Below, piece after piece: positions 1 through 64,000 of a stretch of 64,000 nucleotides of DNA; the stretch's first letter is position 1; each line of letters opens with the position of its first letter. The translations under genes and the position numbers were made by a program. The notes beneath the pieces are model-generated. The model saw only the letters and a program-made list of their open reading frames with translations. It was not told where the DNA came from and did no database searches. This stretch comes from Tepidanaerobacteraceae bacterium. Lineage in GTDB: Bacteria; Bacillota; Thermosediminibacteria; Thermosediminibacterales; Thermosediminibacteraceae. The stretch covers positions 1-64,000 of the forward strand of contig JASUSP010000001.1 in NCBI GenBank assembly GCA_030446005.1. Direction: 5' to 3'.

Positions 1-80
1 CCTCCGGTACGCTTAGATCATAACACAACCGGAGAAGAATAGCAAGCCGCCATTCATCCCCCGATTAAAATCGGGGGCAT
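1..80 (-). mobile_element. Probable end of an IS200/IS605-type element, continuing off the left edge
   Basis: Read leftwards, this stretch holds an imperfect palindrome: CCGCCA and TGGCGG arms around CCCCCGAT/ATCGGGGG with a TTTA loop (58-77). It is followed by a promoter-like pair, TTGCTA (40-45) and TATGAT (17-22), spaced 17 bp, and a CCGGAGG ribosome site (1-7) at the very edge. The sequence thus looks ready to express a gene starting just outside. A subterminal palindrome followed by GATGAATGGCGG and a leftward promoter resembles, from memory, IS200/IS605 ends. The transposase is not visible, so the assignment is inference. Confidence 0.4.
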
Positions 81-2454
81 TCTGGCGGATTTTTGTAAAA
101 TTCCTGCCATCTTTAAAAGTTAACAGATTACCTTCTATCAATTGCTTTTGCTGGGTATAAATCCTAACGTTATTACCCCTGATTTTAAAGCTGACGGCTC
201 CGTGAATGTCTGTTCTAAAAACTTTAATTTTGTTTTCTTCCAAAAGTTTTATAACTCTGGATGATGGATGCCCGAAACTGTTATTTTCCCCAACAGAAAT
301 TACCGCAACGTCAGGGTCTACTTTTTTTAAAAATTCTTCAGAAGTGGAAGTAGCACTCCCATGGTGAGCTATCTTCACCACATCCGCTTTCACATCGCAT
401 TCGGCTAAAACATCCCTTTCTCCCTCAAAGCCTAGGTCGCCGGTAAAAAGAAAACTCAGTCCTTTGTACATCATTTTCAGTACCACCGAATTGTCGTTGT
501 CGTCCTCAAAAAATTGGTGCTTCTTTGGGTTTAAAACGTGAAATACCGCATTCCCCACCCGGAAGGCATCGCCCCGGGACATTGCCAAAACGGGTATTTT
601 CTTTTTTTCGGCGAGCTCCGCCACCTTTCGATAAATCTCCGAACCATCCGGGTGGCCAATCACCACCGTCCCCACATTCATCTCTTCAAGTATCGACATG
701 AGCCCTCCGGCGTGGTCAGAATCAAAATGGGTGAAAACCGCCACATCAAGTTTTTGAACACCTTGTTCGTAAAGATATGGCAAAACCACGTCCTTTCCGA
801 TGTCAAAGCTGCCCTTATAGTAAGCGGGCATTCCCCCTCCATCTATGAGCACCGTTCCGCCATCTTCAGTCCTTATGAAAATGCAGTCCCCCTGGCCGAC
901 GTCCAAAAAAGTCACTTCAAAGCCTGGACTTGTCGAAATCAGGCTTGCTAATACGATTAACAAGCAAAGACCGACAACGGCAAATTTATACCTTTTTTTA
1001 ATCCTTAAGGCTTCCACCGGTGCAAAAACTGCGTAAAGCAAAGTGATATAAGCTAAACCTGCAATAGGTCCCAAAGAAGGGACTGAAAAAGTGGCATAAG
1101 GTAGCTTCGATGCAAAAGTCGTTACCCAATCCATCAAAAAGACCAGCCATCCGGTAATCTTTACAATCGGTACGGCAAGAACCGGTATGAAATTTACAAG
1201 GCCTCCCAAAAATCCCCCTATCAGAGCCACTCCGGCTAGTGGCACTATGATGAAGTTCAGTAAAAAGCCTGCCAGGGATATTTTGTGAAAATAATACGCA
1301 AGGAAGGGGAAAAGCGGCAATTGCGCTGATACTAGGACCGCCAGGGAGTTGCGGAAAAAGGCAGGAACTTTATAAAAATATCGCTGTACGGGCTTAAAAA
1401 ATAGCACTAAACCAAGCGTTGCAGCAAAAGAAAGCTGAAAACTGGCCGAGAAAATATTGAAGCTGTTTGCCAAAAGCAGGATAAAACCTGCAAAACCCAG
1501 GCTGTTTAGCGGGTCGCTTTTCCTCCCGATTAATCTTCCCAGCATCACCACTTCAAGCATTAGAGCAGCCCTCAAAACCGGTGGCGACATCCCCGCCATT
1601 AGCGTATAAAATAAGACGGCTACGCTGCCAGCGATAAAACTTGCAGTCCGGGAAAGCTTAAAAAAATTCAGTATCCATCCCACACCCGCGTAGATTATGC
1701 CGACATTAGACCCCGAAGCCGTGAGTATGTGGAGGACACCCCCGTCGCCGAAAGCTTCCAAAACATCGTCCGGAATATCCCCCTTAAGTCCCAGCACTAT
1801 TCCTGAAAGCAGGGATGCCAGCCTGGGTGGGAGCGCCCGCCGGTATAAATTCTGTATCCTTTCCCTGAAATTTAAGGCGGATTTAACCAGCGGGTTTACG
1901 TTACCCTTCCCTAAATACTTCATTTCCCGGGAAAACATGGTCGCCGTTATGCCCTTTTGCGCAAGGTACGCCCTGTAGTCGAACCCGCCGGGATTATCGT
2001 AATTTCGCGGCAGCCTGAGATCCCCGGAAAATTCCGCCACATCGCCGTAATTCAATAGCTTATTCGAATCCTTACGGGCGAGCGTTACCCGAATTTTGCC
2101 CGGAGCTTTAACGTATCTGCCGTCCTGCAAAATATATAATGTCTCGACTTCGTAGGTTACTTTTGTATCGTCTATTTCCGGAGGTGATACCACAGTGCCG
2201 ATTACGGTTCTATAACTTCCCGCATAGTCTGCTATGGTGCCTTCCATCCTGGCGGAGTAGAAATTATGGTATAAAGCCCCTAGGGCAAATATTATAATTC
2301 CCAGGAGAACCGTTTTCCGAAAGTCCCTTGAAAAAAAATAAAGGCTAAAGCCGGATATAAGTAATAGGACAAAGGGCCATAAAATTCTTATGTATTCTCC
2401 AGCAACGATGCCCGATGCGAAAAATATAAAGGTAAATAAAAAGGGGCGGTACAT
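13..2454 (-). CDS. comEC: ComEC/Rec2 competence DNA channel
   Basis: This 813-residue membrane protein fits the ComEC/Rec2 family, which carries single-stranded DNA across the membrane during natural transformation. Hydrophobic N-terminal segments are followed by a soluble domain (about 100-180), the multi-helix Competence core (about 215-510), and a C-terminal metallo-beta-lactamase domain with FLDVGQGD, HFDSDHAGG and the late AHHGS motif. All regions expected for a full-length protein are present. The normal end seems to lie near IYTQQK. The last 35 to 40 residues run through a palindrome and the probable insertion-element end at the left edge, so the tail may be an acquired extension. No other competence gene is nearby. 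Confidence 0.93.
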   Translation of the reverse strand: MYRPFLFTFIFFASGIVAGEYIRILWPFVLLLISGFSLYFFSRDFRKTVLLGIIIFALGALYHNFYSARMEGTIADYAGSYRTVIGTVVSPPEIDDTKVTYEVETLYILQDGRYVKAPGKIRVTLARKDSNKLLNYGDVAEFSGDLRLPRNYDNPGGFDYRAYLAQKGITATMFSREMKYLGKGNVNPLVKSALNFRERIQNLYRRALPPRLASLLSGIVLGLKGDIPDDVLEAFGDGGVLHILTASGSNVGIIYAGVGWILNFFKLSRTASFIAGSVAVLFYTLMAGMSPPVLRAALMLEVVMLGRLIGRKSDPLNSLGFAGFILLLANSFNIFSASFQLSFAATLGLVLFFKPVQRYFYKVPAFFRNSLAVLVSAQLPLFPFLAYYFHKISLAGFLLNFIIVPLAGVALIGGFLGGLVNFIPVLAVPIVKITGWLVFLMDWVTTFASKLPYATFSVPSLGPIAGLAYITLLYAVFAPVEALRIKKRYKFAVVGLCLLIVLASLISTSPGFEVTFLDVGQGDCIFIRTEDGGTVLIDGGGMPAYYKGSFDIGKDVVLPYLYEQGVQKLDVAVFTHFDSDHAGGLMSILEEMNVGTVVIGHPDGSEIYRKVAELAEKKKIPVLAMSRGDAFRVGNAVFHVLNPKKHQFFEDDNDNSVVLKMMYKGLSFLFTGDLGFEGERDVLAECDVKADVVKIAHHGSATSTSEEFLKKVDPDVAVISVGENNSFGHPSSRVIKLLEENKIKVFRTDIHGAVSFKIRGNNVRIYTQQKQLIEGNLLTFKDGRNFTKIRQNAPDFNRGMNGGLLFFSGCVMI

Positions 2455-2594
2455 AGCCCTGCCTCCCCTGTTACCTATTCAATTCTTAAAGAACGGTTTA
2501 TTTTTATAATACATAAATTTTCAAAAAAGAACAACAGATTTTATTGTATTTTTTCTCATGAAGCTTATCGTCAGAGTTAAAACCTTTGTGTGAT

Positions 2595-3875
2595 TTAGTG
2601 TTGTTTTTTGAATTGAAGGTAATTTGGCGAAAGATGCTCTAGAAAGTTATTTATCTTATAGAAACATCCTTCCACATAACCTGCTTCTTTGAATAATCCT
2701 TTCTTTTTTAGATAATCCGTATATTTTTCTACAAACTTTTCATCAAAAAGTTCCTCTAACGAATTTATAATTGTTTCGCGATAATCTATTTTTTTAGGTA
2801 GGTTCTCGATGAAATTCTTGATGTAGGAGATGTAAATTTTATAGAGAAAATCAAGTTGAGCCGGTGTTAAAGGTGTTAAAAGAAAAATAGAAAAACTGAG
2901 CATATTTTCCATTTCTTCTTTATCTTTCTTTTCTTTTTTAATACGCTCCATTTCTTCCGATATCCATTTTTCGATACCGGCCAAAAAATATTCAAGCATC
3001 CCTTCTTTTATCCCCGCCACAAAAAATTCCGGCGATACTATTCGCTCGATACCAACCTTTTCCATTTTATCCTGCGTATTTAAGGAATTCTTGACATAGA
3101 TTTCTGCAAGACCAGAATAAATCGAATAAAGGGGAAGCTCCACTCGTTCGATTTCGGAAATCATCCTTTCCATTTCATTTTCATATAACAGTTTCAGGTG
3201 TTCGCCGGAATAATGCAAAAAATTAGGAGTTTCCATCGATATCTCTTCAAATACTTTTCTTAATTTTTTCATATCCGTAACTTTTTCGGTTACAAGTTCC
3301 CACAACTTCTCGTTGCACTCTACTATCTCGTCTTTTGAAACTTCATAAACACACCTTATAAAATCACGAACATGACCTTCTTCCGCCGCAATACTTATGG
3401 CCCATAAAATCACTTTCATCTCTTCCCTTGAATATTCGTCATACCTAATAGACCTTGCGATTCGAAGGAGTAAAGTCTCAACAAAGTCTTTTTCGAAAAT
3501 TTTTTGCATTTTTTCTCTTTCATTCTTCGCAAACATTTCACCTGGAACTCTTACCATCTTTAAACCGGACTTTTGCCTTAGGAGATCCTTAAAACTCTCG
3601 CTGAAGTCAACTTCTTCGTCTTCCTCTTCCATCCACGCTTCCATCATTAATTCCATAATGTCTGAAGTATCTAAAACCTTATTTCCTAATTTAAAACCGA
3701 GTAAAGCAGAAATCACATTAACTATGGATAAACCCGTAGCCGTAAACATTCCTTCGTATTCTTTTAATATTTCCCGCTTAATTTCTTCCACCCTGTCCAT
3801 ACAACATTTTTTATACTTCTTTCCGCTACCGCAGGGGCACTTGTCGTTTCTGTCAACTTCAAAAAGGCGCATCAT
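2595..3875 (-). CDS. SEC-C motif protein of unknown function
   Basis: A zinc-binding SEC-C motif, CPCGSGKKYKKCC, lies at the extreme N-terminus (about residues 13-25). In SecA the same motif sits at the C-terminus and contacts SecB or ribosomes. The remaining 400 residues are Glu/Lys-rich, helical and strongly charged, with no domain I recognise and no membrane segment. Base composition is visibly AT-richer than the flanking genes, with long A/T runs, which suggests a recently acquired gene. It stands alone: the next gene downstream is comEC 140 bp away, and upstream lies a broken TPR gene. The function is unknown; only the SEC-C assignment is firm. Confidence 0.75.
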   Translation of the reverse strand: MMRLFEVDRNDKCPCGSGKKYKKCCMDRVEEIKREILKEYEGMFTATGLSIVNVISALLGFKLGNKVLDTSDIMELMMEAWMEEEDEEVDFSESFKDLLRQKSGLKMVRVPGEMFAKNEREKMQKIFEKDFVETLLLRIARSIRYDEYSREEMKVILWAISIAAEEGHVRDFIRCVYEVSKDEIVECNEKLWELVTEKVTDMKKLRKVFEEISMETPNFLHYSGEHLKLLYENEMERMISEIERVELPLYSIYSGLAEIYVKNSLNTQDKMEKVGIERIVSPEFFVAGIKEGMLEYFLAGIEKWISEEMERIKKEKKDKEEMENMLSFSIFLLTPLTPAQLDFLYKIYISYIKNFIENLPKKIDYRETIINSLEELFDEKFVEKYTDYLKKKGLFKEAGYVEGCFYKINNFLEHLSPNYLQFKKQH

Positions 3876-3926
3876 TTACATTCCCTCGCTTTAATCATGA
3901 TTCTCAAATAAAATCTCCTGAAGGGA

Positions 3927-4376
3927 CTACCTGAGTTCCACGGGTATGGTGGCTATTTTATAGGTTCGGCCTCCTAACTTTGCCCTGCCCACCATTACCA
4001 AAGCTCTGGACCATAGAGTGCCAAGAGAAGACTCTGGAGGCCGCTCGGCCCAGAAAAAGCCATCTCCCTGCATGGAGCCGAACTTGCGGGTTTCGGCGTT
4101 CCAACCTGCTATATCCACCACGTTGAAGCAAGTACTTTAAAAGCTCCCTCTCTTCACTCCCCAAATATCGTAAAGCCTTTTTAAGGTTCTCTCGCCTCAG
4201 GAGGAAATAACCTGTAGCAATTGGCGCTCCAGAGTTAACGCCAGATTATTCCGCACAAAAACGCTGTCCTCGTATCCAAGAACCTGGTTGAACTTATCTT
4301 TGGCTTCCTCTATTTTACCCTCATTTAATAACTTTCTGCCTCTATCGTATAGCTTTGCCAGCTTTTCTCTATCCAT
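3927..4376 (-). pseudogene. Broken TPR-repeat gene
   Basis: A frame opens at 4376 with a good GGGGAG ribosome site and encodes a helical repeat typical of tetratricopeptide proteins (GKIEEAKDKFNQVLG, then RNNLALTLE). It stops after 58 residues. The reading continues in a second frame from about 4225 (FLLRRENLKKALRYLGSEER) and in a third from about 4110 to 3927 (WNAETRKFGSMQGDG to IPVELR). Two shifts are therefore needed to restore one protein of about 150 residues. The C-terminal part is rich in beta-type sequence and not recognised. The gene is the last member of the decaying peptide-use cluster to its right. Confidence 0.6.
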
Positions 4377-4496
4377 CGCGGGGCTCCCCTTTATTTTGGT
4401 TCCATACAGAGATTCTTGGTATATTATATCATAAAAAACGTCTTTATGTCTTCCATATTGGGTTTGCTGATTTATCGTTCGTCAATCAGCCATCTT

Positions 4497-6090
4497 TCAC
4501 CTTCTCCTCAACACCACCCCCGGCCTTTCTCCGGTGAATTGCTCATTCAAGATCACCGGTACGCCGTTGACAAGTACGTGGACCATCCCTTTGGAGTAAT
4601 GATGTGGGTCACCGTAGGCGGAGCTGTAATCTATGTTCCAGTAATCGAACACAGCTATGTCGGCCTTAAATCCGGGCTTGAGCACCCCCCCTGTCATGAA
4701 GGCCCAATTTCCAGGCAGGAAGGTAAGTCATCTTCTTTACCGCCTCTTCCAGCGAAAGGAGATTTTCTTCGCGGACGTAAGAGGATATTACTTTTCTGAA
4801 AGTCATATAGCCCCGGGGATGGGGTTTGCCCTCGCCGAACTCTAATATCTCCGAATCGCTGCAGACCATAGAAAGGTCATGTTTTATTATGTAGCGGACG
4901 TCATCCTCGCTCATCCCTCCTGCTAAAACATAAATATCCCTGTCTTTTTCCAAAAGGTGGAATATAGTGTCGTAAGGGTCCATCTCTAAAATTTTGGATA
5001 TTTCGGCGATGGACTTTCCTTCGAATTCCTTAAATTTTTCTGAGGAAGAAATAATCAACCCATCAAAACCGGCGTCCAGTATGATGTTTTCAAAATCGTA
5101 GCTGGGCCTTGAAAGTTCGGACCTAAACCTCTCCCGCACATCTTTTTTTGCTATCTGTTCTTCAAAGGCCTGTCCCCTTATCCAGCTGGGCAAGCAGTCG
5201 TAAAGTCCCGTGTTAGCAAAGGTGCACGGATATACGTCGCAGGTGACCTCCACTCCCCGGCGGCGGTAATACTGCATGAGGTCGAGGGTTGTTTTTATAA
5301 GGCCCCAGTTCCTTTTGCCGGAAGCCTTGTGATGGGAGATTTGCACCCTAACGCCGGTCTTTTTGCCCACTTCTATGGCTTCCATTACCGCATCGACAAG
5401 TAAGTCCGATTCATTTCTTATGTGGGTCGCGTATATACCCCGATATTCTTTCACTACCGAACATAGCTCTGCAATCTCGTTCGTATCGGCGAAAATGCCG
5501 GGGTCATATATAAGGCCGGTGCTTATGCCGAAGGCCCCGCTTTCCATAGCTTCCGAAAGAACGCGCTTCATTTCATCCATTTCCTCTTTCGAAGGTTTTA
5601 CATCTTCCAAGCCCAGCACCGCTCCCCTGATATTGCCGTGACCCACCAGATTTGCTATATTCACGGCCTTTGGATATTTGTCCAAAATTTTCAGGTAAGC
5701 GCCGAAAGGCATGTTCTCGCTTTCCATTTCTAAAGGTAAATTCTTACCGAACACCTTTTCGAACATGCGGCGGTTTTTGGGCGTAAGCGGAGCCCCGCTG
5801 TAACCGCAGTTCCCGACAACCAGCGTGGTAACGCCCTGACTCAGGTAATTTGGGGCATCGGGCAGAAAGATTACCGAAAAATCGCTGTGGTTGTGGATGT
5901 CTATAAAGCCCGGCGCTGCAATAAGGCCGGTGCAATCCAGCTCCTTTTCGCCGTTTCCTTCAGCCTTGCCTACCAAGACAATCACATCACCTTTGATGCC
6001 GATGTCGCCGTAAAATGCCGGCGCATCTGTGCCGTCAAGGATTTTCAAGTTTTTCAAAAGCACATCATAGGTCTTTTTCAATCCGGACAT
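4497..6090 (-). pseudogene. N-acyl-D-amino-acid deacylase (D-aminoacylase), frameshifted
   Basis: The protein belongs to the amidohydrolase family that removes N-acyl groups from D-amino acids. Metal-ligand motif IHNHSD (H66, H68), NCGYSG, HIRNESD and SHHKASG are present. The main frame runs to a DRGGAQARI tail, while the family's C-terminal segment (GVLKPGFKADIAVFD to TGERPGVVLR) lies in the next frame. The break is at a run of seven G/C bases, 4685-4691. With six, the text reads HDRGVLKPGF, the normal family sequence. The lesion is a single-base insertion, either slippage or a sequencing error. Restored length would be about 530 residues. It follows the oligopeptide transporter genes, which fits uptake and cleavage of D-residue peptides. 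Confidence 0.85.
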
Positions 6091-6136
6091 TTGAAATTGT
6101 TCTCCTTTCTATAGTGTAATTTCTCAATTTTTTTTG

Positions 6137-7902
6137 TCACCATCTTACAATCCCCGAAAAATCCAGTTCTCCCGCCCTGTGGCAGGCCACAAAATGGCCG
6201 GTTTTAACCTCCCTGAGTTCCGGAATTTCCTCCCGGCATATCTTTTCGGCATACGGACATCTCGGATAGAGGCGACACCCCGGCGGCGGGTTTATAAGGC
6301 TGGGTGGGTCTCCCGAAAGCAGAAGTTTTTTCCGGCTTCTGCCTCTAGGAGAAAGGCTGGGAGCTGAAGATAAAAGTCCCGCCGTGTATGGATGAAGGGG
6401 ACTGCTGTAAATTTCGTCAACTTGAGCTATTTCCACAATCTTTCCCAAGTACATCACGCCAATTCGGTCGCTAACGTATCTCACCACCGAAAGGTTATGC
6501 GTTATGAAAAGATAGGTGAGGTTATACCTTTCCTGAATTTCCAGCAATATGTTCAATATCTGAGCTTGTACCGATACATCCAGCGCTGAAGTTGGCTCAT
6601 CGAGGACCATAAATTCCGGCTTTAAAACTAAAGCCCTCGCTATGCTCGCCCGCTGTTGCTGCCCTCCCGAAAGTTGATGCGGATAGCGGTTAAGAAGTTC
6701 CTTGCCCAGGGCCACTTTTTCAATAGTATCTTCCACTATCGCCTTGATTTCAGATTTTTTATATCCGTAAATTTCCAATGGCCGTTTAATGGAATCCAAA
6801 ATAGTGGCCCTGGGATTTAAGGATGCGGCGGGGTCCTGAAAAACCATGCTCATCCGCCGCCTTATGTCTTTTAATTCTCTTCCTTTTGCTTTAAAAATAT
6901 CCATGCCCTTAAAATAAATGGTGTTTTCTGTAGGGTCGGTAAGCCTCAACCGGTAGCAGAGGAAAAAATGTCCTTCACCTGCTTTTTTCAGCCGTGGCGC
7001 TATCTTCGAACATATCTCCATAGATTTCGGACATCGCGGATGAAAACTGCACCCTGCGGGCAGTTCGTATAAATTAGGAACACTGCCCGGAATGGTTTTC
7101 AGTCGACCCTGTTTTTTGGTTATTTTAGGGAGAGCTTCCATCAACAGTTGGGTGTAAGGATGGCGGGGTTTTTCAAAAATTTGTAAGACACTTCCTATCT
7201 CCACAATTTTCCCGGCATACATAACGCCCACCCTGTCGGCTAACTCCGCCACAATCCCGAAGTCATGGGTGATTACGAGGATGGAAGTGCCAAAAGTATC
7301 TTTTAAGTCTTTTATTATTTCCAGTATTTGCGCCTGAATCGTGACATCGAGGGCGGTCGTCGGTTCGTCGGCGATGAGAAGTTTGGGGTTTCTAGAAAGC
7401 ATCATGGCAATCATTACTCTCTGGCGCATACCGCCGCTTAATTCGTGAGGATAGCTTCGGGCCCTTTCGGCGGGGTCCGGAATCTTGACGTCTTTAAAAA
7501 TTTCAACGACTTTTTTCCAGGCCTCATCCCGCGGCACCCTGTCGAGAAGCACGGCCTCCGAAACCTGTATTCCCACAGGGTAGACGGGATTCAACGAATC
7601 TAGGGGGTTTTGAAAAATCATGCCGATTTCCTTACCCCTGACGGAAGACATCTCTTTTTCCTTCAACTTTACAAGGTCCTTTCCCCGAAAAATTATTTGG
7701 CCGCCAGTTATCGTGCAATTTTTAGGGACAAGCCTCATTATGCTCATAGCCGTCGTTGATTTGCCGCACCCGGATTCTCCTACAAGGGCGAAAATCTCGC
7801 CCTCTTTCACGTCAAAATTACATCGTCGACTGCCTGTACAGTTCCGCTTGTGGTTTTGAATACAACGGACAAGTTCTTCACCGAAAGAAGCGCGTCTTCC
7901 AC
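6137..7902 (-). pseudogene. Oligopeptide ABC ATPases DppD and DppF, fused and damaged
   Basis: The first domain is a DppD-type ATPase with Walker A GESGCGKST, signature LSGGMRQRV, Walker B LLIADEP and the C-terminal Cys cluster CSFHPRCP. It then passes directly, inside CYRLRLTDPT, into the middle of a DppF-type ATPase that keeps its Q-loop (VFQDP), LSGGQQQRA signature and Walker B. The start of DppF, including its Walker A, is missing: an in-frame deletion joined the two genes. The true start of DppD is GTG at 7902, seven bases after GGAGG, encoding VEDALLSVKNLSVVFK. One missing base near 7814-7820 puts that start out of frame with the rest. Two separate lesions make function unlikely. Confidence 0.85.
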
Positions 7903-7922
7903 CTTTGTTCCTCCTTTTTTTG

Positions 7923-8759
7923 CTACAATTTCAGCCTCGGGTCGAGGATATCTCTCAGGCCCTCACCTAAAAGATTGAAACCCAGGACCGTATAGACCAA
8001 GGCGATGCCAGGGAAAATGGAAATCCACGGAGCCTGCCTTATATAGTTCTTCCCTTCCGAAAGGATTAGGCCCCAGTCGGGAGAAGGCGGCTGGGCTCCG
8101 AGTCCCAGGAAACCAAGGGAAGTTGTGGAGAGAATTGCCTGGGGCAAGGTAAGCGTGGAAAGCACTATAATGGGCGAGAGCACGTTTGGAAGGATATACC
8201 GCAGTATTATGTTCAAATCTCCTTCGCCGAAAGCCCGCGCCGCTTCCACAAAAGGCATATTTTTTAATGCCTGAGTCTTCGCCCTCACGATTCGCGCAAA
8301 CTGCGCCCAGCTGACCGCCGCTATGGCGATGACTACGTTTATCAAACTGGGCCCCAGCATCGTTACGATTGCCAAGGCCATTACAAGAGGAGGCAGAGCC
8401 CACGTAAGGTCGGTTACGAACATAACGATTTTGTCAAATTTTTTTCCGTAATAACCCGCAAGAAGTCCCAAAGTTACTCCGATTAAACTTTCGACCAGGA
8501 CCACCACAAGGCCTACGCCCAATGCTATCCTGGTGCCGTAAATAACCCGGCTGAAAACGCACCGCCCGTACTGGTCGGTTCCGAAGGGAAACCGGGGCTG
8601 AGGAGCCCTCAAAGCCAACGAGACGTTCATCTCGTCGTAAGGGTGCGGTGCTATGGCATCGGCGAAAACTGCGACAACGGCCACGGTAAAGAGAATTATC
8701 AGCCCTGCCAAAAATACTTTGTTTCTTGTCAGCACTTTTACATCAAATTTCGCTCCCAT
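7923..8759 (-). CDS. Oligopeptide ABC transporter permease DppC
   Basis: This 278-residue inner-membrane permease has about six hydrophobic segments and the EAA-type loop (FVEAARAFGEGDLNIILRYI) that docks on the ATPase. An N-terminal OppC_N-like segment precedes the first transmembrane helix, and FGTDQYGR is typical of the DppC/OppC family. It appears intact. Its ATG overlaps the original stop of dppB in a TGATG arrangement, showing translational coupling in the ancestral operon. Because DppB and both ATPases are damaged, this copy probably no longer works as a transporter here. The substrate is inferred to be peptides from the neighbouring D-aminoacylase. Confidence 0.9.
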   Translation of the reverse strand: MGAKFDVKVLTRNKVFLAGLIILFTVAVVAVFADAIAPHPYDEMNVSLALRAPQPRFPFGTDQYGRCVFSRVIYGTRIALGVGLVVVLVESLIGVTLGLLAGYYGKKFDKIVMFVTDLTWALPPLVMALAIVTMLGPSLINVVIAIAAVSWAQFARIVRAKTQALKNMPFVEAARAFGEGDLNIILRYILPNVLSPIIVLSTLTLPQAILSTTSLGFLGLGAQPPSPDWGLILSEGKNYIRQAPWISIFPGIALVYTVLGFNLLGEGLRDILDPRLKL

Positions 8760-9703
8760 CAGCTTTCCCCCCTTATTTCCGCACGGATTCGCGGGTCAAG
8801 GCAGGCAGTTATGATATCTCCGGCAATGTTTGAAACCACCGTCAAAATCGCGATGATAAAAATTATTCCCTAGACTACCGGAAAATCCTGGGAAGATATG
8901 GCCGTCCACAATAGCCTTCCCATCCCCGGCCAGGAAAAAATTGTTTCGATGATTACTGCACCGCCAACAGTCCACGGAAGGTAAAGAAAGAACATGAGCG
9001 TAACAGGAATAAGCGCGTTTCTGAGCACGTGAAAAATAAGTACTCTTTTTTCGCTCAATCCTTTAGCGTAGGCGGTGGACACATATTTTTCGCGCAGGAC
9101 TTCCAGTACCTCGGAACGGGTCAGCCTCAGCGTGCTCGCCAAATTGGGCAGCGTCGCAGTCATCAAAGGCAAAATCAGAGAGCTCAAACCGTCGTAACCG
9201 GACACTGGCAAGAGTTTTAATTTCAAGCTGAAAATTAGGATCAAAAGTATCCCCAACCAGAAAGAGGGTATCGACCAAAAGATTATGGTGGATACCACCA
9301 CTATGCTGTCAAAAATGCTGTGTTCTTTATACGCTGCCATCAGCCCGATGGGTATGGCTATGATGTACTGGAAAATCAAAGAACCGCCGGCAAGAAGAAG
9401 GGTGTAAGGCAGTCTTTCCTGAATCAAGGTGATGACTTTCTGTCCCGTGGTGATGGAAGTGCCGAAATCCCCCTGCAAAATATGAAAAAGCCAGTAGAAA
9501 TACTGGACGTAAACAGGTTTATCAAGCCCCCAGTGTTTTTTAAGTTCCGCTATCTTTTCGGGCGGTATCCTGGGATTGGAAATGAGCTGGATTGGGTCTC
9601 CCGGCATGAGCTGCATGATGCAGAACAAAACTACCGTTACGACAAAAACAACGAATGCGCCGATTATTAGTTTCCTTACAGCATATTCCAACAAGTCGCT
9701 CAC
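8759..9703 (-). pseudogene. Oligopeptide ABC transporter permease DppB with premature amber stop
   Basis: The protein shows the DppB pattern: N-terminal helix, FCIMQLMPGDP, then a five- to six-helix permease domain ending IETIFSWPGMGRLLW. Translation stops at TAG (8870-8872) after QDFPVV. The same frame continues past the stop with GIIFIIAILTVVSNIAGD and LDPRIRAE to a TGA that overlaps the ATG of dppC, exactly where the family protein should end. A CAG to TAG change would explain the stop, since Gln is expected there. The loss removes the last transmembrane helix. The restored length is about 314 residues. The start overlaps the stop of the upstream beta-lactamase-like gene. Confidence 0.85.
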
Positions 9704-10353
9704 GGTATCTTCCTCCCCAACCCGGCAAAAACTACGTTTACTATCCTGTCGAACAACTCATCCCGCTTAGGGCCCGCAAGGTCATAGCAGTTCGTAAGCA
9801 TGATGACGGCCACTCCTTCATCCACGAAGCGGGAAAAACGGGAGACGTAACCTATGGTTCCACCGCTGTGCCATATTTCCTTAACGCCTGCTCTTTCTCC
9901 TATAAACCACCCAAAACCGTAGCCTGTGGAAGTACCATCTCTCAGCACGTGAGGAGTAAAAGCTTCCTTCAAGGTCTCCTTTTTTACCAGCTTTTCCGTA
10001 TAAAGGGCGTTGTGCCATTTGAACAGGTCTTCAACGGTAGATATTATGTTGCCGTCCGCCCACCCCAAAGCCGCGGGGGAAATCGGGGAACCCCCCCCTA
10101 TAGCATCGTCGTAATCCAAAAGGCCTTTTTCCTTCAGCATCATCACGGCCATCGCGGTAAACTGCTTTGTAATGGAAGCTATAATAAACGCCGTATCGGT
10201 GTCGATGGGAATTCCATTTTCAATGTCCGCCATTTCGAAGCCTTTTTTGTAAACAACCTCGCCCCTTCGCCCTATTAACAAGGCCATGCCGGGGGTTTTT
10301 GAGGAAAAGTACTCCCCTGCTATTTCTTCGATTGCTTTTTCATCGACTTTCAC
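9700..10353 (-). pseudogene. Beta-lactamase-family serine hydrolase, internally deleted
   Basis: The N-terminal half carries the SxxK catalytic motif as SITK, and the C-terminal half the HSGG motif and the WADGNIISTVEDLFKW segment seen in class C-like penicillin-binding and peptidase relatives. The middle of the fold, with the YxN tyrosine, is absent: GLLDYDDA is followed at once by SPISPAALGW. The 217-residue length is well below the 320 or more usual for the family. The junction lies at a run of eight G/C bases (10091-10098). The frame stays open, so a truncated protein could be made, but without YxN it should be inactive. Its ATGA overlaps show it was part of the peptide operon, perhaps as a D-peptidase. 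Confidence 0.75.
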
Positions 10354-11315
10354 GATTTCACCTCGCTTATAAGCTTTTCTAATAGCTCCAGGTCCATGTT
10401 ACCCCCAGAAATCACCACACCGACATTCCTGCCTTTGAAACGCTCGCAGTGCTCCATAAGGCACGCCACCCCCACCGCCGCCGACGGTTCCGCCAAAATC
10501 TTTTCCCGGTCGATAAGCTTTATCACGGCTTCTTTTATGGTTTTTTCGGCAACCAGCAGAATATCGTCTATGCACTCTTTCGCCATAATGTAGGGTATCT
10601 CCCCTACGCCACCCACCAGAGCCTCGCAAATTGAAGGTTTGCTCTGATATCTTTCGTATAGTCTACCGTCTCGTAACGATGCCAGCATGGCAGGACAGGC
10701 CTCGGTCTGCACTCCTACAACCTTAATTCCCGGTTTTAGGGCTTTGGCTATTATGCTTATCCCCGTTATCATTCCACCGCCACCGATGGGCACCACCAAC
10801 GTATCAAGGGCGGCATTATCTTCCAGCATCTCAAGGCCTATCGTCCCCTGCCCCGCTATGACCGCCTCATCCGAACAGGGATCTATCCATATCCCCCCAA
10901 GCTCTTTTACTTTTTGTTTTGCCAGGCAAAAGGCCTCGTCGAAATTCTTTCCCGCCACCACCAGTTTCGCCCCATACCTTTTTATCTTTTCTTTCTTGAC
11001 GGCAGGAGTCACCTCCGGCACGTATACCGTGACATTGTTGATTCCAAGAAGACCGGAGACGTAGCTCACCACCGCACCGTGGTTTCCCGAAGAAGCTGTA
11101 ACTATGCCTTTTTGCCTCTCTTCCGGTGCAAGGCAAAGAATTTTATTAACTGCACCCCTTATTTTATAAGCCTTGACCTTCTGCTGGCACTCGAGTTTGA
11201 GGAAAACCTGCCCACCCGTGATGTCGCTTAAAAAGTGGGATTTTTCAAAGGGTGTACGGTACACGTAATTTTTTATTCGCTCCCCTGCCAGAATTACGTC
11301 CTCGGGTCTTATCAT
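10350..11315 (-). CDS. Serine/threonine dehydratase (PLP, TdcB/IlvA catalytic type)
   Basis: This 321-residue fold-type II PLP enzyme would deaminate threonine or serine to a 2-oxo acid and ammonia. The Schiff-base lysine is in KAYKIRGA, the phosphate-binding loop is SSGNHG, and the glycine-rich GGGGMI loop holds the cofactor phosphate. There is no C-terminal ACT regulatory domain, so it is a catabolic-type enzyme rather than biosynthetic IlvA. Relatives with this layout also include serine racemases and hydroxyaspartate dehydratases. It is one of two genes in the peptide cluster without visible damage. It overlaps the following hydrolase gene by four bases. Confidence 0.88.
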   Translation of the reverse strand: MIRPEDVILAGERIKNYVYRTPFEKSHFLSDITGGQVFLKLECQQKVKAYKIRGAVNKILCLAPEERQKGIVTASSGNHGAVVSYVSGLLGINNVTVYVPEVTPAVKKEKIKRYGAKLVVAGKNFDEAFCLAKQKVKELGGIWIDPCSDEAVIAGQGTIGLEMLEDNAALDTLVVPIGGGGMITGISIIAKALKPGIKVVGVQTEACPAMLASLRDGRLYERYQSKPSICEALVGGVGEIPYIMAKECIDDILLVAEKTIKEAVIKLIDREKILAEPSAAVGVACLMEHCERFKGRNVGVVISGGNMDLELLEKLISEVKS

Positions 11316-11385
11316 TTTTACACCAGCCCTTTTTTAGCATATCAGCAATGGGCCCTGCACCTTTTCGGTGCAAGGCCCGCAATGC

Positions 11386-12218
11386 TCAATCGATTTTATC
11401 GGCGTCGTTCAAAAATATCCTTTCGTCGATGCTAACCTTCACTCCTGTTACCGACTTTCGAACGGCTATGTGTTGATATTCGGAAAAAAGAGGTACCACC
11501 GGCAATTCCGAGAGTATTTTTTCCTGTATTTCATTGTATTTGTCAGTTCTCTGATTCATGTCCCTAAAATATACCGCGCATCTTCGAGCAATCTATCCCA
11601 TTCCTTATTTATCCAGGGTGCTTTCGAACTGCTGCTGAAATTGTAGTACAGGATATCAGGGTCGTTCCACCAGTATGACCGCATGGCAAGCTGAAAATCA
11701 TGGTCCTGGATGGCCTGCTTTATATACTTTGATTCATATTCCCTCAACTCCAGATTTATTCCGATTTGTTTTAGCTGGGCCTGGATTACAGGGGCCGCCT
11801 GTTTAAGCATGGGAAAATCGAGCGCCACCATCATGGTAAGCGAAAGAGGTTTTCCGTTTTTCTCGAGAATTCCATCGCCATCCGTATCCTTATATCCGGC
11901 TTGAGCCAGCAGGTCTTTGGCCTTATCCTGATCGTAGCCGTACCTCGCCTTGAGCTCCATTTCCTTCTTTTTGTCGTAACAAAGCTGGGCAGGCGATAGG
12001 AGGCCGTACTTGGGAAGCACCGCCCCTTTTAGCACATCTTTTATCTCATCTTTGTTTATAGCAAGGGCAATGGCAGTCCTCACCTTTATATCGTCGAGAG
12101 GCTCGGCCTTGGTATTCATGGCAATGTAGCTTATGCCGGGCTGGACAATTGCAATCGGAGAAAAAAAAGACCGCTTTTTTTGCGTGCTATGATATGCTCC
12201 CATTGGGAGTTCATGCAC
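11386..12218 (-). pseudogene. Peptide ABC transporter substrate-binding protein, remnant
   Basis: Only the C-terminal lobe of an SBP_bac_5 (DppA/OppA-like) protein remains, from GISYIAMNTKAEPLDD and RTAIALAINKDEIKD onward. The first 25 residues of the open frame (MHELPMGAYHSTQKKR) do not fit the family and derive from a hairpin sequence at 12166-12235. The signal peptide and N-terminal lobe are gone. A frameshift near 11570 interrupts the tail: after ARYILGT the reading resumes in another frame as RDMNQRTDKYNEIQEKI and ends at 11386. The full protein would have had about 500 residues or more. It was probably the first gene of the peptide operon. Confidence 0.8.
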
Positions 12219-12235
12219 CCCAAAAGCGGTCTTTG
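12166..12235. repeat. Long-loop inverted repeat at the truncated end of the binding-protein gene
   Basis: Two perfect 13-base arms, AAAGACCGCTTTT and AAAAGCGGTCTTT, flank about 42 bases that themselves contain CTCCC/GGGAG arms. Read on the minus strand the outer hairpin ends in a run of T, so it could act as a terminator. It sits exactly where the binding-protein gene loses its N-terminal half. That position suggests a leftover end of an inserted element or the scar of a deletion. I do not recognise the element. Confidence 0.5.
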
Positions 12236-12390
12236 TTTATAAACCGGGCAAGCTATTTACCAAACGCTTAACGCGGTGTCTTTTTTAGTATTAGTATCAA
12301 TTTGACACAGACATGGTACTGCCAAACTTTCACCATTTCCCGGCCCGGTCTAATAAAATATAAAAAGCCTATTTTCACGGAGGTGATAAA

Positions 12391-12930
12391 GTGGAATCCG
12401 GCATTGCCATTGCCGTTTCGGCCCACGGATACGGCGACGAAGAAGCCTTTGACTTCCGCGCCCATAAAACAGGACACCTGGTGATAAAGCCCCGGAGCGG
12501 AAAGGAATTCTTGGAAATGCTCACGAATGTCTCCAGGTCTTCAGGGGCCATAAATCTAGTAAAAGTGTTCACCCACTCCTACCCGCGGGGGATTATAATG
12601 ACCAACTGGAGCGGCTTTTACGACGAGCCCGGGCCCGAAGATACCAACATGGCCGCATATATAATCGACCTTGCAGAACGTATTGAAAACGGAAAAATAA
12701 TATTTTCTCCCAATCCCAGCTGGATGCTCTTTGGCTGCAACCTGGCAGGCCGTTTTTCCGAAAAACTTTCCCTTGCGGTTTCCGGCACCGTCATAGCTCC
12801 TCGAGGGGATAGCTTCCCGGAAATCGTGGGAAACCGCGAAAGCGGGGCATTCATCGCCGTATCCCGATGGGAGGTCTTCATAAAAGGCAAATACGCCTAC
12901 AGCGCCGGAAAAAGGCTGAAAGCTTGGTAA
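12391..12930 (+). CDS. Small stand-alone protein with possible caspase-like (DUF4347/CHAT-type) fold
   Basis: This 179-residue soluble protein starts with GTG seven bases after GGAGG. It has no signal peptide. A strand ending in FTHSYPRG puts a histidine at 62, and a second strand ends in LFGCNLAG with a cysteine at 116, followed by a helix and SGTVIAPRG. A histidine after one strand and a cysteine after a later one, in the form GCN-x-A, is the pattern of the caspase-like DUF4347 and CHAT families. Peptidase activity is inference only. An aspartate- and proline-rich loop lies between the two motifs. It is separated from the next gene by about 100 bp and may be transcribed alone. Confidence 0.55.
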   Translation: MESGIAIAVSAHGYGDEEAFDFRAHKTGHLVIKPRSGKEFLEMLTNVSRSSGAINLVKVFTHSYPRGIIMTNWSGFYDEPGPEDTNMAAYIIDLAERIENGKIIFSPNPSWMLFGCNLAGRFSEKLSLAVSGTVIAPRGDSFPEIVGNRESGAFIAVSRWEVFIKGKYAYSAGKRLKAW

Positions 12931-13033
12931 TTTTAAGTAATGTGCAAGCTTTGGTCTAGATAGCACCGCCTTTTTTTATTATAATAAAACCTGTAACCCT
13001 ACAATATTTTTAACAGCAGCAAGGAGGAATGCG

Positions 13034-13396
13034 ATGTTCTTTTTCGGTATTTTCGGAATTCAGGACAGGGAAAAGGTAATAAGAGATTTCGATGCAGCAG
13101 TATGTCCGTCTTGCGGCAGGCTTTCCAGGGCCGAACTTATAGAAGTTCTCACCTACTTCCACTTTTTTTTCATTCCCCTGTTTCAGTGGAACAGGAGGTA
13201 TTTTGTAAAATTCCGGTGCTGTCCTGCCGTTTATGCGGTGGATAAGGAATATGCCGAAGAACTAAAAAGAGGGGCCGACCTGGATGTCGCCCGGCTCCAC
13301 AAGATTTTCGGCCACGGAAGCTACTGCCCGGAATGCGGAAGTTTTGTCGACCCCTCCTTCAATTTTTGTCCTTATTGCGGAAGAAGGCTTAATTAG
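13034..13396 (+). CDS. Zinc-ribbon protein
   Basis: The 120-residue protein carries an N-terminal CPSCG, a middle RCCP, and a C-terminal CPECG plus CPYCG pair, i.e. cysteine knuckles able to bind one or two zinc ions. A hydrophobic aromatic stretch (TYFHFFFIPLFQW) lies between them and may be a membrane-contact or core segment. Similar short zinc-ribbon proteins are common in Firmicutes, mostly without known role. The start follows AAGGAGG. Its last four bases overlap the end of dapB on the other strand, so the two genes converge without a terminator between them. Confidence 0.75.
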   Translation: MFFFGIFGIQDREKVIRDFDAAVCPSCGRLSRAELIEVLTYFHFFFIPLFQWNRRYFVKFRCCPAVYAVDKEYAEELKRGADLDVARLHKIFGHGSYCPECGSFVDPSFNFCPYCGRRLN

Positions 13397-14148
13397 CCGT
13401 TTAGACTGTCTGCAAGGTCCTTCATCGTGTAGTAGCCCGGCGCCTTTTCCACTATAAACCTAGCGGCCCTCAGCGCACCCGCTGCCAAAACTTTTCTTGA
13501 CGTCACCACATGACTTAACTCTATAGTCTCATCCTCGCCCCCAAAAATCACCCGGTGTTCCCCTACAAGATTTCCGGCCCTGATGGAATGAATGCCTATT
13601 TCGTTTTTATCCCTCTTTTTCCTCTTTTCGACCCTGCTGTAAACGAATTCGGCCCCACTTCTAACTTCCTTTATGGCCTCGGCCAGCATAATGGCCGTTC
13701 CGCTGGGGGCGTCTATTTTCTGGTTGTGATGCCTTTCAACTATTTCAACGTCGAAATCGGATAAAACGCGGGCCAGTTGCTTGGAAATCGTTACCATGAG
13801 GAATACCCCTAATGACATATTTTGTGAAACAAAAACCGGTATCGTTTTTGCAGCATCCTGCACCATCAGTCTATGGCTTTCTTCGAGGCCCGTAGTCCCT
13901 ATCACCACCGGTATGCGGCGCGACAGAGCATATTTTAGCAAACTGCCAAGCGCCTCAGGATTGGAAAAATCCACTATTACGTCGGCTTTTTCCTCTATTT
14001 TGAATATGCTGTCGTAAATGGGAAAATCCCCCGTCTCCTCGAGTACGTCAACACCCGCAATTATTTCCATGTCCTTTTGTGATTTTACGAGTTCCGCTAT
14101 AGTCCTTCCCATTTTTCCCCGTGCGCCGTTTAAGATAATCTTTATCAT
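13393..14148 (-). CDS. dapB: 4-hydroxy-tetrahydrodipicolinate reductase
   Basis: DapB reduces the cyclic product of DapA with NAD(P)H on the way to meso-diaminopimelate and lysine, serving both wall and protein synthesis. The 251 residues include the N-terminal nucleotide loop GARGKMGR, VGTTGL, and the substrate-binding and catalytic segment ERHHNQKIDAPSGTA with its His pair and Lys. The length is normal. It stands alone, away from other lysine genes, and converges with the zinc-ribbon gene. No lysine riboswitch is visible in the short upstream stretch. Confidence 0.96.
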   Translation of the reverse strand: MIKIILNGARGKMGRTIAELVKSQKDMEIIAGVDVLEETGDFPIYDSIFKIEEKADVIVDFSNPEALGSLLKYALSRRIPVVIGTTGLEESHRLMVQDAAKTIPVFVSQNMSLGVFLMVTISKQLARVLSDFDVEIVERHHNQKIDAPSGTAIMLAEAIKEVRSGAEFVYSRVEKRKKRDKNEIGIHSIRAGNLVGEHRVIFGGEDETIELSHVVTSRKVLAAGALRAARFIVEKAPGYYTMKDLADSLNG

Positions 14149-14230
14149 AAAAAGTCCCCCCTTATGGTATGATTGGAAAATACGTTAGTTAATTATTCTA
14201 TTGAAATTTTTAAAGTTCCTGCTGAAAATA

Positions 14231-14263
14231 AAAAAGCCTCCCTTACAAAAGGAAAGCTTTTTT
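14231..14263 (-). terminator. Rho-independent terminator after the 67-residue gene
   Basis: AAAAAGC and GCTTTTTT arms, with CCTT/AAGG inside, form a hairpin followed on the minus strand by a T-rich tract. It lies between the small hypothetical gene and dapB, so dapB should have its own promoter. Confidence 0.75.
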
Positions 14264-14279
14264 ATCATCCTTTTTTCAT

Positions 14280-14483
14280 TTATTTTATCATATAATAAAA
14301 AGATTCGAGTTCTTCGCTGTCGGCTCGCGGAAGCTTCACCTTTAACTCCTGAATAACCTCGTCGTCAACCTGGATAAATTTGTCACCCAACAGGCGAGCG
14401 CATATGTTGATGCTGGCCAGGGAATTTTTATGGTGGGTCACAAAGTCCAATATTTCCTCTATCTGCTTCTGCCGTTCGTCCAC
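14280..14483 (-). CDS. Small hypothetical protein
   Basis: This 67-residue protein is predicted helical and acidic (MDERQKQIEEILDFV). The GTG start is set by GGAGGT eight bases upstream. The good ribosome site and a terminator right after the stop support a real gene. It has no motif I recognise. It lies just downstream of birA and may be its operon partner. Confidence 0.6.
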   Translation of the reverse strand: MDERQKQIEEILDFVTHHKNSLASINICARLLGDKFIQVDDEVIQELKVKLPRADSEELESFYYMIK

Positions 14484-14526
14484 CCAAATGCACCTCCATT
14501 ATTATTGTGAGCCCGAAAACCTCTAT

Positions 14527-15507
14527 TTATTCCCTGAGCGACACATCGCCGCTCAAAACCCTTTCCACCGTGCCTCCATCGGTTTTAACCAGCAACGCGC
14601 CATCATCGTCCACATCCAGGGCCAATCCTTCCAGTTCGGAATTCCTGCCGATTATCCTGACTCGCCTCCCCAGGTTGCAGGAAAGCTGCCTCCATTCCTC
14701 CAGTACCTTTCCAAACTCGCCGTCTTCAAGGTATCTGTAGAATACCTCAAATTGCGAAAGAAATTCGGTTAAAATTTTCAATCGCTCGACATTCTTTCCG
14801 GACACAAGTTTCAACGACGTGGCCGTTTCTTTAATTTCCGCCGGAAAATCCGTGTTATTCACATTGACACCTATGCCTGTTACCACAAAATTGATACTGT
14901 CCATGTCGGCGCTCATTTCCGTCAAAATCCCAGCCACCTTTTTGCCCTCCACCAGAAGGTCGTTCGGCCATTTTATCCAGCAATCTATTCCGGCGACTTT
15001 CCTTATCGCTTTTGCAGCCGCTACCGCACAGGTCATGGTAATCCGGGGTGCTTCGTAGGGTTCCAGTGAAGGCCTTAGAATTATTGACAACCATATTCCT
15101 TCCCGGGGCGGTGATACCCACCTCCTTCCCAGCCTCCCTTTTCCTCCCGTCTGCTCTTCCGCAATCACCAGCGTCCCGTGGGGTGCCCCATTCTGAGCCA
15201 ACTTTTTTGCTTCATCGTTGGTGGAACCTATCGAAGGGTAATAGTAAATTTTGCGGGCCAGGAATTCGAGGCGGCTATTTTGTATAATCTCTTCTGGCAA
15301 AAGCAAATCCGGCGACTTTTTCAGACAATATCCCACCCTCGGCACCGAATCTATTTCGTATCCTAGCTTTCTTAAATGGTTTACCTGCTTCCATACGGCG
15401 GTGCGGCTGACACCGAATTTTTCGCTTATTTCTTCGCCTGAAACGTAATTGCCCTTTTTCGAAAGAAATAGCAGCAAAAGCTCATTTAGGGAACCGTCTT
15501 TCATCAT
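14527..15507 (-). CDS. birA: Biotin operon repressor and biotin-protein ligase
   Basis: The bifunctional form is indicated by an N-terminal winged helix (about 1-65, SGEEISEKFGVSRTAVWK) that would bind biotin operators, followed by the ligase core. The core has SIGSTNDEAK, the biotinyl-AMP loop EEQTGGKGRLGRRW, and WIKWPNDLLV. The small SH3-like C-terminal domain is present. It attaches biotin to acyl-CoA carboxylase carriers and, when these are full, should repress biotin genes. No biotin genes are in the window. The 326-residue length is normal. Confidence 0.95.
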   Translation of the reverse strand: MMKDGSLNELLLLFLSKKGNYVSGEEISEKFGVSRTAVWKQVNHLRKLGYEIDSVPRVGYCLKKSPDLLLPEEIIQNSRLEFLARKIYYYPSIGSTNDEAKKLAQNGAPHGTLVIAEEQTGGKGRLGRRWVSPPREGIWLSIILRPSLEPYEAPRITMTCAVAAAKAIRKVAGIDCWIKWPNDLLVEGKKVAGILTEMSADMDSINFVVTGIGVNVNNTDFPAEIKETATSLKLVSGKNVERLKILTEFLSQFEVFYRYLEDGEFGKVLEEWRQLSCNLGRRVRIIGRNSELEGLALDVDDDGALLVKTDGGTVERVLSGDVSLRE

Positions 15508-15583
15508 GGCAAAAATCCACCTTTTTCCAAAGCTATTTTAAGCTACTTATAGTTTAATTTACCCGCTCATTTGTGTCAATGTC

Positions 15584-15615
15584 AAAAAGCCTGCCGGATT
15601 AAACTCCGGCAGGCT
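15584..15615 (-). terminator. Strong rho-independent terminator after the OsmC-like gene
   Basis: AGCCTGCCGGA pairs perfectly with TCCGGCAGGCT over 11 bp with a short loop. On the minus strand it is followed by five T. It sits just past the stop of the OsmC-like gene and separates it from birA. Confidence 0.88.
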
Positions 15616-15629
15616 CCTGATTTTGAATC

Positions 15630-16070
15630 TTATTTTTCGATAACCATATCGCCGTTTACTGGAACACCTTTCAAAGTATCCTTTACAGGGCATCTTTCCT
15701 GTATGAGCTCGAAAAGTTTTTTTACGTTTTCCTCCGGGGAATCGGAAACTATGTGCATTTTGTACCGTATCTCGGAAAAACCTTTCCTTACGTTCGGATT
15801 TCTCCCCAGAAAACCGTCCGGGTCCAGGTCTCCTTCAAGGTCTACGGAAAATCCTTTCAACTCCACGCCGCACATCGGAGCGAAGGCACTGGCCACAATG
15901 GCCATGCATCCTCCTAGAGAACACAGGAGCATCTCAACGGGATTCATAGCGGTATCGGTCCCGCCGAGGTCTTTAGGTTCGTCAACGGTAACCTTAAATC
16001 CCCTGGCGGTTCCTTCGGCTACCATTCCGCCCTTCCACTCCGTTTTAGCTTTGAAGGTCACTTTCGCCAT
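15630..16070 (-). CDS. OsmC-family peroxide-reducing or redox protein
   Basis: The protein fits the OsmC/Ohr-like family of thiol-dependent peroxidases. It has the central GGTDTAMNPVEMLLCSLGGC segment with one conserved cysteine, and a second in ERCPVKDTL near the end, as expected for the redox pair. The start chosen is the ATG of MAKVTF at 16070, six bases behind GGGAGG. An upstream in-frame ATG at 16175 would add 35 residues that do not fit the family. The resulting 146 residues are the usual length. It appears to be a single-gene unit with its own terminator. Confidence 0.85.
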   Translation of the reverse strand: MAKVTFKAKTEWKGGMVAEGTARGFKVTVDEPKDLGGTDTAMNPVEMLLCSLGGCMAIVASAFAPMCGVELKGFSVDLEGDLDPDGFLGRNPNVRKGFSEIRYKMHIVSDSPEENVKKLFELIQERCPVKDTLKGVPVNGDMVIEK

Positions 16071-16283
16071 AACGATACCTCCCGGTCTAAAATTGATTCC
16101 TCTTAAAAGGTTTCGGTCACCGTAAAAGGCGAATGCAATTTTTGTGCCACCCATCACAATGCCTTCCGACGGCAATTTTCACATTTAAAGTGTTTAATTT
16201 TACGTACGGTGTCTTTTATCTTACACACTCATCGCTCATCCTTGGCATCGTCCATGTAATACTTAGTCCTTGTCTTTTCGTTA

Positions 16284-16487
16284 TCACTCTTTTTCCTTTT
16301 TCTCCGGGTTTTTTACGGTCAAATTGTTAGGAGGCGTCTTCATAGGGTTTTCAATTTCGAATTCTCGGGAAAGCTCGTATTTTTCCGGTCTTTCGTCCTC
16401 GAAAAGCTCGCCTTTAAACCTCCTTCTATCCAATGGCGGCACCAGCTTTCCTTTCGATTCTCTCCCGTTCTTCCGAACACTTCCCAT
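16284..16487 (-). CDS. Small basic hypothetical protein
   Basis: This possible 67-residue product is charged and proline-containing (KLVPPLDRRRFKGELFED), with no hydrophobic stretch. The ATG at 16487 follows GGGGGAAAG at a suitable distance; the frame is open further upstream to 16559. There is no recognised family. Support is limited to the ribosome site and coherent amino acid composition. The region from it to the OsmC start (16071-16283) shows nothing else. Confidence 0.35.
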   Translation of the reverse strand: MGSVRKNGRESKGKLVPPLDRRRFKGELFEDERPEKYELSREFEIENPMKTPPNNLTVKNPEKKEKE

Positions 16488-16561
16488 TCGCACTTTCCCC
16501 CTTTTTTTTGTCTTCAATCTTAGTATCTTCAATTGCAGCGATCGATATTTATGAATCAATT

Positions 16562-16588
16562 AAAAAAGCCCCTTCAAGGGGCTTTTTT
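16562..16588. terminator. Bidirectional terminator overlapping the end of the macro-domain gene
   Basis: AAAAAAGCCCC and GGGGCTTTTTT form a perfect 11-bp stem with a five-base loop, flanked by A and T runs on both strands. The stop codon of the macro-domain gene (16574-16576) lies inside the loop, so the last codons also encode the hairpin. Confidence 0.9.
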
Positions 16589-17068
16589 CAATTCCTCTTC
16601 CAGGTATTTTATGAACTCACCGCTCACGTCCATCACCGTAATGTCTATATCCTTTACATCACCGAGAACTTCCTTATAAACTCTTGCCACATCCTTTTTG
16701 GGGACGCCTCCGACGCCTGTAGCCAGCGCCGGCAGAACCATGGATTTAACTTTCATTTCCCGGGCTTTCTCGAGGAGCGACTGAAGGCATTTCCTTACTA
16801 TTTCTACGCTGGACGGCTCCGCCGGCCTCTTCATGGTCACTGCGTGAAAGATGTACTTGGCTTTCAATCCACCGGCGGTGGTAACGTAAACGTCTCCCGG
16901 CCGGGGGTCGAGCTGGCTGCAGACCCTTATGGCTTCGTCTTCAATCACTTTCCCGCCGGCTTTCTTTATTGCCAGGGCTACGCCGCCGCCCATGGGTCCG
17001 ATGCCGTTTGCCGCATTTACTATAACGTCGGCCTCGGCCTTCGTTATGTCTCCCATGACAAGCTTCAT
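16574..17068 (-). CDS. Macro-domain protein (ADP-ribose or O-acetyl-ADP-ribose binding)
   Basis: The protein is a single macro domain. DVIVNAANGIGPMGGGVALAI is the ADP-ribose loop, and LPALATGVGGVPKKDVA is the second phosphate loop. Relatives deacetylate O-acetyl-ADP-ribose or remove ADP-ribose from proteins. The start is placed at the ATG of MKLVMGD (17068), six bases behind GGGGTG; eight further residues are possible upstream. It lies 17 bp after a small gene of unknown function and is probably cotranscribed with it. That partner is the only hint of its substrate. Confidence 0.85.
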   Translation of the reverse strand: MKLVMGDITKAEADVIVNAANGIGPMGGGVALAIKKAGGKVIEDEAIRVCSQLDPRPGDVYVTTAGGLKAKYIFHAVTMKRPAEPSSVEIVRKCLQSLLEKAREMKVKSMVLPALATGVGGVPKKDVARVYKEVLGDVKDIDITVMDVSGEFIKYLEEELKKAP

Positions 17069-17085
17069 TTTATCACCCCTTCGAC

Positions 17086-17394
17086 CTAACATTTTGCAAG
17101 TTCGGACAGCTCTTCCAGTTTCTTTTTCCAGTAATCCCTCTTAGCTTTCAATTCCCCTATTAACTTCAGGTCGTGCTCGATGCAAAGTCCTTCCTGGACC
17201 CTGTTTTCGGCAAAATGAATGGCCTCATCAAAAGTTTCAAGAGCTCTTTTAAATAAATCTTCGGCATAACAAGCTCTCTCCCTTTCGTGAGGCCAGGTGG
17301 ATTTTTTTGAATCCCTTATGACTGCTTTTAAAACATCGAAGAACTTTTCCCCCTCCGTGTAAAGATTTATGGAAAAATCAAGATGGTTGATCAT
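17086..17394 (-). CDS. Helical hypothetical protein beside the macro-domain gene
   Basis: This 102-residue helical protein has several charged segments (LKAKRDYWKKKLEELSELA), three cysteines, and several tryptophan and histidine residues. I do not recognise the family. Helical content and the DSKK-STWPHERERACYAEDLFKRA region resemble four-helix or HEPN-like bundles only in a general way. The tight spacing to the macro-domain gene suggests a two-gene operon. Confidence 0.6.
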   Translation of the reverse strand: MINHLDFSINLYTEGEKFFDVLKAVIRDSKKSTWPHERERACYAEDLFKRALETFDEAIHFAENRVQEGLCIEHDLKLIGELKAKRDYWKKKLEELSELAKC

Positions 17395-17475
17395 TTTAAA
17401 ACCTCCCGGCCGCTTTTATTTTATAATTTCCACAAAACTTTCAAAATTCCTCCTCGTTTTCAAAAAATATATTTC

Positions 17476-20127
17476 CTACAGGACCGCACCCAGGCCGGAG
17501 AGGGCCAGAATCAAAAGCCACATTTTTCCATCAAGCGGTACGGTGTGGAAGATAACCTGGAGCGACGGCACGTAGACAACTCCCAAAAGCATTGCAGCCG
17601 AAATTATCACAGCCAGCGTAAGGAAAAGATTCGAGAAAGGATTTATCCCCCATAAGGTGGCGTTTTCTTCTCTGCATTCAAAGGCAAATATGAGCTGGGC
17701 CATCACCAGGGTGGAAAAAGCTACCGTTCTTGAGAAGTTTATTTCGGAGCCCCCGTAATACCAGGATATCAGGTAGGAAGCTATGGTTGCAATGCTTATA
17801 AAAAACCCCCTGTAAAATATTTTCCGTCCCATGCCGCCGGAAAAAATACTTTCCCGTCTTTTTCGGGGTTTGCGGTTCATTACATCCCTCTCGGGCACGT
17901 CCGCTCCCAATGCAATGGCCGGCAGACCGTCGGTTATAAGGTTCATCCACAGTACCTGTATGGGCAAAAGCGGCAGCGGCATCCCCAGGAGCGATGACCA
18001 CACCATCGTCAGCACTTCTCCGGTATTGCAGGAAAGCAAATAACGTATGAATTTTCGAATGTTGTCGTAAATGATGCGCCCTTCTTCCACGGCGGATACG
18101 ATGCTTGCAAAATTGTCATCCAGCAGTATCATCGCCGAAGCTTCCTTCGTCACATCGGTACCGGTTTTACCCATGGAAATACCTATATCCGCTTCCTTTA
18201 CCGCCGGAGCGTCGTTTACCCCGTCACCGGTCATTGCGACCACATGGCCCTTCTTTTTTAGCACTCGAACTATCCTCAACTTGTGCTTGGGAGTCACTCG
18301 GGCGTACACCGAAATATCATCTATGCATTTTAAAAACTCGGATTCGGACATTTCGTCGAGTTCCTGTCCCGTTATAATCCTACCACCTTTGCCCATCATG
18401 TTGAGTTCTTTCGCCACAGCCCAGGCGGTGGCCCTGTGGTCGCCGGTTATCATTACTGGCCTTATCCCAGCGGCAAAGCACCTTTCGACGGCCGTCGCCG
18501 CCTCGGGTCGCGGTGGATCTATCATTCCCATCAAACCTAGAAAAATCAAACCGGTCTCGATATTTTCGCTTAAGTCCCGAGTACTGTTTAATTTCCTGTA
18601 GGCAAATGCCAGAACCCTCAGTGCTTCCCTCCCCATATCCTCGTTTATCCGGGATATTTTTCTCTTTTCTGATAAAGTCATCTTTTTAACATTTCCATTT
18701 TCTTCTATACCATCGCAAAGTTCCAAAATTACGTCCACAGCGCCTTTTGTGAAAAGGAAAAACTCCCCCTTTCGGTTTTTCACAACCACCGACATGCGCT
18801 TTCGTTCCGAATCGAAAGGAATTTCCTTTATCCTTTTATAGGTCTTCTCAACGACATTTTTAAAAATCCCGGCCTTTGCGGCGGCAACCAGAAGTGCAAC
18901 TTCCGTAGGGTCTCCGGCGGGCATCATCTCCTTTGACCTTACAATGCCCAAAATTCCGGACCTTTGTTCGTAAAGTTCGGCATTATTGCACGAAACCGCA
19001 ATTTTGAGCAGTTTTTCCATGGAAGGGAAAGTTTGCTTCCGCAGCTCGCCTTCGGTCGTAATGAAATCTCCTTCGAGCCGGTAACCGCTTCCCGTTACCA
19101 TCACCGTTTCGCCATTCACGTATATTTTCCTTACGGTCATCCTGTTTTCGGTCAGGGTTCCCGTTTTATCGCTGCATATAACTGTAGCACACCCGAGGGT
19201 TTCCACGGCCGTAAGTTTTCTTACCAACACATTCTTTTTCACCATCCGCTGAACTCCCATAGCGAGCACCATAGTGACCACAGCAGGCAACCCTTCGGGT
19301 ATCGCTGCTACGGCAAGGCTTACACCAAAAAGGAACATCTGGTAAATCTCCTCGCCCCTCAGAACCCCTAACATCGCGACCATAAAGCATATTAAAAGGC
19401 AAAAAGCGAGGAGCTGTTTGCCCAATTCATCCAACCGCCTTTGAAGTGGAGTTTGTTCTTCCCCGACGCCTTCCATCATTCCGGCGATTTTGCCCATTTC
19501 CGTATTCATTCCTGTTTGCGTCACCACCATTTTACCCCTGCCGCTTACCACCATAGTCCCCATGAACACCAAATTCGACCGGTGGATTTTCAGAGTTTCT
19601 GAGCCCTTGCTTTCTACCGTTTTTTCCACTGGTACCGATTCTCCCGTAAGCAGCGATTCGTCCACTTTGAGATTTTCAGCCTCGTAAAGTTCCCCGTCGG
19701 CCGGTACTTTATCGCCGGTTTCCAGTACTACTACATCGCCCGGCACCACTTCTTTAGCCGGAATTACTTTTACCTGCCCATCACGCATCACTCGGGCTAC
19801 GGGCGCAGTCATCTCCTTCAGAGCTTTCAGAGCTCTTTCGGTGCGGTACTCCTGTATGAACCCCATAAAACCGTTTAATACGATAATGGCAGTGATGGCC
19901 ACGGCATCGGCCATCTCGCCCAAAAAATACGATATTATTGTTGCTCCTAAAAGCACCAGGGTGATGGTGCTCTTAAACTGGTTGATGAAAAGAATTGCGG
20001 GTGATTTTTTCCGACTTTCATGGATTACGTTTTCTCCGAAGAGTTTTTTCTTTAAAGGTATCTCCCTGCTTGACAAACCTCTTTTTAGATCGGTGTTCCA
20101 CGATGCCGTCATTTTTCTTCCCTCCAA
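17476..20127 (-). CDS. Calcium-type P-type ATPase (P2A, SERCA/PMR1-like)
   Basis: This 883-residue membrane pump drives cation export with ATP. The N-terminal cation ATPase domain starts near residue 8. The TGES actuator motif is at about 161, the transmembrane PEGLP ion-site motif at about 278, and the phosphorylated aspartate in CSDKTGTLT at 320. TGDGVNDAPA and the C-terminal six-helix cation ATPase_C region follow. PEGLP and the QVLWMNLITDG segment point to calcium rather than heavy metals. It stands alone between small genes and spmB. Spore formers often use such pumps for calcium handling; that link is inference. Confidence 0.92.
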   Translation of the reverse strand: MEGRKMTASWNTDLKRGLSSREIPLKKKLFGENVIHESRKKSPAILFINQFKSTITLVLLGATIISYFLGEMADAVAITAIIVLNGFMGFIQEYRTERALKALKEMTAPVARVMRDGQVKVIPAKEVVPGDVVVLETGDKVPADGELYEAENLKVDESLLTGESVPVEKTVESKGSETLKIHRSNLVFMGTMVVSGRGKMVVTQTGMNTEMGKIAGMMEGVGEEQTPLQRRLDELGKQLLAFCLLICFMVAMLGVLRGEEIYQMFLFGVSLAVAAIPEGLPAVVTMVLAMGVQRMVKKNVLVRKLTAVETLGCATVICSDKTGTLTENRMTVRKIYVNGETVMVTGSGYRLEGDFITTEGELRKQTFPSMEKLLKIAVSCNNAELYEQRSGILGIVRSKEMMPAGDPTEVALLVAAAKAGIFKNVVEKTYKRIKEIPFDSERKRMSVVVKNRKGEFFLFTKGAVDVILELCDGIEENGNVKKMTLSEKRKISRINEDMGREALRVLAFAYRKLNSTRDLSENIETGLIFLGLMGMIDPPRPEAATAVERCFAAGIRPVMITGDHRATAWAVAKELNMMGKGGRIITGQELDEMSESEFLKCIDDISVYARVTPKHKLRIVRVLKKKGHVVAMTGDGVNDAPAVKEADIGISMGKTGTDVTKEASAMILLDDNFASIVSAVEEGRIIYDNIRKFIRYLLSCNTGEVLTMVWSSLLGMPLPLLPIQVLWMNLITDGLPAIALGADVPERDVMNRKPRKRRESIFSGGMGRKIFYRGFFISIATIASYLISWYYGGSEINFSRTVAFSTLVMAQLIFAFECREENATLWGINPFSNLFLTLAVIISAAMLLGVVYVPSLQVIFHTVPLDGKMWLLILALSGLGAVL

Positions 20128-20181
20128 GCAATGAATCCACTTTAAATTTATTCCGGTATTTTGAAGGTTATGTCTCTTCCT

Positions 20182-20712
20182 TTATTCGAACAATCGTTTT
20201 ACTATGTATACCGATGCCAGCAGGCTTGCAAAATCCGCCATAATCCCCGCAGGAACGGAGTACCTCGTCTTTTTGATGCCTATCGACCCAAAATATATGG
20301 CTATTACGTAAAACGTGGTATCTGTAGACCCCATCAGCGTGGAGGCCAGTCTTCCCATGAACGAGTCGGGTCCGTAAGTGTCAAATATTTCTACCATCAT
20401 GCTGAGTGCTGCCGGCCCCGACAGGGTTCTCACTATAGACAAGAAAAGGGCATCGGCCGGAATCTCCAAAAGCCTTATGACAGGATTTAAAGCTTTCACT
20501 ATCAGGTCTACCGCCCCCGACTCCCTAAAGATGCTGACGGCAACGTAAATCCCCAAAAGATAGGGAACAAGCTTTATTGCAAGGAGCAATCCTTCCTGGG
20601 CACCCTGCGTGAACACTTCAAATACCCGTACATTTTTTATCAAACCATGTAAAAAGACCGCCACTATCACCAGGGGAATTATCCAGGAAGAAACCGAAAT
20701 TTGTTCGGCCAA
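20182..20712 (-). CDS. spmB: Spore maturation protein SpmB
   Basis: This membrane protein, with its partner SpmA, is needed for spore-core dehydration and heat resistance in Bacillus and Clostridium. The start chosen is TTG at 20712, eight bases behind AGGAGG, giving 176 residues, close to the family norm. An open frame continues far upstream inside spmA but is not family-like. The nucleoside-recognition (Gate) fold is shown by the SGPAALSMMVEIFDTYGPDS and GSTDTTFYVIAIYFG segments. It lies five bases after spmA, whose terminal codons supply the ribosome site. Confidence 0.93.
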   Translation of the reverse strand: MAEQISVSSWIIPLVIVAVFLHGLIKNVRVFEVFTQGAQEGLLLAIKLVPYLLGIYVAVSIFRESGAVDLIVKALNPVIRLLEIPADALFLSIVRTLSGPAALSMMVEIFDTYGPDSFMGRLASTLMGSTDTTFYVIAIYFGSIGIKKTRYSVPAGIMADFASLLASVYIVKRLFE

Positions 20713-20717
20713 ATTCC

Positions 20718-21308
20718 TTACCTCCTTTCGATTTTCCGGTAAAAGAGCCTGAAAGCATAGTCGGCAACAACTGCAACCAGGGTGGAACAGGTGGTGGCAA
20801 AGAGAATGGCCCCCAGCACTTCCGATGGATTTTGGGAGCCTGCTGCAGCCCTTAGAGCTATTATCGTCGCGGGTATCAACGTCACGCTGGATGTATTTAT
20901 GGCAAGGAAGGTGCACATGGCCTCCGTTGCGGTATCGGGATTGGGATTTAGGGTTTGCAGTTCCTTCATAGCTTTAAGTCCGAAGGGCGTCGCCGCGTTG
21001 CCGAACCCCAGCATGTTGGCGCTCAAGTTCATCAAAATGCTCCCCATGGCCGGGTGACCTTTGGGTATGGAGGGAAAAAGCCACCTGAATAAAGGCGCGA
21101 TAAACCTGCTGATACTATTTATAAGCCCTGATTCTTCCGCCACTTTTGCTATTCCAAGCCAAAAACCCACGACTCCCATGAGGTTTATCGCCCTCTCAAT
21201 GGCGGTTTTTGCAGCCTCCAGCGCTGCAGGAGTTATTGAATCCATCTTTCCGTTCCACGCGGCGGCGAATATCCCTCCCAGTATCAAAAAAGCAAAAATC
21301 CAGTTCAC
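20718..21308 (-). CDS. spmA: Spore maturation protein SpmA
   Basis: This is a 196-residue membrane protein of the same Gate fold as SpmB. Family segments include IERAINLMGVVGFWLGIAKV, the GHPAMGSILMNLSANMLGFGNAATPFG core, and AINTSSVTLIPATIIALRA. The GTG start follows GGGGGA. The last codons AGG AGG TAA double as the Shine-Dalgarno sequence of spmB, a neat translational coupling. Its presence is good evidence that the organism forms, or descended from forms that make, endospores. Confidence 0.94.
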   Translation of the reverse strand: MNWIFAFLILGGIFAAAWNGKMDSITPAALEAAKTAIERAINLMGVVGFWLGIAKVAEESGLINSISRFIAPLFRWLFPSIPKGHPAMGSILMNLSANMLGFGNAATPFGLKAMKELQTLNPNPDTATEAMCTFLAINTSSVTLIPATIIALRAAAGSQNPSEVLGAILFATTCSTLVAVVADYAFRLFYRKIERR

Positions 21309-21323
21309 TTGAATCCCCCTTCT

Positions 21324-22634
21324 TCAATCGTGGATTACGACCAGCGTTCCTTCTGGTATATTTTCGTAAAACCATTTGGCATCTTCATCCTTCAGCCTCA
21401 CGCAGCCGTGGCTTGCGGGTATTCCGAGTTTTTCATATTCCTCCTTTAATATATTCTGGTCTTTATCCCGTGGCATAGAATGAAAAAGGTAATTATCCTT
21501 TATCCTGACCCAGTAAAAAGCCCCCTGCCCGAACCTTTCCGAAAAAAACCACATTCCTCTGTCCTTTACAGTAAAATACCCCAGAGGCGTTTCGGTGTCG
21601 GGCCCGGGCTTCCCTCCCGATGCCAGCATGGTCTTTACGATTTTTTTACCCCTGTATACCACCACTTTCTGCAGGGGTTTTAAGCTAACTTCCACCCACA
21701 GACTGTCCCCGATGGACTTTGCGGTAAATTTGAAACGGTAGGGCGCCGATTTTTGTCCGTACACCGATGTACCCTCCACCAAAGCCTCGTAAGTCTCTCC
21801 CGGGAGAAAAACCGAATGGGGCTTAAATTCGGCTGTTTTCCCGCGGCAAATAACATCCCCGCTCATCCGGCTCACCTTAATTAAAACTTCCCGCATTTCC
21901 TGGTCAAAGTCGACCTTTAAAACTGTGTAGGGCATAACATCTGCCCTACCGTTTTCGGGATAGGTAGATATCACCTTTGGAACTGGGGCGACCTCAAACC
22001 ACCTGGAATAACCCGAAAAGATGCTTTCGCCGCTTTCAAATTTTACAAAGTATTTATCCCCGGGCCATAGCGGCTCGCGAGGGACGAGAAGCCAACGGCT
22101 TTCGTCCTTGAACAATTTGCCCGTCGCCGTGAGAATGTAGGAGGGTCTTAAATCAAAATCGAAGTCGGCTCGTAAGTATTTTGAAATTTCCTCTTCCTTT
22201 ACCGGAGTGCTAAAGCTCAAAACCACGGGCCCCGAGCTTGCAACAGGCGATGAAACCTCAACCGGAAAAGGCCGTATTTTCACTCTGTAATAGACCCTCA
22301 CGCCCTTTAAAAGACCCGGCACCGCGGTTTTTAAAGGTTTTATGCGAAGTATTGTTTTTAAACCTTTAGGGAGGCCCTTTTCAAGAGCGTAGATTTCCAA
22401 AGTCCTATCGTCCAACCAGCGAAAAGTTTTTACAAAATCCATCCCCGGCCTTTCAGACTCAAGGCGGATTTTATCTGCCGCATCCCGTTCTATTACCGGG
22501 ATATAAAAGTTAACCCTTATCCGCACAAGACCTGTGTCATTTAGCTGCTCTATTACTACATTGTTGAAACTGGACACCGCAACCCATGCTGCAATAACCA
22601 AAAGAATAATTAAAAGCAAGTACCTGCACCTCAC
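21324..22634 (-). CDS. L,D-transpeptidase (YkuD) with Ig-like domains
   Basis: The protein starts with an N-terminal hydrophobic anchor (LLLIILLVIAAWVAV), then about 280 residues of beta-rich domains with a Big_5-like repeat (STYPENGRADVMPYTVLKVDFDQEM). A C-terminal YkuD catalytic domain follows. The active site is SHGCVRL, supported by HSMPRD. The enzyme would form 3-3 cross-links in peptidoglycan on the outer side of the membrane. The 436-residue length fits secreted, multi-domain members. It lies just upstream of spmA, so a spore-cortex role is possible but only inferred. Confidence 0.9.
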   Translation of the reverse strand: MRCRYLLLIILLVIAAWVAVSSFNNVVIEQLNDTGLVRIRVNFYIPVIERDAADKIRLESERPGMDFVKTFRWLDDRTLEIYALEKGLPKGLKTILRIKPLKTAVPGLLKGVRVYYRVKIRPFPVEVSSPVASSGPVVLSFSTPVKEEEISKYLRADFDFDLRPSYILTATGKLFKDESRWLLVPREPLWPGDKYFVKFESGESIFSGYSRWFEVAPVPKVISTYPENGRADVMPYTVLKVDFDQEMREVLIKVSRMSGDVICRGKTAEFKPHSVFLPGETYEALVEGTSVYGQKSAPYRFKFTAKSIGDSLWVEVSLKPLQKVVVYRGKKIVKTMLASGGKPGPDTETPLGYFTVKDRGMWFFSERFGQGAFYWVRIKDNYLFHSMPRDKDQNILKEEYEKLGIPASHGCVRLKDEDAKWFYENIPEGTLVVIHD

Positions 22635-22693
22635 AGGTCCACCCCCTTTAACTATTTCTATGACTTAGATTAAACAATTTTGACCAAAAAAAG

Positions 22694-22722
22694 AAAAAAT
22701 GGATGTCATTTAAGACATCCAT
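22694..22722 (-). terminator. Terminator after the ABC-2 permease gene
   Basis: GATGGATGTC pairs with GACATCCAT around a six-base loop. On the minus strand it is followed by six T and further T-rich sequence. It ends the sigma/anti-sigma/ABC transporter group. Confidence 0.85.
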
Positions 22723-22749
22723 CAATACACTCACAGTTAACACAAATTT

Positions 22750-23592
22750 TTATATGTCCCTCAGCGCAAAGCTTCTTGCGGCCATATAGAGCATAAAGAC
22801 CATGTAAGTCGCCGCATAAAAAAGCATTAAAAGACTCGGTTCGGCACCGCCTCCTAAAAGGTTATTTCGCAAAAAGTAAATGCCGTTTGAAGAAAACAAC
22901 ACGGAATTCATTTTCCTGTAAATGGCATCGGTGGGCATCAAAAGGCTTGCAATTATCCCCGCGTTTATGAGCCCAGTAGCGCTGCGGCCTCCCAAAGATA
23001 TCAAATAGCCTATCTGTTCCACCCATCCTCCGATGAGCGCAAAGCCGTAAAGCATCACCGCCATGATGCCCGCGCCGAGCGTCGACATGCGGGCGCTGCC
23101 CCAAAGACATACCGAAAGGAGTATTAGGGGCATCCACAAAAATAAAAGGGCACCGTTAAAAACCTGAGAAAAACTAAAAACCACTCTTGCCCCTAGAGCC
23201 TTGTTCAAAAAAATAATGCCAAAAAATAAAAAGAGGGAGTAAAGGGAAACCATAAGCCCTATGCCGAAAAATTTCCCCAGCACCACTTCATAGCGTTTTA
23301 TCGGTTTTACCAAAACCGCCTGCATCACGCCGCTTTCTACGTCCGCCGAAAGAGCCCCCGCCGAGGAAATTACCACCAGAAAAGCAACTATAAGGGAGGC
23401 AAAGTAAAGCCCTACAGTAATAAATTCGGAAAAAATCGGAAGTGCCAAGGTGTTAACTCTAGGCAGTGCCTCGTAAGCTTCTTTAATCCCGAAACCATAG
23501 AGGGTCAAATACGTAAGCGTCAAAAGCAGCACGAAAAACAAAGCCTTTTTATGGAACATCTCCTTAAAGGTGTACTTTATCACCGTTATCAA
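22750..23592 (-). CDS. ABC-2 type transporter permease
   Basis: This 280-residue membrane protein with about six hydrophobic segments fits the ABC-2 export permease family. A short cytosolic N-terminus (YTFKEMFHKK) is followed by the first helix and a loop carrying SAGALSADVESGVMQ and PIKRYEVVLGKF, typical of NatB/YhaP-type exporters. The TTG start at 23592 has GGGAGG seven bases before it and overlaps the stop of the ATPase gene. The substrate is unknown. The upstream sigma/anti-sigma pair may control its expression. Confidence 0.85.
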   Translation of the reverse strand: MITVIKYTFKEMFHKKALFFVLLLTLTYLTLYGFGIKEAYEALPRVNTLALPIFSEFITVGLYFASLIVAFLVVISSAGALSADVESGVMQAVLVKPIKRYEVVLGKFFGIGLMVSLYSLFLFFGIIFLNKALGARVVFSFSQVFNGALLFLWMPLILLSVCLWGSARMSTLGAGIMAVMLYGFALIGGWVEQIGYLISLGGRSATGLINAGIIASLLMPTDAIYRKMNSVLFSSNGIYFLRNNLLGGGAEPSLLMLFYAATYMVFMLYMAARSFALRDI

Positions 23593-24491
23593 TAGCTTTC
23601 CCTCCCCTCACCAGATTTACAAAAAGCTCCTCCAAAGAAACGCCTTCCATTTTTAATTCGTAAAGGGGGGGTCCCTGACTGCACTATGACCTTTGCTATC
23701 ATGGGTATGTCATCCCTTTTGGCCACTTTTATCGTGAGTATATCCTCCTGGAGCTTGACTTGTAGTGCAATCTTTTTCAACTCTTCTATTAGGCCCTCGG
23801 CGGGACTTCCTACTTTCGCCGTCAACGCGGAATTTTCAAAGAGTAAATCTTTAAGGTCCCCGCAGGCTATTATTCTGCCCCTGTTGATTACCGCTACCCG
23901 GTCGCAGACCATTTCCACTTCGCTCAGAAGATGGCTGTTTAGGAAGACGGTTTTGCCTTTCTTTTTCAGGTCCCTTATTATCTCGCGCACTTCTATCCTG
24001 CCGACGGGGTCTAAAGCCGAAGTGGGCTCATCTAAGAAAACCAACGCCGGGTCGGCCAAAAGGGCCACTGCCAGTCCGAGCCTCTGCTGCATCCCCTTGC
24101 TGTAGCCTGCCACCTTCTTTTTCTCATGCCCGGAAAGTCCAACAAGTTCCAAAAGCTCCGAAATCCTTTCGGCAGGCCTTGGTATTTTGTAAAGCTCCGC
24201 ATGGAAGCGCATGACTTCTAATCCTGTCATCCAGTCGTGGTACCTGAAATTTTCCGGCAGGTATCCGATTTTGCCCATTGCCCTGATGTCCCCCAGGGGC
24301 CTTCCAAGCACGCGGGCACTCCCGCCGGTGGGGCGCAAGAGCCCCACCAGAGTTTTTACGAGAGTACTTTTACCGGCACCGTTGGGGCCTAAAAACCCGA
24401 AGACCTCGCCCTCTTTCACACTGAGATTAATGTCGACGCATCCGCCCTTTCCGTCGTACTGTTTTGTAAGGTTGAAAGTTTCTATTACCAT
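23589..24491 (-). CDS. ABC transporter ATPase of the ABC-2 exporter, C-terminus out of frame
   Basis: The ATPase domain is complete: Walker A GPNGAGKST, Q-loop YLPEN, signature GYSKGMQQRL, Walker B LVFLDEPTSALDP and the H-loop histidine in LNSHLLSEV. The last 30 residues as read (PPLRIKNGRRFFGG) do not fit. Removing one base from the seven-base G/C run at 23665-23671 restores GTPLYELKMEGVSLEELFVNL, the usual end of this family, and would move the stop to 23564, overlapping the permease start. The ATPase core is unaffected, so activity may remain. The lesion is a true slip or a sequencing error. Confidence 0.85.
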   Translation of the reverse strand: MVIETFNLTKQYDGKGGCVDINLSVKEGEVFGFLGPNGAGKSTLVKTLVGLLRPTGGSARVLGRPLGDIRAMGKIGYLPENFRYHDWMTGLEVMRFHAELYKIPRPAERISELLELVGLSGHEKKKVAGYSKGMQQRLGLAVALLADPALVFLDEPTSALDPVGRIEVREIIRDLKKKGKTVFLNSHLLSEVEMVCDRVAVINRGRIIACGDLKDLLFENSALTAKVGSPAEGLIEELKKIALQVKLQEDILTIKVAKRDDIPMIAKVIVQSGTPPLRIKNGRRFFGGAFCKSGEGRESY

Positions 24492-24495
24492 GTCT

Positions 24496-25611
24496 TCACC
24501 TCAAAGATTCGGCTATTTTAAGCATTTCTTCTAGCGGGAGGCTTCCATCGAGGGCAAATATCGTCTGATTGTCCGTCCATAATATTGCGTAATTAAAGGT
24601 GTTATCCCCCCATCTATTTTTCACCAGGAGGGCCGGCTTTCCTTTTACTGTTATATCTTCGACTTTGGAATGCTCCGCATCGACGGGGATGGGTATGGTG
24701 GCCTGCCAGTTTTCGATTCCGGAAAGCTGCTGCCTTATGTTTTCCGGCAAAAGCGGAAGCTCTAGCATCGCTTCCCTTACGGCGTTTAAATCCACGCCCT
24801 CGGGAACCTGGATTTCGGGAGCTCCCACCTGGGTTATGGCGAAGGATTTAAAATTCGCCCTTTCCTCCTCACTTACAAAAGTCTGCCTCACCGTTCCGGT
24901 TGTCCTTATCACGAAAGTCTTTCCATCCATTTCTTCTGGAAGAGTCTTTTCCCCACCAAAGGCCATAATAAGCCTGTTTATGCCCTCCACGTCGGGCGTA
25001 ATTTCAATCTTTTGGGGTTTTTCCACCCCGACGAAGGCAAGCTTATATCCGTCTAGTTCGCCAAATGGCCTAAAATCGAAGTCCACTTTTTCCGCAGCCG
25101 ATTCAACTTCTTCGGGCTTTATCTCTTCAAAGCCGCCTCCGATGGACCTGAACTTTCCGAATTGCTCCAGGTCTATCTCTTTTATGCCGCCTTCGTTCAG
25201 CCTTTGCCTTATCTTCTCTATGTCTCCCGGCGTGATTTTTACCGCCTCGATCCTGGACATCCTGAATACGCCAAGAAAGTCCGCCATCGCATCCCTTACA
25301 GGAGAAACCAGCACGGCCGAAAATACGAGCAGCACTCCTGCAAAAGCTGCGACGGCCTTCCCATACTTTTTAATCATATTTTCCGCTCCCTTCCTAATCA
25401 TAAAGTATTTGTACCGCTTTTTCAGAAATTCCATCGAGGGATTGAAATCTATCGCCAGCTTTTCTTTCGCAAATTCATCTAAATCCTTCAACTCATCCAG
25501 CGCATTTTTGCACTTTGCACAAGTATCCAGGTGGGTTTTTACCATTTCCTTTTCACTTTCGTCGAGTTCCCCGTCCAGATACGCCTGCAGTATCCCATCA
25601 TCATAGCACAC
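24496..25611 (-). CDS. Anti-sigma factor with zinc-finger and extracellular domain
   Basis: The N-terminus carries a zf-HC2 type anti-sigma motif (HLDTCAKCKNAL), one transmembrane helix lies near 85-105 (AVAAFAGVLLVFSAVLV), and about 265 residues follow outside the membrane. The outer part is beta-rich, contains a DUF4367-like segment, and may sense wall or envelope state. It would hold the ECF sigma factor encoded immediately upstream inactive at the membrane. Its stop is four bases before the ABC ATPase gene, so all four genes are likely one unit. Confidence 0.82.
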   Translation of the reverse strand: MCYDDGILQAYLDGELDESEKEMVKTHLDTCAKCKNALDELKDLDEFAKEKLAIDFNPSMEFLKKRYKYFMIRKGAENMIKKYGKAVAAFAGVLLVFSAVLVSPVRDAMADFLGVFRMSRIEAVKITPGDIEKIRQRLNEGGIKEIDLEQFGKFRSIGGGFEEIKPEEVESAAEKVDFDFRPFGELDGYKLAFVGVEKPQKIEITPDVEGINRLIMAFGGEKTLPEEMDGKTFVIRTTGTVRQTFVSEEERANFKSFAITQVGAPEIQVPEGVDLNAVREAMLELPLLPENIRQQLSGIENWQATIPIPVDAEHSKVEDITVKGKPALLVKNRWGDNTFNYAILWTDNQTIFALDGSLPLEEMLKIAESLR

Positions 25612-25614
25612 GGC

Positions 25615-26091
25615 TCACACCTCCTCTTTGAAATATTCTTTAAATTTACGGCGGGCCCGGGCTACCAGCGTACCTATGGATGTTTTGTTGACTCCGAGAA
25701 CTTCTGCAATCTCTTCGTAACTGTAGCCCGAATGCTTCATGATGAGTATCATCCTATCCCTTTCGTCCATCTTTGCGAGCACCTGGCGCACGTAAATCTG
25801 TTCCTCCCGAAGGTGAAAGATTTCCGAATCCCTTTTCGAAAGCCAAAATTTAATCTCCCGCTTTTTCCTGTTGTCTTCTCCCCTGAGGCAGTTGTAGGCC
25901 AAATTTTTTGCCACCCGGAAGAGCCATGCCCCTGCGCTTCCCTCCTTTCCGGGGGGATTTTGATAAAATTTTAAAAAAACTTCCTGGGCCAGGTCTTCGG
26001 CAAGAAAAGGGTCGTTGAGCATATAGAAAAGTTGCCGGTATACCTTTACGTAGTAATTCGCGTATACCTCGCTGTACTCCAGAAAGCCCAC
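25615..26091 (-). CDS. ECF RNA polymerase sigma factor
   Basis: This small sigma-70 factor has region 2 (DPFLAEDLAQEVFLKFY, AGAWLFRVAKNLAYN) and region 4 (MDERDRMILIMKHSGYSYEEIAEVLGVNKTSIGTLVARA). I prefer the GTG at 26091. A longer frame from 26145 would overlap the terminator hairpin of the alr gene and adds a cysteine-rich tail not seen in the family. The ribosome site is weak, so the start is uncertain. Three bases separate it from its anti-sigma gene. By analogy with other ECF factors it probably drives its own operon, including the ABC exporter. Confidence 0.85.
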   Translation of the reverse strand: MGFLEYSEVYANYYVKVYRQLFYMLNDPFLAEDLAQEVFLKFYQNPPGKEGSAGAWLFRVAKNLAYNCLRGEDNRKKREIKFWLSKRDSEIFHLREEQIYVRQVLAKMDERDRMILIMKHSGYSYEEIAEVLGVNKTSIGTLVARARRKFKEYFKEEV

Positions 26092-26140
26092 CCCCTTTGA
26101 TTCTTTCCATACATAAAGACACAGCAAAAGGGCAAAACGT

Positions 26141-26177
26141 GACAAAAAAACGCGGAAAAACCCGCGTATTTTTTGTC
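26141..26177. terminator. Bidirectional terminator after alr
   Basis: GACAAAAAA-ACGCGG and CCGCGT-ATTTTTTGTC form a long stem with a short A-rich loop. The outer arms give A/T runs on both strands. The alr stop codon lies at its right edge. It separates alr from the sigma-factor operon. Confidence 0.85.
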
Positions 26178-27333
26178 ATGCTAAAAATCCATTTTCCTCA
26201 AGCCTTCCGACGCTTTTTCCTTCCTCCTCGACGATATAAATCTTTTCTGCCCCTTTATAGTAAATGGGGTCGATATTTACGGTGACTTCATCGCCGACTT
26301 TTGCTTTTACTCCGGTAAGGTCCACGGCGGTAAGCTGCATCCCTATCCTTCCCAGTACCTTAAGGGGCCTTCCATTTATAAAAACCACGGGCTGCGGTCT
26401 AAAAAAGTCCTTTACGTCATGATAAATGTTTTTAATCAAACCGGAAACGGAGTAGGTGTAATTTCGCCTCTGCACTTTCAAGCCCTCGTAGTACCCCACC
26501 GGGATAATCCCCACCAGCATATCTTTGGGCGCCCTATAAGTCCTTCCGTAGCCTATATACGAACCCCGCACAAGATGCCTTATCTCAAATATTCTTACCT
26601 TCACGCAAGAAGCCTTTTCAAGTTCAACAGATTTGTTTTTGAACATTGTGACGCCGAAAAGCGCTCCTCCCACCCGAACCATGTCCATCCTGGCTTCGGG
26701 GAAATCCATGGCCGCAACGGAGCTTGCGGCGTGGCGCAGAGTCACGTTTATTCCGGCTTTTTTTAAGTTTTCAATCACTTTTTCGAAACAAGAAAGCTGC
26801 CTTAAGGTATAGTCGCTTTTTCTCGCAAATGCATCCGAAAAATGGGTGTAGGCCCCTTCATATACCAGATTGGTGTAATTTTTTAATTTAACCAGTATCT
26901 CGTCCAAATTCTCCAAGCCGAAGCCAAAACGCCCCATACCTGTGTCGAATTTAAGGTGGACCCTGCACAAAGTCCCTTTTCCAAAAGCTGCTTTATTTAA
27001 AAGCTCCGCGCTGTCAAGGTTATAGACTGTAGGGGTTATGTCGTATTCCATGAACTTCTCGCAGTCCTCCCGGCAGATAGGTGCCGTAAAGCAGAGTATC
27101 CTGCCTCTGACACCAGCCCTCCTTAATTCAATCGCTTCTTTTAGAAATTCGACTCCGAACCACTCCGCCCCAGCCTGCTGCAGGGTAAGCGCCACCTCCT
27201 CCAGTCCATGCCCGTAGGCGTCCCCTTTAACGACCGCCATAACAGGCACTTTTACTTCCCGCCTTATCTTGTCGTAATTCCTCTTTATAGCGCTCAAGTT
27301 AACTTCCATGTATCTTGTTTGAGCATCGAGCAA
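26176..27333 (-). CDS. alr: Alanine racemase
   Basis: This PLP-dependent enzyme interconverts L- and D-alanine for peptidoglycan. The cofactor lysine is in AVVKGDAYGHG near the N-terminus, the catalytic tyrosine in YIGYGRTYRAP, and the C-terminal beta domain ends with YIVEEEG. I place the start at TTG 27333, because GGAGGG sits seven bases before it; a TTG at 27348 is possible. Length is about 385 residues, normal. An unusual 15- to 20-residue insertion (YSVSGLIKNIYHDVKDFF) lies between the tyrosine loop and the C-terminal domain. It sits downstream of the FemAB-like gene, so both serve wall synthesis. Confidence 0.92.
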   Translation of the reverse strand: MLDAQTRYMEVNLSAIKRNYDKIRREVKVPVMAVVKGDAYGHGLEEVALTLQQAGAEWFGVEFLKEAIELRRAGVRGRILCFTAPICREDCEKFMEYDITPTVYNLDSAELLNKAAFGKGTLCRVHLKFDTGMGRFGFGLENLDEILVKLKNYTNLVYEGAYTHFSDAFARKSDYTLRQLSCFEKVIENLKKAGINVTLRHAASSVAAMDFPEARMDMVRVGGALFGVTMFKNKSVELEKASCVKVRIFEIRHLVRGSYIGYGRTYRAPKDMLVGIIPVGYYEGLKVQRRNYTYSVSGLIKNIYHDVKDFFRPQPVVFINGRPLKVLGRIGMQLTAVDLTGVKAKVGDEVTVNIDPIYYKGAEKIYIVEEEGKSVGRLEENGFLA

Positions 27334-27364
27334 AGAAAGACCCTCCAACCAATTTATCCGTCGC

Positions 27365-28435
27365 CTAAAGTTTCATCTTTGCTTTTTTCAAAACCAGGGT
27401 GAATTTTCTGCGTAAATCCCTGAAAACCGGCACTCCTTTTTGAAATATCGTGTACCATAAAGGACTGAATACGAGGTCGTATTCTCCTACGAATTCCGTA
27501 AATTCTCCGCTGAATCCCTTTTTAAACCTGTAGAGCCCGTAAAGTGGATTTTCGGGATTTAAATCACCCGACACCCCCCGAAAGTCGTAAAGGGTGTACC
27601 CTCTTCCCTTGGCCAGCTTTATCATTTCCCACTGCAATAGGTGGTTGGGCATGACGTTTCGGTGCTCGTTGCTGCTCGCGCCGTAAAGGTACCAGCACTT
27701 TTGTCCGAAGAAAAGGCAGATGATTCCCGCTATCACCTTCCCCTCGTATTCGGCGAGAGCAAGCTCCATAAATCCCTTCGGCTTTAGGCAGTCGTACATC
27801 CTTTCAAAGTATTCGAGGCTCCTTACCACGAAGCCGTCCCTGATTCCGGTGATTTCCATAATCCTGTGGAATTCCTTAAGGTCCTCCCGGTTTCCGAACC
27901 TCACCCTCACTCCTTTTTTTTGAGCCAGCCTTATGTTGTACCTGGTCTTATGGTGAAATCTCGCCAAAAGCTCGTCCAACGATGGAGTGATATCAAGACG
28001 GAATACGAACCTGGGCTGAATTGCTTCAAAATTAAGAGCTTCCAGGTTTTGGATGAACCCCAGCTTTTTTAAATTATTTACCGCTTCCCAGTCTTTTATA
28101 CTTATATCGGGATCAATTTTAAGCATTATCGCGCCGTATTTTTTCGCAAGTTTCTTAACGTTTTCCACAAGAAATTTCAACGTCTCAAAATCACACATGT
28201 CGCAAACGGGCCCTCTGGGTGAATATATCATATATTTTCCGACCAGCGGAAGCGGCCTTAAGAGCAGCAACATCGAAGCCGTTATCCTGCCTTCATCTTC
28301 CACCATTACGTGCATCGACCGCCAGTTTTCCTCCTTTACCTGAGCCCACTCCAGACTTTGCAGGATGTGTCCTTTCGGGTGATTTTGTATAAAGTCAGTA
28401 TATTGATTTTTATCGCCGTTGACAATAAATTTCAT
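27365..28435 (-). CDS. FemAB-like peptidoglycan aminoacyltransferase
   Basis: This 356-residue double-GNAT protein resembles FemX/FemAB, which transfer amino acids from tRNA to the lysine or diaminopimelate of lipid II. The first GNAT half includes LQSLEWAQVKEENWR and PRGPVCD. The second includes FHHKTRYNIRLAQKKGVRVRFG, YLYGASSNEHRNVMPNHLLQWEMIKLAKGRGYTLYDFRGV. The coiled-coil arm of FemA is not evident. Relatives without interpeptide bridges exist, so the exact amino acid is unknown. It is followed by alr after about 30 bp. Confidence 0.85.
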   Translation of the reverse strand: MKFIVNGDKNQYTDFIQNHPKGHILQSLEWAQVKEENWRSMHVMVEDEGRITASMLLLLRPLPLVGKYMIYSPRGPVCDMCDFETLKFLVENVKKLAKKYGAIMLKIDPDISIKDWEAVNNLKKLGFIQNLEALNFEAIQPRFVFRLDITPSLDELLARFHHKTRYNIRLAQKKGVRVRFGNREDLKEFHRIMEITGIRDGFVVRSLEYFERMYDCLKPKGFMELALAEYEGKVIAGIICLFFGQKCWYLYGASSNEHRNVMPNHLLQWEMIKLAKGRGYTLYDFRGVSGDLNPENPLYGLYRFKKGFSGEFTEFVGEYDLVFSPLWYTIFQKGVPVFRDLRRKFTLVLKKAKMKL

Positions 28436-28543
28436 CTATACAACTCCCTTGAAATTTATATTTTAGTGTAAATTGGAGTCTATCTATAATTATCCTGCAT
28501 ATAAAGACAAGCGTCAATGATAAATTAAGGCAGGCACAAAATT

Positions 28544-28571
28544 AAAACCCGGCCTTTGATAACCGGGTTTT
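28544..28571. terminator. Terminator after ilvE
   Basis: AAAACCCGG and CCGGGTTTT form a strong stem around a short loop just past the ilvE stop, flanked by A and T runs. It separates ilvE from the FemAB-like gene. Confidence 0.85.
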
Positions 28572-28574
28572 CAC

Positions 28575-29459
28575 TTAACATGAGGGGTAAATTTCTTCGC
28601 CATCCACTTTTACCAGTTCTTTAAAAGCACCGAGCAGTAATTTTGTAACAGCACCTGGCTTTCCATCTCCTATTATCCTTCCGTCTACCTTAACTACCGG
28701 AATCACCTCTGCTGCAGTACCAGTCAAGAAGCACTCATCGGCTGTATAAAGCTCGTACCTTGTAAACAATTTTTCCTCGACCTTTATGTTGTTCTTCTGT
28801 GCCAGTTCAATTATGGCATTCCTCGTGACCCCAATGAGGATTCCAGCATAAGTCGGCGGTGTAATGAGCACACCGTCCTTAACTATGAATATATTATCCC
28901 CAGTACACTCAGCCACATAATCCTGGGTGTTCAGCATCACGGCTTCCATTACCCCGGCCTGGTTAGCCTCGATCTTCGCCATTATATTGTTCAAATAATT
29001 GAGGCTTTTCATCTGGGGATTTACCCCTTCCGGCACATTTCTCCGGGTTGCCGCCGTTATAATTTCAAGACCTTCTTCATACATCTTTTCAGGATAAAGC
29101 ACTATCTTGTCCGCTATACACACTATAGTGGGTTCATGGCATTTTCTAGGGTCGAGTCCGAGGTCTCCTATTCCCCTTGATACTACTAACCTGATATACG
29201 CATCTCTTAGCTCATTTTGCCTCAATGTCTCTTTTACTACTTCCTTCATTTCTTCCTTCGAAATGGGTATGTCAAGCATTATTGCCCTTGCCCCGCTGTA
29301 TAACCTGTCAATATGCTGTTTTAGCCGGAATACTCTGCCATCATAGGCTCTAATGCCTTCAAAAACACCATCCCCGTACAAAAATCCATGGTCGAATACG
29401 GAAATTTTTGCCTCCTCTTTAGGATAAAATTTGCCGTTGATATACACTTTGATGCCCAT
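28575..29459 (-). CDS. ilvE: Branched-chain amino acid aminotransferase
   Basis: This fold-type IV PLP enzyme of 294 residues transfers amino groups between glutamate and leucine, isoleucine or valine. The PLP lysine lies in MKSLNYLNNIMAKIEA, followed by EAVMLN and the TGDNIFIVKDG strand. VFEGIRAY is typical of IlvE rather than D-amino acid aminotransferase. Expression is expected to follow amino acid supply through the T-box leader just upstream. The product could feed the 2-oxoacid:ferredoxin oxidoreductase near the right end, as well as serve biosynthesis. A class IV paralogue, read here as D-amino acid aminotransferase, lies at about 53 kb. Confidence 0.93.
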   Translation of the reverse strand: MGIKVYINGKFYPKEEAKISVFDHGFLYGDGVFEGIRAYDGRVFRLKQHIDRLYSGARAIMLDIPISKEEMKEVVKETLRQNELRDAYIRLVVSRGIGDLGLDPRKCHEPTIVCIADKIVLYPEKMYEEGLEIITAATRRNVPEGVNPQMKSLNYLNNIMAKIEANQAGVMEAVMLNTQDYVAECTGDNIFIVKDGVLITPPTYAGILIGVTRNAIIELAQKNNIKVEEKLFTRYELYTADECFLTGTAAEVIPVVKVDGRIIGDGKPGAVTKLLLGAFKELVKVDGEEIYPSC

Positions 29460-29471
29460 TACTCAAACCCC

Positions 29472-29800
29472 CTTTTTTTATATAAAAAATTACCCCCTCA
29501 TCCCCAGACCTATATTTCCAGGGACGAGGGGGTTTTCCTCGCGGTACCACCCTGATTTGCCCAGTCAATGCGGGCCTTCTTTACTTTAACGCTCATAGCG
29601 GCTCCGGACTACTCCATTCGCCCGGGCTGTTCGGGAACGACGGGGATAAACGGCTCGGTACCGGCTTTCACCTAACCCGGCTCTCTTTTACCGCTGCCGA
29701 TTTACCCCTTTTCCGTCATCACATTTTTCTTTATTGGGTTTGTAAAAAAACAGCGGCTTTACTCTAACCTGCCGCTTTGTTTTATTTTTAAATTTTAATT
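29472..29800 (-). promoter_or_regulatory. T-box leader of ilvE
   Basis: The T-box sequence AGGGTGGTACCGCG is exact (complement of 29541-29553). It is followed by a terminator stem, CCCCCTCGTCCC against GGGGATGAGGGGG (29493-29532), and a T-run (29484-29490). Upstream, GACGG and CCGTC arms close a Stem I with an AG-rich apical part. A triplet reading AUC (29645-29647) sits in the 3' side of the presumed specifier loop, which would mean isoleucine; this reading is tentative. Uncharged tRNA would favour the antiterminator and ilvE expression. This leader, its promoter and the pyk-ilvE spacer fill the 29460-29872 gap. Confidence 0.93.
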
Positions 29801-29808
29801 TGATATGT

Positions 29809-29838
29809 ATTTTAACACCTAATTTTTTATTTTGTCAA
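29809..29838 (-). promoter_or_regulatory. Promoter of the ilvE T-box transcript
   Basis: Read on the minus strand, TTGACA (29833-29838) and TAAAAT (29809-29814) are spaced 18 bp. The start of transcription would fall just before the Stem I region of the T-box leader. Confidence 0.75.
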
Positions 29839-29872
29839 GAGGTGGATGAAAATTTTGTAACTCTCGCTCCAC

Positions 29873-31621
29873 CTACTTTACATCGGCTACACCCTTATAG
29901 ACCAAACCTCTCTGGCAGTCTATTGTAACCTGGTCACCTGTTGATAGTTTTTCTGTTGCCCCTTCTGCCCCTACAATTACCGGGATACCCAATTCTATTC
30001 CAGCAATAGCTGCGTGCGATGTGAGGCCGCCTTCCTCTGCTATAATGGCCGATGCCCTCCTTATTACCGGCATGTAATCTTTATCGGTAGAAGTTACAAC
30101 CAGAATGCAGCCGTCGGGCATGGCCTCGGCTTCTCTCAGCGTCCTTGCAACATGGACAGTCCCATAAATCGATTTATTCCCTATTCCCGTGCCTTTTAAG
30201 ACCACATCTCCCACCACTTGAACTCGTATAAGATTGGTGGTTCCGCTTACGTACAGGGGAACGCCCGCAGTTATCACCACCAAATCGCCTTTCTTTATGA
30301 GACCCGATTCCAAGGCTCCGTTCACCGCTTCCCTGAACATCTCGTCGGTAGATGTGGTTTCCTTTACCCTGATTGGGAAAACACCCCATACTATCTGAAG
30401 GGTCCTGGTGACCTTTTCTCTTGGCGTCACTGCTATAATAGGAGCTGAAGGCCTGAACTTGGCCACCATGCGCGCTGTATATCCCGACTTTGTGGATGTT
30501 ATTACTGCACTTGCTCCTAGGTCTTTTGCTATCGTATACGTGGCGTGGCTTATTGCATCGGTCACCGTCCTTATGCTCGTCTGCCTTTTTACGGCCGTTG
30601 CATCCAGCGAAACACTTTCTTCCACTTTTTGAGCAATCCTTGCCATAACTTTAACGGCCTCTACCGGAAAATCCCCTGCAGCTGTTTCTCCTGAAAGCAT
30701 AATGGCATCGGTTCCGTCCATTATAGCGTTAGCCACATCCGTAGCTTCGGCTCGAGTAGGCCTGGGATTTTTTATCATAGACTCCAGCATCTGAGTGGCT
30801 GTTATCACCGGTTTCCCGGCCCTATTGCACTTTTCTATAATTATTTTCTGCACCAGGGGGACTTCCTCGACAGGGATTTCTACTCCCAGATCTCCCCTTG
30901 CCACCATTATTCCATCGGCAACTTTTATTATCTCGTCTAGGTTTTGAACCCCTTCTTGGTTTTCAATCTTGGCTATTATTTGTATGTCATTTCCACCGTT
31001 TTCCTCGAGAATCTTTCTTATTGCCAGGACATCTGAAGCCTTTCTTATAAAAGAAGCTGCTATGAAGTCAACTTCCATCTTTATACCAAAAAGGATGTCT
31101 TCCACATCTTTAGGAGTAACCACAGGAAGGGGTATTGATTTGCCAGGCAGGTTCACGCCTTTTTTGGAACTCAGCTCACCGCCGTTCAAAACCGTGCATT
31201 GGATTTCAGCATCCGCAACTTTCTTTACCTCTAATTCTATAAGGCCATCAGCAAGCAGAATCCTGTCGCCCGCATTTACTAACTTCGTAATTTCTTTCAG
31301 ATTTACGAAAACCCTTTTATTATCCCCTTCCACTGGATATGTCACCAAAGTGAACTCTTGGCCTTTTTCTAAAAATACCTTCCCGCTAGCGAAAGTTCCA
31401 AGGCGAATTTCCGGTCCCTTGGTATCCAGCATTATGGCAACAGAAGCATTCAATTCCCTCGCAGCTTCTCGAATTGCCGCAATTCTCGCCCCGTGCTCCT
31501 CATGGGTGCCGTGGGAAAAATTAAGCCGTGCAACATTCATTCCTGCCTTTATCAGTTCTTTTATTATTTCCTTTTTCTCACTGGCAGGGCCGATTGTACA
31601 AACTATTTTCGTCCTCCGCAT
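29873..31621 (-). CDS. pyk: Pyruvate kinase with C-terminal PEP-utilising domain
   Basis: This last glycolytic enzyme makes pyruvate and ATP from phosphoenolpyruvate. The barrel carries IVCTIGPAS, the KIENQEGV metal-site segment, MVARGDLGVEIP and ITATQMLESM. A PK_C domain ends near residue 475. The remaining 100 residues are an extra domain like the swivelling His domain of PEP synthase (EEGGLTSHAAIAGIELGIP), common in Bacillus and clostridial enzymes. The 582-residue length fits this long form. It follows pfkA by about 20 bp, so the two glycolytic kinases are coexpressed. Confidence 0.96.
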   Translation of the reverse strand: MRRTKIVCTIGPASEKKEIIKELIKAGMNVARLNFSHGTHEEHGARIAAIREAARELNASVAIMLDTKGPEIRLGTFASGKVFLEKGQEFTLVTYPVEGDNKRVFVNLKEITKLVNAGDRILLADGLIELEVKKVADAEIQCTVLNGGELSSKKGVNLPGKSIPLPVVTPKDVEDILFGIKMEVDFIAASFIRKASDVLAIRKILEENGGNDIQIIAKIENQEGVQNLDEIIKVADGIMVARGDLGVEIPVEEVPLVQKIIIEKCNRAGKPVITATQMLESMIKNPRPTRAEATDVANAIMDGTDAIMLSGETAAGDFPVEAVKVMARIAQKVEESVSLDATAVKRQTSIRTVTDAISHATYTIAKDLGASAVITSTKSGYTARMVAKFRPSAPIIAVTPREKVTRTLQIVWGVFPIRVKETTSTDEMFREAVNGALESGLIKKGDLVVITAGVPLYVSGTTNLIRVQVVGDVVLKGTGIGNKSIYGTVHVARTLREAEAMPDGCILVVTSTDKDYMPVIRRASAIIAEEGGLTSHAAIAGIELGIPVIVGAEGATEKLSTGDQVTIDCQRGLVYKGVADVK

Positions 31622-31642
31622 AAATTCAACACCTTCCCCAGC

Positions 31643-32602
31643 CTATATAGCTAAGACGCTCGCCAGGTTGTAAAGTTCCTCGTTCAATGGCTTTTGGGCG
31701 GAAAATATTTTCTCCAGGTCCGTGACTACAAGTTCCCCTTTTACCCAACCTATCATTTTGTTGCTGACACCATTTAACAAAAGTTCCACCGCTTTTCCGC
31801 CCATCTGGCTGGCGAGTATTCTGTCGAAAGCCGTGGGAGTACCTCCCCTTTGGAGGTGACCAAGCACTATAACCCGCGTTTCAAGCCCCGTCACTTCCTT
31901 AATTTTTTGGCCAACTTCAAAAGCATTTCCTGCGCCTTCGGCTAAAATTATTATGCTGTGGAGCTTGCCGCGCTTGTAACCGCTCATTATTTTGTCACAA
32001 ACATTTTTTATCGTATAGGGCTTCTCCGGGACAAGGATAGTTTCAGCTCCACATGCGACTCCGGAATAGAGGGCGATGTGCCCCGATTCCCTCCCCATAA
32101 CTTCTATAATGAAGGTTCTTTCGTGGGACGTAGCCGTATCCCTTATCTTGTTAACGGCTTCAACCACTGTATTGACGGCGGTATCGAAACCTATCGAATA
32201 ATCCGTAAACGGAATATCGTTGTCGATCGTGCCCGGAATGCCTATCGTCGGTATTCCTCTGTTTGCAAGTTCCGCCGCACCTCTGAAAGACCCATCTCCG
32301 CCAATTACCACGAGCCCTTCAATCCCGAGTTGCTTTATATTATTCACAGCCTTTTCCATACCTTCTTTTGTCTTAAATTCTTCCGAGCGGGCGGTCCTCA
32401 AAATAGTGCCGCCCCGGTGGATTATATCTCCGACAGACCCTAAGCTCATTTCTATGAAGTCACCGGCTAAAAGTCCTGCGTAACCCTTTCTGATGCCATA
32501 AACTTCCACGCCATTATATATGGCGCTTCTAACAACCGCCCTGATAGCAGCATTCATTCCCGGCGCATCTCCGCCACTTGTCAGAACTCCTATCCTCTTC
32601 AC
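31643..32602 (-). CDS. pfkA: ATP-dependent 6-phosphofructokinase
   Basis: This 319-residue bacterial-type PfkA phosphorylates fructose 6-phosphate. The nucleotide loop [12 protein letters not shown], the GGDGSFRGA motif, and the catalytic region [19 protein letters not shown] are all present. The usual allosteric-site arginines are spread along the chain. It stands between the small protein gene after dnaE and pyk. The order dnaE-pfkA-pyk is conserved in many Firmicutes. Confidence 0.97.
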
Positions 32603-32618
32603 ATCCTTCTCCCCTTCA

Positions 32619-32813
32619 TTACAGATTTTTTTCCAAAATCGTTTTTTGAGCTTCTTCCGCCTCAGATTCCGGCACGAGGATTTCTATATAACATCCCCGC
32701 TTTTTGCTCTTCATTATCTCCTTTGTTTTCACCAAAAATCCTTCTTCTTTCAAAGCGTTGACCACTTTATCCGCATTTTCTTTGTCGGTAGCCATGTACA
32801 CTACAGTCCACAT
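32619..32813 (-). CDS. Small conserved protein between dnaE and pfkA
   Basis: This 64-residue beta-alpha protein ([25 protein letters not shown]) looks like a compact ferredoxin-like fold, similar to the DUF2007-type "putative signal transducer" group. Comparable small genes lie at this place in related genomes. The function is unknown. It is preceded by a good GGAGG site and followed by pfkA within 20 bp, so it should be cotranscribed with the glycolytic genes. Confidence 0.7.
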
Positions 32814-32852
32814 CTCCGGGGCCTCCTTTTATTGTTTTATTATTCTCAAGTC

Positions 32853-35800
32853 TCAAATCGCCTTTTCTATAAAAAGGCAGTTTTGAGGTCCAATGATACT
32901 GCATATTTTTTTGGAAAATTCCTCTGAAAAATTCACATAGTAGCTTTTGTCAACCAAAATCGCTTTCAGACTATTTACACTATAAATTGTAACAGGTATA
33001 TTCCCCGGATGCAAAAGGAAAAACTCCTTCAAGCTTTCTATTTTTTCATCTACTTTTCCATTATACTCGCTTAACGAAATGACAAGTACTCCCTCTTTTC
33101 TTTTCTCCAGAGGCTCAATTTCTTCTGCTATCACTTTCGGCGTCTCTTCTTCCTTTAAATCCACCCTTCCTCGAATCAATATTTTGCTATCCTGCTTTAG
33201 TTCATCGGTAAACCTTTCGTATACGCTCGGAAATGCAATAATCTCAATCGACCCTGTCAAATCTTCTAGCGTAATGAAGGCCATGAGTTTTTCATCTTTC
33301 GTATATTTTATCTTGATATCAGTAATCATACCGCCGACTATGACCTGCGAATTGTCTTCGATATCGATCTCATCCCCTTTAAGATCACTGCTTTTCAATG
33401 TGGTTTTCCTGTTCAAAAGGTCCTCGAACTCCCTAAGGGGATGCCCGCTGATGTAAAGACCCAAAACTTCTTTTTCCATCGCGAGCATCTCATTTTGAGG
33501 ATACTCCGGAATATCGGGCAATTCATCTCTTATCGCTTCTCCATCGTCAATCATCTCAAAAAGTGAAAGTTGGCCTTTTGTCGCTTGTCTTTGATTTTTC
33601 TGCACCCGGCTTAAAACATCCTCGTAAGCTCTTAAAAGCTGAGAACGCCTAACACCTAGCGAATCAAAAGCCCCGCTTTTGATAAGGCTTTCTACAGCTT
33701 TTTTATTTATTTCCGCAGGACTCATTTTTTCACAAAAATCGCTGAAGGAAACAAATCTCCCTTTCTCTTCCCTGCACTTTATTATGGCCCTGGCCACGTT
33801 TTCTCCTACATTTTTTACAGCGGTCAACCCGAACCGGATTTTACCGTCCTTTGCTGTAAAAAACTCAAAACTTTCGTTGATATCAGGGGGAAGAACTTCG
33901 ATTCCTAAGAGTCTACATTCTGCGATGTACTGGGCCACCTTGTCGGTGTTGTGCCTCACACTTGTGAGCAAAGCCGCCATAAATTCCACTGGAAAATGGG
34001 CCTTTAAATATGCAGTCTGGTACGCAACCATTGCATAAGCAGCCGCGTGGGATTTGTTAAAACCGTACCCGGCAAAATACGAAATCTCTTCGAATATCTT
34101 TTTGGCAGTCTCTTCGTCTATGCCGTTGGCGATGCATCCCTTTATGAAGGAGCTGCGCTGCGCCTCCATAACTTCCTGCTGCTTCTTCCCCATGGCTTTC
34201 CTCAAGATATCGGCCTGGGCCAGGCTGAAACCTGCAAGCTCCTGGGCTATTTTCATAACCTGCTCCTGGTACAAAATTATTCCGTAAGTTTCTCTCAAAA
34301 TGGGCTCCAATTTGGGATGAATGTATTTTATATTTTCTGGATTGTTTTTGTTTTTTATAAATTCTTCGGCGGCGCCGCTCCCTAAAGGCCCGGGCCTGTA
34401 AAGTCCTATGACTGCTATTATGTCTTCAAAACGCTCAGGTTTCAACTCCTTTAAGAGGTTCCGCATACCGGTGCTTTCTAGCTGAAAAACGCCCGTTGTC
34501 TCACCTCTGCCCAGCATCTCATAAACTTTTTTATCGTCCAACGGAATTCTTTCTATGTCAACAACGGTTCCCCGTGCTCTTTTTATCAACCTCAGCGCAT
34601 CCTGGATAACTGTCAGCGTTCTCAGGCCGAGGAAATCCATCTTCAAAAGGCCCAGTTCCTCGAGGGCGGTCATGGTAAATTGGGTGGATACTGTAGAATC
34701 CCCCACTTTGTGTAGCGGAACAAGTTCAACCAGAGGCTGGCTTGAAATCACTACGCCGGCTGCATGGGTAGAAGCATGTCTAGGAAAACCTTCTAAAGCT
34801 TTCGCCGTATCTAAAAGTTTTTTCATCCTTTCATTTTCGTTGTAAAGCTTTTTAAGTTCAGGATTTAATGTCAATGCCTTTTCAATTGTCATACCAGGCT
34901 CCATGGGAACCATTTTGGCAACGGAATCCACTTCGCTATAAGGATAACCGAGAACCCGTCCCACGTCTCTTATGGCCGCCCGCGCCGCCATAGTTCCGAA
35001 GGTCCCAATTTGTGCGACTCTGTCGGCACCGTATTTTTCGACTACGTAATCGATTACTTCTTGCCGTCTTTCGTAACAAAAATCCACGTCTATATCTGGC
35101 ATCGTCACCCTTTCCGGATTGAGAAACCGCTCAAAGAGCAGGTTGTACTTAAGCGGGTCCACATTGGTTATGTATAGGCAGTAGGCCACCAGACTTCCGG
35201 CGGCAGAACCCCGGCCTGGTCCTACCATTATGCCGTTTTTTCTAGCGAAATTCACAAAATCCCACACTATTAAAAAATAGCTGGAATAACCCATTCTTTT
35301 TATTACATCCAGCTCGTAGTCGAGTCTATTCCTAAGTTCAGGAGTAACCATTCCATATCTCTTTTTGAGACCGTCGTAGCAGAGTTTTTCTAGATAAGAG
35401 TCTTCTGTAAAACCTTCGGGGACATCAAAGCGGGGCAAGTGTGCCTGTCCGAATTCGAGTTCCACATTGCACCTTTTCGCAATCCTCACGGTGTTATCCA
35501 CCGCTTCCTTTAGGTGCGGGAAAAGCCCCCTTATCTCTTCTTCTGACTTCAGGTAAAACTCTGAGGAATTAAATTTTAACCTGTCTTCATCCCTTATGGT
35601 TTTTCCGGTTTGTATGCACAGCATGGCATCGTGAAACTGCTCGTCCGACTTCATGATGTAATGGACATCGTTTGTCACAACAAGCGGGATGCCGGTTTCT
35701 TCGCTCAACTTTATAAGCCCGGAATTTACCAATTTCTGCTCTTTTAATCCGTGGTCTTGAACTTCTAGAAAAAAATTACCCTCTCCGAAGATATTTTGAA

Positions 35801-36284
35801 ATTCCAAAGCTGCATTTTTCGCTTTTTCATATTCTCCGTTTAGAATATATTGAGGTATCTCCCCAGCAACACACCCGCTCAAGGCGATGAGGCCTTTGCT
35901 GTGTTTTCTTAAAAGTTCTCTATCTACGCGGGGTTTGTAATAATATCCTTCAAGAAAACCCATAGATACTAATTTAACTAAATTTTGGTACCCATTTTTG
36001 TTTTCCGCAAGAAGCACCAAATGATACTGGTCATCATCTATACCAGGCTTCCTGTCGTTAATAGTTCTCTTTGCCGTGTAAACTTCACAACCAATTATAG
36101 GTTTTATACCCATCGATTTCATTGTCTTATAAAAATCTATTACTCCGTACATCACGCCGTGATCCGTAATGGCCATTGCATCCATCCTAAGTTCTTTTGC
36201 CCTCTGCGCCAATTTCGCTATGTCACATGCACCATCGAGCAGGCTGAAATTCGTATGAACGTGCAGGTGGACAAAGCCGGCCAT
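32853..36284 (-). CDS. dnaE: DNA polymerase III alpha subunit
   Basis: This is a replicative C-family polymerase. The N-terminal PHP domain begins FVHLHVHTNFSLLDGA. The polymerase core has GPGRGSAAGSLVAYCL and PDIDVDFCYERR with the catalytic aspartates, and YFAGYGFNKSHAAAYA. An OB-fold (VIVGGMITDIKIKYTKD) lies near the C-terminus. About 1143 residues is the DnaE1/DnaE3 size; PolC would have an internal exonuclease, which is absent. The ATG at 36284 is preferred because AGGTAGGTG precedes it; an upstream GTG at 36293 is possible. It follows the ytoI-like gene with almost no gap. Confidence 0.95.
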   Translation of the reverse strand: MAGFVHLHVHTNFSLLDGACDIAKLAQRAKELRMDAMAITDHGVMYGVIDFYKTMKSMGIKPIIGCEVYTAKRTINDRKPGIDDDQYHLVLLAENKNGYQNLVKLVSMGFLEGYYYKPRVDRELLRKHSKGLIALSGCVAGEIPQYILNGEYEKAKNAALEFQNIFGEGNFFLEVQDHGLKEQKLVNSGLIKLSEETGIPLVVTNDVHYIMKSDEQFHDAMLCIQTGKTIRDEDRLKFNSSEFYLKSEEEIRGLFPHLKEAVDNTVRIAKRCNVELEFGQAHLPRFDVPEGFTEDSYLEKLCYDGLKKRYGMVTPELRNRLDYELDVIKRMGYSSYFLIVWDFVNFARKNGIMVGPGRGSAAGSLVAYCLYITNVDPLKYNLLFERFLNPERVTMPDIDVDFCYERRQEVIDYVVEKYGADRVAQIGTFGTMAARAAIRDVGRVLGYPYSEVDSVAKMVPMEPGMTIEKALTLNPELKKLYNENERMKKLLDTAKALEGFPRHASTHAAGVVISSQPLVELVPLHKVGDSTVSTQFTMTALEELGLLKMDFLGLRTLTVIQDALRLIKRARGTVVDIERIPLDDKKVYEMLGRGETTGVFQLESTGMRNLLKELKPERFEDIIAVIGLYRPGPLGSGAAEEFIKNKNNPENIKYIHPKLEPILRETYGIILYQEQVMKIAQELAGFSLAQADILRKAMGKKQQEVMEAQRSSFIKGCIANGIDEETAKKIFEEISYFAGYGFNKSHAAAYAMVAYQTAYLKAHFPVEFMAALLTSVRHNTDKVAQYIAECRLLGIEVLPPDINESFEFFTAKDGKIRFGLTAVKNVGENVARAIIKCREEKGRFVSFSDFCEKMSPAEINKKAVESLIKSGAFDSLGVRRSQLLRAYEDVLSRVQKNQRQATKGQLSLFEMIDDGEAIRDELPDIPEYPQNEMLAMEKEVLGLYISGHPLREFEDLLNRKTTLKSSDLKGDEIDIEDNSQVIVGGMITDIKIKYTKDEKLMAFITLEDLTGSIEIIAFPSVYERFTDELKQDSKILIRGRVDLKEEETPKVIAEEIEPLEKRKEGVLVISLSEYNGKVDEKIESLKEFFLLHPGNIPVTIYSVNSLKAILVDKSYYVNFSEEFSKKICSIIGPQNCLFIEKAI

Positions 36285-36293
36285 TAAAGTCAC

Positions 36294-37592
36294 CTACCTG
36301 CCTAAAACTTTAACCGACATTATCGCTTTTGCAATCAAATCTCCGCCGCCAATAAGACTTATCTCTACCTTCCCGGACCTTCTTCCTATTTCGATAATAT
36401 CTGCCTTTATTTCTATCTCTTCATCCAACTGTACCGAACCTGAAAAGTAAACCGTAAAGCTGTCGGGGATAACCTCTGGCCGCTTTTTGCTTCTAAATGC
36501 ATTGATGCCAGCGTTGACCATGGCGTTAATCAGAGAACTGTGACTTGGGACTCCATAAGGGCTCAACATAACTGGTCCTGTCTTGCCCTGAAGTCGCACT
36601 CCACTTTCGGTTTTAAATACATTGAAGTGGTCCATAATCAGGCTATCCACCGTTTCTGCAATCTGCGGCTGAAGGCTCAAACTGCGAAAAGCCTTTATGG
36701 TGTCCTGGCGGCTTATAACTCCTATAAGCTTTTTATCCTCTACTACGGGGATGAGCTCGATTCCTTCCCAGACCATGAGATGGGCTGCATGTGCTACCGG
36801 TGTTTCAGGACCCACCGTTATGGGGTCTTTCGTCATCGCTTCCCTTATCGATACTTCATCTTTTAAATCAGCCACATCGTTGGTCGTAACTATGCCTATT
36901 ACCTCGTTCTCACCGTTAATAACAGGAAACCTGCTGTGGCGGGTAGCTCTTACCAATTTTTTCCAATCGCCTACTGTTGCCTTTTCATCGAGATAATAAG
37001 GGTCTTCAACCATAACGTCCCTTACCCTTACCACATCCTTCCTCAACAGCCTGGTAAAGATGGCCCTGTTTATTATGGTGGCCACCGTAAAAGTATCATA
37101 GGGCGATGTGATGAGCGGCATCCCCTTTTCATCTGCCAGTCTCACCACATCTTCTTCGGCTTTAAATCCACCGGTAATGAGAACCGCAGCCCCCATAGTC
37201 AGCGAAAGGAGCTGAGCTTCCTTTCTATTACCTACAATTAACAAATCTCCCGGCTCGATGTACTGTCGCATTTCATTCACTTCCATAGCCCCTATGAGAA
37301 ACTTTTTAAGAGGCTTATGAAGGCCTGAAGTTCCTCCAATTACGCTGCCGTCTACTATATTGACCACTTCGGCATACGTCAGTTTCTCTATATTTTCTTC
37401 ATCAGTCTGCTCTATTCGTATAGTTCCTATCCTCGGTATAGTTGAGACAAGACCTTTAAGCTGAGCATCTTTTATGGCTCGGTATGCAGTGCCCTCACTG
37501 ACATTTAGTTCTTGTGCAAGCTGCCTCACCGATATTTTCGAGCCTACTTTTAGGTTTTTGATATATTTTATTATCTTATCGTGTTTTGTCAT
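36294..37592 (-). CDS. CBS/DRTGG-domain transcriptional regulator (YtoI-like)
   Basis: The domain order is clear. An N-terminal winged helix (1-60, SVRQLAQELNVSEGTAYRAIKD) is followed by a DRTGG domain (about 70-185), two CBS domains (about 190-310, each of the RFPVINGENEVIGIVT kind), and a C-terminal hot-dog thioesterase-like domain (about 320-430). This is the layout of B. subtilis YtoI. CBS pairs usually bind adenine nucleotides, so the protein may tie gene expression to energy state. Its targets are unknown. It sits directly upstream of dnaE. Confidence 0.88.
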   Translation of the reverse strand: MTKHDKIIKYIKNLKVGSKISVRQLAQELNVSEGTAYRAIKDAQLKGLVSTIPRIGTIRIEQTDEENIEKLTYAEVVNIVDGSVIGGTSGLHKPLKKFLIGAMEVNEMRQYIEPGDLLIVGNRKEAQLLSLTMGAAVLITGGFKAEEDVVRLADEKGMPLITSPYDTFTVATIINRAIFTRLLRKDVVRVRDVMVEDPYYLDEKATVGDWKKLVRATRHSRFPVINGENEVIGIVTTNDVADLKDEVSIREAMTKDPITVGPETPVAHAAHLMVWEGIELIPVVEDKKLIGVISRQDTIKAFRSLSLQPQIAETVDSLIMDHFNVFKTESGVRLQGKTGPVMLSPYGVPSHSSLINAMVNAGINAFRSKKRPEVIPDSFTVYFSGSVQLDEEIEIKADIIEIGRRSGKVEISLIGGGDLIAKAIMSVKVLGR

Positions 37593-37639
37593 AAATATTC
37601 CCCCGCCGGAGGTTTTTATTAAGCCCCGGCCATTAAAAA

Positions 37640-37906
37640 TTATTCTTCACCGAATCTGCTCTCTACAAGCTCGACCAAGGCCTCTACCGCATCCTTTTCA
37701 TCTTCACCCTGAGCCAAAATAGTAATAGTTGTCCCCTGACTTACTGCCAGCGACATCACGCCCATTATGCTCTTAGCATTCACTTTTTTGCCTTCTTTTT
37801 CAACAAAAATCTCCGATTTAAATTTATTGGCAGTTTGAACAAACATAGCTGCAGGCCTTGCGTGTAAGCCTGTCTTATTTTTTACAACTATCGTTTTTTC
37901 GTACAT
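37640..37906 (-). CDS. ptsH: Phosphocarrier protein HPr
   Basis: This 88-residue HPr keeps both regulatory sites. His15 in GLHARPA receives phosphate from enzyme I, and Ser46 in NAKSIMGVM is the target of HPr kinase, which is encoded at about 55-56 kb. In Bacillus the gene at this locus is crh, which lacks His15; here the histidine is present, so this is a true HPr. It overlaps whiA by one base. HPr-Ser-P would act with CcpA in catabolite control. Confidence 0.95.
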   Translation of the reverse strand: MYEKTIVVKNKTGLHARPAAMFVQTANKFKSEIFVEKEGKKVNAKSIMGVMSLAVSQGTTITILAQGEDEKDAVEALVELVESRFGEE

Positions 37907-38877
37907 TATAATTCTTCCTCCTTTTTGGATTTGATTTTTTCTGCAAATTCCTCTAATTTTTTCAGGCGATGGTTTACCCCCGATTTGCCTAAAGGCGGCG
38001 TCATCAACTGTCCTAGTTCCTTAAGGCTTAAATCAGGGTGTTTTACCCTGAGCTCAGCTATTTGCTTGAGCCCAAAAGGTAGATGTTCATAAACCCCACT
38101 TTTTTTTAAATAATTTATCATTTCAATTTGGCGGATGGCTGCATCCACAGTTTTATTCAGGTTTGCGGTTTCGCAGTTGACGAGGCGGTTTACGCTGTTT
38201 CGCATCTCTTTTAAAACCCTGATGTCTTCAAATTTCAGCAAGCTTTCGCTAGCACCTATCAATCCCAGCAGGTCCCGGATATCATCGCCATTTTTAAGAT
38301 ATACCACAAAAGCATCTTTTCGCGCCGCTACCCGGGCATTTAATCCAAAACTATTTATAAGTTTTGCAAGGGACTCGGCCTGGACCCTGCTCACGGCTAC
38401 GAATTCTAAATGATATGGTCCCTTAGGGTCGCTGATTGACCCGCTACCCAAAAAAGCACCCCGCAAGTATGCTTTTTTGCAGCACCGTTTTCTTATGAGC
38501 TCTGATTTAATATTGTCCTTTATATAGAACCTTTCCTTTTTTAAAAGTATACCAATTTTTTCTAAAAAGTCACCCATATCAGATGAGCTGGCAGTCACTT
38601 CGTACAAATTATGCTTTTTCATTTTTTCCTTTAAAACCACTATTTCCACTTCGGCCTCGATGAACTTTTTTAAAAGCTGTATAAACCTTCTCGCTGTAGA
38701 GGCGCTCTCCGTAGTTATCTTTATATTGATAGTTCTACCGCCACCAGTTATCTGAATACTGCCGCTCATCCTAACAATTGCGGCAAGTTCCGCTAGCTCG
38801 CAATCCCTTTCCGCCGAAATTCGTGAAAGTTCATCCTTCACTTCCGACGAAAATGACAACACCGCCACCCGCCTCAC
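37906..38877 (-). CDS. whiA: WhiA DNA-binding regulator
   Basis: WhiA joins a degenerate LAGLIDADG homing-endonuclease fold (YLRGAFLGSGSISDPKG) to a C-terminal helix-turn-helix (LKELGQLMTPPLGKSGVNHRLKKL). In Streptomyces it controls sporulation; in Bacillus it affects cell division. The full 323-residue frame starts at ATG 38877. Family proteins usually begin near SFSSEVKDEL, so the TTG at 38859 is an alternative start. It belongs to the rapZ-yvcK-whiA-ptsH operon. Confidence 0.94.
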   Translation of the reverse strand: MRRVAVLSFSSEVKDELSRISAERDCELAELAAIVRMSGSIQITGGGRTINIKITTESASTARRFIQLLKKFIEAEVEIVVLKEKMKKHNLYEVTASSSDMGDFLEKIGILLKKERFYIKDNIKSELIRKRCCKKAYLRGAFLGSGSISDPKGPYHLEFVAVSRVQAESLAKLINSFGLNARVAARKDAFVVYLKNGDDIRDLLGLIGASESLLKFEDIRVLKEMRNSVNRLVNCETANLNKTVDAAIRQIEMINYLKKSGVYEHLPFGLKQIAELRVKHPDLSLKELGQLMTPPLGKSGVNHRLKKLEEFAEKIKSKKEEEL

Positions 38878-38895
38878 GATATAATGCTTTGTTCT

Positions 38896-39834
38896 TTATT
38901 TTATTATATCTATTATTACTTTGGCAAGCTTTATCGGATCGTGCCTTACCACGTCCGCAAAACCTAATAATTCCCCGTAAATCACCTTGCAGCCCAATTC
39001 CTTAATATTTTCTTCATCGCATGTCACGGGGCAAGCTCCGTCTGCCAAGTATCTCAAAAGTATGTGTTCCGGAATTTTTTCGGCATTAACGACTACATAT
39101 TCTATCAAATTGTTCCCTGCGTGCTCAATAATAGTTTTTACGTGGTCGAAGGCAGTATATCCATCAGTTTCCCCGGGTTGCGTCATCACGTTGACCACAA
39201 AAATTTTTTTCGCTCTAGAACTCCTAACAGCATTAGCCAGATCTTTAATGAGAAGGTTCGGCAGTATACTTGTATAAAGGCTCCCGGGGCCTATGATGAC
39301 CGCATCTGCCCTCTCTATCGCCTCCAAGGCCTCTGGTAGCGGTTTTGCATCCTCTGGAATAATTCGTATTCTTTTAATCTTTCGCCTTATCTTAGGGATC
39401 TTCGATTCACCCTTTATTACTGTGCCGTCTTCAAATTCGGCTGCAAGTATTACGTCGCTGATAGTAGAAGGCAAAACCTGCCCACTTACCGCCAGCACCT
39501 TGCTTGATTCCTTTATCGCCAGCTCAAAATCCCCAAGTATTTCCGTCATCGCCGCCAAAAACAAATTGCCGAAGCTGTGCCCTTTAAGCGAACCCGCATT
39601 GAATCGGTACTGGAAAAGTTTTTCCATCAGGGGTTCCGTATTCGCTAAAGCCAAAAGGCAGTTTCTTATATCACCAGGCGGCAACATCTTCAGTTCATCC
39701 CTCAAAATCCCAGAACTACCTCCATCGTCGGCAACCGTTACTATTGCAGTAATGTTTTTGGTGTACCGTTTTAATCCCCTGAGCAGATTGGGAAGGCCTG
39801 TTCCACCCCCTATTGCAACTACATTATAGTTCAT
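38896..39834 (-). CDS. glmR: GlmR/YvcK, UDP-GlcNAc-binding regulator
   Basis: This 312-residue UPF0052/CofD-like protein carries VAIGGGTGLPNLLRGLK at the N-terminus, ADDGGSSGILRDEL, and VIIGPGSLYTSILPNLL. In Bacillus GlmR binds UDP-N-acetylglucosamine and stimulates GlmS, which matters for growth on gluconeogenic carbon. The start codon shares a base with the rapZ stop. It is in the standard rapZ-glmR-whiA order. Confidence 0.94.
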   Translation of the reverse strand: MNYNVVAIGGGTGLPNLLRGLKRYTKNITAIVTVADDGGSSGILRDELKMLPPGDIRNCLLALANTEPLMEKLFQYRFNAGSLKGHSFGNLFLAAMTEILGDFELAIKESSKVLAVSGQVLPSTISDVILAAEFEDGTVIKGESKIPKIRRKIKRIRIIPEDAKPLPEALEAIERADAVIIGPGSLYTSILPNLLIKDLANAVRSSRAKKIFVVNVMTQPGETDGYTAFDHVKTIIEHAGNNLIEYVVVNAEKIPEHILLRYLADGACPVTCDEENIKELGCKVIYGELLGFADVVRHDPIKLAKVIIDIIK

Positions 39835-40709
39835 TACGCTCCCCCCTCGCTACCGCTCTCATCTCTGTGTTCTACTATTACTTTATGACCTTCTTTTCTC
39901 AAAAGACTTGAAAGTTCATTGACTATGGCCACAGACCTGTGCCTTCCACCGGTACATCCTACGGCAATCACGAGCTGAGATTTCCCTTCCCGGATATAGC
40001 ACGGGATGAGAAACTTTAAAAGGTCGGTAAGTTTTTCCAGAAACTTTTGGCTCTCGGGACAGTTTATTACAAACTCCCTTACCCTGGGATCATTTCCGGA
40101 AAGCATCCTGAGTTCATCCACGTAGAACGGATTTGGTAAAAACCTCACGTCAAAAACCAGGTCTGCGTCCAGGGGCAAGCCTTGTTTAAACCCGAAAGAA
40201 ACCAGGTTAATCAAAAGACCCGTTTCCTTTTCTGTCTCGATAAATCTTCTCACTATCTCTTCCTTAAGCTGGGCAGGAGTTTTATAGGAGGTGTCAATGA
40301 TTACGTTGGAAGTGGCTTTCAGGGGCTCAAGCTTTTTCCTTTCCAGATTTATCCCATCAATTATCCTTCTTTCAGGCGCCAGTGGGTGACGGCGGCGGCT
40401 TTCCTTGTAGCGTTTTATCAAAACTTCGTCGGAAGCATCGAGGAATAAAATCTCATACGAATAGCCAATGTTTTTTAAGCTTTTTAAACTCTCGAAAAGA
40501 TGGTCGAAAAAATCGCCCCCTCTTATGTCTATGACAAGCGCTATTTTGTTTTTTCTCGTCTGACGACACAGCTCGGCAAATTTTGGTATTAGCGCAGGAG
40601 GCAGGTTATCTACGCAAAAATATCCATGGTCCTCAAATATCCGAAGGGCCAGAGTTCTGCCAGCTCCTGAAAGTCCCGTTATAATTATAAATCTCGCGTC
40701 TTCCTCCAT
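39834..40709 (-). CDS. rapZ: RapZ/YvcJ nucleotide-binding adapter
   Basis: This P-loop protein binds small RNAs or UDP-GlcNAc signals. The N-terminal loop reads [11 protein letters not shown], with arginine where most relatives have lysine. The C-terminal [16 protein letters not shown] motif is intact, as are FVDNLPPAL-type and DRRR-like segments ([10 protein letters not shown]). The start is set at ATG 40709, where GGAGGAG precedes it; a frame open to 40724 overlaps the ribosome site. The gene starts inside the last codons of the PHP gene. The Lys-to-Arg change may weaken nucleotide hydrolysis. Confidence 0.92.
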
Positions 40710-41455
40710 AAAATCTCCTCCCAATTTGCATTTGCGTTAATTATATCTTCCTCGGTAAGTCCCCCCTTAATGGCAATTTCTATTCCTCTTTCCATTTCCC
40801 CTACCTTTTCAGGAGAATGGGCATCGCTGCCGATGACAAACTTAACGCCATAGCTTTTTGCAATCCTCACGTATCCTTGTGTCATATACCCGTGACCAGC
40901 GTTTATTTCCATAGCGGTACCGCAGGATGCTGCGGCATCAGCTAGAGCAGCCGTATCTATCGGAACGTGAAGTCCAGGGTGGGTAATTATATGCACTCTG
41001 TAATTTTTTAGAACATTTATCAAAGCCCGGGTATTCTGCTCTATCACCTTCGACTTCAATTTAATTATCCTTTTGGCAGCAAAATTTTCAAAAAAAATAT
41101 GGCAGAAGTCCTTTAAAGACCTACACCACACCATCGGATGAAGTCCAACCATAACGTAATCCAGCTCGTTCAGCAATTTTTCGGGCAGGTCAAGTTTTCC
41201 GTCGACGCTTATTACGTTGGCTTCGCAACCAAAAAGTATTTTGATATTTGTGTACTTACCTCGTAAGTCTTCTATTTCCTTTTTCATTTTTTTAAAATCG
41301 TCAAGGGTAGGGCCGATGCCTATATTGGCAGGACCATGTTCGGATATTCCTATGGCCTTCAGACCTTTTTTTATCGCCGCTTTTACGTTGTCCTCTATAC
41401 TTCCGCATCCGTGGCTGTAACGAGTATGAGTATGAAAATCGGCCAATATTCTCAT
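40685..41455 (-). CDS. PHP-domain phosphoesterase (YcdX-like), first copy
   Basis: This 256-residue metal-dependent PHP protein has [11 protein letters not shown] at the N-terminus, [23 protein letters not shown] and the final [11 protein letters not shown], giving the usual set of His/Asp/Glu metal ligands. The family removes phosphate from small substrates; the substrate here is unknown. It is the first gene of the rapZ-glmR-whiA-ptsH operon and follows a clear promoter. A second copy of the same family lies at 53.3-54.0 kb beside hprK. Confidence 0.88.
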
Positions 41456-41476
41456 CGACTTTTCCTCCTTTGAAAT

Positions 41477-41505
41477 AGTATAATATAATTTGTAATCGCC
41501 TTCAA
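41477..41505 (-). promoter_or_regulatory. Promoter of the PHP-rapZ-glmR-whiA-ptsH operon
   Basis: On the minus strand, TTGAAG (41500-41505) and TATACT (41477-41482) are spaced 17 bp. The start codon of the PHP gene lies about 20 bp downstream, behind AAAGGAGG, so the leader is very short. Confidence 0.7.
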
Positions 41506-41539
41506 TTTAAGTTTTTGCAAAGTTGTGGGAGATGATTTT

Positions 41540-42256
41540 ATGAAGGTGATACTTTTTGATTTAGACGGCACCCTGCTTCCGCTGGACACCGACGAATTCA
41601 TAGAAAATTATATGAAAATGCTCTCTTTGGAAATGAAAGCCCTGATACCTCCAGACCTTTTCGTAAAGAAGCTTTGGGATTCGACCTATGCCATGATTAA
41701 CAACACGGACCCTGGAAAGACCAACAAGGAAGTCTTCTGGGAGAATTTTTTTGAAGGCATTGAATGTGAAAGAGAACCGGTGCTCTCCAAAATAGAGGAT
41801 TTTTATAAGAATAAATTTCCCGAACTTAAGAAAGTGATGAAGCAAAATCCCGTATCCTACAGCATCCTAAAGGAAGCCGAAAGTCTGGGCTTCGAACTTG
41901 TTATAGCCACTAACCCCATCTTCCCCGAAATAGCCATTCGCGAAAGGCTTCGCTGGATAAATGCCGAAAACTTCAGCTTTAAACTCATCACTACTTATGA
42001 AAACATGCATTTTACTAAACCCCGGCTGGAATATTATGAAGAGATTTTAAGCATAATAGGCAAAGCTCCAGAAGAATGCCTGATGGTGGGAAACGATGTG
42101 GAAGAAGATTTAATAGCATCCAAGTTGGGCATAAAAACCTTTCTTGTCACCGATTACATAATAAATAGAAAGGGCATAGAACCGAAGCCGGATTATGCCG
42201 GCTCTTTGAAAGATCTGCTTCATTTCATAAAAAATACGGGAGGGAGGCCGCATTGA
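41540..42256 (+). CDS. HAD-superfamily hydrolase
   Basis: This HAD phosphatase-like protein has motif I as LFDLDGTLLP with the two catalytic aspartates, motif II in VIATNPI, and motif III/IV in PEECLMVGNDVEEDLIASKLG. A helical cap lies between residues 15 and 90. The substrate is not evident. I place the start at ATG 41540, eight bases after GGGAG; a GTG at 41525 would place the ribosome site inside the gene. It overlaps the next gene by four bases and heads a three-gene plus-strand operon. Confidence 0.85.
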   Translation: MKVILFDLDGTLLPLDTDEFIENYMKMLSLEMKALIPPDLFVKKLWDSTYAMINNTDPGKTNKEVFWENFFEGIECEREPVLSKIEDFYKNKFPELKKVMKQNPVSYSILKEAESLGFELVIATNPIFPEIAIRERLRWINAENFSFKLITTYENMHFTKPRLEYYEEILSIIGKAPEECLMVGNDVEEDLIASKLGIKTFLVTDYIINRKGIEPKPDYAGSLKDLLHFIKNTGGRPH

Positions 42257-42591
42257 ACGTATACGATGCAGCCCACGAACTTGCAAGGGCTCTTTCCCGC
42301 TCTCAGGAATACCTGGAACTTAAAGCAGCAACCGAAGAACTGAAAAAAGACTCTAAGGCGGAAGAAATGCTAAGGGACCTTAAGGCGAAGCAACTTGAAG
42401 TGGAAGCCTTAAAGCTTTCAGGCCGGCCCACTGAAGAAGCAGAAAGGCAACTTCAAAACCTCTACGACATAGTTTCGCACCATTCGCTGATAAAGAAATA
42501 TCTCGAGGCAGAGCAGAGGTTTTTCATCCTAATGTCCGACATTCAGAAAATCATCGCAAAAGCTGTAGACCTGGATTTAGACGGGAGGTAA
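42253..42591 (+). CDS. YlbF/YmcA-family protein
   Basis: This 112-residue all-helical protein of the Com_YlbF family has YDAAHELARALSRSQEYLEL and KKYLEAEQRFFILMSDIQKII. In Bacillus, YlbF and YmcA with YaaT form an Fe-S complex that directs RNase Y cleavage and affects competence, biofilm and sporulation. No cysteine set for Fe-S is obvious here. It is translationally coupled to the HAD gene and followed within five bases by an RNA methyltransferase, consistent with an RNA-related role. Confidence 0.85.
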   Translation: MNVYDAAHELARALSRSQEYLELKAATEELKKDSKAEEMLRDLKAKQLEVEALKLSGRPTEEAERQLQNLYDIVSHHSLIKKYLEAEQRFFILMSDIQKIIAKAVDLDLDGR

Positions 42592-42595
42592 AAAA

Positions 42596-43771
42596 TTGGC
42601 CAAAGTAATTTTGACCCCTCACCGAAAAAAGCGAATAGAAAAGGGACATCCCTGGGTTTTCAAAACCGAGATAGAAAAAATCGAGGGAAATTACAGCCCT
42701 GGCGACCTAGTGGAAGTATACGACTTTAAAGGTAAATTTCTGGGCAGGGGCTACATAAATCCCCTGTCGCAAATAACCGTGAGAATTTTGACGAGGAACA
42801 AAGATGAGGAGATCGACAGAAATTTTTTCAAAAAAAGGATAGAGGACGCCTTCGAATACCGGCAAAAATTGGGATTTAAAGGGAGTTTCAGGCTGGTTTA
42901 CGGGGAAGCTGATTTTCTGCCGGCCCTCATAGTCGACAAATTCGAAGACGTATTCGTAATTCAAACACTGGCTCTGGGTATGGAGCGGTTCAAAGATGTC
43001 ATCGTGGATATCCTCCGAGAAATGTTCCAACCCCGTGGAATTTACGAGAGAAACGACGTTCCCGTCCGTGAATTGGAGGGGCTGCCTCTCACGAAAGGTT
43101 GTCTGTATGGAAACGTCCCTGAAAAAATCCTCATAGAAGAAAACGGCCTAAAACTTTACGTCGACGTCATAAACGGCCAGAAAACCGGCTACTTTTTCGA
43201 CCAAAAGGAGAACCGCCTCGCCATAGGGCCCTTCGTAAAAGGCGCCGAAGTTCTGGAGTGTTTCTGTTACACCGGTTCTTTTGCCTTATCCGCTGCCCGT
43301 TTCGGTGCTAAAAAAGTCATCGCCTTTGATTCATCCAGTGAAGCCGTAGAACTTGCCAGGGAAAACGCCGCCTTGAACGGCTTTGAAGGCATCATAGAAT
43401 TTCACGAAGGGAACGCTTTTGACGTTTTGAGGCACTTTTACAAGAGCGGAAAAAAGTTCGATGTGGTCATACTGGACCCCCCTGCTTTTGCCAAAAATAA
43501 ACAAGCCTTAGAAGGCGCTATAAGAGGGTACAAGGAAATAAATTTAAGAGGTCTAAAAATTTTAAAACCCGGAGGATTTCTAATCACCTCGTCATGTTCC
43601 CACCATGTGGATGAAGACCTGTTCTGGGAAATAATAGAGTCAGCTGCCTGGGATGCGCACGTTACCCTCAGGGTTATAGAAACCCGAACCCAGGCAAAAG
43701 ACCATCCTATTCTTGCTGCCTCAAATGAAACTAGGTACCTGAAATTTTTCATGCTCCAGGTAATTAAATGA
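42596..43771 (+). CDS. Class I SAM-dependent rRNA methyltransferase (RlmI-like)
   Basis: The N-terminal PUA domain (1-75, GHPWVFKTEIEKIEG) would bind RNA. A Rossmann methyltransferase domain follows, with GYFFDQKENR, VLECFCYTGSFALSAARFG, VILDPPAFAKNK and SSCSHHVDEDLF. The DPPAF motif and PUA domain place it with RlmI/RlmK-type 23S rRNA cytosine-C5 methyltransferases. The TTG start follows GGGAGG. The 391-residue length is normal. It ends at a shared terminator facing mgtE. Confidence 0.9.
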   Translation: MAKVILTPHRKKRIEKGHPWVFKTEIEKIEGNYSPGDLVEVYDFKGKFLGRGYINPLSQITVRILTRNKDEEIDRNFFKKRIEDAFEYRQKLGFKGSFRLVYGEADFLPALIVDKFEDVFVIQTLALGMERFKDVIVDILREMFQPRGIYERNDVPVRELEGLPLTKGCLYGNVPEKILIEENGLKLYVDVINGQKTGYFFDQKENRLAIGPFVKGAEVLECFCYTGSFALSAARFGAKKVIAFDSSSEAVELARENAALNGFEGIIEFHEGNAFDVLRHFYKSGKKFDVVILDPPAFAKNKQALEGAIRGYKEINLRGLKILKPGGFLITSSCSHHVDEDLFWEIIESAAWDAHVTLRVIETRTQAKDHPILAASNETRYLKFFMLQVIK

Positions 43772-43796
43772 CCCCTGCCTTGGAGGCAGGGGTTTT
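43770..43796. terminator. Bidirectional terminator between the methyltransferase and mgtE
   Basis: ACCCCTGCC and GGCAGGGGT pair perfectly around a five-base loop. T-rich sequence follows on the plus strand. It serves the plus-strand operon and probably the facing mgtE transcript. Confidence 0.85.
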
Positions 43797-43799
43797 GTT

Positions 43800-45143
43800 T
43801 TACAATCTCAAAATTAGCCTAGCCGTGCTGAAATATACAAGAAGCCCTATTACATCGAGGAGCGTAGTCACGAAAGGCCCCGAAGTCACTGCAGGGTCGC
43901 GTCCGAGTTTATTCCACATCAAAGGTATGAAAGTGCCCAAAAAAGCCGCGATGGTGAGATTCAGAGCCATGGACAACCCGATTACCAGCCCCAAAGCGGG
44001 AGCACCCTGCCACAAATATGCTATGGCAGCCACAATCGCACCGTTAACCAGTCCCAATATTGCCCCCACGCCACTTTCCCTCAGTACATTTTTCCATATT
44101 AAAAGAGGCTCGATTTGTCCTGTGGCAAGACCTCTTACCACTATTGCTGCCGATTGGGTGCCCACGTTACCACCCATATCCATCAAGAGCGGAATGAAAA
44201 ACGACAATGCTACCACTGCCTGCAGTGTTTCTGAAAAATTTTTTATAACGTTTCCTGATACAATTTCCCCGAAAAGGGCGACCAATATCCATGGCAACCT
44301 CCTGCGTGCCCTAAAAAGTGGCGAACTTTTTTCCGGAGCTATTTCTTCCGATGCCCCCGCCATTTTGAGAATGTCCTCGGTAGCCTCTTCTTGGGCTGCA
44401 TCCATAACATCATCGAAAGTTACAATGCCTAAAAGAACGTTATTTTCATCCACCACCGGCAGGGCCAGAAACCCGTACTTCGCCATAAGTCTTATTACTT
44501 CTTCCTGGTCCTGAGTTGCAAAGACCTTTTTTACATCGGTATACATTATTTCCGAAAGAGGCGTATCTGGTTCGGAAAGCACTAGGTCCCTAAGTGAGAG
44601 GACTCCCAGTAATTTGCCGCCGTCATCCACGACGTAGACGTAATATATCATTTCAGCATCCGGAGCGATTTCTGCCAATTTGTCCAAGGCTTCCTTTGCC
44701 TTCATATCTTTCGGAAAAGCTATGAACTCGGTGGTCATTCTACCGCCGGCAGTGTTTTCATCGTATAAAAGCAGGGACCTTATCTCGTTTTGTTCCTGCT
44801 GGTGCATAATATGCAAGAATTTCTGGCGTGCGCTTTCGGGCAGCATCCCCAGATAATCGGCCACATCATCGGTCGACATCTCTTTCAGCAAAAGAGCAGC
44901 TTCTTCCGGTGCTATGTGAGTTAGAATGAAAGTTACTTTTTCGGGCTCTAGTTCTTCCAGTACATCCCTGGCGGTTCCGAATTCCAATTTTTTGAAAAGC
45001 TCAAGACATTCCTGGGACTCGAGGTCGGAAAATAGCTCGGCTATGTCGACGGGGTGGCTATCTTTTAAAATTTCCACTACTTTTATAAAATTGCCTTCTC
45101 TTAAAAGCTGTTTGATTTCGTTTGAATTCAAACTGGTGCCCAT
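43800..45143 (-). CDS. mgtE: Magnesium transporter MgtE, second copy
   Basis: This 447-residue MgtE has an N-terminal superhelical domain (about 1-125), a CBS pair (about 130-255) that closes the channel when Mg2+ is high, and a five-helix membrane domain from about 285. The signature segments PLLMDMGGNVGTQSA and TSGPFVTTLLDVIGLLVYF line the ion path. It follows a close paralogue by only two bases, so the two are coexpressed. They may form homodimers with different affinity, or a heterodimer; this is not known. Confidence 0.95.
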   Translation of the reverse strand: MGTSLNSNEIKQLLREGNFIKVVEILKDSHPVDIAELFSDLESQECLELFKKLEFGTARDVLEELEPEKVTFILTHIAPEEAALLLKEMSTDDVADYLGMLPESARQKFLHIMHQQEQNEIRSLLLYDENTAGGRMTTEFIAFPKDMKAKEALDKLAEIAPDAEMIYYVYVVDDGGKLLGVLSLRDLVLSEPDTPLSEIMYTDVKKVFATQDQEEVIRLMAKYGFLALPVVDENNVLLGIVTFDDVMDAAQEEATEDILKMAGASEEIAPEKSSPLFRARRRLPWILVALFGEIVSGNVIKNFSETLQAVVALSFFIPLLMDMGGNVGTQSAAIVVRGLATGQIEPLLIWKNVLRESGVGAILGLVNGAIVAAIAYLWQGAPALGLVIGLSMALNLTIAAFLGTFIPLMWNKLGRDPAVTSGPFVTTLLDVIGLLVYFSTARLILRL

Positions 45144-45145
45144 TG

Positions 45146-46519
45146 TTAAAACCTCCCGAATGCCACCGTTTTTTTAATCCCCAGGAACGTCACCGTAAGG
45201 GCGAAATAGATAAGTAATGCAGTAACATCGATAATGGTGGTGATAAACGGCCCTGAAGCCACGGCAGGGTCAACTTTTATTTTGTAAAAAATAAGCGGAA
45301 TCAACACACCTATAAATGCGGAAAACATTATTGCTATGCTCATAGAAGCACCAACAACCAAGCTAAGGTTAATATCTTTTTGCCATAAAGCTGCTACAGT
45401 AGCTATTATCGCTCCGCATGAAACTCCCACGAACACGCCGCCAAAGGTTTCGCCAACTAAAAATTTCATCACGTTTTTTATTGAAATCTCCCCTGTAGCA
45501 AGCCCCCTTACGGATAATGCCAGGGACTGGGTTCCTACGTTTCCGGCTGTAGCCATTAACACAGGAATAAAGAAAGCAACTGCCATCACCTTTTCAAGGA
45601 CTGTCGAATATCCATCTATAACGACCCCTGAGATTAAGTCCCCCAAAAGGCAGACCACCAGCCACGGGAGCCGCTTTTTTACAGCTCCTAAAATATTGGT
45701 GGTAAGGAGTATCTCGTCTTCAGGCGTTATTCCGGCAAGTTTATGGATATCTTCTGTGGTTTCTTCTTCAAGTACATCCATAGCGTCGTCTACCGTAACT
45801 ATTCCCAGGATGTGATTTTCTTCATCCACAACCGGTATAGCCAAAAGTGAATATTTAGAAATAAGCTGGGCAACCTTTTCCTGATCTTCGTCCACCCTGA
45901 CCGAGACCACTTTTTTATGCATAATTTCAGAAATCCTCTTATTTCTCGGAGCGGCTATGAGTTCCCTTAGGGACAAAACTCCAAGAAGGTGCTTTTCTTT
46001 ATCCACAACGTAAAGGTAGTATATGGTTTCAGCTTCTTTTCCAAACTTCCTTACATCTTCGATAGCTTCTTCCACTGTTTTGTCGGCGTATAGGTAAACA
46101 TAGTCGGTGGTCATTATGCCGCCGGCAGAATCTTGAGCTAGTTTTATGAGGGATTTTAACTCCTGTTGATGCTCCTGTGGCAATTTTGCCATCAATTTCT
46201 CAACTTTTTCATCGGGCAGTTTCTGGAGCAGGTCTATTATTTCGTCCACCGACATATTTTCTAAAATTTTCACGAGATGCATTTCGGGAATCGATTCAAT
46301 GTAAGGAATTCTCTCTTCGGGCTCGAGCTCTTCGAGCACTTCGGTGGCTTTTTCTAGGTCCATCAGTTCAAAAAAAACCTTTTTATTTTCGTCTTTTACT
46401 TCTTCCAAAATCTCCGCTATGTCTGCAGGATGCAATCTAGACAGTATTCTTTTTATTTCGTCGGTTTTTCTAGACAGGATTAACTGTTTTAAAAGAGCGA
46501 CCTCCCTTTCATTTTTCAT
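45146..46519 (-). CDS. mgtE: Magnesium transporter MgtE, first copy
   Basis: This 457-residue MgtE has the same layout: superhelical N-domain, CBS pair (YLYVVDKEKHLLGVLSLREL and SLLAIPVVDEENHILGIVT), and a membrane domain with VLMATAGNVGTQSLALSVRG and SGPFITTIIDVTALLIYF. Its ATG is six bases behind GGAGGG. A 185-base structured leader and a strong sigma-A promoter precede it. That leader is not an M-box as far as I can read, although magnesium control would be expected. Confidence 0.95.
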   Translation of the reverse strand: MKNEREVALLKQLILSRKTDEIKRILSRLHPADIAEILEEVKDENKKVFFELMDLEKATEVLEELEPEERIPYIESIPEMHLVKILENMSVDEIIDLLQKLPDEKVEKLMAKLPQEHQQELKSLIKLAQDSAGGIMTTDYVYLYADKTVEEAIEDVRKFGKEAETIYYLYVVDKEKHLLGVLSLRELIAAPRNKRISEIMHKKVVSVRVDEDQEKVAQLISKYSLLAIPVVDEENHILGIVTVDDAMDVLEEETTEDIHKLAGITPEDEILLTTNILGAVKKRLPWLVVCLLGDLISGVVIDGYSTVLEKVMAVAFFIPVLMATAGNVGTQSLALSVRGLATGEISIKNVMKFLVGETFGGVFVGVSCGAIIATVAALWQKDINLSLVVGASMSIAIMFSAFIGVLIPLIFYKIKVDPAVASGPFITTIIDVTALLIYFALTVTFLGIKKTVAFGRF

Positions 46520-46703
46520 CCGCTTCCCTCCCCGAAAAACTCGGGGCTACATCCTGCCGCCGGAGAGCGGCAAGATGGCCCCGGCAAATTTTAAATTGTT
46601 TCGCTTATTACTAGGATCGGCGTCCACCTTGCCGCTCCCCCCTTTTAATAAAAAATTCCCTTCCTAATGCGAAGGGTAAAAGTTCACACCGACTCGCATC
46701 CGC
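46520..46703 (-). ncRNA. Structured 5' leader of the mgtE operon, candidate riboswitch
   Basis: The leader has competing pairings. GAGCGGCAAG (46628-46637) can pair with CTTGCCGCTC (46565-46574), but the latter can instead pair with GCGGCAGGATG (46550-46563). A first hairpin, CCCTTC/GAAGGG (46658-46676), is followed by a T-rich tract (46647-46656), a terminator form; its 5' half can instead pair with sequence at 46600-46616. A last hairpin, CCCCG/CGGGG (46530-46546), abuts the ribosome site. The conserved M-box and yybP-ykoY sequences I know are not visible. Control by Mg2+ or another metal is inferred from the gene. Confidence 0.6.
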
Positions 46704-46709
46704 ACTTAC

Positions 46710-46737
46710 ATTATATTCTACCGATTTTATATGTCAA
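46710..46737 (-). promoter_or_regulatory. Sigma-A promoter of the mgtE operon
   Basis: TTGACA (46732-46737) and TATAAT (46710-46715) match consensus exactly with 16 bp spacing. The expected transcript start is near 46703, about 185 bases before the mgtE start codon. Confidence 0.9.
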
Positions 46738-46746
46738 GAGCAAACC

Positions 46747-46778
46747 AAAAGAGAGGTTGAAAAACAACCTCTCTTTTT
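46747..46778 (-). terminator. Terminator of the glutamine-rich gene
   Basis: AAAAGAGAGGTTG and CAACCTCTCTTTT form a perfect 13-bp stem with a five-base loop; the stop codon of the gene lies at its right edge. The T tail on the minus strand is short. It insulates the mgtE promoter immediately downstream. Confidence 0.8.
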
Positions 46779-47250
46779 ACTGGAGCTGCTGGCTGATTTG
46801 CTGCTGCTGTTGCTGAATCTGTTGTAATTGCTGATTTAATTGTCCTAATTGCTGCTGGTTCTGCTGCCCAAAGGCTTGGTTTGGCTGAGCATTAAGCTGT
46901 TGATTCAACTGCTGGAGTTGCTTATTAAACTGGTCTAAAAGCTGGTTCATCTGGTAAAAGACCTGGTTTGCGTGAATGCTCTGCTGAGCCTGATTCAGGG
47001 CGTTTATCGCCTGCTGTATGGCCTGGCTAACCTGATTGTCGGTCTGCTGCTGCTGAGTTTGGGCCTGGTTTTTTAATTGATTGAGCAATTGCTGAAATTG
47101 ATTGGCTGTCTGCTGTCCGGCCAACTGTTGTTGCTGTTGCTGATACTGCTGGAACTGAGATTGCCTTACCCTTTCCGCTATCTCATTAGAAAATTCTACA
47201 TCTTTTTTCCTTTCTTGAATCGTCGCTTCCAGGTCCTTTTTTTCAGCCAT
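46777..47250 (-). CDS. Glutamine-rich low-complexity protein
   Basis: The 157 residues contain about 60 glutamines (38 per cent) and many asparagines. The first 30 residues are charged (KKDLEATIQERKKDVEFSNE); after that comes Q/N/L heptad-like sequence up to the C-terminus, e.g. NQLLDQFNKQLQQLNQQL. Glutamine codons are a mix of CAA and CAG, so the run is not a plain triplet repeat. Coiled-coil or prion-like assembly is plausible. The start follows GGGGG. A faint likeness of EFSNEIAERVRQSQ to gamma-type spore SASP (EFASET-AQQVRKQN) is noted. It lies 73 bp after the coiled-coil gene. Confidence 0.75.
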   Translation of the reverse strand: MAEKKDLEATIQERKKDVEFSNEIAERVRQSQFQQYQQQQQQLAGQQTANQFQQLLNQLKNQAQTQQQQTDNQVSQAIQQAINALNQAQQSIHANQVFYQMNQLLDQFNKQLQQLNQQLNAQPNQAFGQQNQQQLGQLNQQLQQIQQQQQQISQQLQ

Positions 47251-47323
47251 AATTATCCCCCTTTATTGTTTTTCTCTTTTTTAATATACCCGGGGGAATT
47301 TGATTTAAACAAAAAAAATATGG

Positions 47324-47902
47324 TTATTGCAGAATATTATCGAGCGAATTGCTGAACTGACTGAGAACCCGGTTTTTTATAACGTTTTCCTGGGCAGCGC
47401 TTAACGTCGATAGAACCTGCTGAATGGTCTGTTGAATCGACATTACGGGATTTACATACGCCTCTTGATGTGCACTGGATGATTGATAAAAGCCATTTTT
47501 TAGTTGATTTTCTATGTTTTTTAAATTAAGGACCAGTTCTTGGACTGAAGAATTAAAGTTTTCTACCCGCCTTTCAAAAGTACTTATAAACTGGTCAAAA
47601 GCGTTTTCTACTTCAGCAATTTTCTCCAGTATGTTTATTCTATGCTGCCCCGCCTGTTTTTGCAGCAACTTTGTGTTGGACCCGGCCAGCCACTTTGAAA
47701 GCAGGCTCTGGTTTTGTTCAAGACCCGTTTCCAGATCCTTAAGACTGGTTTCCACGTAACTTTTTACCTGTTTAAGACTATCCTGGATATTTTTTAAATT
47801 TCTAACATCATTTGTTAAGTTCGATTTAATCTGGTTGCTAAGAGATTCCAGTTTCTGATTGCTTTCTAAAAAAGCTTCAACCATTCCCTGGATTGAATTC
47901 AA
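47324..47902 (-). CDS. Coiled-coil protein paired with the glutamine-rich protein
   Basis: This 192-residue, almost wholly helical protein has long amphipathic heptads (LESLSNQIKSNLTNDVRNLKNIQDSLKQ) and is also rich in Gln, Asn and Ser. There is no signal peptide, membrane segment or cysteine. The TTG start follows AGGAGGTG at seven bases. That ribosome site lies in the 3' arm of a hairpin. The family is not recognised; general resemblance is to phasin-like or structural coiled coils. It appears to be the first gene of a two-gene unit with the glutamine-rich gene. Confidence 0.7.
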   Translation of the reverse strand: MNSIQGMVEAFLESNQKLESLSNQIKSNLTNDVRNLKNIQDSLKQVKSYVETSLKDLETGLEQNQSLLSKWLAGSNTKLLQKQAGQHRINILEKIAEVENAFDQFISTFERRVENFNSSVQELVLNLKNIENQLKNGFYQSSSAHQEAYVNPVMSIQQTIQQVLSTLSAAQENVIKNRVLSQFSNSLDNILQ

Positions 47903-47910
47903 AAAAATTC

Positions 47911-47954
47911 ACCTCCTGCACTCTATCAGTAAATATTTTTACCAGGCAGGAGGT
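47911..47954 (-). promoter_or_regulatory. Hairpin burying the ribosome site of the coiled-coil gene
   Basis: ACCTCCTGC (47946-47954 complement) and GCAGGAGGT (47911-47919 complement) form a perfect 9-bp stem with a 26-base loop. The 3' arm contains the Shine-Dalgarno AGGAGGT, and TTTTTTT follows three bases later, overlapping the TTG start. The element could be the terminator of the upstream deacetylase gene, a translational switch, or both. Confidence 0.65.
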
Positions 47955-47978
47955 CTTTTCTTCATCCATATTTTTCTA

Positions 47979-49292
47979 TTACTTTTTTATTTTAAATTCG
48001 TCGTTTACCTTATCCTGAAGGTATACCCCTGTGTAATCATCGGGGTCTGCAGCTTCGTAAATTTTCCGGGCTTCTTCCACACATTCTTTACAAGCTCCGG
48101 GAGGGATTACAACTGCGAGGATAAAATACCCGAGGTCGCATTTTGACTTTATCAAAGTATACCCCGAACATGGCCTGCAAACCTTTATAGTCTCTTCTTG
48201 ATTTTCCATTATTCCTATGGTGTCGTAATATATCCTTTTGTTCCTACGGACAAAGTCCTTTCCATCGAACATCTTTCTTGCAATTTCTTCCTTGCGAAGC
48301 CACCGCCCGTATATATCGTCACACAGGCGCTTTATGTAATCGGAAATCCACGCCGGCTGTCTCATTTTATCCGGCTCATAGTCGGGTTCCTTCACATGCG
48401 AATAGTCAAGGCCGGCCAAAGCCAAAATTATGCCCAGATTCACGCAAGGCAGCGCCCCTTCTATGGAATACCCTCCCTCCAAAACCGCTATGTCGGGGTC
48501 TAAAAGTTCGGTCAGTTTAGCATAACCCTGCGCTGTAAAATTCATACTGGTTATGGGGTCTGTATAATGGTTGTCCTGACCGGCCGAATTGACTACGAGG
48601 TCGGGTTTGTATTCTTCTATTATAGGCATTACCAGGTTTTCAATAACATAAAGAAAACCCTCTTCACCGGTTTGGGGGGGAAGGGGTATATTCAAAGTAT
48701 ATCCAAAAGCGCCGGGTCCTCCTAATTCGTCCGGGAAACCAGTTCCGGGATAAAGCGTTCTTCCATCCTGATGTAGTGAAATAAAAAGTGTATTTCTATC
48801 ATTCCAGTAGATGTCCTGGGTGCCATCTCCATGGTGGCAATCGGTGTCGACTATGACCACCTTCTTCGGTCCAAAGTATTGCCTTATGTGTTCTAGCATT
48901 ACCGCTTCGTTGTTTATTATGCAAAACCCACGGTCGCCGTATACCACTCTATGGGCATGATGTCCCGGTGGCCTGACCATGGCAAAAGCTTTTTCGACCT
49001 TTCCTTCCAACAGCGCCCTTGCCGCTTGTATGGCCCCACCTGCCGAAATCAAGTGGGATTTGGTCACCACCGACTCTACATCCGGCACGCAAAAATGCAC
49101 CCTTTTGATATCTTCCTCTTTTGCCAACACTGGATTAAAAAACTCAATGCCTTCTATATCCTCCAAGCCTTCTTCGCTGACTTGATCCAAGGTATAAAGC
49201 AGCCTTTCTTCTCTTTCAGGATGGGTTGGGCTTATGGCCCAATCAAAAGCCGGGAAAAAAACCAACCCCAGCTTGTTTCTTGCCTTAAGCAT
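47979..49292 (-). CDS. Histone-deacetylase-family (AcuC/APAH-like) amidohydrolase
   Basis: This arginase-fold zinc deacetylase has RPPGHHAHR with the paired catalytic histidines, VDTDCHHGDGTQDIYW with two zinc ligands, AGQDNHYTDP with the third, and LEGGYSIEG with the catalytic tyrosine. Targets in bacteria include acetyl-CoA synthetase, acetylpolyamines or lysines. About 100 extra residues at the C-terminus carry VCRPC, SKCD and GACKEC, which look like an added zinc or Fe-S site. The ATG at 49292 is chosen for its spacing to GGGAGG. It follows the HyuA-like gene with a short gap. Confidence 0.88.
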   Translation of the reverse strand: MLKARNKLGLVFFPAFDWAISPTHPEREERLLYTLDQVSEEGLEDIEGIEFFNPVLAKEEDIKRVHFCVPDVESVVTKSHLISAGGAIQAARALLEGKVEKAFAMVRPPGHHAHRVVYGDRGFCIINNEAVMLEHIRQYFGPKKVVIVDTDCHHGDGTQDIYWNDRNTLFISLHQDGRTLYPGTGFPDELGGPGAFGYTLNIPLPPQTGEEGFLYVIENLVMPIIEEYKPDLVVNSAGQDNHYTDPITSMNFTAQGYAKLTELLDPDIAVLEGGYSIEGALPCVNLGIILALAGLDYSHVKEPDYEPDKMRQPAWISDYIKRLCDDIYGRWLRKEEIARKMFDGKDFVRRNKRIYYDTIGIMENQEETIKVCRPCSGYTLIKSKCDLGYFILAVVIPPGACKECVEEARKIYEAADPDDYTGVYLQDKVNDEFKIKK

Positions 49293-49313
49293 CATTAACC
49301 CTCCCAATTTATT

Positions 49314-50969
49314 TTAAGTAAGGTTGGTTACGCTGGGCTTTATCTGAGCTTTGACCCTTATGTTCCTGCCGACGGTATAAAATCCCCTCACCATGTTAAA
49401 GCATGACTCCTCTACTATTTCCGCCTCCGCCTCTTCGGAAAGCGGCGCCAGCGTTGACGCCCTTTCCTTTATCAATTCCATCGCTTGCTTTCGGGCTTTC
49501 TCCAAATTGAATTCCTTGCCTATTTTTTCCCTTATTCCGAGTTCCGGTACAGTTAGATACCCCTGCCCTGTATCAGCAAATAAGGTAATTTCTGCCGTCA
49601 CCCTGCTCAAAGCGGCACCGATGGCATTAGCCACTTCGAAGTTTTCAGGAACATCACACGGAAGTTTTAACTTCCGTTCCAGCACCAGAGACAGAGCCTT
49701 AGCAGGCCCACCGATTATGACGGCTTTTTTCGGAGATATCTTTTCCCCGTACAAAAGCTCCCGAATGGTGTAAACCGGCTTGTTGTTTATATCTTCTAAT
49801 AGCTTTTCCACCTTTTCCCTAATTATATCTCCCATTCTTTCAAGAATTAATCTCGCTGTTTCTTCCGGAGAAATCCCCATAATATCTCCTAACTCTTTCA
49901 TGGCAAGATAAGCTTTTTCTTTTGTACCGGCATTTAAAAGTCCCATCAATATCATTGCATCAGTGGGTGTAGGCACCGGTCCCCCTAAAGTTTTAGGCGG
50001 TCCTTCCCTTCGGGGGCCTATAGCCAGTTTGCCCCGTTCGAACCTAACAGCACTATCCCCGCCTATTGCAACCGAGTGAGAGTAAATAGCCCTCACAACG
50101 GTAGGATAATTCCCTATCCTGATCCCCTTCGGCTCGAGTAAGGGAACCCCTCCTGCAAAAAAAGAAATATCTGTCGTAGTACCACCTATATCCAAAATAA
50201 CCGCATCATCGTTGATACTGGAAAGCCCCCAGCATCCCATTACACTGGCAGAAGGACCTGACAGAATGGTATACACCGGGAAAGAAACTGCTTTTTTAAG
50301 ATTCATCGTCCCACCATCAGCCTTGAGCACATTTACTGAAGCTTTTATCCTTCTTTCTTCAAAAGCTTTCTCTATGGCTGAAGAGAAATAACTAAAGCGT
50401 TCATACACGGCCGCATTAAGATAAGTAGTGTAAACTCTTCTCGGAAAATTCAATTTTCCGGAAAGGGCATGTCCCATTACGACAGGAAAGAAATCTACTC
50501 CTAGTAATTCTTTTACCTTTAACTCGTGGATGGGATTCCGGACGGAAAATTTTGTCGCAATTCCGATGGCTGAAATTCCCTTCTCTTTAAACCGAACAGC
50601 AGCCTCTCTGACTATGTTCTCATTAAAAGGCTTAATTTCCTGGCCCCGATGATCTATGTAGCCATCGAGAAAGACGTTTTCTTCACCGCACGCTAAAAAT
50701 GAAGCATCTAAGCCGGGGCCGCTTTCCAATATCATGCCTACGGGCGATGTCTTCCCCTCAAGGACTGCATTAGTGCATAAAGTGGTACTTAAATTAACCC
50801 GCTCAATCTCACAGGGACCTTCGTTTTTCAAAAGTTCATCAACCGCCCGACAAATACCTTCAATCATTGAAATTGAGGCATAGGGCACCTTTGATTTTTT
50901 TATTATCTTCCCGTTGCCTAAAAGTACAGCGTCGATGTGAGTGCCCCCGACATCGATGCCTATTATCAC
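49314..50969 (-). CDS. Hydantoinase A/oxoprolinase-family ATPase (HyuA-like)
   Basis: This 551-residue protein has the actin-like ATPase fold of HyuA: IGIDVGGTHIDAVLL at the N-terminus, AVILDIGGTTTDISFFAGG in the middle, and GGPAKAL near the C-terminus. Family members open hydantoin or 5-oxoproline rings with ATP, normally with a HyuB partner; none is present here, and the protein is shorter than full HyuA. The GTG start follows GGAGGGAGG. It lies between murB and the deacetylase, suggesting a joint amide-hydrolysis role that remains unknown. Confidence 0.85.
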   Translation of the reverse strand: MIIGIDVGGTHIDAVLLGNGKIIKKSKVPYASISMIEGICRAVDELLKNEGPCEIERVNLSTTLCTNAVLEGKTSPVGMILESGPGLDASFLACGEENVFLDGYIDHRGQEIKPFNENIVREAAVRFKEKGISAIGIATKFSVRNPIHELKVKELLGVDFFPVVMGHALSGKLNFPRRVYTTYLNAAVYERFSYFSSAIEKAFEERRIKASVNVLKADGGTMNLKKAVSFPVYTILSGPSASVMGCWGLSSINDDAVILDIGGTTTDISFFAGGVPLLEPKGIRIGNYPTVVRAIYSHSVAIGGDSAVRFERGKLAIGPRREGPPKTLGGPVPTPTDAMILMGLLNAGTKEKAYLAMKELGDIMGISPEETARLILERMGDIIREKVEKLLEDINNKPVYTIRELLYGEKISPKKAVIIGGPAKALSLVLERKLKLPCDVPENFEVANAIGAALSRVTAEITLFADTGQGYLTVPELGIREKIGKEFNLEKARKQAMELIKERASTLAPLSEEAEAEIVEESCFNMVRGFYTVGRNIRVKAQIKPSVTNLT

Positions 50970-50981
50970 TTCTCCTCCCTC

Positions 50982-51896
50982 CTAACCTTCTCCTACCACC
51001 TTTATTTCGGGTTCGAGCAAAATACCAAATTCCTCTTTGACTTTGTTTTGAATGATTTGTATTAGATTAAGCACGTCTTGGGCAGTGGCATTGCCGGTAT
51101 TCACTATAAACCCGGCGTGAAGCTCAGAAACCTTCGCATCTCCAATTTTATAACCCTTTAACCCAGCCTTTTCAATCAAAAAACCGGCATAATTCCCAAG
51201 CGGTCTTTTGAAGGTGCTGCCGGCGCTGGGCATATTCAAAGGCTGTTTCATTTTCCTTTTTTTGGCAAATTCATCCATCTTTCTTTTTATTTCTTCATAA
51301 ATACCGGGATCTAACTCAAGCTTTGCTTCAAGGACTATTTTTCCCCCGGTTTGCAGTTTGCACCACCGGTAAGAAAACTCCAGCTCTTCATTTTTCATGG
51401 AACATATCTCTCCATTAAAATCCATTACCATAACTTCTTTCACCACTTTTGCCATTTCTCCATCGTAAGCTCCTGCATTCATTATTATCGCGCCCCCTAA
51501 AGTTCCTGGAATACCGCTCGCGAACTCCAAGCCTGTTAGGCTGTTTTCTAAGGCTGATTTAGCGACCGCCGATAAAAGAACGCCGGCTTTTGCCTTTATT
51601 GTCCTTCCCTCTACAGTAATATCGTTAAAATTTTGGGCAATCTTAATTACAACTCCTCTTATCCCCTTGTCCCGCACCAGCAGGTTCGTGCCATTTCCCA
51701 TTACAAAAATTGGAATTTTTCTTGGGCTGCAGTAATTTACTACCTTCTTTATTTCGTCTACGTTTTTAGGTAACACCATCACGTCCGCGGGTCCGCCTAT
51801 CCGAAATGAGGTATGATATCTCATTGGCTCGTCTATTTTCACCCTATCGGAAGTTATTAATTTACAAAGGTCTTTGTAGATGGAATATTTCTCCAC
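50982..51896 (-). CDS. murB: UDP-N-acetylenolpyruvoylglucosamine reductase
   Basis: MurB makes UDP-MurNAc in the cytosol, using FAD and NADPH. The FAD-binding region has SFRIGGPADVMVLPKN, GNGTNLLVRD and the NAGAYDGEM loop. SAGSTFKRPLGNYAG holds the catalytic serine, and the C-terminal LLEPEIKVVG holds the catalytic glutamate. At 304 residues it is a type II enzyme, as in Bacillus. Related genomes often place murB next to hprK or rapZ; here hprK follows on the far side of dat. Confidence 0.96.
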   Translation of the reverse strand: MEKYSIYKDLCKLITSDRVKIDEPMRYHTSFRIGGPADVMVLPKNVDEIKKVVNYCSPRKIPIFVMGNGTNLLVRDKGIRGVVIKIAQNFNDITVEGRTIKAKAGVLLSAVAKSALENSLTGLEFASGIPGTLGGAIIMNAGAYDGEMAKVVKEVMVMDFNGEICSMKNEELEFSYRWCKLQTGGKIVLEAKLELDPGIYEEIKRKMDEFAKKRKMKQPLNMPSAGSTFKRPLGNYAGFLIEKAGLKGYKIGDAKVSELHAGFIVNTGNATAQDVLNLIQIIQNKVKEEFGILLEPEIKVVGEG

Positions 51897-52027
51897 AACT
51901 ATCTCCCTTTCGCTCGAATTTCATTCGAATATCCTTCGGATTTTTCTTTGTTTCTTTTAAGTCACCTTCTATCATAAATTATACATTAATTCTCCTTGCT
52001 AATTAACAAAACTAAAAAAATTTATCT

Positions 52028-52231
52028 CTAAATTTTTAAAGAATAAGCTTCCAATAGGTTTTCACCATATAAAATTACAAAAGTATGTGGGACAAAATCT
52101 GCGAAAAAAATAAAGCCTCCATTTGGAGCAAATCCGCTCATATCCACATGGATAACCGTTACTATGGTATAACCACCATGTTCTATCGGGCAAACCCCCA
52201 TAAAAAAGTTTTCGCTCATCACTTTCAACAT
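52028..52231 (-). CDS. Small hypothetical protein
   Basis: This short beta-rich protein (about 67 residues, MLKVMSENFFMGVCPIEHGG) has repeated hydrophobic strands and no known motif. The ATG at 52231 follows GGGGTG five bases upstream; the frame is open to 52306, but that part is unlike the rest. It lies alone between murB and dat and its AT-rich surroundings (51897-52027) hold nothing else I can name. Confidence 0.5.
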   Translation of the reverse strand: MLKVMSENFFMGVCPIEHGGYTIVTVIHVDMSGFAPNGGFIFFADFVPHTFVILYGENLLEAYSLKI

Positions 52232-52310
52232 GAAATCACCCCGTAGTAAAGTTAAAAATTTTATTCCACTATTTAGAATTTCCATTGATAGGAAAAAATT
52301 GCACAAAAAA

Positions 52311-52361
52311 ATGGGTAAAAGGTCTCAAAGGCATAGCTTTGCCCTGACACCTTTTACCCTA
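52311..52361 (-). terminator. Terminator after the D-amino acid aminotransferase gene
   Basis: GGGTAAAAGGT and ACCTTTTACCC pair over 11 bp, with an inner GGCAAAGCTATGCC pairing. On the minus strand seven T follow. It ends the hprK-pgi/pmi-PHP-dat unit. Confidence 0.88.
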
Positions 52362-52393
52362 TCTATATTAACTCGCAAGTAAAATTATACACC

Positions 52394-53242
52394 TTACTGG
52401 TCAACAGTCTTTGTCAATTTTCGGAATTCCTCGATTATATTCCTTGTCAAATTTCCGGGAACGCCGTCTCCTATTATCTTTCCATCGACTTTTACTACAG
52501 GCATTACCTCTGTCATGGTGCCCGTAATAAACACCTCGTCTGCGTCGAGTAATTGGTCTAAAGAGAAGGTCTCTTCCCTTAGCTCTAAATCCAATTTTTC
52601 TGCAATTTCGAGCACAACTCCTCTTGTGATCCCGTGCAAGATGAAATTGTTTGCCGGATGGGTAAGGAGCTTATTGCTTTTTACAATAAAAACGTTGCTG
52701 CTCGAAGCTTCAGTTACTATACCTCCCCTGTGAAATATGGCTTCAAAGGCACCAGCTCTCTTGGCCTTTTCTTTTGCAATGCAGTTCGGAATGAGCTGAA
52801 CGGTCTTTACATTACAGCGCATCCACCGCTCATCGGGGACAGTAATGGCGCTCACGCCGTTTTCATAGTACTCTTCCGGCTGGGGGTTGGCTTCGCGCGC
52901 TATAACCACCCAAGTGCATGAAGTTTTCTCCGGGAAATTGTGCTGGCGCGGTGCCGCACCGCGGGTGACCTGGATGTAAACCGAAGCATCCTTGAACTCT
53001 CCATCCGCCACCGCCTTTTTGCAAACTTCTTTCAAATCTTCGATGTCAAAATCGAACTTTAAGTATATCTCCTGGGCGCCTTTCTTCAGTCTTTCTAAGT
53101 GCCTATCTAGATAAAAGAACCTGCCTTCGTAAACCCTTACGACTTCATAAAGACCATCGCCGAATTGAAATCCCCTGTCCTCCACCGATACTTTTGCATC
53201 ACTGTAGTCCACTCTCTTTCCGTTCAAATAAACAACAGTCAT
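52394..53242 (-). CDS. dat: D-amino acid aminotransferase
   Basis: This fold-type IV PLP enzyme makes D-glutamate from D-alanine for the cell wall. The PLP lysine lies in PNCIAKEKAKRAGAFEAIF, the sequence seen in D-amino acid aminotransferases. FGDGLYEVVRVY and the ASSNVFIVK segment also fit. The ATG at 53242 is taken because GGGGGG lies eight bases before it; a GTG at 53245 is one codon upstream. It lies downstream of hprK, pgi/pmi and a PHP gene. Compare ilvE, a branched-chain relative. Confidence 0.9.
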   Translation of the reverse strand: MTVVYLNGKRVDYSDAKVSVEDRGFQFGDGLYEVVRVYEGRFFYLDRHLERLKKGAQEIYLKFDFDIEDLKEVCKKAVADGEFKDASVYIQVTRGAAPRQHNFPEKTSCTWVVIAREANPQPEEYYENGVSAITVPDERWMRCNVKTVQLIPNCIAKEKAKRAGAFEAIFHRGGIVTEASSSNVFIVKSNKLLTHPANNFILHGITRGVVLEIAEKLDLELREETFSLDQLLDADEVFITGTMTEVMPVVKVDGKIIGDGVPGNLTRNIIEEFRKLTKTVDQ

Positions 53243-53259
53243 CACAAAAACCCCCCAAA

Positions 53260-54021
53260 TTAAATTTTTGCTCCGGGCTCCCGCCTTACCGCCGGCATTT
53301 CCCTTCCCTTCGACTTTAAATAGGATATTACCTTTTCTACCGATGTATTGAGTATGTTTTCTTCAGGAAGGCCGGCTTCCTCTATTACCTTCAGGGCCTT
53401 TTCAAAATTGCCCACGTCAAAACATATATGAGCATCGCTTCCCACCACAATCTTCGCTCCGAGTTTTGCCGCCTTTTTTGCTATCAGCAGGCAGTTTTCC
53501 TCGCTGCCGCGTCTACTTACTGTAAAAGAACTATTGTTGATTTCAATGTGCACGCCGTATTCTATAGCAGCTTCAATAACTTTATCTATATCAATTGGGA
53601 ATTCGGGATTCCCTGGATGCACAAGCACATCTACATAAGGATTCTTCATGGCATTTATGGCCGCCCGGGTGTTTTCTTCAACTGTACCACCGGGGTAACA
53701 ATAAGTGTGAAAGCCGGCAAGCACTATGTCCAGATTCCTCAAATAATTTTCCTGCAGGTCTAATGTCCCGTCGTAATCTAAAATATTGGCCTCTACTCCG
53801 CGAAGGATGAGGACCCCCTCAATTTGTCTGGGCAATACTTTCAGGTTGCCGAAATGATAAGGATGTGGGCCTCCTGGCATTGAAGGCCCGTGATCCGTTA
53901 TGGCTATCATTTTGAGACCCTTAGCCGCAGCCGCTTTAGCATTTTCGAGGACTGTACTATAAGCATGGCCGCTTGCCACCGTATGACAGTGAGTATCTAC
54001 TTCCAGTTTCAACAAAATCAC
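53260..54021 (-). CDS. PHP-domain phosphoesterase (YcdX-like), second copy
   Basis: This 253-residue PHP protein carries DTHCHTVASGHA, TDHGPSMPGGPH, VEANILDYDGTLDL, HPGNPEFPI and VGSDAHICFDVG, matching the metal-ligand layout of the copy at 40.7-41.5 kb. Start is GTG 54021 by best reading, though a TTG nine bases further in is possible. It sits between pgi/pmi and dat. The substrate is unknown. Confidence 0.87.
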   Translation of the reverse strand: MILLKLEVDTHCHTVASGHAYSTVLENAKAAAAKGLKMIAITDHGPSMPGGPHPYHFGNLKVLPRQIEGVLILRGVEANILDYDGTLDLQENYLRNLDIVLAGFHTYCYPGGTVEENTRAAINAMKNPYVDVLVHPGNPEFPIDIDKVIEAAIEYGVHIEINNSSFTVSRRGSEENCLLIAKKAAKLGAKIVVGSDAHICFDVGNFEKALKVIEEAGLPEENILNTSVEKVISYLKSKGREMPAVRREPGAKI

Positions 54022-54032
54022 TCGCCTTCCTA

Positions 54033-55088
54033 CTAGTCTTTCATGCGGCTTTTCAGGGTGTTTATAAAATCAATTTCAGTCGGGTCTTTTTCATTTAACA
54101 CAGCAAGATAGGCGCTCACATAGTCACCGAATATAACGTGGTACATAATTCTCTCCAATCTGGTTTCACCAAGCGGCCATACTTCACTTATGCCCGAGAC
54201 CATTTCTCTTATAAGAGCCGAGGTAATTTCAATCCTCTTTTTGACGCGTTCGTTTTCCTCGGGCGACCTCAAAATAACAACTTCCATCATTTTAAGGAGT
54301 CTAGGCTCTCCTTCGAAGCCCATTATCTCGTTGTGATTGAGCTCGGGGAAAAAATTGAAGAATGCAGGATGCTTGCCGTTTTCATTCATCTGCCCCTTCC
54401 AGCGCACCGCCAAGGCGTCTGTTAATCCTTGGGAGCCGTATATTACCGGAATTTTTCCGTATAGCCTTCTCGCAAGGGCCTTAGCCGGGTTTTTATCTTC
54501 AGGAATTTGGGGCTCCAAATCCTGTCTAACTTTCTTCATAAGTTCGATTGCACCCGGAATCTGTTTTGTACAATTACGTATGATTCCCGCTTCTTCCAAA
54601 AGCACCAAAAGCGGCATGAAAGAATATCCTATTGCAGCTCGCGGAGGCATCCCGGCTGGTATAGTAATCACCGGCACTTCATCGGCCATTGCCTTATTTT
54701 TTAGCTCTCCTCCCGTTGTTATGGCCACAATCTTGGCTTTTTTCTCCTTTGCTTCATTGTAGGCCGCAAGGGTTTCCTCAGTATTCCCTGAATAACTGGA
54801 TGCTATTACTAATGTCCTCTCATCCACATAAGAAGGCAAGTGATAGTCTCTGTTCACTACGATGGGAATATAGCATGAATCTTGGGCCATCATCCGGGTG
54901 AGGTCTCCGCCTATAGCCGAGCCTCCCATACCGCTTATGACCACATTTACGATATTGTGAAACTTCAAGCCCTTTACTGCACTTTCTGCAATATCTACAG
55001 CCTCTTCGCATTGTTCCGCAAGCTTGTAAATGAGGTCGAACATCCCTTTTTTGTCAAGCTGCTTTAATCTTTCTCGTTCATCCAACAT
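54033..55088 (-). CDS. Bifunctional phosphoglucose/phosphomannose isomerase
   Basis: This 351-residue protein of the archaeal-type bifunctional isomerase family interconverts glucose-6-P and fructose-6-P, and mannose-6-P and fructose-6-P. It has two SIS-type folds, with GMGGSAIGGDL and ASSYSGNTEETLAAY at the N-terminus, and PPRAAIGYSFMPLLVLLE in the hinge. The catalytic ring-opening His and Glu appear in FFPELNHNEIMGFE. It lies four bases before hprK in the transcript order, an unusual neighbour for HPr kinase. Confidence 0.92.
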   Translation of the reverse strand: MLDERERLKQLDKKGMFDLIYKLAEQCEEAVDIAESAVKGLKFHNIVNVVISGMGGSAIGGDLTRMMAQDSCYIPIVVNRDYHLPSYVDERTLVIASSYSGNTEETLAAYNEAKEKKAKIVAITTGGELKNKAMADEVPVITIPAGMPPRAAIGYSFMPLLVLLEEAGIIRNCTKQIPGAIELMKKVRQDLEPQIPEDKNPAKALARRLYGKIPVIYGSQGLTDALAVRWKGQMNENGKHPAFFNFFPELNHNEIMGFEGEPRLLKMMEVVILRSPEENERVKKRIEITSALIREMVSGISEVWPLGETRLERIMYHVIFGDYVSAYLAVLNEKDPTEIDFINTLKSRMKD

Positions 55089-55091
55089 TTA

Positions 55092-56036
55092 CTATACCTC
55101 CTTCGTATTGTTATTTTCCTCTTCCTCCTGGATCTTGTCCATTATTTTTTGGGCAAAAATCAGCGCCGCATTATAGCCCATAGCTTTTAATCTACGGTCC
55201 ATCGCCGCAACTTCTATAATAGCGGCAAGATTTCTTCCAGGTCTTATCGGAATAGTCTTTTTCGGAATAAAAGATTCCAAGATTGTTATCATTTCTTCTT
55301 CAAGGCCAAGCCGGTCTTTTTCTTTATATTTTTCCCACTCGACCATTTCAATTACCATATCTATTCTCATGTCATTTCTCACAGCCCCTGCACCGAATAT
55401 TGTCTTCACATCTATGATGCCAAGTCCCCTCACTTCAAGGTAATGGCGAACCACTTCGGGAGCCGAACCTATCAACACATTTTTGGCTACCTGCTTTATT
55501 TCAACTACATCGTCGGCCACTAAACGGTGACCTCTTTTTATGAGTTCTACCGCAGTCTCGCTCTTTCCTATCCCGCTTTCGCCGACTAACAGAACCCCTA
55601 CACCGTAAACGTCCATTAAAACCCCATGAACAGTGGTTCTTGGAGCCAATTCGCTCTCAAGGAAGTCAGTTAATCGGCTTATAAACCTGGTAGTGGCTTC
55701 CGGGGTCCTCAGCACCCACCTGCCGTACTTTTTCGCGAACTTCAAGAATTCCTTGGAAGGCTCAAGATTCCTCGTAATTATAACGCACGGAATTGGGTAT
55801 GAGAAAAGTTTTTCCAGGCGCTCTACTCTCACTTCAGGTTGCAAGCTTTTCAAAAAAGTTATTTCAGACATTCCGAGTATCTGGACCCTTTCATAGGCAA
55901 AATAATCAAAAAACCCAGCGAGCTCAAGGCCTGGCCGGTTAAGGTCGCTGACGGAAATTTCCGGCAGACTTTTTGATTTTACCAGCACCTCTAGGTTAAA
56001 TTTCGCTATGACCTGCTTTAAATTTAACCCCTTCAA
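55092..56036 (-). CDS. hprK: HPr kinase/phosphorylase
   Basis: This 314-residue bifunctional enzyme phosphorylates and dephosphorylates Ser46 of HPr, whose gene lies at 37.6 kb. The P-loop is GESGIGKSE with the conserved His and Asp in LIKRGHRLVADD, and the HprK signature is EVRGLGIIDVKTIFGAGAVR. The N-terminal regulatory domain (1-130) is present. It is the first gene of the hprK-pgi/pmi-PHP-dat unit. Confidence 0.96.
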   Translation of the reverse strand: MKGLNLKQVIAKFNLEVLVKSKSLPEISVSDLNRPGLELAGFFDYFAYERVQILGMSEITFLKSLQPEVRVERLEKLFSYPIPCVIITRNLEPSKEFLKFAKKYGRWVLRTPEATTRFISRLTDFLESELAPRTTVHGVLMDVYGVGVLLVGESGIGKSETAVELIKRGHRLVADDVVEIKQVAKNVLIGSAPEVVRHYLEVRGLGIIDVKTIFGAGAVRNDMRIDMVIEMVEWEKYKEKDRLGLEEEMITILESFIPKKTIPIRPGRNLAAIIEVAAMDRRLKAMGYNAALIFAQKIMDKIQEEEENNNTKEV

Positions 56037-56133
56037 AATTTACACCCCGTAAAATTAATTCTACAAAAAAGAGTTAATTCCTCCCTTATGGAAATACTAG
56101 TTAGTAGAAAACTTTTACCGCGGAGGTGTGACC

Positions 56134-56331
56134 ATGCCAAATCTAAAGTGTAACGTCACCAGTTGCAAATACAACAGAAACTTAGAGTGCTGCGCAGAAA
56201 ACGTTATGGTCAATGCCATAAGGCCTAACTGTACTTCTAAAGAAGGTACCTATTGCGATGCTTATGCCAGAAAAGACTCCGCTGAAAGCGGAAGCTGCGT
56301 TAACAACAATAGCAGATTTTGCTGGGATTAA
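56134..56331 (+). CDS. DUF1540 small cysteine-rich protein
   Basis: This 65-residue protein has the DUF1540 pattern of cysteines: LKCNVTSCKYN, LECCAEN, NCTSKEGTYCDAYA. It is likely to bind one metal ion. It starts with ATG at 56134, after GGAGGTG; a GTG two codons upstream overlaps that site. Similar proteins are common in clostridial spore formers, and some reach the spore. The role is unknown. It has its own terminator. Confidence 0.85.
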   Translation: MPNLKCNVTSCKYNRNLECCAENVMVNAIRPNCTSKEGTYCDAYARKDSAESGSCVNNNSRFCWD

Positions 56332-56339
56332 CCGGTTGA

Positions 56340-56371
56340 AGCTAGGGGATCATCATCCCCTGGCTTTTTTG
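56340..56371 (+). terminator. Terminator after the DUF1540 gene
   Basis: AGCTAGGGGA and TCCCCTGGCT form a hairpin with six T following on the plus strand, a few bases past the stop. Confidence 0.85.
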
Positions 56372-56467
56372 GTCCTTGCTATGAACCGCTATAATTTGTT
56401 AAAATAACATCACCCGACATATTCTACTATAAAAAATTCTACTACAAAGCGAAAGGAAAAGATAGCA

Positions 56468-57349
56468 ATGAAAAAAAACAAAATCGCTTCCATTTTATAT
56501 CTTTTGCTCATAATAATCACTGCTATACTTATTGCTGGTTGCTCGGCGGAGGTTAATCTCGAACAGGAAAACAAAGATGTCTTTCCCGGAACACTCAAGG
56601 TTTGCTTTTTGGACGTGGGCCAGGCAGATAGCATATTTATCATCCTTCCCGGCGGCAGCACCATGTTGGTAGATGCCGGAAACAACGACGATTCGAAAAC
56701 GATAATCGAATACATAAAAAATGAAGGTATAAAGAAAATAGATGCCGTCGTCGTCACCCATCCTCATGAAGACCATATAGGTTCCATGGACGAAGTGATA
56801 CGCGTTTTCGATATAGGAAAGGTCTACATGCCAAGGGTCACAACCACCACCAGGTCTTTCGAAAATTTTCTAAATGCAGTATCCCAAAAGAAACTTAAGA
56901 TAACCCCGTTAAAAGGCGGAACGAACATACCATTAGAAGAAGATGTCGACATTAAAGTACTCGCTCCCAACAGCACCCGCTACGATGATTTGAACAACTA
57001 CAGTGCGGTGCTTAAAATAACTTATAAAAATATTTCCTTCCTTTTAACCGGTGATGCCGAAAAGCTCTCTGAGGAAGAAATGCTGAAAGCAGGCTACGAC
57101 CTAAAGGCAGACGTCCTAAAAGTAGGACACCACGGCAGCAGTTCAAGCACATCCGTAGAATTCTTAAAGGCGGTGTCTCCTAAGTTCGCTGTAATAAGTT
57201 ACGGAAAAAATAACGATTACGGCCACCCCCACAGAGAAACACTACAAAAACTAAAAGAACATGGAATTAAAATTTACTCGACTGCCGAAAACGGACATAT
57301 TGTAATGGAAAGCAACGGAACGAGTTTAAAGGTTATCACCATAAAATAG
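56468..57349 (+). CDS. ComEC-like metallo-beta-lactamase lipoprotein
   Basis: This 293-residue protein has a lipoprotein signal (ITAILIAGC, lipid cysteine near residue 25) and a single metallo-beta-lactamase domain like the C-terminus of ComEC. Metal ligands are in FLDVGQADSIF, VVTHPHEDHIGSMD, LTGDAEKLSE and VGHHGSSSS. It resembles the left-end comEC hydrolase domain but has no membrane channel. It probably cleaves phosphodiester bonds or nucleic acid outside the membrane; the substrate is not known. The DUF3006 gene follows. Confidence 0.88.
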   Translation: MKKNKIASILYLLLIIITAILIAGCSAEVNLEQENKDVFPGTLKVCFLDVGQADSIFIILPGGSTMLVDAGNNDDSKTIIEYIKNEGIKKIDAVVVTHPHEDHIGSMDEVIRVFDIGKVYMPRVTTTTRSFENFLNAVSQKKLKITPLKGGTNIPLEEDVDIKVLAPNSTRYDDLNNYSAVLKITYKNISFLLTGDAEKLSEEEMLKAGYDLKADVLKVGHHGSSSSTSVEFLKAVSPKFAVISYGKNNDYGHPHRETLQKLKEHGIKIYSTAENGHIVMESNGTSLKVITIK

Positions 57350-57454
57350 GCTATACATGGCAATAACTGACGTAATTAACTGTTTATCGAAAGAAGAATT
57401 CTTAAAGTGGAAATAATATTGCAATTAGAGGCAAAAGTAAGGGGAGGATAAATA

Positions 57455-57670
57455 ATGCCGAAAAAAGGCATACTTGACCGGTTCGAAGGGGACTTTGCGG
57501 TTATCGAAACTTTTGATGGAATGACGATGAATATAAAAAAACGATTCCTTCCCGAAAACGCTCGGGAAGGCGATGTAATAGATCTAGATGATCTATCTAT
57601 AGATGAACCTTTAACAAGACAGCGTAAGGAAAAAATCCGAAAACTAGCCGAAAGGCTTTTCGAAGATTAG
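57455..57670 (+). CDS. DUF3006-family small protein
   Basis: This 71-residue protein has the DUF3006 signature: a beta strand pair (GILDRFEGDFAVIETFDG) and an EGDVIDL turn. Such proteins are often encoded beside ComEC-like metallo-beta-lactamase proteins, which suggests a shared function. It starts with ATG after GGGGAGG. It overlaps the end of the convergent aminopeptidase gene by four bases. Confidence 0.85.
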   Translation: MPKKGILDRFEGDFAVIETFDGMTMNIKKRFLPENAREGDVIDLDDLSIDEPLTRQRKEKIRKLAERLFED

Positions 57671-58797
57671 GCAAGGTTTTCCGGATTAAGGCCTTGTAAC
57701 TCTTCCGGTACAAAGCGGCCATCCTTTCTTACCAGCACATCGTCAAACCATATCTCTCCGCCGCCGTACTCGGGCCTCTGGATGTACACCAGGTCCCAGT
57801 GAATGGCCGAGTCGTTGCCGTTGTCGCACTCCTTGTAAGCCTTTCCGGGAGTGAGGTGTATACTTCCCGATATTTTCTCATCGAAAAGCGTATCCTTCAT
57901 GGGTTTTAATATGTAGGGGTTGACCCCGATGGCAAACTCGCCGATGTACCTCGCACCTTCATCGGTGTCCAAAATTTTGTTGAGCCTTTCTGTATCATTG
58001 GCGGTGGCCTTAACTATTTTGCCGTCCTTGAACTCAAACCTTATATTTTCGAAGGTATATCCCTGGTAGAGTGCCGGCGTATTATATGTTATGTAGCCGT
58101 TAACCGAATTTCTGACAGGTGCCGTGTAAATTTCGCCGTCGGGAATATTTTTTTTGCCGTCGCACTTTACCGCGTTGATGCCTTCTATGGAAAATTCTAA
58201 TTCGGTGCCGGGGCCTGTTATCCTTACCTTTTTAGTCTTGTTCATGAGGTCCACCAAAGGGTCCATGGCCTTGGACATCTTTTGGTAATCAAGACAGCAA
58301 ACTCTGAAGTAAAAATCTTCGAAGGCCTCCGTGCTGGTGTCAGCAAGCTGTGCCATAGATGCATTCGGATATCTTAAAACACACCACTTGGTATGGGAAA
58401 CTCTTATTTCGGCATGAACGGGTTTAGTGTAAAACTGCATGAAAATCGCTTTCTTTTCCTCTGGCACATCGGAAAGTTCAGCCGCATTATCCCCGCCTCG
58501 GATTCCTATATAGGCATCCATGTCCTTCATCCTCTCCGCATCGTAGCGGGCCATCATGCTTGCAATTTCCTCGTTTAAGTTCATCATTATCTCCCGTTGA
58601 ATATCCTGCATTCCCAGGGAAACGAAGGGCTTTGCCCCAGTTTTGTAAGCTTCCCGCACCAGTTCCTTTATAAGCGTCGCTTCTCCAGGCCCCCCTTCGA
58701 TCAGTATCTTTTCACCTTCCTTCAGCTCCACCGAATAGTGAATAAGGATTTTGGCCAGTTTCTCAAGCCTAGGGTCTTTCACAATAATCCCTCCCAT
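57667..58797 (-). CDS. M29-family aminopeptidase
   Basis: This 376-residue metallo-aminopeptidase of the AmpS/PepS/T type is a cytosolic dimer that trims peptides from the N-terminus. The metal-ligand glutamates and histidine of the C-terminal half are seen in GEFAIGVNPY, ALYQGYTFENIRFEFKDG, and HLTPGKAYKECDNGNDSAIHWDLVY. The N-terminal half has EGGPGEATLIKELVREAYKTGAKP. It lies alone, next to the broken radical SAM gene. Confidence 0.92.
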   Translation of the reverse strand: MGGIIVKDPRLEKLAKILIHYSVELKEGEKILIEGGPGEATLIKELVREAYKTGAKPFVSLGMQDIQREIMMNLNEEIASMMARYDAERMKDMDAYIGIRGGDNAAELSDVPEEKKAIFMQFYTKPVHAEIRVSHTKWCVLRYPNASMAQLADTSTEAFEDFYFRVCCLDYQKMSKAMDPLVDLMNKTKKVRITGPGTELEFSIEGINAVKCDGKKNIPDGEIYTAPVRNSVNGYITYNTPALYQGYTFENIRFEFKDGKIVKATANDTERLNKILDTDEGARYIGEFAIGVNPYILKPMKDTLFDEKISGSIHLTPGKAYKECDNGNDSAIHWDLVYIQRPEYGGGEIWFDDVLVRKDGRFVPEELQGLNPENLA

Positions 58798-58810
58798 TTT
58801 TAAACAGAAA

Positions 58811-59469
58811 TTATACTCCTTCTAAATCGAAATCCGGCACGTAACTTGGGGAATCGGCTCCCTCTTCCTGAGCAAAACCATTTTCAAGCCCCAATTCAAA
58901 AAAATATTCTATTACCTCTTCGTATTCCTCCTTAGGCAGCGGGCGATTTATTTCAGGAAATTCACCGGTCCTGAAACACGGCATGTACTGGCCCATGAGG
59001 CTTACGTATACGCCGGAAGGCAAATTAGATTTTATAAAACCGAGGACTTTTTTAGAATCTTCCTTTAATCCGGGCAATACCAGGTGCCTTATAATCAGTC
59101 CCTTTTTTATCATGCCCTTTTCATCAAAAACAGGCTCACCTACCTGGCGGTACATCTCCAATATAGCCTTTGTGGCGCACCTGAAATAGTCAGGTCCTTC
59201 TCCTCGACAGCCTTGCCGAACCATTCCTGACTTATCCTGTAATTCTGGCAAAAAACGCACTTCAAGTTGCAACCTGAAAAAAACACGGTCCCTGAACCTT
59301 TATGGCCGCTTATACACGGTTCTTCCCAGCGGTGGGCAAAGGCTTTTGCCACCACTATTTTATCAAGAGCACCGCAAAACCCCTTCTCACCTTTTAACCG
59401 GTTGACACCGCACCGCCTCGGGCAAATCCGGCAATTTTCGAGCAATTCTTTTGACTCCAACCCCCTCAC
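58811..59469 (-). pseudogene. Radical SAM protein (PflA-like), internally deleted
   Basis: The start matches the PflA-related family: CRICPRRCGVNRLKGEKGFCG, then FFSGCNLKCVFCQNY with the CxxxCxxC cluster. The end (ATKAILEMYRQVGEPVFDEKG, LPSGVYVSLMGQYMP) is also family-like. The middle 90 to 110 residues are gone: the first frame breaks after VEEKDLT, and the second frame picks up at PDYF near 59190. The two frames are offset, so the product would be truncated. Radical SAM activity needs the missing core strands. A simple deletion at GACCTGAC is likely. Confidence 0.8.
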
Positions 59470-59617
59470 CCCCGGTGGATTTAACCCCTATATCCTTTTA
59501 GGTATTTTGTCTATTTTATTCGCTTCATAATACCACTTTGTTATTTTAACACGTATTCTTTAAAACTAAAACACCCTTCCATGCTATTGCTGAAAATATT
59601 TTAAAAATTCCGGATAT

Positions 59618-59660
59618 AAAAAACACCCGGTAATACCGGGTATCGGGGTATTACCGGGCA
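59618..59660 (-). terminator. Terminator after the ferredoxin oxidoreductase operon
   Basis: CCCGGTAATACC and GGTATTACCGGG form a long stem with a short loop and T-rich tail on the minus strand, 25 bp past the gamma-subunit stop. The rest of the 59470-59684 gap shows no gene. Confidence 0.88.
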
Positions 59661-59684
59661 TCAAAACATTTAATCATTTGCATA

Positions 59685-60224
59685 TTACTTTTGTACTTCC
59701 GCGATTCCCCTTTTCAGGGCCTTCTCGTTTATCTCCATCATGTTTTTCCGGTGGGCGGGGAGGAAATAGTCTATGGACTTTATCACGGTTTCCGGTTTTA
59801 CTATTCCCGTTTCGCCGATGAGCACTCCCAAGGCCACCATGTTGGCGACTCTCATGTTTCCAAGCTCATCGGCTATGCCGGTGGCATCGACTTCGATCAC
59901 CTTTATATCGTCCCTTGCGGGTCTTTCATCGATTAAGGCTTTATTTAAAATCACTATGCCCCCGGATTTCACCATCGGTGTGAACTTTTCCATGGAGGGC
60001 TTGTTCATCGCCACAAGCACATCGGGCGAAGATATGATTGGCGACGGAATCCTTTTGTCCGAAATCACCACCATGCAGTTTGCCGTTCCGCCCCTCATTT
60101 CCGGACCGTACGAAGGAATCCAGGAAACTTCTCGCCCCTCCAGCATCGCGCTGTGGGCCAAAATCTCGCCCATCAACATTATCCCCTGACCGCCGAAACC
60201 TGCCATAATGATTTCCATCTTCAT
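59685..60224 (-). CDS. 2-oxoacid:ferredoxin oxidoreductase, gamma subunit
   Basis: This 179-residue gamma-subunit homologue begins AGFGGQGIMLMGEILAHSAML and contains SWIPSYGPEMRGGTANCMVVIS. The gamma domain helps bind coenzyme A in the four-subunit enzyme. The start codon follows GGAGGG. It is the last gene of the korD-korA-korB-korC operon. Whether the substrate is 2-oxoglutarate or a branched-chain 2-oxo acid cannot be read from this subunit. Confidence 0.92.
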   Translation of the reverse strand: MKMEIIMAGFGGQGIMLMGEILAHSAMLEGREVSWIPSYGPEMRGGTANCMVVISDKRIPSPIISSPDVLVAMNKPSMEKFTPMVKSGGIVILNKALIDERPARDDIKVIEVDATGIADELGNMRVANMVALGVLIGETGIVKPETVIKSIDYFLPAHRKNMMEINEKALKRGIAEVQK

Positions 60225-60228
60225 TTTT

Positions 60229-60972
60229 CTATCCCTCCTTCGGCTCTTTAAAAACGCCCGGGGGAAATACCTTTACCATTTCGTTCTTTACCCAATCCAC
60301 CGCATCTTTGGGCTTCATTCCCCAGTTGGTCGGGCAGGGGGATAAAATTTCCACTAAAGAAAATCCTTTTCCTGAAAGCTGCATTTCGAAGGCCTTTTTT
60401 ATATAGCTTTTCGTCTTATTTATATTCTTGACATCCGTGAGCTCGGCCCTGGCCAGGAAGGAAGGCCCGTCCAGGGTCGCCAGCATTTCGCACACCCTAA
60501 TCGGGTATCCTGCGATTTGCGGATCTCGCCCGTAAGGGCTGGTTTCGGTTTTCTGCCCTACCAGCGTGGTAGGGGCCATCTGCCCGCCGGTCATTCCGTA
60601 TATGGCATTGTTCACGAATATCACCGTTATATTCTCGCCCCTTGCAGCTGCGTGGACGATTTCCGCGGTTCCTATGGCTGCAAGGTCCCCGTCGCCCTGA
60701 TAGGTAAACACCACCCGGTCGGGTAGGGCCCTTTTAATTCCTGTAGCTACGGCCGGCGCTCTGCCGTGAGCCGCCTGCTGCATATCGCAATCAAAGTAGT
60801 TATAAGCCAAAACGGCACACCCTACGGGAGCGACGCCTATGGTTTTGTCCTGGATGCCAAGTTCATCCATTACCTCGGCCACCAGCCGGTGTATAACACC
60901 GTGACCGCATCCGGGACAATAATGGGTTTTGGTCGCCTGTAAGGATTTCGGCCTTTCAAAAACCACTTTCAT
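60229..60972 (-). CDS. 2-oxoacid:ferredoxin oxidoreductase, beta (TPP) subunit
   Basis: This 247-residue subunit carries the thiamine pyrophosphate site: [31 protein letters not shown] and [18 protein letters not shown]. The start is ATG at 60972, which shares its AT with the TGA of the alpha subunit; the open frame continues upstream but does not fit. The protein decarboxylates 2-oxo acids and passes electrons to ferredoxin. Confidence 0.93.
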
Positions 60973-62030
60973 CAGGAAAGCCCCCTCATTTTCTTTATTT
61001 CTTCGAATATCTCTTCGGCGGTCGGCACCATACCACCCGTTCTTCCGTAGAAGTACACCGGAGCGCGCCCTTCTACCGAGAGTTTCACATCTTCCACCAT
61101 CTGCCCCAAGGACAGTTCCACAGTCAGGAATGCTTTGGCCTTTGGTAAAACTTCTTCGAAGGCCTTTTTGGGATACGGCCAGAGCGTTATGGGCCTTATA
61201 AGCCCCACTTTTATACCTTCTTCCCGAGCCATTTCCACAGCCGCATGGGCTATGCGGGCACAAATACCGTAAGCTATCACGAAGTACTCGGCGTCGTCGC
61301 CGTTTAATATTTCGTATCTTGCTTCCTTCGCTTCGATTTCCTGGTATTTTTTGAAGAGCTTTAAGTTGTGCTCTTCAAGCTTCACGGGGTCGAGGTATAG
61401 GGAATTTATTACGTTGGGTTTTTGCCTTCCCATCTTGCCCGTAGTGGCCCAGTCTTTCGGCGGAAGCTGCCTTGCAGGTCTTTCCTTAAACACCACAGGC
61501 TCCATCATCTGCCCTAAAATTCCGTCTCCCAGGATGAGCACCGGGTTTCTGTACATATCCGCCAGGTCAAAGGCATCGTAAACCAAATCCACCAGTTCCT
61601 GCACGGACGAAGGAGCAAGGACTATCGTCCTGTAATCGCCGTGGCCTCCGCCGCGGGTTGCCTGGAAATAGTCCGACTGAGCGGGCTGAATGTCTCCGAG
61701 GCCCGGCCCTCCCCTCATGATATTCACTATCACGCATGGCAGCTCGGCGCCGCAAAGATACGATATTCCCTCCTGCTTAAGGCTTATGCCGGGGCTGGAG
61801 GAAGATGTCATGACCCTAACCCCCGCTCCCGCGGCTCCGTACACCATGTTTATGGCCGCTACTTCGCTTTCGGCCTGCAGGAAAACCCCGCCCCTTTTCG
61901 GCATTTCCCTTGCGAGGTACGCCGGAAGTTCGCTCTGGGGCGTTATGGGATACCCGAAAAAGCACTTGCATCCTGCCCTAATGGCCGCTTCAGCCAGGGC
62001 TTCATTACCTTTCATAAGAACCTTTTCCAA
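60972..62030 (-). CDS. 2-oxoacid:ferredoxin oxidoreductase, alpha subunit
   Basis: This 352-residue subunit shows the PFOR-like fold with [28 protein letters not shown] at the N-terminus, [27 protein letters not shown], and a C-terminal domain with [17 protein letters not shown]. It binds 2-oxo acid and helps place TPP. Stop and the next start overlap as TGATG. Branched-chain or 2-oxoglutarate specificity is not decided by sequence, but the neighbouring butyrate kinase favours branched-chain or short-chain 2-oxo acids. Confidence 0.93.
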
Positions 62031-62031
62031 T

Positions 62032-62250
62032 TTACTTTCCCCCTTTTTCCTCGCGGTAAATCGTAAATACTACATCAGGGCACACGGTGGCGCAAAAGCC
62101 GCAGGCTATACACCCTTCTTTCGCGGCAACGGGATGATAACCTAAGACGTTCACCATATCATTGTCAAAAAATAGGACCTTTTTTGGACAAACTTCGATG
62201 CAAAGGCCGCAACCCTTGCACCTGTCTTTGTCTATGATAATCTTGCTCAA
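62032..62250 (-). CDS. 2-oxoacid:ferredoxin oxidoreductase, delta (2x4Fe-4S) subunit
   Basis: This ferredoxin-like subunit has two clusters, CKGCGLCIEVCPKK and CIACGFCATVCPD, for two [4Fe-4S] centres. A TTG at 62250 is preferred because GGGAGG is seven bases before it, giving MSKIIIDKDRC and 72 residues. An ATG at 62265 overlaps the ribosome site. It feeds electrons from the alpha/beta subunits to free ferredoxin. Confidence 0.92.
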   Translation of the reverse strand: MSKIIIDKDRCKGCGLCIEVCPKKVLFFDNDMVNVLGYHPVAAKEGCIACGFCATVCPDVVFTIYREEKGGK

Positions 62251-62276
62251 CTTCAAGCCTCCCATCTTCTAAAGTT

Positions 62277-63347
62277 TTAAACGTACTCTTTCGGCCTTTC
62301 TTCGCCTGAAAGCACCCTTAAGGCTCCTTCCGCAAGGGCTTTGAGCTCGTCCTCACCGGGGAAAACGTATACCGGCGCCACGAAGGATACCCTCTCTTTT
62401 ATCCAATTCACCAGCATTTCGTCGTGGGCAAGCCCTCCTGTAAGGATGACGGCGTCGACGTTCCCGGAGAGTACCGCAGCACAGGCGCCGATTTCCCGGG
62501 CTACCTGATACGCCATGGCTTCGTACACCAGCTTTGCCTCTTCGTTGCCTTCCTGTATCATATTTTTGATTTCCCTCGCGTCGTTGGTCCCGAAATGGGC
62601 TACAAGGCCGCCTTTGCCCGCCAGCATCTTTTTTATTTCGTTTATGGTTAGATTCTTCTCAAGAATTAATTTTGCAAAATCCATCGCCGGCAAACGGCCG
62701 GCCCTTTCGGGCGAAAAAGGTCCTTCTCCGTCCAAGCCGTTGTTTACTTCTACTACTCGACCTCTTTTATGAGCCCCTACCGTAATGCCCCCGCCCAGGT
62801 GGGCCACGATTAAATTCAGTTCATCGTACCTTTTCCCCATATTCCTCGCAAGGCGCCTTGCCACGGCTTTCTGGTTTAAAGCGTGGAACACGCTGCGCCG
62901 TCTTATCTCAGGAATACCCGTAACTTTTGCAACAGGTTCCAATTCATCCACCACCACCGGGTCCACTATGAAGGCAGGTATTCCCAGTTCCCGGCCTATT
63001 TCGTGGGCCAAAATTCCTCCTAAATTGGAAGCATGCTCTCCGTACACACCATTTTTCAGGTCTTCCAGCATCCTTTGATTTACGGCGTAGGTTCCTCCTT
63101 CTAAAGGCTTTAAAAGTCCTCCGCGCCCTACTACGGCTTTGAGGTTACTCAGATTATAACCCCTAGATTTTATTACATCAAGGATTAACTTTTTCCTGAA
63201 AGGGTATTGAGCTACTATGCTATCGAACTTCGAAAGCTCTTCGGATGAATGGGCGATTTTCTCTTCGAAAATGAGATTTTCGCTTTCAAACACGGCAATT
63301 TTGGTGGATGTCGAACCTGGATTTATAGCAAGGATTTCAAACTTCAC
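62277..63347 (-). CDS. buk: Butyrate kinase
   Basis: This 356-residue acetokinase-family enzyme transfers phosphate from butyryl or branched acyl phosphate to ADP, giving the acid and [16 protein letters not shown] is the first phosphate loop, and [14 protein letters not shown] the second. The length and the [18 protein letters not shown] segment are butyrate kinase-like rather than acetate kinase-like. It is upstream of the oxidoreductase operon and is likely coexpressed. A phosphotransacylase gene is expected but not in the window. Confidence 0.93.
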
Positions 63348-63424
63348 TTAAGCTTTCCCCCAATCCCTGATAGATATTTTACTGCCTCGGCAGGGACAGG
63401 CATTTGAAGCCTGCCCCTTTAAAT

Positions 63425-64000
63425 TTATTTCTTCATGAAAATTTTTTCTGCTATCATATCCGCGGCTTTTGCTGTAGTAACCTTTTCTTTTTCTGCAAAC
63501 TCGAAAACTTCCTTTAACCTCTTGGGGATTATCTTAAGCTTTTCGTTGACCAGTTCGCGGCTGTAAGTTTCCCCTGACACTTCGATGGAAACGTTGATTA
63601 CCCCTCCGCCGTTTATCACGTAATCCGGGGCATAAAGGATTCCCCTTTGTGTTAGCCTTTCCGCAAAACTCTCGTCCTTCAGCTGGTTATTGGCGGCACC
63701 GGCCACTATTTTGCACTTTAGTCTGTCCACGGTATTCTCGTTTATGACCGCGCCGAGGGCGCACGGAGCAAAGATATCGCAGGATACTTCGAATATTTTA
63801 TCGGGTTCTACCGCCTCTACTCCGTACTTTTCCTTTGCTTCGTTTACCCTGTCGGGATATATGTCGGTAACAATAAGCTTTGTCCCGGCTTCCGTCAAAA
63901 GCCTCACGAGTTCCATACCTACATGGCCAAGGCCCTGTATAGCCACAATCTTTCCTTTCAGGTCATCGCTGCCGTATACCCACTCGCAGCAGGCCTTCAT
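63425..64000 (-). CDS. Leu/Phe/Val-type amino acid dehydrogenase, C-terminal part
   Basis: Only the C-terminal 191 residues are in the window; the gene runs off the right edge. The NAD-binding Rossmann motif GLGHVGMELVRLLTEAG, the DIFAPCALGAVIN segment and AGAANNQLKD are typical of leucine dehydrogenase-like enzymes (usual length about 360). The methionine at the window edge is internal. It would convert branched-chain amino acids to 2-oxo acids and ammonia, the first step before the ferredoxin oxidoreductase. Confidence 0.9.
   Translation of the reverse strand: MKACCEWVYGSDDLKGKIVAIQGLGHVGMELVRLLTEAGTKLIVTDIYPDRVNEAKEKYGVEAVEPDKIFEVSCDIFAPCALGAVINENTVDRLKCKIVAGAANNQLKDESFAERLTQRGILYAPDYVINGGGVINVSIEVSGETYSRELVNEKLKIIPKRLKEVFEFAEKEKVTTAKAADMIAEKIFMKK

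Follow-up and report, generated by a model that had tools for sequence, protein, structure and literature searches.

Which function maintains, side by side, a glutamine-rich protein (QR) and a coiled-coil partner encoded directly upstream (CC)? Both genes lie in the window, i.e., the 64,000-nucleotide stretch of DNA analyzed here. The first-pass annotation had described QR as a protein with 38% Gln and mixed codons that is kept by selection, and this description holds. Gln accounts for 60 of the 157 residues (38.2%), encoded by 42 CAG and 18 CAA codons; the longest Gln run comprises 6 residues and the longest single-codon run 4. With dN/dS values of 0.026 versus Thermovorax and 0.115 versus Fervidicola, QR is under strong purifying selection. 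An origin as a repeat-expansion artefact is ruled out by the mixed codons and the low dN/dS. The QR frame starts with ATG at 47250 behind the ribosome binding site AAAGGGGG and stops at 46777, while CC initiates at 47902 behind AGGAGGTG. In agreement with its earlier description as a Gln/Asn-rich coiled coil, CC contains 22 Gln and 22 Asn among its 192 residues (23%) and is helical and heptad-periodic, with a hydrophobic period of 3.50 residues (shuffle p = 0.001) and a dN/dS of 0.08-0.24. The heptad periodicity of QR is not significant (p = 0.15). The features of the locus are compiled in the table.

Features of the CC-QR locus (window coordinates)
Feature	Position	Strand	Remark
QR, glutamine-rich protein, conserved family	46777..47250	minus	157 aa, 38% Gln
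QR conserved helical core, residues 51-115	46906..47100	minus	module common to CC and P3
GPR-type site EFSNEI in QR, residues 19-24	47179..47196	minus	resembles SASP cleavage site
QR promoter, -10 element GGGTATATTAA	47281..47291	minus	SASP genes of the order: GGTTATATTAA
QR promoter, -35 element TGTTTA	47306..47311	minus	SASP spacing (14 bp)
CC, coiled-coil protein, upstream partner of QR	47324..47902	minus	192 aa, TTG start
CC C-terminal module, residues 151-192	47327..47452	minus	homologous to QR core
Top-conserved CC motif, residues 65-88, LLSKWLAGSNTKL	47639..47710	minus	predicted helical hairpin turn
CC promoter, -10-like element GGTAAAAATAT	47933..47943	minus	weak -35

The pair is retained in 13/13 near-complete, SpoIVA-carrying genomes of the order. 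The genus includes Thermovorax subterraneus and Fervidicola ferrireducens, and both cultured strains, DSM 21563 and Y170, respectively, harbor the pair. Nearly every genome of the order harbors one full-length CC match, and QR follows immediately downstream in every case read; a distant CC match occurs in another genome of the same class (G024). A wider profile search reveals adjacent CC-QR pairs in five families outside the order (f26, f84, f69, f71, and f10) and QR-like genes lacking a neighboring CC in two others (f98 and f8). The observation goes well beyond chance, since CC and QR stay adjacent and conserved throughout the order and also in families further away. Far from being isolated, unconserved genes, they form an old conserved unit that is found, as had been proposed for a search, in related spore formers. 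Many spore formers lack the CC/QR family (e.g., G022 and G023), and it is therefore accessory.

The earlier statement that neither protein contains a known domain is borne out by scans of the curated Pfam and NCBIfam models, in which none reaches its cut-off for QR or CC; together with PDB searches, these returned generic coiled-coil or sub-threshold matches alone. DUF1542 yields E-values of 0.001-0.007 on three relatives, yet stays under its cut-off, and the only matches among solved structures are those of CC to chains of a generic helical or coiled-coil type. AlphaFold2 models, computed from shallow three-sequence alignments, consist of helices only and are of low confidence (pLDDT 54 and 60); at this low confidence, a turn is predicted at the conserved CC motif LAGSN. 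The predicted helical hairpin of CC and the Trp near its turn (KWLAGSN) recall WXG100/ESAT-6-like and other helical hairpin proteins. In contrast to WXG100 proteins, CC is about twice as long and carries W-x-x-G rather than W-x-G. WXG100 (PF06013) is the best Pfam match of CC, but at 19.6 bits versus a cut-off of 27.3 and unaligned at the turn, and no type VII secretion gene is seen near CC. No publication describing the family was found in the open-access literature, and the main text of the published Moorella thermoacetica spore proteome contains nothing usable.

QR and CC belong together with a third paralogue, P3, which is conserved in the order and lies at C79:3127-3588 in the same genome as the window. 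All three share a C-terminal helical module. In profile-profile comparison, the CC C-terminus aligns to the QR core with a score of 58.6, compared to a maximum of 13.3 among 40 column shuffles and to 14.1 on reversal, QR to P3 with 49.9 against 18.1, and CC to P3 with 34.5 against 16.8, so that the homology exceeds the column shuffles in 40/40 cases. Chance similarity among Gln-rich paralogues is ruled out by the shuffle and reversal controls; as shuffling preserves composition, common Gln-richness alone does not explain the match. The QR core is near-invariant across families (QQFQQLLNQLKxQAQxQQxQTDxQVxQAIQQAINALxQAQQSIQANQVFxQMxQLLDQ). P3 lies beside a gene for an FG-GAP-like repeat protein in some genomes of family f2 and in G024.

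How is the pair linked to sporulation? All near-complete genomes of the order encode SpoIVA, alpha/beta-type SASPs, and GPR, except for G015, which is also the only near-complete one without QR, CC, and P3. At its syntenic site (murB-hydantoinase-HDAC-...-mgtE-mgtE), gene order is preserved but for the clean absence of CC and QR. Since G015 lacks SpoIVA, SASPs, and GPR while synteny is kept, it is probably asporogenous. Two further genomes without the pair (G001 and G021) have a completeness of 81% and 68%. The presence of CC and QR is thus tied to that of sporulation genes, and the co-loss represents a single event. As a natural knock-out, G015 (L093) is also useful for finding more sporulation genes of the order. 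Across the phylum, 33 of 399 sampled genomes carry QR (E<=1e-6), and 33/33 of these have SpoIVA compared to a background of 336/399 (hypergeometric p = 0.003; p = 0.04 for 18 genera), a statistic that ignores relatedness and treats counts as independent that are not. Additionally, in f26 and f84, a gerA-type germination-receptor operon and hsp20 adjoin the pair, their identities being read from the sequence. The co-loss, the SpoIVA co-occurrence, the gerA-type neighbors in two families, and the SASP-like promoters described below turn what had been a hint at spores into a strong, sequence-based link.

Alternatively, the pair could serve general stress or condensate formation, and its loss could happen to coincide with that of sporulation in one lineage. 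P3 adjoins a YflT-like stress-protein gene in the order, with rpoN beyond (L023, L107), hsp20 stands beside the pair in f26 and f84, and the loss is a single event. We regard this explanation as highly improbable in view of SpoIVA in every QR genome, the SASP-like promoters, and the gerA-type neighbors, all of which argue against it.

We derived a two-block sigma-G model solely from sequences upstream of the alpha/beta-type SASP genes in this order (effective n = 10). The QR site in the window reads TGTTTA-N14-GGGTATATTAA, compared to AGTATA-N14-GGTTATATTAA in the SASP genes. With the SASP-derived model, a score of 6.8 or more is reached upstream of 18/18 QR genes and p<0.05 upstream of 12/18, compared to 5/47 and 1/47 of the control genes, respectively; as the promoter sequences stem from relatives, these counts are not independent. 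The -10 element is of the type GGNNATRNTAA and lies 39-48 bp ahead of the start codon. The QR genes of f26 are preceded by a similar element of the CATAAAA...GGG type, which a relaxed pattern detects in 6/6 of them and in 4/36 controls. Upstream of CC, GGNNANANTNT occurs in 17/19 genes of the order (controls 3/47), with no good -35 element and no match to the SASP promoter model (median p = 0.34). In f26, all six CC genes display HATR-N15-GGNNANANT, as do 3/36 controls, all three of them the adjacent hsp20. As CC gains no support from the SASP model, its promoter assignment relies on the -10 motif together with the relatives in f26. The divergent orientation of hsp20 beside the pair (L097-L105; f26 and f84) is accompanied by a forespore-type promoter pattern in three f26 loci. 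The QR and CC elements fit the forespore sigma-F/G consensus. We thus classify the QR promoter as sigma-G-like and the CC -10 element as sigma-F/G-type, as judged from sequence. The gpr upstream regions were unusable for a sigma-F model, as gpr appears closely behind another gene.

This classification bears on the idea that CC and QR are mother-cell-made structural proteins of the coat, the cortex, or another spore layer, for which the sporulation link, the coiled-coil and Gln-rich composition, and the lack of a curated family, as for many coat proteins, could be invoked. The promoter elements of the pair match those of forespore SASP genes. The upstream regions of spoIVA, a sigma-E gene, carry TCATATATATA in the same genomes and, compared by eye only, look different. 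Further, a coat protein would have no use for a GPR-type site, and Pfam scans of QR, CC, and their relatives reveal no coat domain. Judged by promoter type, synthesis in the forespore is favored over a coat made by the mother cell, and because of this promoter class, we consider a coat origin very unlikely.

GPR cleaves SASPs at an 'EIA' site (PMC8452069), and the SASPs of the order, encoded at loci separate from QR and CC, carry K-x-E-[VIL]-A-x-E-[VLI]. In the QR family, 24/32 members display E[VIFL][AS]x[ED][LIVF] at one conserved place near the N-terminus, usually with Ser instead of the SASP Ala, and none of 69 control N-termini do. The EFSNEI of the window exceeds the 95th percentile of controls in its PWM score, yet its own shuffle p-value is 0.07. 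No such site is found in CC, and that of P3 is weak, with 6/12 scoring higher than 95% of the controls. From the motif, we infer that QR may be cleaved by GPR. QR further shares with alpha/beta-type (PF00269) and minor SASPs the K-x-E-[VI]-[AS]-x-E-[LIV] type of site, the promoter class, and the genomes, but has no homology beyond the short site and no SASP domain match; scans of QR and its relatives likewise yield no PF00269 match.

The faint likeness to gamma-type SASP that had been noted for the QR N-terminus survives as this GPR-type site at residues 19-24, but not as homology. SASP_gamma (PF04259) is absent from the listed matches of QR (E<=1) and of further relatives in the QR family (E<=0.1). 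Like SspE, QR is Gln-rich and a proposed amino-acid store; its candidate GPR-type site and its sigma-G-like promoter sequence also resemble those of SspE. Unlike gamma-type SASPs, it is a clostridial protein of 157 residues with a coiled-coil partner and a long conserved helical core, and it has no Pfam model match. In SspE, the cleavage sites lie within repeats, whereas QR has one N-terminal site. Despite these parallels to gamma-SASP in composition, promoter, and site, QR does not belong to that family, as it does not match the family model.

According to published surveys, clostridia lack gamma-type SASPs, which are the proposed amino-acid store in spores of Bacillus (PMC3533761, PMC8452069). 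QR could be a pure reservoir in their place, soluble, unstructured or weakly helical, and degraded on germination, with CC as a non-structural accessory. The Gln content, the pI of 5.7 with charge mostly limited to the N-terminus, the variable Gln-rich tails flanking the core, the GPR-type site, and the SASP-like promoter would all suit such a protein. However, the core is near-invariant and has homologous modules in CC and P3, both of which contain less Gln; this implies that it folds or engages in binding. As such invariance exceeds the needs of an amino-acid store, we consider a pure reservoir unlikely.

Most likely, CC and QR constitute a new kind of spore protein, as their sequences and neighborhoods suggest. 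It is rather probable that CC, QR, and P3 form a set of forespore-expressed helical spore proteins that work like gamma-SASP while being non-homologous to it, associate with each other, and are cut by GPR. CC and QR would be sporulation-specific and synthesized in the forespore, with QR as a spore-core protein whose charged N-terminal segment bears the SASP-type cleavage site. Via the helical module of the QR core that is common to CC and P3, the set may associate as helical bundles, and this assembly would be packed in the spore. On germination, cleavage of QR by GPR at the N-terminal site would dissolve the assembly and release a Gln/Glu-rich store. In this scheme, the pair would serve for storage or as a scaffold. 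More tentatively, the three paralogues may represent a clostridial spore-core system in which a co-assembled Gln-rich matrix is dismantled by GPR, as a counterpart of bacillar gamma-SASP. A conserved Gln-rich family that lacks curation and combines SASP-like promoters with sites of the GPR type would fill the clostridial gamma-SASP gap, and a structured QR core would suggest that spore-core proteins go beyond storing amino acids.

Next to the pair, the window contains tandem genes for mgtE magnesium transporters (43800-46519). In f2 genomes, an M-box riboswitch lies upstream of mgtE (L094:3349-3517, 146.9 bits); the corresponding leader in the window (~46610-46660, minus strand) has no Rfam match. 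It keeps a second conserved element, matched by no Rfam family, which reads roughly GGGG.GCGG.AAGGTGGAC.C.GATCCTAG and is seen in both families.
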